Both the position numbers and the translations under genes were made by a program. Positions 1 through 39,136 of a stretch of DNA of 39,136 nt are shown piece by piece (the first letter of the stretch is position 1; each line of letters begins with the position of its first letter). Origin of the DNA: Gammaproteobacteria bacterium (lineage in GTDB: Bacteria; Pseudomonadota; Gammaproteobacteria; JAADHQ01); the NCBI GenBank assembly GCA_011052215.1, contig DRJK01000049.1, positions 1 to 39,136 of the forward strand, given 5' to 3'. The notes under the pieces were generated by a model. The model was not told where the DNA came from. It was given only the letters and a program-made list of their open reading frames with translations, and searched no databases.

Positions 1-809
1 TGCACGGTGATGACCCCGGCTGGTACCGGTTACCCGACAAACGCGACCTGGCGGCCCAGTATCTGTTGTTATACGAAATGTCGCTGCCCTACGGTCTGGA
101 TCTCAACAGCCAGATCGATCTGGACAAATCCGCGACCCGGCTGACGGTGATCCTGGATACCATCCCGCAAAAAAAGATTATCGAGGTAATCAAGCGCACT
201 GAATCATGGATGGCGGAAAATATGCCGCCACCCATGCGGGCCAGGGCAACCGGCACAATTGTCATGTTCGTGAACCTTGCCATGCGGAATATTATCAGCA
301 TGTTGAGCGGTACTATCATGGCCTTTGTGCTGATTTCCATAACACTCGTCTTTGCCCTGCGCAGCATCCGTCTGGGTCTGATCAGCCTGATCCCCAATTT
401 TCTGCCGGTGCTGATTACATTTGGATTGTGGGCGATTTTCGTTGGCGAGATCGGCATCATCGCCTCCATGATCACCGCCACCAGCATGGGGCTCATCGTC
501 GACGACACGGTACACATACTCAGCAAGTATCGCCGCGCCAAACGCGAACACAATCTTGGCACCCACGACGCCATTCGCTACAGCTTTTCCCATGTCGGCA
601 AGGCGTTGTGGGTAACCACCTTGATCATGATCGCCGGCTTTTCTGTGCTGGCCTTTTCCAGCTACAAACTCAATGTAGACATGGGCATTCTCACCGCGAC
701 AGCAGTCGGCGTGGCCCTGGTAATGGATTTTCTGCTACTGCCATCATTATTGATGTTCATGGACAAGGACAAACAATGTAACTGCGCCGCCTGCCGGGTG
801 GACCTTTGA
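1..809 (+). CDS. RND/MMPL-family exporter, C-terminal part (5' end outside window)
   Basis: This is the C-terminal half of an inner-membrane RND-superfamily (MMPL-type) exporter. The frame is already open at base 3, so the real start lies upstream. The visible 269 residues hold a short periplasmic segment and then about five hydrophobic helices. The motif GLIVDDTVH after the third helix is the charged GxxxDD-type signature of the family's proton-relay region, and an RAKRE-type cytoplasmic loop follows. The extreme C-terminus has a small Cys cluster (CNCAAC). Substrate cannot be told from this fragment; hopanoid, lipid or other hydrophobic cargo is typical of the family. No downstream gene is close enough to be clearly co-transcribed. 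Confidence 0.85.
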   Translation, partial: HGDDPGWYRLPDKRDLAAQYLLLYEMSLPYGLDLNSQIDLDKSATRLTVILDTIPQKKIIEVIKRTESWMAENMPPPMRARATGTIVMFVNLAMRNIISMLSGTIMAFVLISITLVFALRSIRLGLISLIPNFLPVLITFGLWAIFVGEIGIIASMITATSMGLIVDDTVHILSKYRRAKREHNLGTHDAIRYSFSHVGKALWVTTLIMIAGFSVLAFSSYKLNVDMGILTATAVGVALVMDFLLLPSLLMFMDKDKQCNCAACRVDL

Positions 810-992
810 GGCAGAACCCGGCAAGCCGATTCGTTAACATAACCGGCATGGGACGTAGCAAAGGTAAACCAGTGTTCATTCCGCACACGGGCCAATGGTG
901 GCAGTTGGTCAAACTGGTTGCCGATACAGGTAAGATCCTCCGGGATAATCACCAATGTGCACGGCACCGGCCATAAAGAAGGGAGGAGATGC

Positions 993-1640
993 ATGAATAC
1001 AGGGTTTGCTTCTAGCATGACGAGAGGGCATGTCTTTCCATGGCCGGTGAGGCTCTTCGGGTGGCTGGGTCTGCTCGGTGTGATTGTGTTTGGCTCATCG
1101 CTTACCATGGTGCACATAGCCGGTACTGGTATCGACTGGATGCACGACTATGTCAGCAACATGGCGAATGAGCCGCTCGGATGGGTCTTTATTGCCGGTG
1201 CCTTTGTGCATGGCTGGGGCAACCTGGCCCTGACTATGGGCCTGCGCGGTGCGCTTCATCCGGAACGATTGAGGACCTGGGCGGTTCTGTTCTTTGGCCT
1301 GGCAGCCGTGGGTATTTTACTGGCGGCGCTGTTTCCTGTCGATTCACCAGACCAGATCCCGACTATGACGGGACAGGTACATCGTATCGTTGCCAGTGCC
1401 ACCTTTTTGTTCGAACTCACCGCGCTGTTCGTTTTCTCGATTGCTTTTAGACGTAATCGTCGCTGGCACCGACAACAGGCTGTTTCACTCGTATTATCGG
1501 TGAGTGCTGCCGTGGCGATGACGGCGTTTATTATTGCCATTCAGGTAGACGTGGCGCCGGGCCTGGCGGAACGTACTGCCTTGGTAATATTACTGGTCTG
1601 GGAGATTTGGGTCTGTTTTCAACTGATCAGGTCGAGGTAA
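993..1640 (+). CDS. DUF998 family membrane protein
   Basis: This is a 215-residue integral membrane protein resembling DUF998 proteins, whose function is not established. About six hydrophobic segments alternate with short loops. The segment DYVSNMANEPLGW after the first helix is the kind of conserved loop that marks the family. I chose the ATG at 993 because GGGAGGAG at 981-988 is well spaced from it; an upstream in-frame start at 918 has no such site and adds a non-membrane tail. It stands alone between the exporter fragment and the gdhA operon and is followed by a strong hairpin at 1664-1694. Confidence 0.75.
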   Translation: MNTGFASSMTRGHVFPWPVRLFGWLGLLGVIVFGSSLTMVHIAGTGIDWMHDYVSNMANEPLGWVFIAGAFVHGWGNLALTMGLRGALHPERLRTWAVLFFGLAAVGILLAALFPVDSPDQIPTMTGQVHRIVASATFLFELTALFVFSIAFRRNRRWHRQQAVSLVLSVSAAVAMTAFIIAIQVDVAPGLAERTALVILLVWEIWVCFQLIRSR

Positions 1641-1663
1641 CTGTGCCGATGCAAATGACCCTG

Positions 1664-1694
1664 CCCGGAAATTCAGCCTGGAAAAATTTCCGGG
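1664..1694 (+). terminator. Perfect 10-bp hairpin after the DUF998 gene
   Basis: The arms CCCGGAAATT (1664-1673) and AATTTCCGGG (1685-1694) are exact reverse complements around an 11-base loop. The hairpin lies 24 bases after the DUF998 stop. No clean T-tract follows, so intrinsic termination is plausible but not certain; it could also be a 3' mRNA stabiliser. Confidence 0.45.
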
Positions 1695-1703
1695 TGGCTA
1701 CTC

Positions 1704-1732
1704 TTGCTTTGGTCTGAGGGGAAAGCCATAAT
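1704..1732 (+). promoter_or_regulatory. Possible sigma70 promoter for the gdhA-por operon
   Basis: TTGCTT (1704-1709) and CATAAT (1727-1732) are separated by 17 bases, a fair match to a housekeeping promoter just after the preceding hairpin. It would give gdhA a leader of about 250 bases. The rest of the 351-base gap contains only a weak small open frame at 1832. Confidence 0.35.
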
Positions 1733-1831
1733 GTTAATGTAGCTTGCCCACTTTATCCTGGTGCATGGGTTACATACACAAGTTGAATTCACGTTGTCAA
1801 ACAAGGTAGTTGTGAAATCAGGGGAGTATCA

Positions 1832-2002
1832 GTGGATCAAGCGAATTGCGATGACGGGTGCATTCCGGGGCAGCATGGACTGAATCAGCGCGCCAATGTT
1901 AACTCGTCTACCTCGAAATGGAACCGGAGGACTTCTGACAACAAACTGCCTGACGGACAAAGAATAACAATGCACGACAAGGGAATACACCATGTCGGTT
2001 GA
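1832..2002 (+). other. Possible 56-codon small ORF overlapping the gdhA start
   Basis: A GTG at 1832 preceded by GGGGAG (1821-1826) opens a 56-codon frame that ends 11 bases inside gdhA. The predicted peptide is polar, begins with two Cys (VDQANCDDGC) and matches no family I know. The ribosome-site spacing and overlap would suit a leader peptide coupled to gdhA, but composition alone does not show that it is translated. Confidence 0.2.
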
Positions 2003-3257
2003 ACGCGAACACTGTCAATGTCAGGACACGCAAACCCGTTTTTTGCAACGGGCATTCGAATCGCTGCAACTGGGGGACGCACAACGGGAACTGCTGTTGT
2101 CAGTGTTCCGGGAAACAACCATTACTATTCCGCTGCGACCTCATCGTGCAGATGATGATGGTGGTGAACTGCGCACCTACATGGGTTACCGGGTGCAGCA
2201 CAATCATGCACGCGGCCCCTTCAAGGGTGGGCTGCGCTTCCATCCATCGGTCAACCTGGGTGAGATTCGTGCACTGGCACAATTGATGACCTGGAAAACT
2301 GCACTGGTGGATATTCCCTTCGGTGGAGCCAAAGGGGGTATTGCCATCGATACGACCGAGCTGAGTCAGCACGCACTGGAAACCCTTACCAAGCGTTTTG
2401 TGCAGAAAATGGCCCCGGTATTCGGTGTTCATCAGGACATCCCTGCGCCGGATGTCGGCACCAATCCGCAGGTGATGGCCTGGATCCTTGAAGAATACAG
2501 CAAGACCCACGGTTATACCCCGGGCATCGTGACCGGCAAACCGATGGAACTGGGCGGGTCGGCGGGGCGGCTGGAGGCGACAGGCCATGGCGTTGCTTAT
2601 CTCACTGACAAGGCGGCGACTGAAATGTCCTTGTCCATCAAGGGTGCGCCCATCGTGATTCAGGGTTTTGGTAATGTTGGATTTCACACGGCACAGCGTC
2701 TTGCCGCTATGGGTGCCCGGGTCATTGCGGTGTCTGATTCCCGCAATGGTGTTGTCTGCGAGGCAGGTATCGATATCGAGCAAGCGCAGTGTCATGTTGC
2801 TGAAACGGGCTGGCTTGAAGGCCTGCCGGGCACGGAACCGGTCAGTAATGCCGAACTGCTGGAATACCCCTGTGATATTCTGATCCCGGCTGCGGTTGAA
2901 GCAACCATTAATTGTGACAATGCCGAGGCCATCCAGGCCCGCCTCGTGGTGGAGGCGGCCAATATCCCGGTGACCCACCTGGCGGATGCGACTTTGCGAG
3001 ACCGGGGCATCACGGTCATTCCCGATCTGCTGGCGAACGCAGGCGGGGTATTGGTCTCCTATTACGAGTGGGTGCAGAACCTGCAGGAGTTCCCCTGGGA
3101 ATACGACACAGTGATGCAACGTCTGGAACAGCGTCTTGACCGGGTCTATGACCAGGTTCGTGATCTGGCGCAACAAGGTGCCACTGATCTGCGTACTGCG
3201 GCTTACGAGCTGGCCATCGGACGGGTCAATCAGGCCATGGCCTTGCGGGGGTTTTAA
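1992..3257 (+). CDS. gdhA: Glutamate dehydrogenase, Glu/Leu/Phe/Val family
   Basis: This cytosolic enzyme interconverts glutamate and 2-oxoglutarate plus ammonium with NAD(P)H. At 421 residues it has the length of hexameric GDH. PFKGGLRFHP (with the substrate-binding Lys region) and GGAKGGIAID mark the N-terminal catalytic domain, and GFGNVGFHTAQRLA starts the C-terminal Rossmann domain. The strand-2 end VSDS has an Asp, which may favour NAD, but cofactor choice is not secure. The stop codon abuts the TTG start of the oxidoreductase gamma subunit, so it is the first gene of a five-gene unit. That placement suggests it feeds or drains 2-oxoacids handled by the downstream enzyme. Confidence 0.93.
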   Translation: MSVEREHCQCQDTQTRFLQRAFESLQLGDAQRELLLSVFRETTITIPLRPHRADDDGGELRTYMGYRVQHNHARGPFKGGLRFHPSVNLGEIRALAQLMTWKTALVDIPFGGAKGGIAIDTTELSQHALETLTKRFVQKMAPVFGVHQDIPAPDVGTNPQVMAWILEEYSKTHGYTPGIVTGKPMELGGSAGRLEATGHGVAYLTDKAATEMSLSIKGAPIVIQGFGNVGFHTAQRLAAMGARVIAVSDSRNGVVCEAGIDIEQAQCHVAETGWLEGLPGTEPVSNAELLEYPCDILIPAAVEATINCDNAEAIQARLVVEAANIPVTHLADATLRDRGITVIPDLLANAGGVLVSYYEWVQNLQEFPWEYDTVMQRLEQRLDRVYDQVRDLAQQGATDLRTAAYELAIGRVNQAMALRGF

Positions 3258-3830
3258 TTGGACAGCCAACTACACGAAATTCGTTTTCATGGCCGTGGCG
3301 GCCAAGGTGCCGTGTCGGCGGCGGCATTGCTGTCTCTGGCGGCCTTTGACGACGGCTTTGAGGCACAGGCCTTTCCCAAATTTGGCTCCGAACGGCGCGG
3401 TGCACCGGTAGAGGCCTATGTGCGCATCAGCACAACACCGATCCGTCGTCACAATCAGGTCTACCAGCCGGACGCAGTCATTGTTCAGGACAGCACCTTG
3501 TTACGATCCGAGCCGGTCACCGCCGGGCTGGCCGAACATGGCCTGGTGATTTTGAATGCCGATCGGTGCCCTGATGAACTGGATGACGGCACCTTGCGCT
3601 GGATTTGTTTACCTGCTGACCAGATAAGCGAGACCTTTCTCGGACGGCCGTTGCCAAACACCGTTTTATTGGGCGCCCTGGCGGCGGCAACCAACTGGAT
3701 CAGCCTGGCCGCACTGGAACAGGCCATTGGCAACCATCTGGCCAGGAAAGGTGAAAAAATTGTCAGCACCAATATCAAGGCCTTGCGCGAAGGCTACCGG
3801 CTCACCCATGAACTGGAGAACACATCGTGA
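3258..3830 (+). CDS. porG: 2-oxoacid:acceptor oxidoreductase, gamma subunit
   Basis: This is the gamma (domain III-type) subunit of a pyruvate/2-oxoacid:ferredoxin oxidoreductase, 190 residues, which is the usual size. GRGGQGAVSAAALLSLAA near the N-terminus and AFPKFGSERRGAPVEAYVR are the two hallmark motifs contacting the TPP and CoA sites. The start is TTG immediately after the gdhA stop, with GGGGG just upstream; no ATG is available near it. Its last codons overlap the GTG start of the alpha gene, which points to translational coupling. Subunits are split and in the order gamma-alpha-beta, unlike the single-chain bacterial enzyme. Confidence 0.9.
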   Translation: MDSQLHEIRFHGRGGQGAVSAAALLSLAAFDDGFEAQAFPKFGSERRGAPVEAYVRISTTPIRRHNQVYQPDAVIVQDSTLLRSEPVTAGLAEHGLVILNADRCPDELDDGTLRWICLPADQISETFLGRPLPNTVLLGALAAATNWISLAALEQAIGNHLARKGEKIVSTNIKALREGYRLTHELENTS

Positions 3831-5023
3831 GACAACAAATGGAAGGGTCCCATGCCGTGGCTGAGGCGGTGTCTCTCTGTCGCCCGCAGGTGGTGGCCGC
3901 CTATCCTATTACACCGCAGACACACATCATCGAGCATCTGGCGGAAATGGTCGCCGACGGCGGTCTGGCATCCGAATTTATCAGTGCGGAGAGTGAGTTC
4001 GCCGCCGCCTCGATTGTGCTCGGTGCCGTGGCCGCCGGCAGTCGGGCCTTCACCGCCAGTGCCTCGCAAGGCCTGTTACTCATGACCGAGGTGCTGTTTA
4101 ACATCGCGGGACTGCGTTTACCCGTGGTAATGGTATGCGCCAACCGCGCGGTGGGCGCACCGATCAATATTTTCAGCGATCACCAGGACAGCATGGCGCT
4201 GCGTGATGCAGGCTGGATTCAGCTGTATGCAGGAAGCAATCAGGAGGCGGCTGATACCATTATTCAGGCCTATCGCATCGCTGAAACGTGTGAACTGCCG
4301 GTGATGGTTTGTATGGACGGGTTTTTCCTGACGCATACTTTTGAGCCGGTGGATTTGCCCGGACAGGACACAGTGGATGCATTCCTGCCTGCGTTTCACT
4401 TTGCCCGCACACTGGATCCCACCCGACCCATAACCCTGGGTGGCGGCAGTGAACCGGACAACTATATGGAATATCGGCAACATCAACATCAGGCCCTGGT
4501 ATCGGCTGCAACTGAGATCGAGAACGTCAATCTTGAATTTGCACAGACCTTTGGGCGTGATCATGGTGGCTTGATAGACGCTTACCGCCTGGAGGGGGCG
4601 GAAGTGGTGATGGTTACGCTGGGGTCGGTGATGGGGGCGGTCAAGGATGTGGTAGACAGTTTACGGGGGCAGGGCCAATTGGTCGGCGCCTTGCGGTTGC
4701 GTTGTTTCCGGCCGTTTCCGGCCTCCGCGCTGGTGACGTCCCTTTGTGATACCGGTTGCAATGCCAAACGCATCGTCGTATTGGAAAAGGCCCTGAGTGT
4801 CGGCGCAGATGGTATTGTCGTCACCGAATTGCGCGCCGCACTGCACAACGCCGGCATGGCGGTTATTGTAGAAGGTTTTGTGGGTGGGCTGGGGGGACGT
4901 GATTTGACAATCGAGGTGATCGAGTCGGTGTTTCGCACAGCAAGCGATGGGGTATCCACCCGTTGCCGTTTCGCAGGACTCAAGCCGGAGTCCGGTGACC
5001 AGTCAACCATGGGGGAGTCATAG
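3827..5023 (+). CDS. porA: 2-oxoacid:acceptor oxidoreductase, alpha subunit
   Basis: This alpha subunit (398 residues) carries the pyrimidine-binding TPP half-site. AAYPITPQTHIIE near residue 25 is the classic alpha-subunit signature, followed by FISAESEFAAAS and the SASQGLLLM segment. The C-terminal domain has the expected VLEKALSVG and GGLGGRDLT stretches. The GTG start overlaps the previous stop as GTGA. The substrate could be pyruvate, 2-oxoglutarate or another 2-oxoacid; primary sequence read by eye cannot separate these. The neighbour gdhA makes 2-oxoglutarate a reasonable guess, while the alpha/beta sequences resemble pyruvate enzymes. Confidence 0.9.
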   Translation: MRQQMEGSHAVAEAVSLCRPQVVAAYPITPQTHIIEHLAEMVADGGLASEFISAESEFAAASIVLGAVAAGSRAFTASASQGLLLMTEVLFNIAGLRLPVVMVCANRAVGAPINIFSDHQDSMALRDAGWIQLYAGSNQEAADTIIQAYRIAETCELPVMVCMDGFFLTHTFEPVDLPGQDTVDAFLPAFHFARTLDPTRPITLGGGSEPDNYMEYRQHQHQALVSAATEIENVNLEFAQTFGRDHGGLIDAYRLEGAEVVMVTLGSVMGAVKDVVDSLRGQGQLVGALRLRCFRPFPASALVTSLCDTGCNAKRIVVLEKALSVGADGIVVTELRAALHNAGMAVIVEGFVGGLGGRDLTIEVIESVFRTASDGVSTRCRFAGLKPESGDQSTMGES

Positions 5024-5025
5024 AC

Positions 5026-6009
5026 ATGGATGTGCGTGACACATATCGACACAATGTACTCACTTCCGGTCACCGCGCCTGTTCCGGCTGTGGCGAGGCC
5101 ATGGCAGCACGCATGGTAACGGATATTATCGGCCCTGATGCCGTCTATATAAACGCCACTGGCTGCCTGCAGGTTTTTACTACCCACAATCAACAGTCTG
5201 CATGGCAGGCACCGTGGATTCATTCGGTGTTTGCCAATGCAGCGGCTGTGGCCTCCGGGGTGGAAGCGGCAATGCGCGCCAATGGTAAAGATACGCCGGT
5301 AGTGGTGCAGGCGGGTGACGGCGGTACGTTCGATATTGGTTTGCAATGTCTGTCCGGCATGATCGAGCGTGGTCACGATGTGTTGTTCGTTTGTTATGAC
5401 AACGAGGCCTACATGAACACCGGTGTGCAGCGCTCCAGCTCAACACCCCATGCGGTACGCACCACCACCTCACCGCCGGGCCGTCTGAGTGAGGGCAAAC
5501 ATCATCTGAAAAAGGATGTGATCTCGATTATCGCCGCGCACCAGATGCCCTATGCCGCTACCGCCACGGTGGCCTATTTCCCGGATCTCAAGGCCAAGGT
5601 GGAAAAAGCGATGAGCCTTAAAGGACCACGTTTTCTGCAAGTATTGTCCCCGTGTCCGCTGGGCTGGAATCATGATGCCGCGCAGACCATACAGGTATCG
5701 CGACTGGCGGTTGAGACCGGTCTGTTTCCGCTGGTTGAGCTGGAACACGGGGCCGTGACCGGCGTCATGCGTCTGGCCCGGCAACGGCCGGTGGAAGATT
5801 ATATAAAACTGCAGGGACGTTTCAAACATCTGTTCGGCAGCAAGGGGGGCGCGGTTGAGATTCGCCATTTGCAAGCGCTGGCCGATGCACGCATCCGGCG
5901 CTACGGTCTGCTCGAGGCAGACACCGAATGGACCACGGACACGGCCAACCAGGTGCAACGCCGTGGCCGCGGTGGCTATGCCCGGGTCTCAAAGGGGGAG
6001 TCACAATGA
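5026..6009 (+). CDS. porB: 2-oxoacid:acceptor oxidoreductase, beta (TPP-binding) subunit
   Basis: This beta subunit (327 residues) binds TPP diphosphate/Mg and a proximal [4Fe-4S] cluster. The cluster ligands are visible: HRACSGCGE, a third Cys in ATGCLQVF and a fourth in SPCPLGW. The TPP motif begins at GDGGTFDIG and ends at CYDNEAYMNTG. The gene starts two bases after the alpha stop and overlaps the next gene by ATGA. The complex acts in the cytoplasm, oxidatively decarboxylating a 2-oxoacid to acyl-CoA, or in reverse fixing CO2 with a low-potential donor. Confidence 0.92.
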   Translation: MDVRDTYRHNVLTSGHRACSGCGEAMAARMVTDIIGPDAVYINATGCLQVFTTHNQQSAWQAPWIHSVFANAAAVASGVEAAMRANGKDTPVVVQAGDGGTFDIGLQCLSGMIERGHDVLFVCYDNEAYMNTGVQRSSSTPHAVRTTTSPPGRLSEGKHHLKKDVISIIAAHQMPYAATATVAYFPDLKAKVEKAMSLKGPRFLQVLSPCPLGWNHDAAQTIQVSRLAVETGLFPLVELEHGAVTGVMRLARQRPVEDYIKLQGRFKHLFGSKGGAVEIRHLQALADARIRRYGLLEADTEWTTDTANQVQRRGRGGYARVSKGESQ

Positions 6010-7619
6010 GCCGTTTGTCCTTTGAAGCAGGCAGCAGCGTTGCTTACCACACCGGTGACTGGCGTATCCTGAGACCCGTATACAAGGATAAATGGCCACC
6101 TTGCAGCCAGACCTGCCCTGCCTCTGAGGACATTCAGGCATGGCTTGCCCTTGCCAGTGATGATCAATGGCAAGCGGCATGGCGCAAACTCACCGAGCGT
6201 AATCCGTTTCCGGCAGTTATGGGGCGGATCTGTTACCACCCGTGTGAATTGAGTTGTAATCGCAAACACCTGGACAGCGCAGTGAACATACACGGCGTCG
6301 AACGTTACCTGGGCGATCTGGCCCTGGAGCAGGGGTGGCGTCATCAACCGCTCAACAAAAAACAGCAGACGCAGCAGGTAGCTGTGGTCGGGGCAGGCCC
6401 GGCTGGACTTTCCTGTGCGTTCCAGCTGGTACGCCGTGGTTATCCGGTAACGGTATTCGATGCCCGGTCGGCAGCGGGTGGTACCCTGCACAGTGGCATA
6501 CCTGCTTATCGGCTGCCCAAAAACATATTAAGACGCGAGATCGATGCCATTCTTGCCCTGGGTATCCAGTTGCATCTCGATACGCGTATAGGCGAGCAAC
6601 GCAGTGCCCAATCCCTGCAGGAGGAATTCGCCGCCATTTTTCTGGCTATTGGCGAACAGCAGCCACGCATCTACACGGGTAATGATCAGTCCGGGCATAG
6701 CATTATGTCGGGTGTCGATTTTCTGCGTCGCATCAACCAGGGTGAGCCCGTCAAGATGCCCCGACATGTGGCCGTGATTGGTGGTGGTAACACGGCCATT
6801 GATGCTGCGCGTTGCGCACGACGTTTAGGCGCAGAAGTCACGGTAGTCTGCCCCCAGGACCCTCACGGTACCCAACATGGTCACCCGGGCGCAGAAATGC
6901 CCGCCTCATTTGAAGAGGTTATCCAGGCTGAAGCCGAAGGCGTGCGCCTGAGTTATCGTTTGGGTGTCTCACGCCTGGTTCGTAGCGGTGAGCATCTGTC
7001 CGGCCTTCAGGTAGCCCGTGTCGATCAACTGCATGACCGCCATGGTCAATTTGCACCGAAGTTGTTCGAGGGCACCGAAGAATTTTTGTCTGCCGGTCTG
7101 GCGATATTTGCCATTGGTCAGGAAGTGGACTGGCACGGACTGGAACGCCTGCGGGATAGTGAGGACTCAAATATCCTGATCGGCGGAGACGCTGCCGGTA
7201 AACCCCGTTTTGCGGCCACGGCCGTTGGCAGTGGCTACCAGGCGGCCATGTCGATTATTGCCTGCCTGACCGGCATTCCGCCTGTTTACGAGCAACACGA
7301 AAAGGCAGAGGTCTCGATAAATGACCTGAATCTGTCGTATTACCCGCAAAGTGTGCGACAGGAAGGCGGGGTTGTTGCAGATCGTTTACATGACTTTGAT
7401 GAAGTCATCACGGGTCTGGATAAAACGGCAGTAACCCATGAAGCCGGGCGTTGCCTGAGCTGTGGTGTTTGCTTCCAGTGTGACAATTGCTGGCATTTTT
7501 GTCCCGATGCGGCGGTCATTAAACAGGATGCAGGTTATGAAGTCGATAATGATTATTGTAAAGGCTGCGGGATCTGTGCACAGGAGTGTCCTTGTGGGCA
7601 TATCGATATGGTAACGTGA
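6006..7619 (+). CDS. GltD-like FAD/NAD(P) flavoprotein fused to a 2x[4Fe-4S] ferredoxin, oxidoreductase-associated
   Basis: This 537-residue protein looks like the electron-exchange subunit of the upstream complex. The N-terminus holds a Cys cluster like the glutamate-synthase small subunit (C33, C37, C76, C80, C84). Two dinucleotide folds follow, one at VVGAGPAGLS (about residue 128) and one at VIGGGNTAIDAARCAR. The C-terminus has two ferredoxin motifs, CLSCGVCFQCDNCWHFCP and CKGCGICAQECPCG, corresponding to the delta subunit of archaeal-type enzymes. I chose ATG 6006, overlapping the beta stop; an upstream in-frame start at 5928 would lie inside porB. The fusion suggests electrons pass between NAD(P)H and the oxidoreductase core. 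Confidence 0.85.
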   Translation: MSRLSFEAGSSVAYHTGDWRILRPVYKDKWPPCSQTCPASEDIQAWLALASDDQWQAAWRKLTERNPFPAVMGRICYHPCELSCNRKHLDSAVNIHGVERYLGDLALEQGWRHQPLNKKQQTQQVAVVGAGPAGLSCAFQLVRRGYPVTVFDARSAAGGTLHSGIPAYRLPKNILRREIDAILALGIQLHLDTRIGEQRSAQSLQEEFAAIFLAIGEQQPRIYTGNDQSGHSIMSGVDFLRRINQGEPVKMPRHVAVIGGGNTAIDAARCARRLGAEVTVVCPQDPHGTQHGHPGAEMPASFEEVIQAEAEGVRLSYRLGVSRLVRSGEHLSGLQVARVDQLHDRHGQFAPKLFEGTEEFLSAGLAIFAIGQEVDWHGLERLRDSEDSNILIGGDAAGKPRFAATAVGSGYQAAMSIIACLTGIPPVYEQHEKAEVSINDLNLSYYPQSVRQEGGVVADRLHDFDEVITGLDKTAVTHEAGRCLSCGVCFQCDNCWHFCPDAAVIKQDAGYEVDNDYCKGCGICAQECPCGHIDMVT

Positions 7620-7867
7620 TGTTGCATATATCCGAAATTTTAACATGGCGTGCAGACCGACAGGCAGCCGGAAGAAAATCACCTTCCCTGGCGGTACTGA
7701 AACGGTGAGCGGTTCCGGATATTCACTGGCAGGTGGCTGGATCCGGATTACGGTAGATTACGGTGATCATAATGCAACGTACTGCGCTTTATATTGTCGA
7801 AGTTCAGGCCACCGGAGTATTTTGATGTTGTAGTGGCTTATCTCAAAAATCAGGAGGGGCTACGACC

Positions 7868-9568
7868 ATGTTCGACATTGACGAATTTATCCATGAGTTG
7901 CACATTGCGTATTTCTCTATGGAAATTGCGCTGCGCAATGAGATCCCCACCTACGCCGGCGGACTGGGGATACTCGCAGGGGACACCATCCGCTCGGCGG
8001 CGGATCTCGAACTGCCTATGGTGACTGTTAGCCTGGCAAGCCGCGAGGGCTATTTTCGTCAGGTAATCGACAGTGAGGGACAGCAGCACGAACAGTCGGA
8101 ACGATGGGATCCGGGGCGCTGGTGTACGCCACTGGATGCGCGGGTATCGGTTCCGATCGAGGGCCACCGTGTCTGGGTCGGTGGCTGGTTCTATGTGCTG
8201 GAGGGGCACATGGGTGGACGGCAACCGGTGATTCTGCTGGACACCGATCTGAACGAAAATGGAGCCACAGACCGGAAGATAACTCATTTTCTGTATGGCG
8301 ACGATCTCACCTACCGGTTCAAACAGGAGATCGTGCTCGGTATCGGCGGTGCGCGCATGTTGCGTGCCCTGGGCTTCACGGTGCGTCACTATCATATGAA
8401 TGAAGGGCACTCCGCGCTGCTGACACTTCAACTGTTGCGTCGTTACGGCTATGCCGCTGCCGATTTGCGGCCCGGCGAGTCCCGTTACGATATCCCCCGG
8501 GTGCGCGAGCTATGCAATTTCACTACACATACACCAGTGGAAGCCGGTCACGACAGGTTTTCGTATGACATGGTCGAACGTATTCTCGGCGAATTCGTCG
8601 ATCCGTTGATACTGAGGCAACTGGCAGGGTCGGACAATCTCAATATGACGCGCCTGGCCCTGAACCTGAGCGAGTTTGTAAACGGTGTGGCCAAACGCCA
8701 TGCAGAGACTTCACGACAGATGTTCCCCGGCTACCGGGTACGTGCCGTGACCAACGGCGTGCATCCCTTTACCTGGGCGACATCGAGTTTCCGTGACCTT
8801 TACGACGCACATCTCGCGGGCTGGTGCCATGAACCCGAATTATTGATACGTGCGGAATGTTGTATTTCGGACGAGGCAATCTGGACGGCGCATGTGGCGG
8901 CCAAGGAGGCACTGCGGCTGAAGGTCAGTGAGTATTGCGATCCTGGCCTCGATCCGGATGTGCTCACCCTTGGTTTCGCCCGCCGCATGACCGCATACAA
9001 GCGTCCGGATTTACTGTTCACTGACGTCGCACGCCTGAAGGCGATTGCGAAACAGCAGCCGTTTCAGGTCGTCCTGGCCGGCAAGGCCCACCCGCAGGAC
9101 GAAACCGGCAAACAGCTTATCAAGCTGTTGCATACTCATATGCGTGAGCTGGCCGATGTCATTCGCATCGTCTACCTGCCAAATTACGATATGGCACTTG
9201 CAGCCATCATGGTCGCCGGTGTCGATGTCTGGCTCAACACACCACAACGGCCGCTGGAAGCATCCGGCACCAGCGGGATGAAAGCGGCCTTCAACGGGGT
9301 TCCAAACCTGAGTGTTCTCGACGGCTGGTGGGTCGAAGGCTGCATCGAAGGTATCACGGGATGGGCGATTGGTGATGGCACCGATGGATCCATGCAGACA
9401 GAAGCCGATTCTCTTTATCACAAACTGGAACAGGTGGTGCTGCCATTATACTACCAGGATCGGGCAGGCTGGATCGCGGTGATGAAAGGTGCCATTGCCA
9501 AGAATGCATCATTTTTCAACAGCCATCGGATGATGCGCCGTTACGTCAGCGATGCGTATGTCCACTAG
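7868..9568 (+). CDS. glgP: Alpha-glucan phosphorylase, short GT35 form
   Basis: This cytosolic enzyme releases glucose-1-phosphate from glycogen or maltodextrin. At 566 residues it belongs to the shorter alpha-glucan phosphorylase type rather than the roughly 800-residue enzyme. AYFSMEIALRNEIPTYAGGL at the N-terminus and the region NTPQRPLEASGTSGMKA near residue 455 are family hallmarks of the phosphate/PLP pocket. AGGAGGGG (about 7851-7858) precedes the ATG. The 248 bases upstream, after the porB-linked operon, contain no convincing gene. It probably mobilises storage glucan for the carbon metabolism encoded upstream. Confidence 0.9.
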   Translation: MFDIDEFIHELHIAYFSMEIALRNEIPTYAGGLGILAGDTIRSAADLELPMVTVSLASREGYFRQVIDSEGQQHEQSERWDPGRWCTPLDARVSVPIEGHRVWVGGWFYVLEGHMGGRQPVILLDTDLNENGATDRKITHFLYGDDLTYRFKQEIVLGIGGARMLRALGFTVRHYHMNEGHSALLTLQLLRRYGYAAADLRPGESRYDIPRVRELCNFTTHTPVEAGHDRFSYDMVERILGEFVDPLILRQLAGSDNLNMTRLALNLSEFVNGVAKRHAETSRQMFPGYRVRAVTNGVHPFTWATSSFRDLYDAHLAGWCHEPELLIRAECCISDEAIWTAHVAAKEALRLKVSEYCDPGLDPDVLTLGFARRMTAYKRPDLLFTDVARLKAIAKQQPFQVVLAGKAHPQDETGKQLIKLLHTHMRELADVIRIVYLPNYDMALAAIMVAGVDVWLNTPQRPLEASGTSGMKAAFNGVPNLSVLDGWWVEGCIEGITGWAIGDGTDGSMQTEADSLYHKLEQVVLPLYYQDRAGWIAVMKGAIAKNASFFNSHRMMRRYVSDAYVH

Positions 9569-9678
9569 TACTCTATCCATGTGTTGCCCTGCCTTGCCCA
9601 TCCGCGGGCTCGCAGCAACTCAGCTGTTAATACGACGGCGAGCTCACGGGAGTGCTGAATGAATGATGGAAAAAGGGC

Positions 9679-9731
9679 TTGACTTGTCACTAGCACATAG
9701 GTTTTACACTTAAGTACAAGAATAAGGTTTA
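9679..9731 (+). promoter_or_regulatory. MerR-type promoter/operator in front of cfa
   Basis: TTGACT (9679-9684) and TACACT (9705-9710) are 20 bases apart, a spacing too long for a normal sigma70 promoter but typical of promoters that MerR-family activators untwist. The spacer holds an imperfect dyad, ACTTGTC (9682-9688) and CATAGGT (9696-9702). A downstream block AATAAGGTTTA (9721-9731) recurs exactly at 11973-11983. The whole stretch aligns with the merR promoter at 11930-11983 at about 40 of 54 positions. Confidence 0.7.
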
Positions 9732-9748
9732 GTGAAGGAGGAGTGGTT

Positions 9749-11095
9749 ATGAATATTATGAAAATGCATGATATTGCGCAACACCGGAAAGAACGTACTT
9801 CAGGATCCGAACCAAAAAAAGGTATTACTCGCGTTGGCCGGATAGTACAACGGGTTTTTCGGGATTTACCGGAAAACATTGCAGTGCGTTTATGGCATGG
9901 TGAGACGCTGAAGTTTGGGCCAGGGGTGCCGGATGCCACACTTGTTTTTCGTGACCCCCACCTGTTTCGAGAGATGGTTTTGTTCCGCGACCCCTTGCGC
10001 CTGGCCGAGGCATATTTCCAGGGTACGCTGGATGTGGAAGGGGATCTTTACAAGGCCCTGGGATTGAAAGATCACTTGCGGTCCCTGTGTTTGTCCGCTT
10101 CCGAGAAGGCCAGTTTTCTGTTCACTGCGTTGTTTCCAGGCGATGCGTCCACCGCACCGGGCAAAGCAACCCCGTTGGCACCTCGCCGATGGCACCGGTT
10201 GTGGCGTGATCACTCAAAAGATGCGAACCGCAAGGCCATTGCCTTTCACTACAACGTTTCCAATGCGTTCTACCGGTTGTGGCTCGACCGGCAGATGGTT
10301 TATTCCTGCGCTTATTTTGAAACAGTACACGACACGCTCGACCAGGCACAGAGCAACAAACTGGAACACATCTGTCGCAAGCTACGGCTCGATGCCGGTG
10401 AACGGCTACTCGATATTGGATGTGGCTGGGGCGCTTTAATACTCTGGGCGGCGCAACATCATGGTGTACGGGCTCACGGTATTACCCTGAGCCGGGAGCA
10501 GTATGAATACTGCCTGGCAAGAATAGAGGCCGAAGGGCTGCAAAACCAGGTCACGGTTGAGCTCAAGGATTATCGTGACCTGCAGGGTGAAGCAGAATAT
10601 GACAAAATTGTCAGTGTCGGCATGTTTGAACACGTTGGCCTCAAGAACCTGCCGCGTTACTTCGGTATCGCCCAACGCCTGCTGAAGCCGGGTGGGCTGT
10701 TCCTGAATCACGGCATCACCCAGGATCAGGAAGGATGGCACAAAAGCGTCGGCACACGTTTTATTAATCGCTATGTTTTTCCTGACGGGGAGCTGGATAC
10801 CGTCGGTAACGTACAACGTGTCATGGAACGTGCCGGATTCGAAATCCATGATGTAGAATCGCTGCGTACACATTACGCCCTGACGCTGCGACACTGGGTC
10901 AGCCGGCTTGAAGCCCACAAGCATGACGCACTGCAACATGTACAGGAATCGATCTATCGGGTCTGGCACCTGTATATGGCAGCCTGTGCGTTGCAGTTCG
11001 AGCAGGGTGAAATCGGCGTATACCAGATCCTGGCAGTCAATCGGGACGGTGGTGTTGCGGCGGTTCCGCTGACCCGACGGGACCTGTATGACTAG
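9749..11095 (+). CDS. cfa: Cyclopropane-fatty-acyl-phospholipid synthase
   Basis: This SAM-dependent enzyme adds a methylene bridge to unsaturated acyl chains of membrane phospholipids. It is 448 residues from the ATG at 9749, chosen because AAGGAGGAG at 9735-9743 is ideally placed. An N-terminal lipid-binding domain precedes the methyltransferase, whose SAM motif is DIGCGWGALILWAAQ. FHYNVSNAFYRLWLD and MVYSCAYF are typical of CFA synthases, as is GMFEHVG. Cyclopropanation makes membranes less leaky and less oxidisable. Its promoter closely resembles that of the downstream merR gene, so metal-responsive expression is likely. Confidence 0.93.
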   Translation: MNIMKMHDIAQHRKERTSGSEPKKGITRVGRIVQRVFRDLPENIAVRLWHGETLKFGPGVPDATLVFRDPHLFREMVLFRDPLRLAEAYFQGTLDVEGDLYKALGLKDHLRSLCLSASEKASFLFTALFPGDASTAPGKATPLAPRRWHRLWRDHSKDANRKAIAFHYNVSNAFYRLWLDRQMVYSCAYFETVHDTLDQAQSNKLEHICRKLRLDAGERLLDIGCGWGALILWAAQHHGVRAHGITLSREQYEYCLARIEAEGLQNQVTVELKDYRDLQGEAEYDKIVSVGMFEHVGLKNLPRYFGIAQRLLKPGGLFLNHGITQDQEGWHKSVGTRFINRYVFPDGELDTVGNVQRVMERAGFEIHDVESLRTHYALTLRHWVSRLEAHKHDALQHVQESIYRVWHLYMAACALQFEQGEIGVYQILAVNRDGGVAAVPLTRRDLYD

Positions 11096-11173
11096 AAAAG
11101 AGCCCATACCTGCCATACAGTACCGGCGGTCTACCGGCTCCCGTGGCGTATCCTTGCCGGAAGGAATTTCACC

Positions 11174-11830
11174 ATGAGAGAAAACATCGCACATTCCGGT
11201 GCCTGGGGTCTAGCCCTGATCATGATTGTGATAGCATCCTGGGTGCTTTATCGATACCTTGCGCCAAAAACATGGCGTGAATGGGCCAGCGCCGGGGTAG
11301 TGCAGGCATTTATTATTGCTCTCTACGCCGAGATGTACGGTTTTCCGCTTACCATCTATCTGCTGGCACGTTTTTTCGGGCTGGATCGCTATAATCTCAA
11401 TGCAAACCTGTGGTCTTCACTGGTCGGCCTGGGTGAGACAGGCATGTTAATCTCGATGCTGTTGGGGTATGCGTTTTTGATCATCGGCATTGGTATTTTT
11501 ATACAGGGATGGCGGGAATTATACAGCGCAAATACAAAAAACCAGCTTGTCACAACGGGATTATACCGGCTGGTGCGCCACCCCCAATATACGGGACTTT
11601 TCATCGGACTCTTTGGTGAGGGTGTCGTGCATTGGCCGACATTGTTCTCGGTGGGCCTGTTTCCCGTTATTGTGCTGGCCTATACCCTGCTGGCCCGCAG
11701 TGAAGAGAAACGTGTAGTCGAACAGTTCGGTGATGAATACCTGGCCTATAAACAGCAAGTACCCATGTTCATACCTCGTGTGGGGCAGTGGAAACAGCTA
11801 CTCAAACGGTCGAAAATCCCCAATGACTGA
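11174..11830 (+). CDS. Isoprenylcysteine/PEMT-like membrane methyltransferase
   Basis: This 218-residue polytopic protein resembles the isoprenylcysteine carboxyl methyltransferase / phospholipid N-methyltransferase superfamily. About five hydrophobic helices are visible. The C-terminal signature is LYRLVRHPQYTG, then a segment with RSEEKRVVEQFGDEYLAYK, which forms the SAM site in this fold. The natural acceptor is unknown in bacteria and could be a lipid head group, thiol or isoprenoid. It follows cfa by 78 bases on the same strand and is probably in the same transcript, which strengthens a membrane-lipid role. Confidence 0.75.
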   Translation: MRENIAHSGAWGLALIMIVIASWVLYRYLAPKTWREWASAGVVQAFIIALYAEMYGFPLTIYLLARFFGLDRYNLNANLWSSLVGLGETGMLISMLLGYAFLIIGIGIFIQGWRELYSANTKNQLVTTGLYRLVRHPQYTGLFIGLFGEGVVHWPTLFSVGLFPVIVLAYTLLARSEEKRVVEQFGDEYLAYKQQVPMFIPRVGQWKQLLKRSKIPND

Positions 11831-11867
11831 TGTGTTGTCATTGCAGGGTGCGACGGGATGAAGCAAT

Positions 11868-11891
11868 CCGGGAGGCATTTTATATTCCCGG
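11868..11891 (+). terminator. Weak hairpin between the methyltransferase gene and the merR promoter
   Basis: CCGGGA (11868-11873) and TCCCGG (11886-11891) are complementary around a 12-base AT-rich loop, 37 bases after the preceding stop. No T-tract follows, so this is a modest terminator candidate separating the cfa unit from the merR promoter. Confidence 0.3.
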
Positions 11892-11929
11892 AAATGGTCC
11901 TCACCGGAAATTATATTAAGCTACAAACC

Positions 11930-11983
11930 TTGACCTGTGTCTAAGGCACAGGTTGTACATTTAAATTACAGAAATAAGGTTTA
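11930..11983 (+). promoter_or_regulatory. MerR-type promoter/operator in front of merR and the metal island
   Basis: TTGACC (11930-11935) and TACATT (11956-11961) are separated by 20 bases, as in ZntR-type promoters. The spacer carries a perfect dyad: ACCTGTG (11933-11939) and CACAGGT (11947-11953) with a 7-base centre. This is the expected binding site of the MerR protein encoded just downstream, which would activate its own transcription. AATAAGGTTTA at 11973-11983 is shared with the cfa promoter region. Confidence 0.8.
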
Positions 11984-12024
11984 TGAATACCAATGGTCGC
12001 AAAAACCAGGTGAGGAACAATTAA

Positions 12025-12489
12025 GTGAATAGACGAAACAACATTTCAACATTAGAAAAGATGCTTACCGTCACAGAACTGGCCAGAAGCAGCAATACGA
12101 CACAACATGCTGTCAGGTACTACACACGCATGGGGCTTTTGAGGCCGGAACGTGATCCTAATAATGATTACCGGCTGTTTCATCAACGTGAAATCAATTG
12201 GCTGCGTTTCGTCCAGCAAGCCAAACAGCTCGGATACACATTAGCAGAAATAAAGGAAATCATGCATGACTCGGACCATAAGCAATCACCTTGCCCGAGA
12301 GTTCGTGAAATACTGCAGTGCAGAATTAAAGAGAACCGCGAAAAACTTGAAGAACTGATGAATCTGCAGAATCGTATGGAAAAAGCATTACATCAATGGA
12401 ATAACATGCCGGATGGTATACCCGACGGTGATTCAGTTTGTCATTTGATTGAAAGTTTTACTGACAACCTTTCGAAAAAAACCAATTAA
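12025..12489 (+). CDS. MerR-family metal-responsive transcriptional regulator
   Basis: This 154-residue regulator has the MerR winged helix-turn-helix at residues 13-80 (MLTVTELARSS, HAVRYYTRMGLL, DYRLF). A long dimerisation helix follows, then a C-terminal metal-binding region. Cys90 (SPCPRVREI), Cys99 and Cys139 (DSVCHLIE) are the likely thiol ligands; the pattern differs from the close C-x7-C pair of CueR, so the metal cannot be assigned from it. GTG 12025 is preferred over ATG 12061 because AGGTGAGGA lies 8 bases upstream. The adjacent Cu-type ATPase suggests monovalent copper or silver as inducer; mercury, lead, cadmium or zinc are alternatives. Confidence 0.88.
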   Translation: MNRRNNISTLEKMLTVTELARSSNTTQHAVRYYTRMGLLRPERDPNNDYRLFHQREINWLRFVQQAKQLGYTLAEIKEIMHDSDHKQSPCPRVREILQCRIKENREKLEELMNLQNRMEKALHQWNNMPDGIPDGDSVCHLIESFTDNLSKKTN

Positions 12490-12528
12490 TTTTATAATTA
12501 AACATTGCAGGAAATAAAGGAGAAAATA

Positions 12529-12753
12529 GTGGACGTCTTGATTATCGCTACAAAGGGTTGCAGCCACTGCCGGAACTTTTCAAAAGAACTGGACGATATT
12601 GGCATCAAACATCAGGTGAAATATGCGGAGGATGAAATTGAATTATGTCAGTCTCTGGCTATTCGCCATTCTCCTAATCTGATAGTTGACGGCGATATAA
12701 TTTTTCGTGGTCAGGTAGATGAAGCAGAACTGCGTGATTTTTTTAAATGTTGA
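12529..12753 (+). CDS. Small glutaredoxin/thioredoxin-fold protein
   Basis: This 74-residue protein is a minimal thioredoxin fold with the redox motif KGCSHC at residues 9-14 and a later SPNLIVDG segment carrying the expected cis-Pro. It has no signal peptide, so it is cytoplasmic. GTG 12529 is chosen because AAAGGAG at 12516-12522 is well placed; a TTG at 12505 is possible but would put that site inside the gene. It lies between merR and the metal ATPase and may pass metal or reducing equivalents to them. Confidence 0.75.
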   Translation: MDVLIIATKGCSHCRNFSKELDDIGIKHQVKYAEDEIELCQSLAIRHSPNLIVDGDIIFRGQVDEAELRDFFKC

Positions 12754-12808
12754 TGGTCTGGCAAACTTGTCAGGGCATTGCTGTAAAAGAAGTAATTACA
12801 AATTTATT

Positions 12809-12836
12809 CAGGTAATGCGTATTAGTCGCTTACCTG
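12809..12836 (+). promoter_or_regulatory. Hairpin or operator upstream of the P-type ATPase
   Basis: CAGGTAA (12809-12815) and TTACCTG (12830-12836) are exact complements, and the pairing extends inward through GCG/CGC with one bulged base, leaving a 7-base loop. It lies 27 bases before the ATPase start. It may be an RNA hairpin that tunes expression within the operon or a DNA operator. Confidence 0.35.
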
Positions 12837-12862
12837 TCATATAACCAGCAAAGGTAAAAATA

Positions 12863-15685
12863 ATGTCAAATGACCCGGTATGTGGTATGGATGTCTCAAC
12901 TGACAGTAAACACAGGTATGTCTATCAGGATGCCGAATACCTGTTTTGCAGTGAACACTGTCAACACAAATTCGAGAAAAGTCCCGAACAATATATTGAA
13001 TCTGAATCACAGAAAGATCCGGTATGTGGTATGGACGTTAGCGAACAAAGCGAACATCATCATCAACATGATGGACAGGAATATTACTTTTGCAGTTCAG
13101 GCTGTAAAGACAAGTTCGCTGCACATCCCGAACAATACATTGAATCTGCATCACTGAAAGATCCGGTATGTGGTATGGACGTTAGCGAACAAAGCGAACA
13201 TCATCATCAACATGACGGGCAGGAATATTACTTTTGCAGTTCAGGTTGTAAAGACAAGTTCGCTGCACATCCCGAACAATACATTGAATCTGAATCACTG
13301 AAAGATCCGGTATGTGGTATGGATGTTACCGAAGAAAGTGAACATCATTGTAAACATGAAGAGACTGACTATTATTTTTGCAGTGCCGGGTGCCAGCAGA
13401 AATTCACACTTTCACCAGATACATACCTGAATAAAGAAACACATATCCAGGAAGATGACAGCGCTGTCTATACCTGTCCAATGCACCCTGAAGTCGAGCA
13501 GATCGGCCCCGGCAGCTGCCCCAAATGTGGTATGGCCCTGGAAGCCAAGGGCATACCCGTGTTACCCACAAAAACCCGATATACCTGTCCCATGCACCCT
13601 GAAATTATTCAGGATGAACCTGGCTCATGCCCCAAATGTGGCATGGCGCTGGAATCCATAACCGTTGAGGCAGAAGAAGATAATACTGAACTGGATTTCA
13701 TGACGCTTCGCTTCTGGGTCAGTACCTTGCTTGCCGTTCCTGTTTTTTTCAGCGCAATGGCAGCAGAATTCTGGCCTGAGGCCATGGCCGGACTGATTAA
13801 CCCGCATACCCGACAGTGGGCCGAGCTTGTGCTTTCCACCCCGATTGTCTGGTGGGCCGGCTGGATATTCTATGTACGCGGCTGGCAATCGATTGTCACA
13901 TGGAACCTGAACATGTTTACCTTGATATCCATCGGCGTCAGTATTGCCTGGGTTTACAGTTTCTTCGGTGTTGTTTTTCCGGGTATGTTTCCTGCTGAAA
14001 CATTTAATGAGTTTGGTGTTGTACCGGTTTATTTTGAAGCCGCTTCGGTTATCACCGCGCTGGTGTTGCTTGGACAGGTACTTGAACTGCGTGCCCGAAG
14101 TCAGACCAATAGTGCCATCAAGATGTTGCTGGGCCTGGCGCCTAAAACAGCCCGGCTGGTCAGCGAGGACGGGACAGAAAAGGATATCCCGATGGAACAT
14201 GTAAAACCGGGGGATATGTTGCGGGTTCGTCCAGGTGAAAAGATCCCTGTTGATGGCGTTGTGGTCGAAGGGGAAAGTAATGTAGATGAATCCATGGTGA
14301 CAGGTGAACCGATTCCGGTTGAAAAATCGCCAGGGGAAAAACTGATCGGTGCAACAATCAACGCAACCGGCAGCCTGATAATGAAGGCCGAGAAGGTGGG
14401 TTCCGATACGTTGCTATCACAGATTGTGCAGATGGTAGCAGAGGCCCAGCGTACCAAGGCACCCATTCAGAAACTGGCTGATACAGTGGCCGGTTATTTT
14501 GTACCGACAGTCGTTCTTGTATCTATTATCACATTCATTGTATGGAGTGTATGGGGACCTGAGCCTGCATTGGCCTATGCCGTTATTAATGCCGTTGCGG
14601 TGCTTATTATTGCTTGTCCCTGTGCCTTGGGTCTTGCAACCCCCATGTCGATAATGGTGGGAACAGGAAAAGGTGCTGTCATGGGTGTTTTGATAAAAAA
14701 TGCCGAGGCACTCGAAATCCTGCGCAAGGTTGATACTATCGTCGTTGACAAGACCGGCACCCTGACCGAGGGAAAACCCAAGCTGGTCGCCGTTACAACG
14801 GTTGATGGAATAGATGAAGGCGAGGCACTGTTACTGGCTGCCAGCCTGGAAAGAGCCAGTGAACATCCCCTCGCAGATGCGATCGTTAAAGGTGCAGAGG
14901 ACAAGGGGCTTACGCTGTCCCCAACCAGTAATTTTGAATCAATAACAGGAAAAGGGGTGACGGGGGAAGTTAACCGGCGTCGTGTTGCTCTTGGAAATAT
15001 TAAATTACTCGAGAGTCTCGACATTGAAGCCGGCACATTGCCGGAGCAGGCCGATGAACAACGCACGCAGGGGCAGACTGTTATGTTTCTGGCTATTGAT
15101 GGTAAGGCCGCCGGTTTGATTGGTGTGGCTGATCCAATCAAGGATTCAACACCGGATGCTATTCGCGACCTTCATTCGGAAGGACTTCAAGTTGTCATGT
15201 TAACAGGTGATAGCGCAAAAACAGCCGAGGCTGTTGCTTCCAAACTGGATATTGATCAGGTGCAGGCCGAAGTATTACCGGATCAAAAAGCATCCGTTGT
15301 TAAACAATTGCAAAGTGAGGGACGTATTGTTGCAATGGCAGGTGATGGAATCAATGACGCACCTGCACTGGCACAGGCACATGTTGGTATTGCCATGGGT
15401 ACAGGAACGGATGTTGCTATGGAAAGTGCCGGGGTTACCCTGGTAAAAGGTGACCTCAGGGGGATCGTCAGGGCACGAAGGCTTAGCAAAGCCACCATGA
15501 GAAATATCAAACAAAATCTGTTTTTTGCTTTTATTTATAATGCAGCCGGGGTCCCTGTGGCTGCAGGAATACTTTATCCGTTTTTCGGAATTTTGCTGTC
15601 ACCCATTATAGCAGCGGCAGCGATGAGTTTTAGTTCAGTTTCGGTGATTACCAATGCATTACGTTTACGCAAAGTTAAATTGTAA
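12863..15685 (+). CDS. Cu/Ag-type P1B ATPase with four N-terminal YHS domains
   Basis: This 940-residue inner-membrane pump exports soft metal ions at the cost of ATP. The N-terminus has four 48-residue YHS modules (residues 4-195, each DPVCGM...FCS...C). Two short heavy-metal-binding modules follow (CPMHPE...[10 protein letters not shown], about residues 203-268). The core is a standard P1B ATPase: [20 protein letters not shown] with CPC at 585-587, the phosphorylated Asp629 in [10 protein letters not shown], and [11 protein letters not shown] near 827. The late membrane motifs IYN and MSFSS match Cu(I)-type pumps. The usual CXXC-bearing HMA domains are absent, so YHS modules seem to replace them. 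Confidence 0.93.
12872..13447 (+). repeat. Four tandem 144-bp repeats encoding YHS domains
   Basis: Units start at 12872, 13016, 13160 and 13304, exactly 144 bases apart. Units 2 and 3 differ at only four bases (two in GATGGA/GACGGG, one in GGCTGT/GGTTGT, one in GCA/GAA), whereas units 1 and 4 are clearly diverged. The array therefore includes a recent in-frame duplication inside the ATPase gene. Confidence 0.95.
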
Positions 15686-15704
15686 CAACGCATAGAGGCA
15701 AAGT

Positions 15705-15923
15705 ATGATGTTTAACGGCAGTGGAGGCATGTTTTTTGGTGGTGGTTTTATGTTGATCTTCTGGATTATTATTATTGTTGCACTTGTTATGCTGGTGAAA
15801 TATTTCATGACCGGCAATACTGGCTCGCAGAGTGAGGGTCCATTGGATATTCTGAAGAAACGCTATGCTCGAGGTGAAATTGACGAAGAGGAATTCGAGC
15901 GCAGACGAAAGGAACTCGAGTAA
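15705..15923 (+). CDS. Small SHOCT-domain membrane protein
   Basis: This 72-residue protein has a Gly-rich start, one hydrophobic helix (LIFWIIIIVALVMLV) and a C-terminal SHOCT motif (LDILKKRYARGEIDEEEFER). SHOCT tails are short oligomerisation modules common on small membrane proteins near metal exporters. It begins 19 bases after the ATPase stop and is probably co-transcribed with it. An accessory role for the pump is a reasonable but untested inference. Confidence 0.85.
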   Translation: MMFNGSGGMFFGGGFMLIFWIIIIVALVMLVKYFMTGNTGSQSEGPLDILKKRYARGEIDEEEFERRRKELE

Positions 15924-15950
15924 GATTTTATTATAAATCAGGAGGTCGTC

Positions 15951-15989
15951 ATGGAATTCAGGGGTCTGATAATAATTGTTTGCGACTAA
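15951..15989 (+). other. Possible 12-codon mini-ORF with a strong ribosome site
   Basis: AGGAGGT (15940-15946) precedes an ATG opening a 12-residue frame (MEFRGLIIIVCD) before a stop. It may be a remnant of a lost gene or a leader peptide in the 179-base gap before the beta-propeller gene. No further conserved feature supports translation. Confidence 0.25.
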
Positions 15990-16102
15990 TACGTATAATG
16001 ATCTTGAAACAGTCATGGCTTATGCATAAAAATTTTCATGAGTAACAGGTTTATGTTGACGTGAAGTAACAAAAGCCGATTTGATTTATGGAGGAATTAA
16101 AC

Positions 16103-17092
16103 ATGAACAAAAAGTTATTATTACCTGGCATTTCTGTAATACTGGCCAGCATATCCGGCATGCTGCTGGCAGGCCCAACGGTCTACATCCCCCTGGGTTC
16201 CGGTAATCAGGTCATTGCGGTTGATGCGGCAACCGACAGGATTACGGCCAGCTATAGTGGTGTTGATAATCCACATGGTCTGGTGGCAACTCCTGACGGC
16301 GAATACCTGATTGCAGGTAGTCTGAATGAAGTGCCGCTTAAACCGGGCCAAGCAAGGGACACGGCCAACAGTAAACTGTTTTTCATACATCCGGCACATG
16401 GCCACGTAATGTCAACCATACCCGTGAGTGGCTGGACACATCACCAGGCCATTACATCCGATGGGCGTTATGTTATTTCAACACATGGTCTACGTGGTGG
16501 TGTCAGTGTAGTAGACCTTGAATCCAACAAAGTAATAAAAACAATTGCAACAGGCCCGGCTCCTAACTACACACTCATTACAAAAGATAATAAACATGCC
16601 TTTGTATCCAATACCGGAAATAATTCAATCAGTGAAATTGACCTGACCAGGTGGAAGACCGTACGCACGCTGGAATCGGGTCCTGCACCCGAGCATATGA
16701 TATTTTCGGCCGATGAGTCAAAAATATATGTAACCAATCCACGGGCTGGCAAGGTCTCGGTTGTCGATATCAAAACAGGCAAGATTATTAATGCCTATAC
16801 AATCGGTAAAAACTCACATGGACTGGCCATGGGTGATGATGGAAAAACTATTTTTGCCAGCAGTAAAAAAGGTAATGTACTTGTCGCCATAGACACAAGC
16901 AACGGGACGAAGCGGGAACTCAAACTGTCACCCGCGCCTTATCACCTCAATACCATTCATGGTACTGGAAAAATATATGTCTCCAGTCGTAACAAGCCAC
17001 TGATCTGGGTAGTTGACCAGAAAACACTGAAACTGACCGGAACAATTAAATTACCGGCAGGGGAGGCACATCAAATGGCGATTGTAGAGTAA
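16103..17092 (+). CDS. Secreted YncE-like beta-propeller protein
   Basis: This 329-residue protein has a clear signal peptide (NKKLLLPGISVILASISGML) and then about seven repeats of the YVTN/cytochrome-d1-like propeller type. Each repeat pairs a strand such as VYIPLGSGNQVIAVDAAT with a DG-rich turn. There is no CXXCH, so it lacks covalent haem. ATG 16103 is selected because GGAGGA at 16090-16095 sits just before it; the ATG at 16088 overlaps that site. Propellers of this kind can be periplasmic metal- or ligand-binding scaffolds. It lies between the ATPase block and a hypothetical periplasmic protein, 18 bases upstream of the latter. Confidence 0.8.
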   Translation: MNKKLLLPGISVILASISGMLLAGPTVYIPLGSGNQVIAVDAATDRITASYSGVDNPHGLVATPDGEYLIAGSLNEVPLKPGQARDTANSKLFFIHPAHGHVMSTIPVSGWTHHQAITSDGRYVISTHGLRGGVSVVDLESNKVIKTIATGPAPNYTLITKDNKHAFVSNTGNNSISEIDLTRWKTVRTLESGPAPEHMIFSADESKIYVTNPRAGKVSVVDIKTGKIINAYTIGKNSHGLAMGDDGKTIFASSKKGNVLVAIDTSNGTKRELKLSPAPYHLNTIHGTGKIYVSSRNKPLIWVVDQKTLKLTGTIKLPAGEAHQMAIVE

Positions 17093-17110
17093 TATCCGGT
17101 TGAGCTGCAA

Positions 17111-17614
17111 ATGATGGAACACTATATGGGTGAGTCAGGAAAACATGCCGCTATATTGTGCCTTGTTTTAGCAGGATTTCTGATTACTGTACCGGTATCC
17201 GGTGAATCTGCACTGCCATCCGGGACAAGTCAGTTCAAAGTGGTTAAAGGGATGGCTATTTATATCGGGATTGTACCTGCAGAAATACTGGAAGGACACA
17301 TCGCAAACAGAGTGATGCATGGTGGTTTACCAGTAGGGCCGGTCCGTTTTCATCTGACAGTTGCTATTTTTAACCACAAAACAGGACAAAGAATCAATAA
17401 TGCCAAGGTGACAGCACAGATATTCACCATTCCGGAAAAAACCGGATATAAAGAACTGGAGTTGATGGAATTTGGAAAGGTAATGGTATATGGCAATTAC
17501 TTCTCAATGGAGGCGCTTGGTCCCTATTTAATACAATTGCACATTACGCATGAGCGATTACACGAACCCATTGATGTTGAATTTCAGTACCAGTCCGCAT
17601 ATGTCCAGTTGTAG
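17111..17614 (+). CDS. Hypothetical periplasmic protein
   Basis: This 167-residue protein is not one I recognise. It has a hydrophobic N-terminal segment (AAILCLVLAGFLITVPVSG) that looks like a signal peptide or anchor. The mature part seems rich in beta strands, with several His residues (EGHIANRVMH, HITHERLH) but no Cys. The stretch GPVRFHLTVAIFNHKTGQRI and the later LGPYLIQLHIT resemble immunoglobulin-like periplasmic domains of the kind seen in small copper-handling proteins, but this is only a structural impression. Tight spacing with the propeller gene before it and the flavoprotein after it suggests one operon. Confidence 0.7.
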   Translation: MMEHYMGESGKHAAILCLVLAGFLITVPVSGESALPSGTSQFKVVKGMAIYIGIVPAEILEGHIANRVMHGGLPVGPVRFHLTVAIFNHKTGQRINNAKVTAQIFTIPEKTGYKELELMEFGKVMVYGNYFSMEALGPYLIQLHITHERLHEPIDVEFQYQSAYVQL

Positions 17615-17643
17615 GAAGCGTCAGAAATAGAAGGAAATGATCA

Positions 17644-18789
17644 ATGCCAATGTTGAACAGTAACAAAGATAATATTATTACTGTCGTCGGTGCCGGCCCG
17701 GCAGGACTGTCTGCGGCGATTACATTGGCCCGGGCAGGGAAAAAAGTAATTGTTCATGAAGCGCAAAAAGAAGTCGGGCACCGCTTTAAACGTGATTTTC
17801 AGGGCCTGGAAAACTGGACCACCGACAGGGATGTGCTTGAGATATTGAATGAACTTGGCATTAAAACACAGTTTCGTTATAAACCGTGCCGGTTTGTGAG
17901 TTCGTATGATGCATGGAGAAATTATTATCCGGTCACAAACGACAAACCACTATTCTATCTGGTTGAACGTGGGCCCAATGCAGGCTCACTGGATAGTGCA
18001 ATGCTGGAACAGGCGATAGGCATGGGTATTGATGTTAAATTTAACAGCCGCATCAGACATTTTAAAGGAACGGGGATTCTGGCCGCAGGCCCTAAAGCCG
18101 CCGATGCAATTGCAGTCGGGTATCACTTCGAAACCGATATGGCAGATGGCTGCTGGGTTATTTGTGATAACAGACTTGCGCCTAAGGGGTATGCCTACCT
18201 TTTAATATGGGAAGGAAGGGGGACGGTTAAAACATGTATGTTTTCCGGTTTCAAGCAGGAACAGATTTATGTCAAGCGCACTGTCGAGGCATTCGAAAAA
18301 CTGCTAGGTCTTAGAATGATCAACCCCGTTAGCCATGGAGGGGTGGGCAATTTTTACCTGCCGGCACGGGCCTATGGAGGACGGCGTCCCATCGCTGGAG
18401 AGCAGGCTGGTTTTCAGGATAGTTTGTGGGGATTTGGTATGCGACACGCTATGCTATCCGGTATTCTGGCTGCCAGAAGCCTGCTTGACGATAGCGATTA
18501 TGACAAACTTTGGTCTGATGCGATAGGTTGGCAAATCAAAACATCAATCGTTAATCGGGCATTTTTCAATTTATTAGGCAACCGTGGCTATCGCTGGTTC
18601 CTGAATCATCAATCAAAAAAAACCGATACACGTGAATTCCTGAGGAAAACCTATGACAAGTCATTTCTTAAGCAGCTCATGCTGCCCCTGGCGCGCCTGT
18701 ATGTTAAAACTGCGCGAGTGGATAAAAGCTGCAATCACATTGATTGTGAATGTGTCTGGTGCCGTCATGGTGAACATGAAACCGGTTGA
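17644..18789 (+). CDS. FAD-dependent oxidoreductase, geranylgeranyl-reductase-like
   Basis: This 381-residue flavoprotein has an N-terminal Rossmann motif (VVGAGPAGLSAAITLARAGK) and the GGR-type middle region with GGVGNFYLPARAYGGRRP and GEQAGFQDSLWGFG. Relatives reduce isoprenoid double bonds or act as lipid hydroxylases; the substrate here is unknown. The C-terminal tail is unusual: a Cys/His cluster (CNHIDCECVWCRHGEH) that looks able to bind a metal or cluster. It lies in the same-strand metal island and precedes a small YHS protein. The neighbouring lycopene-cyclase-domain gene hints at isoprenoid chemistry. Confidence 0.75.
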   Translation: MPMLNSNKDNIITVVGAGPAGLSAAITLARAGKKVIVHEAQKEVGHRFKRDFQGLENWTTDRDVLEILNELGIKTQFRYKPCRFVSSYDAWRNYYPVTNDKPLFYLVERGPNAGSLDSAMLEQAIGMGIDVKFNSRIRHFKGTGILAAGPKAADAIAVGYHFETDMADGCWVICDNRLAPKGYAYLLIWEGRGTVKTCMFSGFKQEQIYVKRTVEAFEKLLGLRMINPVSHGGVGNFYLPARAYGGRRPIAGEQAGFQDSLWGFGMRHAMLSGILAARSLLDDSDYDKLWSDAIGWQIKTSIVNRAFFNLLGNRGYRWFLNHQSKKTDTREFLRKTYDKSFLKQLMLPLARLYVKTARVDKSCNHIDCECVWCRHGEHETG

Positions 18790-18795
18790 AACGGC

Positions 18796-18822
18796 GGTCT
18801 GTCAATAAAAGCTTGTCAGACC
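18796..18822 (+). terminator. Hairpin after the flavoprotein gene
   Basis: GGTCTGTCAA (18796-18805) pairs with TTGTCAGACC (18813-18822) except for one mismatch, with a 7-base loop, 7 bases after the stop. A short T-rich stretch (AATTTT) occurs further downstream rather than immediately after. It may terminate partly or shape mRNA decay before the next small genes. Confidence 0.4.
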
Positions 18823-18861
18823 ACCAGCGGTTGAATAATTTTAACAACCCGGAGGTGCGAA

Positions 18862-19140
18862 ATGGATGGATTACTTTCTTTACTGATTTTCGCAGGACTG
18901 TTTTACTTTATGATGCGCTTTGGCTGCGGGTCACATATGGTTCACGGAAAACACGGCAAACATGATGAAAAAGCCATGGCAAAACACATAGACCCGGTAT
19001 GTGGAATGGAGGTCGATATTGAACAGGGATACGGCAAAATGCACGAAGGCAATCTGTATCGTTTTTGCTCACGAAATTGTCTGGATAAGTTTGAAGCCGA
19101 GCCGGACAAGTTTCTTAATCCTCAAAACAAGGAGGCATAA
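18862..19140 (+). CDS. Small membrane-anchored YHS-domain protein
   Basis: This 92-residue protein has one N-terminal helix (LLSLLIFAGLFYFMMRF), a His/Lys-rich linker (HMVHGKHGKHDEKAMAKH) and a complete YHS module (DPVCGMEV...FCSRNCLDKF). YHS modules bind soft metals through their Cys residues. The protein may shuttle or buffer metal at the inner membrane. CGGAGGTG just before the ATG supports the start. It ends one base before the next gene, so the two are probably translationally coupled. Confidence 0.88.
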   Translation: MDGLLSLLIFAGLFYFMMRFGCGSHMVHGKHGKHDEKAMAKHIDPVCGMEVDIEQGYGKMHEGNLYRFCSRNCLDKFEAEPDKFLNPQNKEA

Positions 19141-19141
19141 T

Positions 19142-19417
19142 ATGAATTCAAGACTATCTTTCTTAGCATTTGGCCATGCTACAAGTTTACTGTTTCTGAT
19201 CAGCTTCGTGTTGTGTGTCGGATTTGATTTTATTTTTCCGGAGCACGCCATGTATCAAAGCTGGCAAAGACTGTTACCCGGATTTGAATGGATAAGCTGG
19301 AAAAGCTTCCTGATCGGCATGGTTGAAAGCTACGCATATGGTTGGTATGTCACATTAATATGGATACCACTTTACAATGTTTTTTCAGCACGTAGTGCTA
19401 AAACTGAAAAGGGGTGA
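19142..19417 (+). CDS. Two-helix small membrane protein, DUF5676-like
   Basis: This 91-residue protein has two hydrophobic segments (SLLFLISFVLCVGFDFIF and the WYVTLIWIPLYNVF region) separated by an amphipathic loop with conserved-looking Trp residues. It resembles the DUF5676 family often found beside metal-resistance genes; function is unknown. AAGGAGG at 19129-19135 precedes ATG 19142, which is far better placed than in-frame codons inside the YHS gene. Its 3' end overlaps the patatin frame. Confidence 0.7.
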   Translation: MNSRLSFLAFGHATSLLFLISFVLCVGFDFIFPEHAMYQSWQRLLPGFEWISWKSFLIGMVESYAYGWYVTLIWIPLYNVFSARSAKTEKG

Positions 19418-20390
19418 AAGCAAGATTAGCGCCAAAAATAAAATAGGCCAGAAAACAAGGATAGGCATCGTTCTCAGCTCGGGCGGCGCACGAGGGGTCT
19501 ATGCACATACCGGTTTTGTACAGGCCCTGCAGGAAATGAATATAAATATTTCCGCAGTTTCCGGGTGCAGTGCCGGCGCGATTGTTGGTGGTGTTCTGGC
19601 AAGTGGAAAAAATATGAAATCCTGGGCGTCGGCGCTGCTTGCACTCAAATCCAGGCAGTTCTGGAGACCATCATGGTTTCATTTAATCTGGTCATTGCTG
19701 GTGAAGAGATGGGCGGGCTATACGGGCTTGTCGTCCATGGATGCTGCCATGGGATTCTGCGCCAGCCAACTCAAGGTACAAACGTACGAGGAATGCGCCA
19801 TTCCCTTCAGTGCACTGGCGATCAATATCGGCACGGGAGAAAAAACACTTTTTGATAGCGGTGAACTGGCACCTTCAATGGTGGCCAGTGCTGCCATCCC
19901 CATGATATACCAGCCGGTTGAAATTAATGGTCAATTCTATTGTGATGGCGCACTGGTGGATCTTGCGCCCACGGATGCAATCTGTTGTAAACACAATCTG
20001 GATATCCTTATCATTCATCATGTTGCACAAACCTATGAAGATGCGAGCGGCTTGAAAGAAATGCTCAAGCGACCATGGACGTTGCTTGAAATTCTTAATC
20101 GTTACATATTCAGGCAGCAGCCCTGGTATTATTCTGACAAGCACCTGACTTTCAGACGCTGTCCATGTGGCTGTGATGCAATAGTTATAATCATCAATCC
20201 TGATTTACCGGAACTGCAATGGCCAATGACCAACAGCGGCTTGCAGGTGTTACAGGCAGCACAGAAGCAAACCGTGAGATATATAGAACCCTGGCTGGAA
20301 TCGGTGAAGTACAATGCCAGATCATTGAATGAAAATATCCAGGAATTACCATCCGGGGAAGCACAAACCCACAAACATACATGTAATTAA
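19377..20390 (+). CDS. Patatin-like phospholipase
   Basis: This is a cytosolic or membrane-peripheral lipid acyl hydrolase of 337 residues. The oxyanion motif SSGGARG is at 34-40, the nucleophile elbow GCSAG with Ser65 follows, and the catalytic dyad Asp is in CDGALVD. The frame opens at ATG 19377, overlapping the previous gene by 41 bases; AAAAGGGG near 19408 could instead serve an internal non-ATG start around 19425, so the first 15 or so residues are uncertain. A phospholipase inside a metal island points to membrane repair or remodelling under metal stress. Confidence 0.85.
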   Translation: MFFQHVVLKLKRGESKISAKNKIGQKTRIGIVLSSGGARGVYAHTGFVQALQEMNINISAVSGCSAGAIVGGVLASGKNMKSWASALLALKSRQFWRPSWFHLIWSLLVKRWAGYTGLSSMDAAMGFCASQLKVQTYEECAIPFSALAINIGTGEKTLFDSGELAPSMVASAAIPMIYQPVEINGQFYCDGALVDLAPTDAICCKHNLDILIIHHVAQTYEDASGLKEMLKRPWTLLEILNRYIFRQQPWYYSDKHLTFRRCPCGCDAIVIIINPDLPELQWPMTNSGLQVLQAAQKQTVRYIEPWLESVKYNARSLNENIQELPSGEAQTHKHTCN

Positions 20391-20437
20391 TGGCAGATAG
20401 TTATTAGTAAACCATCAATTTAACAGAGAATAAGCAA

Positions 20438-20992
20438 ATGATCTTAAACTTACATCGTCGCAATATAAACCATATTAGTTATGCGCTTGCATATTCAGGA
20501 ATGATCATGGGTCTTTTTCTTCTCCAGATACAGCATAGCCATGCGCAAGAATGGAGTTACATGGAGCATAGTCGTATTAATTGGCGAGCCTACAATAAAA
20601 ATGCCTTTCTGGAGGCCCGTAAAAAGAACCGCCCTGTTTTTATACTCATATTTGCCAATTGGTGTCACTGGTGCCGTAAACTGGAAACTGAAACCCTTGA
20701 AAAAGAAAACATACGTAAGTTACTGGAAACAAAATTTATACCGATTGCCGTAGATCATACCAAACAAAATAAACTGGCCACACAGCTAGGCGCAAAACTG
20801 GTTCCTACGAGTATTATCATCACACATGACGGCAAAAAATTATTAAAATTTTTCGGTTTTATTACAGCTGATGCATTAGAAAAGGCATTAAACAAAACGC
20901 TCGCAAGCTGGAAACGGGGTGAAGTCCCGGAAGAAGAGTTTGGAAATAAATCAACATGCTGTCTTATACCGGAGCACAGCAATAAACCATAA
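20438..20992 (+). CDS. Secreted thioredoxin-fold protein
   Basis: This 184-residue protein has a signal peptide or anchor (hydrophobic residues 14-30, AQ cleavage-like site) and a thioredoxin domain with the active motif ANWCHWC (Cys76/Cys79) and a cis-Pro in LVPTSI. The motif and the preceding KKNRPVFILIFANW resemble DsbD-gamma or DUF255-type domains. It likely acts in the periplasm on disulfides or metal-thiol adducts. A further CC pair occurs near the C-terminus (STCCLIP). It lies between the patatin and a YHS gene. Confidence 0.82.
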   Translation: MILNLHRRNINHISYALAYSGMIMGLFLLQIQHSHAQEWSYMEHSRINWRAYNKNAFLEARKKNRPVFILIFANWCHWCRKLETETLEKENIRKLLETKFIPIAVDHTKQNKLATQLGAKLVPTSIIITHDGKKLLKFFGFITADALEKALNKTLASWKRGEVPEEEFGNKSTCCLIPEHSNKP

Positions 20993-21033
20993 TTACAGGT
21001 GTATTTACAGATAATGAATGACAGGGTATCGAC

Positions 21034-21540
21034 ATGAAGGATCAATATAAAACAACTGACCCGGTATGCCTCATGGAGGTAGAACGGAGTAGCCTGGAAC
21101 ATGAGTACCAGGGCAAGTCCTATTCGTTTTGTTCCCAACAATGTCATGATCGTTTCGAAGCGAATCCTCATCTATACATTGGCCGTCCCGGCAAACCCTC
21201 ACCCAAGCAACAGGGACGGTCCGTTATACGAAAACGTACGTTAAAACTGGAAACGTCTGTTCCTGATCATGTTCGGCATCACATCAAGGACATGCTTGGA
21301 AAAATGATGGGCATAAAAACAGTCTCTATTGAAAATAATACCATCCAGATCACCTACGACTTGCTTGAAGTGACGGCACAACAAATCGAGGATGCTCTTG
21401 AGAAAAATGGTGAAAACCTCAGTAATACCTTGTCTACGAAACTGCAAAAGGCATTTTTCCATTACCTTGAGGAAACCGAGCTTGATAATCTTGAGCAGGG
21501 AGATGACTCTCATGGCTGCCATTCAATAAAGAAAGAATAA
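21034..21540 (+). CDS. YHS-domain protein with an HMA-like C-terminal domain
   Basis: This 168-residue cytosolic protein begins with a YHS module (DPVCLMEV...FCSQQCHDRF, residues 9-50). After a basic linker comes a segment with the beta-alpha-beta pattern of a heavy-metal-associated domain (TLKLETSVP, a helix, IKTVSIENNTIQITYD, a helix). The CXXC metal site of true HMA domains is missing, so this part could be a docking domain rather than a metal carrier. The YHS motif has Leu where its paralogues have Gly (CLM instead of CGM). The C-terminus ends in HGCHS, with one Cys flanked by His. Confidence 0.8.
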   Translation: MKDQYKTTDPVCLMEVERSSLEHEYQGKSYSFCSQQCHDRFEANPHLYIGRPGKPSPKQQGRSVIRKRTLKLETSVPDHVRHHIKDMLGKMMGIKTVSIENNTIQITYDLLEVTAQQIEDALEKNGENLSNTLSTKLQKAFFHYLEETELDNLEQGDDSHGCHSIKKE

Positions 21541-21620
21541 TCTACCCTGGCGGGGCCCGTGCCGGGCCTGATCAGGAATACAGTACCAGCAAACGGGCCA
21601 CTGGGTTCTGACTAAAATCA

Positions 21621-21633
21621 TGTCAGACTGACA
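21621..21633. promoter_or_regulatory. 13-bp palindrome upstream of the lycopene-cyclase-domain gene
   Basis: TGTCAGACTGACA is a perfect 6-1-6 palindrome in the 171-base gap before 21712. A small GC hairpin (GGCCCG/CGGGCC, 21554-21568) lies just upstream after the YHS gene. Together they suggest a transcription boundary with an operator, though no clear promoter boxes were identified. Confidence 0.35.
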
Positions 21634-21711
21634 ACTTTCGCAACAAGCTGCGAGGAAATTGAACCCTCAGGGATTAAATATGAAAAACAGTTCGGGTACA
21701 GGTGTTGATAC

Positions 21712-22395
21712 ATGAGTGACCAATATGTCTGGCTATTCTGGTCCAGTGCATTTCTGCTTCCCTGGGGCATTATATTTTTTGCCTTTCCTGTTTATCGCCG
21801 CAACATGTTGTGGGCCAGTATTTTTACCATGCCCTTTGGTCTTTCAGAACCATTATTCGTACCGGCGTACTGGACGCCACCAAGCTTGTTTAATCTGGCT
21901 GTTAACACCGGGTTTGATATCGAGAGTCTGATTTTTTGTTTCGGTATAGGCGGGCTGGCCTCGGTTCTGTATAATTTAATAACCAGACGGGTTCCCGTTC
22001 CGGTTTCAGAGCAGGAACGCAATCTTCCCTTGCATCGTCATCATTACAAGGCATTATCAACCCCCATTGTTGTATTTATTCTGCTATATTTTCTGCCATG
22101 GAACCCCATTTATCCGGCGATTTTCGCCATGTTGGCAGGTGCCATTGCCAATTCACTGTGCCGACCGGACCTGACACGTAAAACATGGGTAGGTGGCTTG
22201 TTGTTTCTTGGTTATTATACAATTTTCCTGTTTGGCCTGGATTTGACTGCGCCAGGGTATATAGAGCGCGTGTGGAACCTGGATGCACTATCCGGTATCA
22301 ATATAGCCTTTATGCCAATAGAAGAACTGTTGTTTGCCATTACATTTGGTATGTATTGGGCCGGTGTATATGAACATTTCACATGGCGGAAATAA
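21712..22395 (+). CDS. Lycopene-cyclase-domain membrane protein
   Basis: This 227-residue protein has six or seven hydrophobic helices. The closing motif MPIEELLFAITFGMYWAGVY matches the PxE(E/D)xxF helix of bacterial/archaeal heterodimeric lycopene cyclase domains. No carotenoid genes are visible nearby, so the real substrate may be another polyprenoid, such as a quinone or a lipid carrier. Its stop overlaps the ATG of the next small gene (TAATG). The geranylgeranyl-reductase-like gene 3 kb upstream makes an isoprenoid pathway in this island conceivable. Confidence 0.65.
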   Translation: MSDQYVWLFWSSAFLLPWGIIFFAFPVYRRNMLWASIFTMPFGLSEPLFVPAYWTPPSLFNLAVNTGFDIESLIFCFGIGGLASVLYNLITRRVPVPVSEQERNLPLHRHHYKALSTPIVVFILLYFLPWNPIYPAIFAMLAGAIANSLCRPDLTRKTWVGGLLFLGYYTIFLFGLDLTAPGYIERVWNLDALSGINIAFMPIEELLFAITFGMYWAGVYEHFTWRK

Positions 22396-22670
22396 TGATG
22401 AATCATGATATGCAGACAATCAAGGTTAACCTCGAGGATACAAGTCCTGATTACGCACTGGCCAATCAACTCGCCGGGAATATAGCATCTGTCATCCTGT
22501 CTGACCCTATGTTGATAGCATGGTATGACGGGATTAATAAACAGGAACATCCCTTTGTACCGGAATGTCAGCATAAACCCGGCTGGCTGGCCTATGCAGA
22601 AGGGCATGATGGACGTATTCGCATCGATATAAACCAGAATTTTTCATTTATTTTCACAGATATTGACTAA
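22395..22670 (+). CDS. AF1514-like small protein
   Basis: This 91-residue soluble protein contains PMLIAWYDGINKQEHPFVPEC followed by KPGWLAYAE and RIDINQNFSFIF. I recall this pattern from the AF1514 (DUF5619) family of small proteins with no known function. ATG 22395 overlaps the stop of the previous gene as TAATG, which supports coupling; an ATG at 22383 lacks a ribosome site. It precedes the ABC transporter genes by 109 bases. Confidence 0.6.
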   Translation: MMNHDMQTIKVNLEDTSPDYALANQLAGNIASVILSDPMLIAWYDGINKQEHPFVPECQHKPGWLAYAEGHDGRIRIDINQNFSFIFTDID

Positions 22671-22779
22671 TATATTCCCGATGAGAAGCTTACGTCATAT
22701 TCCGCCAGCAAGCCCGGAGAACACTGCTGTTGCATGCCTGATGAAAAAAAAGAGGAAGCTTCAGGAGTAGTATATCAGC

Positions 22780-23910
22780 ATGTTTCTTCTGGCCTGGCGA
22801 CAAGTATTACTGGACCCTTTAAGAACGGTATTAACAGCCGTCGCCCTGGGTTCGGTGATAGCCGTGATACTCATACTGGTCGGTTTTGAACAGGGTCAGT
22901 ATTATCAATTAAAGCAAATTGTACTCAATCGTAAGGCGGACCTGATTGTCACCCAGGCCGGTGTCAGTAACTTCATTGCGGTACGCTCATCTATTCCACA
23001 ATTGGCACGTGCAGAGGTCGAGGCTGTCAAGGGTGTTATTAACGCTCACCCCGTTACCGCAATTCCTGTTATATACAACAGGAATAATGTTCGCACGCCT
23101 GTCTACGTGCTGGTCTATGATACCTGGGGAGGGCCATCTTCCATAATCCAGGGACGTGAAATAACGAGTGGAAAAGAGATCGTGATCGATGCCTCTCTGG
23201 CGAAAAAATACGGTATTAATCCGGGTGACAGCTTCTATGTGACAGACTTTGAATTCAAGGTGGTTGGTATTACACAGGAAGCGGCATTTATGATGCCATT
23301 TGCCTTTATCAATTACGACGGCATGCTTGATTTGTTTATCGAGTCCGAGATTGCACCTGACCTGAGTACATTTCCTTTATTAAGCTATATGCTGGTGGAA
23401 CTCGATCCAGCCGCTGACCGGCAAAGCGTTGCCAGGCAAATAGAACTGCACGTGCCCTCTGTGGATGTCATTACCCCCGGGCAGCTTGCCCAAAATGATG
23501 TCAATATGGGCAAGGTATTTTTTAAACCCATCATGGGTCTGTTGGTGAGCATAGGCTATATTATTGGTATGCTGGTTGTCGGGCTGATCATGTACGCGGA
23601 TATTCGGGCCCGTATAAAAAGTTTTGCCGTGTTAAAGGCCCTGGGCTTTTCATTTGGCCGGCTTTTTCTTGTCGTGCTGATCCAGTCATCATTATTACTT
23701 GTTATTACCATACCAATCGGTACGTTACTGGCCCTGGGTGTTTCAGTATTCATTGAAACAATGTCACCTGCATATTTTATTCGATTATTTGATCCCGTTA
23801 TATTTTTGCAGACCCTGATGACCTTTTTTGTCTTTGCTGTTATCGGTGCATTAATACCGGTACGCACAATCCAGCGAACGGACCCCATGCTGGCATTTCA
23901 GGATATATGA
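22780..23910 (+). CDS. ABC transporter permease, FtsX/MacB type (first)
   Basis: This 376-residue protein has the FtsX topology: an N-terminal helix (TVLTAVALGSVIAVILILVG), a periplasmic domain of about 220 residues and three C-terminal helices. The cytoplasmic loop ADIRARIKSFAVLKALGFS is the coupling motif that contacts the ATPase. It is followed after three bases by a second permease and then the ATPase, so the complex is probably a heterodimer. Such transporters couple ATP hydrolysis to periplasmic work such as lipid or lipoprotein extraction. No membrane-fusion or TolC gene is in the window. Confidence 0.88.
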   Translation: MFLLAWRQVLLDPLRTVLTAVALGSVIAVILILVGFEQGQYYQLKQIVLNRKADLIVTQAGVSNFIAVRSSIPQLARAEVEAVKGVINAHPVTAIPVIYNRNNVRTPVYVLVYDTWGGPSSIIQGREITSGKEIVIDASLAKKYGINPGDSFYVTDFEFKVVGITQEAAFMMPFAFINYDGMLDLFIESEIAPDLSTFPLLSYMLVELDPAADRQSVARQIELHVPSVDVITPGQLAQNDVNMGKVFFKPIMGLLVSIGYIIGMLVVGLIMYADIRARIKSFAVLKALGFSFGRLFLVVLIQSSLLLVITIPIGTLLALGVSVFIETMSPAYFIRLFDPVIFLQTLMTFFVFAVIGALIPVRTIQRTDPMLAFQDI

Positions 23911-23913
23911 CAG

Positions 23914-25023
23914 ATGTTTAAATGGACATGGAAATCACTATCAAGCCAGCGCGGTACCCTTGCCGGCAGTGCGCTGGGCATTGCCTTTACCTTTATTCTG
24001 GTCATATTTTTTGATGCTGTGTGGCGTGGAGAATCGGTACAGATCGTTTCCTATCCGGATCACGTTAAACCTGATGTGTGGGTCATGCAAAGTGGCGTTG
24101 GAAACATGCATATGGCGATGTCCTTTGTATGGGACTGGAAGGCCGACCAGATAGCCAAAATGCCTGGTGTCAAACGTGTAACACCTATCTTATATATGAC
24201 CAGTGTTGTGTCAGCAGGTAAACATAGAATGTTTGCCTTCATTGTCGGCCTTTTACCGGATGCTAAACGCGCAGGTCCCTGGAAATTAACAGCGGGCCGG
24301 CATATCGGGAACCCGCAGGAGGCAGTTATTCCTGATGTATTTTCAAAAATAACCGGTATCGGTATTGGTGACCAGCTCCGTATCGTAGACAAATCATTTA
24401 CGGTGGTGGGCTTGTCGAGTGGTACATACTCATCTGCAAATTCAGTTCTGTTTGTGCCATTTGCAGATCTTGAGGAAATATTATCGTCATCAGGCACATA
24501 CAGCTATCTGCTGGTTGATGCAAAGGAGGGAACCGATCCCAATGATTTGGCAAAGCGCATTCGCGATCAAGTGGAGAAGGTTAATGCATTGACACAGAAG
24601 GAATTTGTCAGTAATGACTTATCCATGGCCAAACAAATGGGCGTCGGGATTATTGTAATTATGACGGCCATCTGTTCAGCACTGGCCGCCCTGATTGTTG
24701 GTTTTACATCCTATTCACTGGTTATCAGAAGGCGAAGGGAAATAGCAATTATCAAGGCTTTAGGTATTGGCAATGATAAAATCCTGATCAGCGTCATTGT
24801 TCAATCCGGAATACTGACATTTATCGGTTTTATCATGGCGATGTTATTTGCCCTGTTTGTCATGCCTGCAGTCCCCTTGTTACTCCCACAACTGACATTG
24901 GCAGTCTCAACCCCTGCACTGTTCCAGATAGGGCTTATTGCACTTGTCGTAGCAGTACTCGGGGCCCTGATTCCGGCCTGGTTTGTATCCCGTCTGGATC
25001 CGGCCACTGCTTTTCATATATAA
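23914..25023 (+). CDS. ABC transporter permease, FtsX/MacB type (second)
   Basis: This 369-residue protein is the partner of the preceding permease with the same layout: an N-terminal helix ([18 protein letters not shown]), a large periplasmic domain and three C-terminal helices. [19 protein letters not shown] is the coupling loop. The two differ enough to be old paralogues. The periplasmic domain contains several Met and His residues (NMHMAMSF), which could bind soft metals, but this is speculation. It ends 13 bases before the ATPase start. Confidence 0.88.
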
Positions 25024-25036
25024 GGGGAATAACTGA

Positions 25037-25876
25037 ATGCCCGAACCTGTAATCAAGGCAAGAAATCTGACAAAGAGCTTTGGCAGTGGGCATACCGTCG
25101 TGGTGGCAGTTGATAATGTCACGCTCGATATACAACCTGGTGAAATTATTCTGGTGATGGGGCCATCCGGATCGGGCAAGACGACATTATTATCCATGCT
25201 GGGTGGTCTGCTGAAACCAACCCAGGGGACCATCGAAATTGATAACGCCGATATCACGACACTGAAGGAATCAGCCTTGCCTGAGATCAGGGCCTTGAAA
25301 ATAGGTTTTATTTTCCAGGCCTTCAATCTACTCGATGCCTTGACTGTGCAAGAAAATATATTGTTTCCTGCCCAGCTACATGCGGGCGGAATAAATGAAG
25401 CAAGAGACAGGGCTGATGTATTAATAAACCAGCTCGGTCTCCATAAACGCCGTAACGCATTACCACAAACGCTCTCTGGTGGTGAAAAACAGCGTGTAGC
25501 CATTGCACGCGCCCTTATCAATGAACCCAAAGTAATACTGGCCGATGAGCCCACAGGCAACCTGGATTCACAAACAGGACAGGAGGTCATGATGATTTTG
25601 CATGATATTGCACATGAACAGGGTTATTCAGTCGTACTCGTGTCACACGACCCGCGAGTTGAAGACATAGCGGATCGTATTTTATGGCTGGAAGACGGTA
25701 AACTGGATGACAGACAACAGGAAAGGCATAAATGGAGCAGGGACCCGGTATGCGGTATGCGTGTAGATGAACGGACTACAACAATAAAAACTGAATATCA
25801 TAATAAACAGTATTTTTTCTGTTCAGATAAATGCCTGCAACGTTTTAATGCCGATCCCGGGCAATACACGAAATAA
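25037..25876 (+). CDS. ABC ATPase with a C-terminal YHS metal-binding domain
   Basis: This 279-residue protein is the nucleotide-binding subunit for the two FtsX-type permeases. Walker A is GPSGSGKTT, the signature is [15 protein letters not shown], Walker B is VILADEPTG, and the switch His is in VSHDPR. After the normal end near residue 230 the chain continues into a complete YHS module (DPVCGMRV...[18 protein letters not shown]). LolD/MacB-type ATPases normally stop before that point. The added domain could let metal binding gate transport or dock the ATPase to a metal carrier. Confidence 0.92.
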
Positions 25877-25889
25877 TCAGGGTATAAAA

Positions 25890-26543
25890 TTGATAAAAAT
25901 CATGACAGGGTTCCTGCTCGTTATACTATTTTCAGGCCTTTATCTCTATCTGGAGCAGTCCGGTTCAATTAATACCCTTTTTAACCAGCAATCATTACAG
26001 CAAATCATCAATGACTTCGGGCAGTGGGGGCCGATTCTGATTATTATTTTCATGAGTGGTGCCATTGTCATGAGCCCCTTACCCAGTGCCCCCATTGCAC
26101 TGGCATCAGGTGCCGCCTACGGACACGTCTGGGGAACAATATACATCCTGATCGGCGCAGAACTGGGTGCCATCATTGCCTTCAGCATGGCGCGTATGCT
26201 TGGGCATGATGTCATGAAAAGGCGATTTGGAGACAAGATAAAAATAAGGTGGCTGCAATCCGATAATCATTTGATGCTTGCAATCGGTATATCCAGGCTC
26301 ATACCGTTTATTTCATTTGACATTGTCAGTTATGCGGCCGGCCTGACCTCACTTGGTTACCTGCGTTTTGCCCTGGCGACGTTATTTGGCATTACCCCGG
26401 CGAGCTATTTGCTGGCACATTTTGGCAGTGAGATGGCAAACAGTGACTTGCCGAATATGATTGTTACGATATTACTGCTGGGAGGCATAACAGTCATCCC
26501 GTTACTCATCAGTCTCATTTTGTCAAGACGCAGAAACCGGTGA
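25890..26543 (+). CDS. TVP38/TMEM64 (DedA-like) membrane protein
   Basis: This protein of about 217 residues has four to five helices and the SNARE-associated/VTT-domain pattern: a re-entrant segment (GAIVMSPLPSAPIALASGAAYG), GAELGAIIAFSMARMLG, and SRLIPFISFDIVSYAAGLT. VTT proteins include undecaprenyl-phosphate and phospholipid transporters or scramblases. The start is uncertain: TTG 25890 with CAGGG upstream is used here, ATG 25902 would shorten it slightly, and ATG 25848 would overlap the ABC ATPase. It is the last gene of the tightly packed block. Confidence 0.8.
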   Translation: MIKIMTGFLLVILFSGLYLYLEQSGSINTLFNQQSLQQIINDFGQWGPILIIIFMSGAIVMSPLPSAPIALASGAAYGHVWGTIYILIGAELGAIIAFSMARMLGHDVMKRRFGDKIKIRWLQSDNHLMLAIGISRLIPFISFDIVSYAAGLTSLGYLRFALATLFGITPASYLLAHFGSEMANSDLPNMIVTILLLGGITVIPLLISLILSRRRNR

Positions 26544-26668
26544 TAAAGGCACAAGGTCGCTTGTTAAATCGAGGCCGATCTTCTCGCATTAGCCACAGCC
26601 TGCACTGATAATGTATGGATTCAAAGACCAATAGCGATTCTACCCATGGTGGGCACTATATATACTGC

Positions 26669-26703
26669 TATAATCAACGGAATTAACGGATACCTTGATT
26701 ATA
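26669..26703. promoter_or_regulatory. 9-bp inverted repeat upstream of the cytochrome c gene
   Basis: TATAATCAA (26669-26677) and TTGATTATA (26695-26703) are exact complements separated by 17 bases. The remaining 286-base gap (26544-26829) holds only a 16-codon mini-ORF. A binding site for a dimeric regulator is the simplest reading. Confidence 0.35.
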
Positions 26704-26756
26704 TACGCAGCTATATGCTTGCTGGTCGATATTGCTAACTGAATGGAGGAGGTTCA

Positions 26757-26807
26757 ATGAGTAGTAAATTAATCAGGGTTGCCCACAAAAAATGCCATGC
26801 CACTTAA
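26757..26807 (+). other. Possible 16-codon mini-ORF with a strong ribosome site
   Basis: GGAGGAGG (26745-26752) precedes ATG 26757 and a 16-residue frame that ends in KKCHAT before a stop, 22 bases upstream of the cytochrome c gene. The strong site argues for translation as a leader or small protein, but no homologue is known to me. Confidence 0.3.
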
Positions 26808-26829
26808 ATTTAAATGTTAAGGAAATGAT

Positions 26830-27387
26830 ATGAAAACTACAGTATTAACCCTCGGTACAGCAATGCTATTTACTATTGGTTCTATAGCTACTACCAGCTT
26901 CGCAAGCCCGGGACACAAACAGGCTGAAGAAAAATGTGGCCAGAGCGAACATGGAGAAAGTGGTCACGGGGGAGGGCACATGGGTCACATGAACGATGTA
27001 CTGCAAATGCTAAAACGTGACCTTGGTAATGAATACAATCACCCGGTGCCGGCAGCCAGCAAGGAACAACTGGCTATCGGGAAAAAAATATTTACCAAGT
27101 CATGTGTTGCCTGTCACGGTATGAGCGGCAAAGGAGATGGCCCGGCATCTGCTGCATTCAAGCAAAAACCGGCAGATTTCACTGACCCTGAACACTCAAA
27201 ATTCTATTCTGACCAGGGACGTATGCATATCATCAAAAAAGGCATCACAGGCACACCCATGTCAGGTTGGGAAGGCACGCTCGATGAAAAAGAGATACAG
27301 TCTGTACATGCCTATATTCGCTCACTAAGAATGCACGAAAAAAATGAAAAACATGGGCACGGTGAGCACGGTGAGCATTCTCATTAA
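26830..27387 (+). CDS. Secreted monohaem c-type cytochrome with His-rich ends
   Basis: This 185-residue protein has a signal peptide (residues 1-25) and one cytochrome c domain with haem motif CVACH (92-96) and a likely axial Met144 in GTPMSGW. Both flanks are His/Gly-rich: HGESGHGGGHMGHM before the domain and HGHGEHGEHSH at the end, which look like metal-binding tails. It follows the metal island with its own upstream region. It may carry electrons in the periplasm, possibly linked to metal oxidation state. Confidence 0.88.
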   Translation: MKTTVLTLGTAMLFTIGSIATTSFASPGHKQAEEKCGQSEHGESGHGGGHMGHMNDVLQMLKRDLGNEYNHPVPAASKEQLAIGKKIFTKSCVACHGMSGKGDGPASAAFKQKPADFTDPEHSKFYSDQGRMHIIKKGITGTPMSGWEGTLDEKEIQSVHAYIRSLRMHEKNEKHGHGEHGEHSH

Positions 27388-27453
27388 AAACGTTCATCCA
27401 TGATGGCGTTGCCGGGCTATATGACAGTTTACGTAGTGAATTAGGGATATTCA

Positions 27454-27468
27454 GAACTTAACAAGTTC
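27454..27468 (+). terminator. Short hairpin between the cytochrome c and SulP genes
   Basis: GAACTT (27454-27459) and AAGTTC (27463-27468) form a perfect 6-bp stem with a 3-base loop followed by TTTA. It may be a weak terminator for the cytochrome gene or an operator for the SulP gene; a TATAAT box at 27485-27490 lies just downstream without a clear -35. Confidence 0.3.
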
Positions 27469-27531
27469 TTTACATATGTAAGTGTATAATAATCTACTTA
27501 TTATTCAGCTTGATACTGTGGATTAGACAAT

Positions 27532-29304
27532 ATGAAATACCTGACGTATGAACGTTTCCTGAAATTATTCCCATTTTTAGTGTGGTTACCTGAAGTCAAA
27601 CCCAGAACATTGCGGGGTGACTTTATGGCCGGGTTGACAGGCGCTATAGTCGTCCTGCCCCAGGGCGTAGCCTTCGCCACCATTGCCGGCATGCCACCCG
27701 AATATGGCTTGTATGCAGGGATGGTGCCGGCGGTGATTGCGGCATTGTTCGGTTCATCCAGGCATCTGGTTTCGGGGCCGACCACTGCGGCATCCATTGT
27801 ATTATATTCGTCTTTGAGTATATATGCCGAACCCGGAACGGCTGACTATGTTCTGCTGGCATTGACCATGACGTTTATGGTCGGTGTTATTGAGTTAATA
27901 CTGGGGCTCGCACGTTTGGGGGCACTGGTTAATTTTATTTCACACTCAGTGATTATCGGGTTTACTGCCGGGGCCGCTATTCTGATTATCGCCAAGCAGT
28001 TCAAGAATTTCTTTGGTGTAGAGATCTCTCGTGGTGGTCATGTCCACGATATACTTATTCAGTTTTTTGGACAGATTTCGAATATAAATTATTATGTCCT
28101 GACGGTTTCAATGGCCACCTTGTTGTCCGGTATCGCAATCAAACGCTGGTATCCAAGGATACCTTACCTGATCGTCGCCATGCTGGTTGGAAGTCTGGCG
28201 GCCATTGTATTTAATATGATATGGGGGGTAGAAACCACTGCAATAGCGACGGTTGGCACTTTGCCCGATACCTTGCCACCATTATCATCACCGGATTTTT
28301 CCCTTGAAACCATCAAAAATCTTGCCCCGGCTACATTGGCCGTCACATTATTTGCATTGACAGAGGCCGTCTCCATCGGTCGTTCATTAGGTGCTCGTAG
28401 CGGGCAACGTATTGATGGTAATCAGGAGTTTATCGGCCAGGGTCTTTCAAATATTGCGGGTAGTTTCTTTTCCGGCTATGTCGCAACCGGGTCGTTCAAT
28501 CGTAGCGGCCTGAACTATCAGGCCGGTGCCAAAACACCACTGGCTGCGGTGTTCGCCGGGCTGCTCCTGGTTCTGGTGGTGTTGCTTGTGGCACCATTGG
28601 CCGCCTGGTTGCCGGATGCTGCGATGGCCGGCATCCTGTTTCTGGTTGCCTGGGGGCTGATCGACTTCAAGGAAATCTGCCATATCCTGAAGAGCAGTCG
28701 TCGCGAGACGGCAATTATGGCTGTAACCTTTCTGGGTGCCTTGTTTCTGGAGCTGGAATTTGCCATTTTTGCAGGTGTATTATTGTCACTGGTTATCTAT
28801 CTGGATCGTGTATCGAAGCCACGCATTGTCACCCGCGCCCCGGATCCGCGTTTACCGAAACATGCTTTTTCAAGTGCCACTGATCTGACGCAATGTCCGC
28901 AATTACGTTTTTTGCGCATCGATGGCTCCTTGTTCTTTGGTTCGGTCAATCATGTCGAAGAAACCTTCGACATGATTGAAGCCAAATACCCTGAGCAGAA
29001 ACACCTGGCTATCATTACAAAGGGAATCAACTTTACTGATCTGACCGGTGGTGATGCACTGGTCAAGGAAGCAGAGCGACGCCGGGCCCGTGGCGGTGAT
29101 CTCTATCTGGTCGACGTAAAAAAAGGTCTTTGGGACTCGCTTGAGAAGAGTGGAAGTATTGATGGCATTGGTGCAAGAAATATCATCCAGACCAAAACCG
29201 CGGCCATCACTGCCATTTTTCAAAAACTGGATAAAAATATTTGCCGCACCTGTACGGCACGAATATTCCGTGAATGTGCCTCTATCAAAAAAGAGGAGAA
29301 ATGA
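27532..29304 (+). CDS. SulP-family (SLC26) inorganic anion transporter with STAS domain
   Basis: This 590-residue inner-membrane transporter moves sulfate, bicarbonate or related anions. The N-terminal region has the SulP entry motif (LRGDFMAGLTGAIVVLPQGVAFA) and MPPEYGLYAGMVPA, followed by about 12 helices. A C-terminal STAS domain runs from roughly residue 450 to 560 (QLRFLRIDGSLFFGSVNHVEE). The tail carries extra Cys (NICRTCTARIFREC), which is unusual for the family. It is followed 17 bases later by a response regulator gene, so the two may be co-transcribed. Confidence 0.9.
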   Translation: MKYLTYERFLKLFPFLVWLPEVKPRTLRGDFMAGLTGAIVVLPQGVAFATIAGMPPEYGLYAGMVPAVIAALFGSSRHLVSGPTTAASIVLYSSLSIYAEPGTADYVLLALTMTFMVGVIELILGLARLGALVNFISHSVIIGFTAGAAILIIAKQFKNFFGVEISRGGHVHDILIQFFGQISNINYYVLTVSMATLLSGIAIKRWYPRIPYLIVAMLVGSLAAIVFNMIWGVETTAIATVGTLPDTLPPLSSPDFSLETIKNLAPATLAVTLFALTEAVSIGRSLGARSGQRIDGNQEFIGQGLSNIAGSFFSGYVATGSFNRSGLNYQAGAKTPLAAVFAGLLLVLVVLLVAPLAAWLPDAAMAGILFLVAWGLIDFKEICHILKSSRRETAIMAVTFLGALFLELEFAIFAGVLLSLVIYLDRVSKPRIVTRAPDPRLPKHAFSSATDLTQCPQLRFLRIDGSLFFGSVNHVEETFDMIEAKYPEQKHLAIITKGINFTDLTGGDALVKEAERRRARGGDLYLVDVKKGLWDSLEKSGSIDGIGARNIIQTKTAAITAIFQKLDKNICRTCTARIFRECASIKKEEK

Positions 29305-29321
29305 GTTAGACTGAGGCTACC

Positions 29322-30008
29322 ATGTATATTCTAGTGATCGAAGACAATCCTGATCTGGTAGCCAATCTTTATGATTTTCTTGAACCACGGGCATATGTAG
29401 TTGATGCAGCCTACGATGCGCGCAGCGGGTTACGTTTTGCCCGCGAAAATGATTACGATGTGATCATACTGGATCTGATGCTACCGGACATGGATGGCGT
29501 GGAAGTCTGTAAACGGTTGCGAGATGAAGGCAGCAACACACTTGTGCTTATGTTGACTGCACGTGACACATTGAATGACAAGCTGGAAGGCTTTGCCAGC
29601 GGTGCAGATGACTATCTGGTCAAGCCCTTTGCGATGCAGGAACTGGACGTACGATTGAAGGCGCTGGTACGACGAATGCGCGGTGAACAGTCGAGGGAAT
29701 TACTCAGGGTGGCTGATCTTAAGTTCGATCCTGCTACCTTGAACGTGGAACGAGGCGGAAAATCTATCTCACTACCACCGATTCCACTTAAAATTCTGGC
29801 CATGTTAATTCGTCAATCCCCGCGCGTGGTTCCACGAAGGGAGATTGAACGACGTATCTGGGGAAATGTTCGCCCGGACAGTGATGCATTACGGGCCCAT
29901 ATGTCTGTTCTGCGTACAGCTATCGACAGACCTTTTACCAAACACCTGCTAAGAACTGTTCATCGAATTGGTTATCAACTAGCCGCACCCGATGAGATTC
30001 AAGACTAG
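29322..30008 (+). CDS. OmpR-family response regulator
   Basis: This 228-residue regulator has a receiver domain with acidic Glu7/Asp8, phospho-acceptor Asp51 (VIILDLMLPD) and Lys101 (LVKPF). It is followed by an OmpR winged helix (residues about 130-225) with the terminal HRIGYQL motif. Its 3' end overlaps the histidine kinase start by 17 bases, so the pair is translationally coupled. Targets are unknown; the flanking anion transporters are natural candidates. Confidence 0.92.
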   Translation: MYILVIEDNPDLVANLYDFLEPRAYVVDAAYDARSGLRFARENDYDVIILDLMLPDMDGVEVCKRLRDEGSNTLVLMLTARDTLNDKLEGFASGADDYLVKPFAMQELDVRLKALVRRMRGEQSRELLRVADLKFDPATLNVERGGKSISLPPIPLKILAMLIRQSPRVVPRREIERRIWGNVRPDSDALRAHMSVLRTAIDRPFTKHLLRTVHRIGYQLAAPDEIQD

Positions 30009-31257
30009 CCTTCGCTATCGCGTTACCCTGGCCTTTGCACTGTTGGGCCTGTTGGTGAGCCTGGGGCTGGCTGGTAGTCTTTATGTGCTCACCATTAACA
30101 TGGAAGAGCGCCATGTCACTGAAACACTGTCTGCAGAGCTTGAAGATTATATTGCCCGTTTTGAGTCAAACCATAACGCACTGCCACCCGCCAGCACAAC
30201 AATTCGCACCTATGTCATTCAACCCGGAGCAATTAATATACCTGAGGAACTGCAAGATCTTGACATCGGTCTGCACAAGATAACCCTGGAGGGTAAAGAT
30301 TACTATGCAGAGGTGAAGGTCAGCAACGAACGGCATTTTGTTGTGCTCTATAACGACAAGCAGATTCGTCATCGGGAAAATCAATTCAAGCTCTTTCTCG
30401 GTATCGGCATCCTGACAATGGTATTGTTATCAGCTGTTCTCGGTTTCTGGTTGGCGGGGCGTGTTATCTCACCGGTAAGGGAACTGGCAATACGCGTTGC
30501 CGGTCTCCGGCCTGAAGATCATCCCACACCACTGGCCGTTGACTTTCCACATGACGAAGTGGGTATGTTGGCGCATAATTTTGATGCCTACCTGCAACGA
30601 TTGTGTGCTTTTATAGAGCGTGAACAGGCATTCACGGCCGACGTCAGTCATGAATTACGTACTCCGCTGGCGGTAATTGAAGGTGCAACAGAGGTCTTAC
30701 TTGAAGACCAGGGCCTGGATGCAACCCGTCGCACCAGGGTAGAGCGCATCGCACGGTCTGCACGTGAGATGTCTCAACTGGTTTCGGCCCTGTTGTTACT
30801 GGCTCGGGAAGAGCAGAATCCGACGGTGGAATCAAGTTGTGCCGTAGCCGAGGCGCTGCAACATGTCGTGGATGGGCACCAGCATTTATTACGTCATAAG
30901 CCAGTGAAAATAAAGCTGGATATTCATGCGAAAACTATCCTGCCGGTAGAATGCACCTTGTTACGTGTCGTGCTTGCCAACCTTATCCGTAATGCCATTT
31001 ATTTTACTGAACAAGGGCATGTGTCTGTATCCCTGGACGAGGAGGGTATATCTGTAATGGATACCGGAATCGGTATTCCAAAAGAGCACATACAGCGGGT
31101 ATTCGATCGCTATTACAAAGGGTTAACTGGAAGCGAAGGTATCGGCTTGTCTCTTGTGAAGCGTATTTGCCAACGCTACAACTGGAATATTGACCTGGAT
31201 AGTCGGGAAGATACCGGCACAGTAATCAGGTTGTCATTTATGCCTGCAACGACATAA
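29992..31257 (+). CDS. Membrane sensor histidine kinase
   Basis: This 421-residue kinase partners the OmpR-type regulator. Two membrane helices (about 10-35 and 133-155) flank a periplasmic sensor domain of roughly 100 residues. A HAMP-like linker follows, then the H-box FTADVSHELRTPLAVIEG with phospho-His220, and the ATPase domain with NLIRNA, DTGIGIP and EGIGLSLVKRI. The sensor domain has no recognisable ligand motif. Its position between a SulP and an SLC13 transporter suggests that it senses an anion, pH or redox condition. Confidence 0.9.
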   Translation: MRFKTSLRYRVTLAFALLGLLVSLGLAGSLYVLTINMEERHVTETLSAELEDYIARFESNHNALPPASTTIRTYVIQPGAINIPEELQDLDIGLHKITLEGKDYYAEVKVSNERHFVVLYNDKQIRHRENQFKLFLGIGILTMVLLSAVLGFWLAGRVISPVRELAIRVAGLRPEDHPTPLAVDFPHDEVGMLAHNFDAYLQRLCAFIEREQAFTADVSHELRTPLAVIEGATEVLLEDQGLDATRRTRVERIARSAREMSQLVSALLLLAREEQNPTVESSCAVAEALQHVVDGHQHLLRHKPVKIKLDIHAKTILPVECTLLRVVLANLIRNAIYFTEQGHVSVSLDEEGISVMDTGIGIPKEHIQRVFDRYYKGLTGSEGIGLSLVKRICQRYNWNIDLDSREDTGTVIRLSFMPATT

Positions 31258-31441
31258 AGCCGGGTGGCAATAGATAAAGGCACAGAATAATGTCAAATCG
31301 TCACTTCCAGGGCCTTCGTCATGACTCCCATTTTGTGAGTAGTAATTGATAAAACCTGTAAAACCATTACTATATGACCATTCATTTACAAAACCTTTGC
31401 ATATTCTTAACCTTTTCTTAACATTTATGCGGTTACCATAA

Positions 31442-31604
31442 CGCAATCGCTCATCCCCGTTTTTATGGGGCATATTGCGGAATCCAGTTGCCAACTGGTG
31501 TAATACCCTGGTGTACGCGTGGAGCCCCCACACGAGGCCCCTAAATCAAAATGTGTACCTTAGATAGTCAGGTGCGCTTTCTCCATAACAGGGGATGAGC
31601 GCAC
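31442..31604 (+). promoter_or_regulatory. Structured leader candidate before the SLC13 permease
   Basis: The 505-base gap between kinase and permease contains several complementary segments. CGCAAT (31442-31447) pairs with ATTGCG (31474-31479) with inner CCCC/GGGG. CCAGTTG (31484-31490) pairs with CAACTGG (31492-31498). GTGCGCT (31572-31578) pairs with AGCGCAC (31598-31604). An 11-base segment at 31448-31458 is the exact complement of 31591-31601 and would compete with the first and last hairpins. This resembles an RNA switch, but I recognise no known class. Confidence 0.4.
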
Positions 31605-31762
31605 AAATCAGTACGCAGGCCATTTTATTTAAATACATTAAAGGAGTGGGATTTGAGATATCGGATTTCCTGGATCGCACGTTTTATAATGAAACGCGAA
31701 ATTGTCATCTCCAGTGTCCTGAATTTGGTTAAATCAGCCAACCTGGAAAAGGAAAAAAGGGC

Positions 31763-33748
31763 ATGATCACATTAGCCGACGAAGAGCGCGTAGTCGTGCA
31801 AACAAAAGGCCTGAACCGCAAGCAATGGATCGCTGCAGTGATATTTACAGCCATGGCCTTCTACATGTCAACAATTGTGCCAGGTATTGAGATCGCATGG
31901 GTGACTGCCATCCTGCTGTTTACCATCTATCTATTTGCCTTCGAAGTGGTAGGCGTGGATGTGGCGGCGATTACGGTTATGGTATTGCTGGGGCTTACGA
32001 ACCTGTTGGCACCTTTCATGGGACTGGAGCAGGGTCTGGTCGATACACAACATTTATTTGACGGCTTTTCCTCCAATGCAGTCATTTCCATCATCGCGGT
32101 GATGATCATCGGTTCCGGTCTGGATAAAACCGGCATCATGAGCAAGGTAGCGGCCTTTATTCTGAAGACCGGCGGTACCAGTGAGGCACGCATCATCCCT
32201 ATCATCTCCAGTACAGTCGGTGTCATCTCCTCGTTTATGCAGAATGTCGGCGCCGCTGCCTTGTTCTTGCCCGTGGTCTCGCGCATTTCCGCCCGCTCCG
32301 GGCTACCGATGTCACGCTTGTTGATGCCCATGGGCTTTTGCGCCATCCTCGGTGGAACCATGACGATGGTAGGGTCGAGCCCGTTAATTCTGCTCAACGA
32401 TCTGATCCTGACTTCCAACATGGCCCTGCCGGCGAATCAGCAAATGCAGACCTGGTCACTGTTTTCCGTCACGCCGGTGGGCCTGGCGCTGGTGACCACC
32501 GGTATCATCTACTTTGTTCTCGCAGGCCGCTTCGTTTTACCTTCGGCTATCAAGAAGACCGGAACCACCAGCAGTAACACGATGACTTATTTTCAGGATG
32601 TATATGGCCTGAACTACGACCTTTTCGAGGTAGTGGTACCCGATGGCAGCCCTCTTGTAGGCAAGCAGGTCGATGACGTGGAGCACCAGCATCGTATCCG
32701 GATTATTGCCGCGCTGCGGGGCAGCGATGATCTTCGTGTTGGTCCCGGTAGCCTGGCTCGTGATGTTGGCATTGAGGTCGGTACGGTACTGGGCATAATG
32801 TCTGCGCCAAAAAATCTGAAGGCCTTTGTTGAACGCTATGACCTGGAACAACACAAGGGCATCGAAACATTCACCGAGGTGCTGGCCTCTACCAAGGCCG
32901 GTATTGGTGAAATCGTCATACCACCCGGTTCCGGCCTCATTGGCAAGAGCGCACGCGATGTCTGGATGCGCAAGGTTTATGGTATTGCCATGGTCGCACT
33001 GCATCGAGACGGCGAGACCCTGCGTGAGGGAGATGGTATCCGCGACCTGCCGCTACAGGCCGGTGATACTCTGGTTGTACACACCACCTGGGATGCATTG
33101 GCGCGACTGGAAAAAGACCGCAACTTTGTGGTGGTGACCACCGAGTATCCGCATGAAGAGCTGCGTCCGCAAAAAATCGGTTATGCGCTGTTTTTTTTCG
33201 TCACTGCTTTGGGGCTGGTTCTTTTTACCGACCTGCGCCTGTCGGTGGCACTGCTCACGGGTGCCATTGGCATGGTGCTCTCAGGCGTACTCAGTATCGA
33301 AGAGGCCTACGAGGCAGTAAGCTGGAAAACAGTATTTCTGCTGGCTTCATTGATTCCCCTCGGGCTGGCTGTCGAGACTACCGGCACCGCCAAGTGGATA
33401 GCAGAGCAAGTCCTTGATGTAGTGGGGCACATGCCGATCTGGGTGATCCAGTTGGCAGTGGCAGTATTATCAACCTTTTTTACTTTGGTCATGTCCAATG
33501 TGGGTGCCACAGTGCTGCTGGTGCCGCTGGCCGTGAATATCGCTATCGGAGCAGGTGCCGATCCTGCCGTATTTGCACTGACTGTGGCCATCGCCACATC
33601 CAATTCCTTCCTGATTCCCACCCATCAGGTGAATGCATTGATTATGGGACCGGGGGGTTACCGGGTACCGGACTTCATACGTGCCGGCAGTGTGATGACC
33701 ATTCTTTTCCTGATAGTGATGATGCTGATGATGAGCCTGGTTTTCTGA
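31763..33748 (+). CDS. SLC13/DASS-type permease with two TrkA_C domains
   Basis: This 661-residue inner-membrane transporter resembles the divalent anion:Na+ symporter (DASS/CitM-like) superfamily with a central cytosolic insert. Helices fill residues 20-260 and 465-660. The insert (about 285-460) contains two TrkA_C-type regulatory modules, ending in VVPDGSPLVGK and IPPGSGLIGKSARDVWM. MQNVGAAALFLPV and SNVGATVLLVPL are the two inverted substrate-site repeats. Sulfate or another oxyanion is likely. It has its own long upstream region with candidate RNA structure. Confidence 0.88.
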   Translation: MITLADEERVVVQTKGLNRKQWIAAVIFTAMAFYMSTIVPGIEIAWVTAILLFTIYLFAFEVVGVDVAAITVMVLLGLTNLLAPFMGLEQGLVDTQHLFDGFSSNAVISIIAVMIIGSGLDKTGIMSKVAAFILKTGGTSEARIIPIISSTVGVISSFMQNVGAAALFLPVVSRISARSGLPMSRLLMPMGFCAILGGTMTMVGSSPLILLNDLILTSNMALPANQQMQTWSLFSVTPVGLALVTTGIIYFVLAGRFVLPSAIKKTGTTSSNTMTYFQDVYGLNYDLFEVVVPDGSPLVGKQVDDVEHQHRIRIIAALRGSDDLRVGPGSLARDVGIEVGTVLGIMSAPKNLKAFVERYDLEQHKGIETFTEVLASTKAGIGEIVIPPGSGLIGKSARDVWMRKVYGIAMVALHRDGETLREGDGIRDLPLQAGDTLVVHTTWDALARLEKDRNFVVVTTEYPHEELRPQKIGYALFFFVTALGLVLFTDLRLSVALLTGAIGMVLSGVLSIEEAYEAVSWKTVFLLASLIPLGLAVETTGTAKWIAEQVLDVVGHMPIWVIQLAVAVLSTFFTLVMSNVGATVLLVPLAVNIAIGAGADPAVFALTVAIATSNSFLIPTHQVNALIMGPGGYRVPDFIRAGSVMTILFLIVMMLMMSLVF

Positions 33749-33877
33749 GGTGATGGCTAACAACCAAATATGGACTTGGTACTGGTAATCTGGATCAGTT
33801 ATTTATCCCTTGTTTGAAAATAACACGTTAATTATCCCAAAGTAATAGTGTGGCCAGACGACTGATCGGAACGAATG

Positions 33878-34570
33878 TTAAAAAGTCATGATGGCATCAC
33901 TTTGTTCAACAACATGAGTTATACGTGAACCATCCCAGTGATAAACCAGATGTGCGCCTTGTGCCGGACGTGACACGGCAGGGGGGCGAAGGGCCGCGAT
34001 GCAACTACCACCTGGATGACGGACGCTTTTAAATACAATTCCAAATGCATCCGGATCTGCTCCGAGCAGCCAGCGTGTAAATGCCTGACTGGCACTGTAA
34101 TCATCAGGGTCATGCAAGTGATTATATTCGGGTACACGAATGTCATAACAAGGTTTGAGTATCTTGCCTATCCAGGATCGCATGTGAAAATCCTGGGCGC
34201 GAACCCCCCGTTCTTTGGCGTAGCGTTGTTTATGAAAAACCGTTTCATAGATCGCGGTATCCTGTTTCTGCGCACCATAATAAATCCCAAACAGACCGTT
34301 AGAAAAACGTGTCGGATTACGGTTATGTGAAAATGCACCCATGACAACACTGGCATTAGGGCCATTGATCATATCTCCTGTACGAATCCAGTGTAGCTGG
34401 CCGGTGGATTGTAGTAATCGCGGGTTAACCCGTGCCTGCAATGCCCAAAGCGCACGTTTTTGGTGTTCGCTAAGGTCGGTGCGTTCAAACAGATCGATCA
34501 TTGGGGATTGTGTCGGGATTATTCGGTATTGATGTTTCCAGCGTGGTGTTCGTTTGGGTGGCAGACTCAC
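33878..34570 (-). CDS. RES-domain toxin
   Basis: This 230-residue protein is the toxin of a RES-Xre type II module. RES toxins degrade NAD+ and arrest growth. The RES core is visible as RFSNGLFGIYYGAQKQDTAIYETVFHK, with the conserved Arg, Tyr and Glu. The GTG start overlaps the stop of the upstream antitoxin gene (TGA/GTG), as usual for this pair. It is 230 residues, within the family range, and appears intact. Confidence 0.85.
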   Translation of the reverse strand: MSLPPKRTPRWKHQYRIIPTQSPMIDLFERTDLSEHQKRALWALQARVNPRLLQSTGQLHWIRTGDMINGPNASVVMGAFSHNRNPTRFSNGLFGIYYGAQKQDTAIYETVFHKQRYAKERGVRAQDFHMRSWIGKILKPCYDIRVPEYNHLHDPDDYSASQAFTRWLLGADPDAFGIVFKSVRHPGGSCIAALRPPAVSRPAQGAHLVYHWDGSRITHVVEQSDAIMTF

Positions 34571-35025
34571 ATACCACCTCGTTCTGCATTCACATATTCA
34601 TGGATATCGGATAGTGCTTTTAGTTGACCACTCAGCATGTACTGAAGTGGTGAACCAAGTCCCCAGGGGCGATACAAGGCATCTGCCGGTAGATTACTTT
34701 CATTACGTAACCAGTCAGTATGACTGTCGGCCGAGTACAGGATATTCAGCATGGCATAAATACCAGTCAGATAGGCCAGGCGATCCAGTTCATCATCGCC
34801 AAGGCTGTGACAGGCGGCGGGATTGCCTTTTCTCAGTTCATAGAACCGTGACCGGCTAGGATTACCAAGCAGAATACGTGCTTCATCGTTATTGATACCC
34901 CATTCCCTGGCGATGGCAAAAAAGCCGGTGATACCCGCTTCTGCCAATTCATCGCGGGTAAGGTTATCAGCACCTGCCTGTATCTGTAGGTCTTCATCAA
35001 TGGTGTCGGCAGTACGGGCAAACAT
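34567..35025 (-). CDS. Xre/MbcA/ParS-type antitoxin
   Basis: This 152-residue protein is the antitoxin partner of the RES toxin. It contains an Xre-like helix-turn-helix region (ITGFFAIAREWGINNDEARILLG) and the C-terminal DUF2384/toxin-binding region (PLQYMLSGQLKALSDIHEYV), which inserts into the toxin active site. An AAGGAG site precedes the start. The operator is likely the inverted repeats at 35044-35075, giving autoregulation of the pair. Confidence 0.82.
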   Translation of the reverse strand: MFARTADTIDEDLQIQAGADNLTRDELAEAGITGFFAIAREWGINNDEARILLGNPSRSRFYELRKGNPAACHSLGDDELDRLAYLTGIYAMLNILYSADSHTDWLRNESNLPADALYRPWGLGSPLQYMLSGQLKALSDIHEYVNAERGGM

Positions 35026-35043
35026 GATAAACTCCTTATTTGT

Positions 35044-35075
35044 ACTATATTTACAGTATAGTCCATAACTGGACT
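35044..35075 (-). promoter_or_regulatory. Overlapping inverted repeats upstream of the Xre/RES operon
   Basis: ACTATA (35044-35049) and TATAGT (35057-35062) form one dyad, and AGTCC (35060-35064) with GGACT (35071-35075) a second that overlaps it. They sit just upstream of the antitoxin start, where a toxin-antitoxin complex usually binds. The rest of the 265-base gap up to 35290 holds no supported gene. Confidence 0.5.
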
Positions 35076-35290
35076 TTTAACCATAGCGGATACTATTGCC
35101 TGTATAAACAATCGCCCGGGTATATGGAGAGCTATGTTATACGAGTGACGAGGACGTCTGGGGCAATAATAAATGTCGCCGATATGGGCAGGGTGAACAC
35201 AATCTTTATCTAATACGGCGACACTATCATTCCTTAGATTCACAGAACAACGCGCATATCAGAAAACATTGGAGAATCCAAATATTACAG

Positions 35291-35728
35291 TTATTCTGTA
35301 CGGTTGACAGGGGTAACTCGCCGATCCTGGTGTAATTTAAGGAGCTTTAGTTTAACCTCGTTATAGAAGGCCGGAGGCAAAAGACCATAGGAGTACTGTG
35401 CATTTGACGTGCGCGATATAGGACGTAAGTCAGGCCCTGGCCAGACAAAACGATTGAGCTCACTGACAATAATCCACGACCGTTGACCGTCCAGCCCTAA
35501 CCGTTTTTTAATCGCTTGAGGTATCTCGATTCCTTCGTTTCTGTCTTGTGGCTCAGTGTGCGTGATCGGGAGAGCCATTATGATTTGCTCATCCTCGCTA
35601 TTGGTAACCGTTAGTATAATGGCGCAAGGGCGATCTTTAATGCCTTCAGCATAGCCGCTATCTGATTCTCTGCGCCATAAATAACTATAATTGATGACAA
35701 GACCGGCCTCTGGTTTAGGATAAGGCAC
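35291..35728 (-). CDS. PemK/MazF-like toxin
   Basis: This 145-residue protein resembles PemK-like growth inhibitors, which are mRNA endonucleases. GLVINYSYLWRRESDSGY and EGIKDRPCAIILTV form the beta-barrel core with the conserved Arg-Pro-Cys, and IMALPITH follows. The GTG start lies three bases after the Phd-type antitoxin stop. It is of full family length and appears intact. Confidence 0.8.
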   Translation of the reverse strand: MPYPKPEAGLVINYSYLWRRESDSGYAEGIKDRPCAIILTVTNSEDEQIIMALPITHTEPQDRNEGIEIPQAIKKRLGLDGQRSWIIVSELNRFVWPGPDLRPISRTSNAQYSYGLLPPAFYNEVKLKLLKLHQDRRVTPVNRTE

Positions 35729-35731
35729 TGT

Positions 35732-35986
35732 TTATTTTAATTCATCATTCAGATAATCATGCTCTGAAGACATACTGGCAGAAGAAATCATTTCAATATC
35801 TTTTTCAGATAGATCCTCTACGCCCAATACGATACGTGCACGCTTACGAAGCGCTTTATACTCTGCCGCACCAATTAGAACCAGATGTTCACGACCATAG
35901 CGTGTAATCATGACGGACTCTTTTAGCGCCTGGTCTTGGTACTGACCAGTGTTTCGTTGGAAATCCTGTGATGTGACTTTAAGCAT
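35732..35986 (-). CDS. Phd/YefM-like antitoxin
   Basis: This 84-residue protein is the antitoxin of the PemK-like toxin. Its N-terminal half has the Phd/YefM DNA-binding fold (VTSQDFQRNTGQYQDQAL, VMITRYGREHLVLI), and the acidic C-terminus probably covers the toxin. GGAG at 35992-35995 precedes the ATG. The perfect dyad at 36004-36025 directly upstream is the likely autoregulatory operator. Confidence 0.85.
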   Translation of the reverse strand: MLKVTSQDFQRNTGQYQDQALKESVMITRYGREHLVLIGAAEYKALRKRARIVLGVEDLSEKDIEMISSASMSSEHDYLNDELK

Positions 35987-36003
35987 TTAATTCTCCATAT
36001 GTT

Positions 36004-36025
36004 ACATATCTTATGTATGATATGT
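36004..36025 (-). promoter_or_regulatory. Operator dyad of the Phd/PemK operon
   Basis: ACATATC (36004-36010) and GATATGT (36019-36025) are exact complements around 8 bases, 18 bases upstream of the antitoxin start. This is the typical position for toxin-antitoxin autorepression. Confidence 0.55.
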
Positions 36026-36142
36026 ATTATAGCGTATTTCAAAGGTACTGCCAGCCAAATTCAGAAACACTAAAATAAGCAGTAATTGACTAATAAATCG
36101 TTATTAAGCACCAAATACCCGACTATCATGGCGATATAGTGA

Positions 36143-36493
36143 ATGCTCATGAGTTCGGCATTTAAAGGGAAGCAATATTGCAAATTTATTTCACTGGTTT
36201 GAGCAACCCCATACGCCTTGCGAGCGGGAGCGGACGATCATTTTAATCGACAAATGTACCTCGGAGATCACATTTCATAGCCGTGACGAGTTTCACCAAT
36301 GCCGGTTGCTGCCTGATCTGCACCAAGTGGAAGTCTTTCTTAGTGCTACTGAAATGCGTGTACTGACCCGTATCTGGAGATTGGCATGGATGGTGAGTTT
36401 GGTTGTCTGTCCAATCCTCGTGTCGAGTGTGTCAGCTTGGCCGATATGAGGAAAGAAATCTGGCGCTATAAGACGCTCACGCGCTGTCACTGA
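36143..36493 (+). pseudogene. Probable decayed ORF of unknown origin
   Basis: A protein-like sequence can be read only by changing frame twice. It starts in the frame of ATG 36143 (MSSAFKGKQY), moves to the frame of 36180 (FHWFEQPHTPCERERT ... LLPDLHQVEVFLSATEMR), and then returns to the first frame (YLEIGMDGEFGCLSNPRVEC) up to TGA 36491. I do not recognise the parent family. Two compensating shifts in about 350 bases argue for decay rather than programmed frameshifting. The gap of about 650 bases around it holds nothing else except the operator at its left end. Confidence 0.35.
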
Positions 36494-36637
36494 TCAGGCA
36501 CGATTTGCACCCTTTACCTATATAGTGGTGCATTTCAGTTTACCGCAATTTTTCCCGTCATTTAGGTTAAATCGGGGATAACTGATGGTAATAAATAGTG
36601 CTTGTATCGCACCATCTTTCTTGTTGAAATGGTACAT

Positions 36638-37363
36638 ATGACGCTCTCCGATACTCAATTATCAAGGCCACGACCGCAAAAGCTGTTTCACCCGGTCGAG
36701 GAGCCACTTTCTACATTTCCGATCCAGTCGGTACGAATCGATTGGGACCGGCTGATCGCAAAACGTCCCACCGTACTTCAGACCATCGATACAATGCCGG
36801 CGTACCTTATAAAACCCGAAGTACTCACATTACTGGAAGCCGAGAAGCACCCGACTTATCGTTTGATACTGGATTTAATGTGGACCACCGGCGCACGCAT
36901 CTCGGAGATTCTAGCGCTCACACCGAGCAGCTTTATCGATGACGGCTATGACTTCGGGGTAATCCTGAAAACCTTAAAGCAACGACCAGGACGCCCCAGT
37001 AAGGCATCCATCCAGCGATCCCCCAAACGTTATGTACCGATCGTTGATTTCGCGTTACAAGATCGTATCCAGAGTTATTTGTATGCCAGAAGGTTTCGAA
37101 AGACAGAACGGATTTTCCCGATGGCAAGACAAACAGTCAACCGGCATATCACTGCGCTGGTTGAGCGGGTAGGGGGTTCACCATTTGCTATCAGTGCCCA
37201 TACGTTTAGGCACTCGTTTGCGATCCATTTGTTACTACATGGTCGGCCGTTGAAATACGTTAGCCAACTGCTTGGGCATAAATCCATCGATAGCACTGAG
37301 ATCTATACCAATGTGCTGACTATCGATGGCGGGCATTTTTTGGAAGGGGTGGACTTTCATTAA
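36638..37363 (+). CDS. Tyrosine recombinase/integrase
   Basis: This 241-residue recombinase has all the catalytic residues: Arg87 (TTGARISEIL), His188 and Arg191 (HTFRHSFA), His214 (LGHKS) and Tyr223 (EIYTNVL). A short N-terminal region precedes the catalytic domain, so the arm-binding domain of phage integrases is missing or reduced. This resembles plasmid- or element-borne resolvases. Starts at TTG 36602, ATG 36629 and ATG 36638 are possible; none has a strong ribosome site. Its stop overlaps a 10-codon frame that leads into the downstream NTPase gene. Confidence 0.85.
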   Translation: MTLSDTQLSRPRPQKLFHPVEEPLSTFPIQSVRIDWDRLIAKRPTVLQTIDTMPAYLIKPEVLTLLEAEKHPTYRLILDLMWTTGARISEILALTPSSFIDDGYDFGVILKTLKQRPGRPSKASIQRSPKRYVPIVDFALQDRIQSYLYARRFRKTERIFPMARQTVNRHITALVERVGGSPFAISAHTFRHSFAIHLLLHGRPLKYVSQLLGHKSIDSTEIYTNVLTIDGGHFLEGVDFH

Positions 37364-37395
37364 TGAAACATATTGAAATGGATTGTAATTTATGA
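37363..37395 (+). other. 10-codon bridging ORF between recombinase and NTPase
   Basis: ATG 37363 overlaps the recombinase stop (TAATG) and its TGA overlaps the start of the NTPase gene (ATGA at 37392-37395). The peptide is MKHIEMDCNL. Such a chain would keep ribosomes moving from the recombinase into the next gene, since the NTPase start has no obvious ribosome site of its own. Confidence 0.4.
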
Positions 37396-39136
37396 GCTTA
37401 GCAGGCATTCATGCTAGTCAAGGCTACGACTTTCAACAATTAATTGCATTACAGTGGGTAGTAAACCTATTTACACAAGACGATATTGAAGCAATTCAGA
37501 TTGAGTCTACTGGTATTCCAGGTGAAAGCAATGAAGTTACGGTTGACGATGTTGTTATAATCTACAAAGATAAAACGAGAAAGTATATACAAGCTAAGAA
37601 AAACCAAACGCACTATAAATCTTGGTCTTTGTCAGATAAAACAATTAAAGATGAATTACCTAAAGTACTGACTCAGCTGAAACAGGGAAAAGAATTCATT
37701 GTAGAGTTTGTTTCTAGATCTTCATTTGGCAATTTAGAAAAACTTACCAAGAACTGTTTGCTTATATCTAGCCTAAGTCATCTAAAGTCTAATGGACCCA
37801 AATCAACACTTAATGATTTAAATAAACTCTCAGCCATATGGGGAGCAGATCTTAATGATACTTTTAACCTTGTTCAACATATAACGTATGGTAGTCCAAT
37901 AAATGATGAAGAAAGACTCGCCTACATATCATCGTTATTAAAATCTATTGTTGCACATCCTGACCTTGCGATTCTTTATCTTAAGGATCTTGTAAATGAA
38001 TACACAGTTAAAGCCAAACCAGGCAAGCATATTCTTCGAAAAAGTGATGTTATAAAGTTTCTGAATAGCAACGGTATTTTCAGTGCCCCAGAATTCGATA
38101 ACTCCAAAATAATCGCTGAGTTAAAAACTTTGTCACAGATAGGGCGGCAGTGGCAACGCGACATTGACGGTATAAAAATAGAACGACATGAAGTTAACAC
38201 TATTTTAAACCTAATTTCCAACAACACAAAGACTATATTGCTTACCAGCATGCCAGGTTCAGGAAAAACATGTGTTTTACTCGATCTATGTGATGCAATT
38301 GATTCCTCACCTGATATATTAGCTTTCCTTAAAGGCGACTGGCCATTATGGGATAATATAGAAGGTGGCGGCTCATTCGTATCTAAATGTGCTCGGTTAT
38401 CAGAATCACACCGTATTATTCTTGTTATTGATGCGCTCGATGTTCTCTCATTAAATCGAGAACATAACGCTCTAAAACGTTTTCTGACCTTAGTAGATCA
38501 ACTATCTCGTGTCCCCAATATCATCATCATTGCTGCTTGTCGCAGCTTTGATGCACAATATGATCCTCTACTTAGAAATCGAAAATGGGAACAGGTTATT
38601 GAATTGGGCGATCTTAACTATGACTTGCAGGTTGCACCACTTTTAAACAAATGGAATGTTGATGTTGATACATTGACTAATGACCTTAAAAATCTTCTAG
38701 TCAATCCTAGAAAACTAGCTCTATTCTCTATGATTGCAAGCAGGCCATCATCCTTAAAACTACGTAGCGGCTACGAGCTTGATGAACTATTCATACAAGA
38801 ATTGATTGTAAAGAACGTGGGGCTCGGTGCGTCTGCGTTAAACGCATTATATTCGCTAGCATCAAAAATGGCGGAAAACCGGCGTCATACACTAGATGAG
38901 TCAATCGCTGCTATAGACCCTAATATCCAACGAAACCTGATCAGCAATGGTGTAATTGCGATTGATAAGAACAACAGAATATTTTTCAATCACCAATCAC
39001 TATATGAAACCATTTCAATAAGATCTGCAATAACGAAGGGGAAAAGTTTATTGGAGTTCATATTGTCATATCCACCACTTCCATATATACGCCCCTTAAT
39101 CCGAGCTTTCTTTTTTCAGCTTCGCTCCCAATCACA
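37392..39136 (+). CDS. PD-(D/E)XK-like nuclease fused to a STAND-type NTPase (3' end outside window)
   Basis: The frame stays open for 581 codons to the window edge. Residues 1-120 resemble Cap4/DUF4297-like nuclease domains: GIHASQGYDFQQ, then Glu38 (IQIES), Asp52/Asp53 (TVDDVVI) and Gln67-x-Lys69 (YIQAKK). After a helical linker comes a P-loop NTPase with Walker A TSMPGSGKT (Lys292) and Walker B ILVIDALDVL (Asp347), followed by AACRSF, as in STAND ATPases of Avs-type immune proteins. The C-terminal sensor is not in view. The gene is visibly more AT-rich than the rest of the window, which suggests horizontal transfer. Confidence 0.8.
   Translation, partial: MSLAGIHASQGYDFQQLIALQWVVNLFTQDDIEAIQIESTGIPGESNEVTVDDVVIIYKDKTRKYIQAKKNQTHYKSWSLSDKTIKDELPKVLTQLKQGKEFIVEFVSRSSFGNLEKLTKNCLLISSLSHLKSNGPKSTLNDLNKLSAIWGADLNDTFNLVQHITYGSPINDEERLAYISSLLKSIVAHPDLAILYLKDLVNEYTVKAKPGKHILRKSDVIKFLNSNGIFSAPEFDNSKIIAELKTLSQIGRQWQRDIDGIKIERHEVNTILNLISNNTKTILLTSMPGSGKTCVLLDLCDAIDSSPDILAFLKGDWPLWDNIEGGGSFVSKCARLSESHRIILVIDALDVLSLNREHNALKRFLTLVDQLSRVPNIIIIAACRSFDAQYDPLLRNRKWEQVIELGDLNYDLQVAPLLNKWNVDVDTLTNDLKNLLVNPRKLALFSMIASRPSSLKLRSGYELDELFIQELIVKNVGLGASALNALYSLASKMAENRRHTLDESIAAIDPNIQRNLISNGVIAIDKNNRIFFNHQSLYETISIRSAITKGKSLLEFILSYPPLPYIRPLIRAFFFQLRSQS

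Follow-up and report, generated by a model that had tools for sequence, protein, structure and literature searches.

Does the gene that runs off the end of this contig encode a sensor of invading phage, and what kind of protein is it the front of? The window, that is the whole stretch of 39,136 nucleotides analysed here, is an entire contig (C49) of a 2.6-Mb source genome in 183 contigs, and its last reading frame (37392-39136, plus strand) starts ATG AGC (MS...) and has no stop through the final base. The protein thus breaks off at an edge of the assembly, not at a stop codon. What is left is the front third of a large immune-sensor-type protein, a DNA-cutting domain followed by an NLR-like ATPase switch. 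A first-pass annotation, made from the letters alone, had proposed a truncated nuclease-STAND NTPase; its motifs are present, and the match to PDB entry 9N00 over residues 1-577 (E 8e-83) confirms it. The AT-rich composition noted at the same time is also real, with a GC of 0.386 across the gene and about 0.42-0.58 in the rest of the window. Our preferred reading, which we consider probable, is a single-gene, Avs-like STAND immune sensor of the PDB 9N00 family, of which the fragment supplies the effector and the switch. Its parts are:

37392..39136, + strand: nuclease-STAND gene fragment, open at its 3' end, 581 codons (expected full length ~1,520 aa; homologues 1,504-1,548 aa)
37392..38006, + strand: predicted PD-(D/E)XK nuclease domain of Cap4/HamA/Avs3 type, residues 1-205 (model, Foldseek, weak Pfam and PADLOC matches)
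37545..37598, + strand: putative catalytic D52-D53 ... Q67-x-K69, near-invariant across 85 alignment rows
38151..38621, + strand: STAND/NACHT/AAA-type NTPase core, residues about 254-410 (PF00004; fold match to Avs3/Avs4, CED-4, NOD2 and NLRC4)
38253..38270, + strand: Walker A PGSGKT, residues 288-293
38418..38441, + strand: Walker B ILVIDALD, residues 343-350
38823..39035, + strand: winged-helix-like region, residues 478-548, with H534 (from the secondary structure of the model)

The nuclease and the NTPase switch

The nuclease pattern, VDDVVIIYKDKTRKYIQAKKNQ, occupies residues 51-72. Across the 85 rows of the family alignment, position 53 has D in 80, N in three and no residue in two, while Q67 and K69 are each kept in 82, and the departures at these three positions are confined to caspase-fused homologues, one Q-to-E replacement and one fragment; every complete caspase-free protein retains the active-site residues, one of them with E for Q67. 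Profile libraries respond faintly, Pfam with a sub-threshold match of residues 4-113 to the Cap4 nuclease (PF14130, E 0.002) and PADLOC with LmuA (E 6e-7) and HamA (E 4e-5) at the N-terminus. When the nuclease alone is modelled (residues 1-214, pLDDT 86.8), Foldseek gives Avs3 as the best match (E 6e-8, TM 0.68 on the query), followed by HamA (3e-5), Cap4 (5e-5) and LmuA (1e-4), with restriction-type endonucleases such as BstEII ranked lower. The model supports assignment of the N-terminal ~205 residues to the PD-(D/E)XK nucleases, in the group of Avs3, HamA, Cap4 and LmuA. With these as the nearest solved folds the N-terminus does not lie outside the PD-(D/E)XK fold, and the D...QxK nuclease recognised at first pass stands.

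The STAND-type NTPase, its winged-helix-like region included, spans residues ~254-548, and Pfam AAA (PF00004) matches residues 282-405 above cut-off (E 1.4e-6). G289, G291, K292 and T293 of Walker A and D347, L349 and D350 of Walker B are identical in 85/85 rows, as are R384, F386, D387, W399 and H534. The 'DALD' that had been read as STAND-like turns out to be the window protein's own form of a 'DSLD' near-universal in the family (84/85), and the Walker A/B assignment is sound. By these alignments, the conservation of the motifs together with the E of 8e-83 to 9N00 is far beyond chance.

An AlphaFold2 model of the fragment, built from a 47-member alignment, has a mean pLDDT of 85 and a pTM of 0.79. 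Searched with Foldseek against PDB entries released up to April 2026, the whole model finds Avs3 with terminase (8DGC, E 7e-17) first and Avs4 with portal (8DGF, E 3e-13) second, with ORC subunits, CED-4, NOD2 and NLRC4 below them; 9N00 is absent among the fold hits listed. It is this ranking that bears out the earlier description of the protein as Avs-like. The TM-scores to Avs3 and Avs4 are low (about 0.3), the match being carried by the E-values and not by global superposition, and such scores would be expected if the domains are arranged differently.

The 9N00 family and its C-terminal part

A PDB sequence search gives a single strong relative, 9N00/9N01/9YIX, an 'AAA family ATPase' of 1,523 aa, ~32% identical to the window protein, colinear with it over all 577 comparable residues and possessing the same nuclease and NTPase residues; the profile match between the window protein and the family reaches E 7e-268. 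The structure is deposited and apparently unpublished, a literature search having found neither a publication for these entries nor a phage assay on the family. A scan of genome contigs with a single sequence gave no relative, but with an alignment as the query 84,980 reference genomes yielded 113, of which 80 were kept, and IMG/VR contigs added three of full-length type. The 80 reference-genome loci and the three viral-contig loci align colinearly, the best identity to the window protein is about 41%, and complete representatives, mostly 1,504-1,548 aa long, keep this colinearity as far as the C-terminus. So far as sequence tells, the window protein is the N-terminal part of one of these ~1,520-residue single-gene proteins, a family widespread yet rare. 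An unnamed protein is hereby placed in a concrete family whose structure is deposited, and homologues are identified in culturable hosts, intact ones from Pectobacterium (L063), Enterobacter (L038) and Pseudomonas (L048) among them, where the anti-phage hypothesis is directly testable.

The tree sets a large, mainly proteobacterial clade, inside which 9N00 pairs with a Pectobacterium protein, against a sister clade of cyanobacterial, Desulfobacterota-type, Thiothrix, Prolixibacter and Magnetococcales proteins. Unlike 9N00 the window protein falls with the second of these, on its own long branch (1.52) and with its precise placement unsure. Two individual members may be mentioned here. A homologue in genome G306 (L006), ~70% identical to 9N00, has one in-frame TAA in its NTPase domain, so that it is either a pseudogene in nature or affected by a sequencing error. 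In the closest plasmid homologue (L003:8001-13826, Nostoc sp. MS1 plasmid) an IS630 transposase interrupts the gene, whose C-terminal half persists as a separate 'hypothetical protein'.

The sensor had been placed beyond the window at first pass, and relatives do have a C-terminal region of ~940 residues that would here lie past the contig end. In this part 96 columns are at least 90% conserved, and its between-clade conservation is 0.25-0.31, with 0.30 for the nuclease and 0.41 for the NTPase, so that the presumed sensor is not hypervariable. Nor does it look like the C-terminus of a housekeeping ATPase, an outcome that the first-pass annotation had singled out as damaging: no housekeeping ATPase model comes above cut-off in five full-length relatives, and one C-terminal piece scanned alone detects no Pfam family. 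Where, then, is this part in the source genome? The last 60 bases of the contig, as a DNA query, match nothing in the rest of the genome, and a relative's 936-residue C-terminal region, as a protein query, finds nothing in the rest of the 95%-complete, 183-contig assembly, whereas in controls (G306, one IMG/VR contig and the Nostoc plasmid) the same query recovers its target. The C-terminal part was either lost by the assembly or the copy is truncated. That the source genome holds a truncated or decaying copy from which a working protein is no longer made is unlikely in our judgement. The fruitless C-terminal search beside three positive controls would suit such a remnant, as would the long branch and the breakage seen in the Nostoc plasmid and G306 relatives, but the frame is open to the contig's last base, the catalytic and nucleotide-binding residues are intact, and the contig stops exactly here, for which an assembly gap is the simplest reason.

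Relatives in Cyanobacteria include some in which a caspase domain has been joined to the N-terminus:

L021:5349-8018: Rhizonema, full-length nuclease with D53 changed to N
L022:9101-14617: uncultured cyanobacterium, full-length nuclease with D53 changed to N
L085:9179-14314: Nostoc carneum, NN for DD, QTQ for QAK and ~110 residues deleted
L004:6987-12116: Tolypothrix, NN for DD, QTQ for QAK and ~110 residues deleted
L039:9386-14134: Rivularia, caspase present, nuclease not recognisable

Pfam recognises the caspase in three of the fusions (L004, L022 and L039, at E about 1e-11 to 1e-12), and all five have the AGHG and LDCC motifs of its His and Cys. The three alignment rows with N for D53 are L021, L022 and L085, which form one group in the tree (support 100/97), L039 not being confidently with them; the second row without a nuclease, L050, is an ORF incomplete at its N-terminus. 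The Tolypothrix, N. carneum, Rhizonema and Rivularia fusions share the NTPase and C-terminal part of the family and are 36-38% identical to the window protein, but at their N-terminus a caspase has taken the place of the nuclease, of which a mutated version, one half or nothing is left. All caspase-free cyanobacterial relatives examined retain D53, Q67 and K69. Though drawn from few sequences and from one or two events, this distribution points to the nuclease as the effector, to its replaceability by a caspase on the same switch and sensor, and to the decay of a nuclease so replaced. Further, there is perhaps an even chance that the family forms an Avs-type lineage of its own, whose effectors can be exchanged on a sensor almost constant in length and conserved in sequence, and in which a cyanobacterial caspase took over while the nuclease lost D53 (D53N), then half its length, then everything. 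If true, evolution would here have left a trace of an immune receptor exchanging one weapon for another. The caspase-fused relatives offer a ready-made comparison of the same sensor with a nuclease or a protease effector.

Two other STAND proteins were noted. A distant relative on an IMG/VR contig (L096:6852-11957) is a 1,701-aa protein with a PNP_UDP_1 (nucleoside phosphorylase), a STAND and a helical part, encoded between phage portal-type and terminase-type genes on the opposite strand. It may be a defence gene carried by a prophage and equipped with one more kind of effector. On a Nostoc sp. C057 plasmid (L011:4731-10041) a TIR-like small protein and a site-specific integrase precede a SEFIR-STAND protein whose NTPase is related.

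Distribution, neighbours and proposed function

The family is present in 2/369 genomes of a class survey and in 4/399 of a phylum sample, the own genome being counted in each and one of the four matching in its NTPase part only. No member turned up in the three other genomes of the genus, and E. coli genomes and phage records held no detectable relative at the sensitivities used, while members occur on plasmids and on the three IMG/VR contigs. The distribution is patchy and of mobile type.

The neighbourhood had been pictured as a recombinase with two toxin-antitoxin pairs, and these are broadly present:

36602..37363, + strand: XerD-like tyrosine recombinase, directly upstream of the nuclease-STAND gene (PF00589, E 7e-22)
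35291..35728: partner of the Phd antitoxin, weakly PemK/MazF-like (E 0.09), which may be a divergent toxin

The other pair consists of a RES toxin (E 1e-24) and an Xre-like partner (E 0.003, below cut-off), and the Phd antitoxin itself matches with an E of 5e-8. As an argument for defence the whole neighbourhood is weak, not being conserved in relatives. Could the recombinase and the nuclease-STAND gene nevertheless constitute a two-gene system? They lie on the same strand 28 bp apart, and Kamptonema (L013) and Herpetosiphon (L012, a distant relative) likewise have a tyrosine recombinase as the next gene upstream, at 168 and 23 bp respectively. These are, however, just 3/88 loci with the window included, the three recombinases are only distantly related, that of the window without the N-terminal SAM-like domain of its two counterparts, and the family has no constant neighbour, so that we regard such a system as highly improbable. 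The recombinase is accordingly rejected as a conserved partner and is best read as a mobility neighbour, probably not a component.

More generally, no neighbouring gene is conserved across the family loci. The flanking genes are very diverse and many are ordinary, with known defence families in isolation: Gabija GajA, AbiEii, a type I methyltransferase and WYL regulators. Around the gene itself, a search for repeats or element ends gave chance-level matches only, and a DNA search for an empty site in the three other genomes of the genus gave no readable insertion boundary, its sole yield being 69-75% identical matches to part of a transporter gene at 31763-33748. Elsewhere in the window, at 12863-15685, is a heavy-metal P-type ATPase with four consecutive N-terminal YHS domains, repeats that look recently duplicated, and two heavy-metal-binding domains.

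Homology to 9N00, the fold matches to Avs3 and Avs4, the conserved C-terminus, the retention of the active site and the patchy distribution argue for an immune sensor; the sub-threshold Cap4 match in Pfam and the want of a conserved defence neighbour argue against. The latter feature would suit a STAND regulator with another purpose, a stress or programmed-death switch or one for plasmid or element maintenance, and a C-terminal region that is conserved and not hypervariable would also fit an internal trigger. Yet such a regulator is quite improbable given the strength of the fold match to Avs3 and Avs4, the patchy mobile distribution, the swapping of effectors and the carriage on plasmids and viral contigs.

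For the immune sensor, a working mechanism can be proposed because of the analogy with Avs proteins and their order of effector, NTPase and sensor. The C-terminal helical region would keep the protein autoinhibited; on its binding a conserved feature of a phage or other invader, the NTPase would exchange its nucleotide and assemble into an oligomer; the Cap4-type nuclease domains at the N-termini, brought together in this way, would cut double-stranded DNA; and the cleavage would halt infection, probably via killing or arrest of the host. What the computation shows is the anatomy alone, with family membership, the order of domains, the conservation of catalytic residues, the Avs3/Avs4 fold match, the colinear C-terminus of relatives and the exchange of effectors in cyanobacteria; ligand binding, oligomerisation, DNA cleavage and protection from phage are inferred.

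Comparison with known defence systems

Avs proteins are defined as tripartite, with effector, NTPase and sensor, and have nuclease effectors in Avs1-4 (PMC12931631). The effector, STAND and C-terminal sensor architecture, and the fold, are found here too, complete in the relatives. Avs3 and Avs4 (AVAST types 3 and 4; 8DGC and 8DGF), the top fold matches of the whole fragment, have the same order of nuclease, STAND and large helical sensor as the 9N00 family, but are 13-16% identical to the window protein in structural alignment and were not found by PDB sequence and profile searches with it. Neither the window protein nor its full-length relatives match the Avs models of PADLOC and NCBIfam. 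Because these curated profiles do not match, the protein should not be filed as Avs1-5 as catalogued; it is Avs-like, in the 9N00 family. That no specific subtype could be named at first pass is thus in keeping with the silence of the models, 9N00 being the nearest structure-bearing relative.

Cap4 of CBASS, HamA of Hachiman and LmuA of Lamassu share the nuclease fold and D...QxK pattern with the window protein. Cap4 works with a SAVED sensor, HamA with a helicase and LmuA with an SMC-like partner, whereas the nuclease of the window protein is joined to a STAND NTPase in one chain, without any conserved partner gene. CBASS Cap4 was set aside, an NTPase being in the place of SAVED and no cyclase being recognised in the window neighbourhood, and likewise Hachiman and Lamassu, this being a single-gene family without a conserved neighbour cluster (HamB helicase or LmuB SMC-like). 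As for bNACHT, the window protein has no Pfam NACHT match, and 37/47 relatives have one at E <= 0.1 (best 1e-8). The Pfam, PADLOC and NCBIfam libraries used do not name the family, and the kind of system is one already known.
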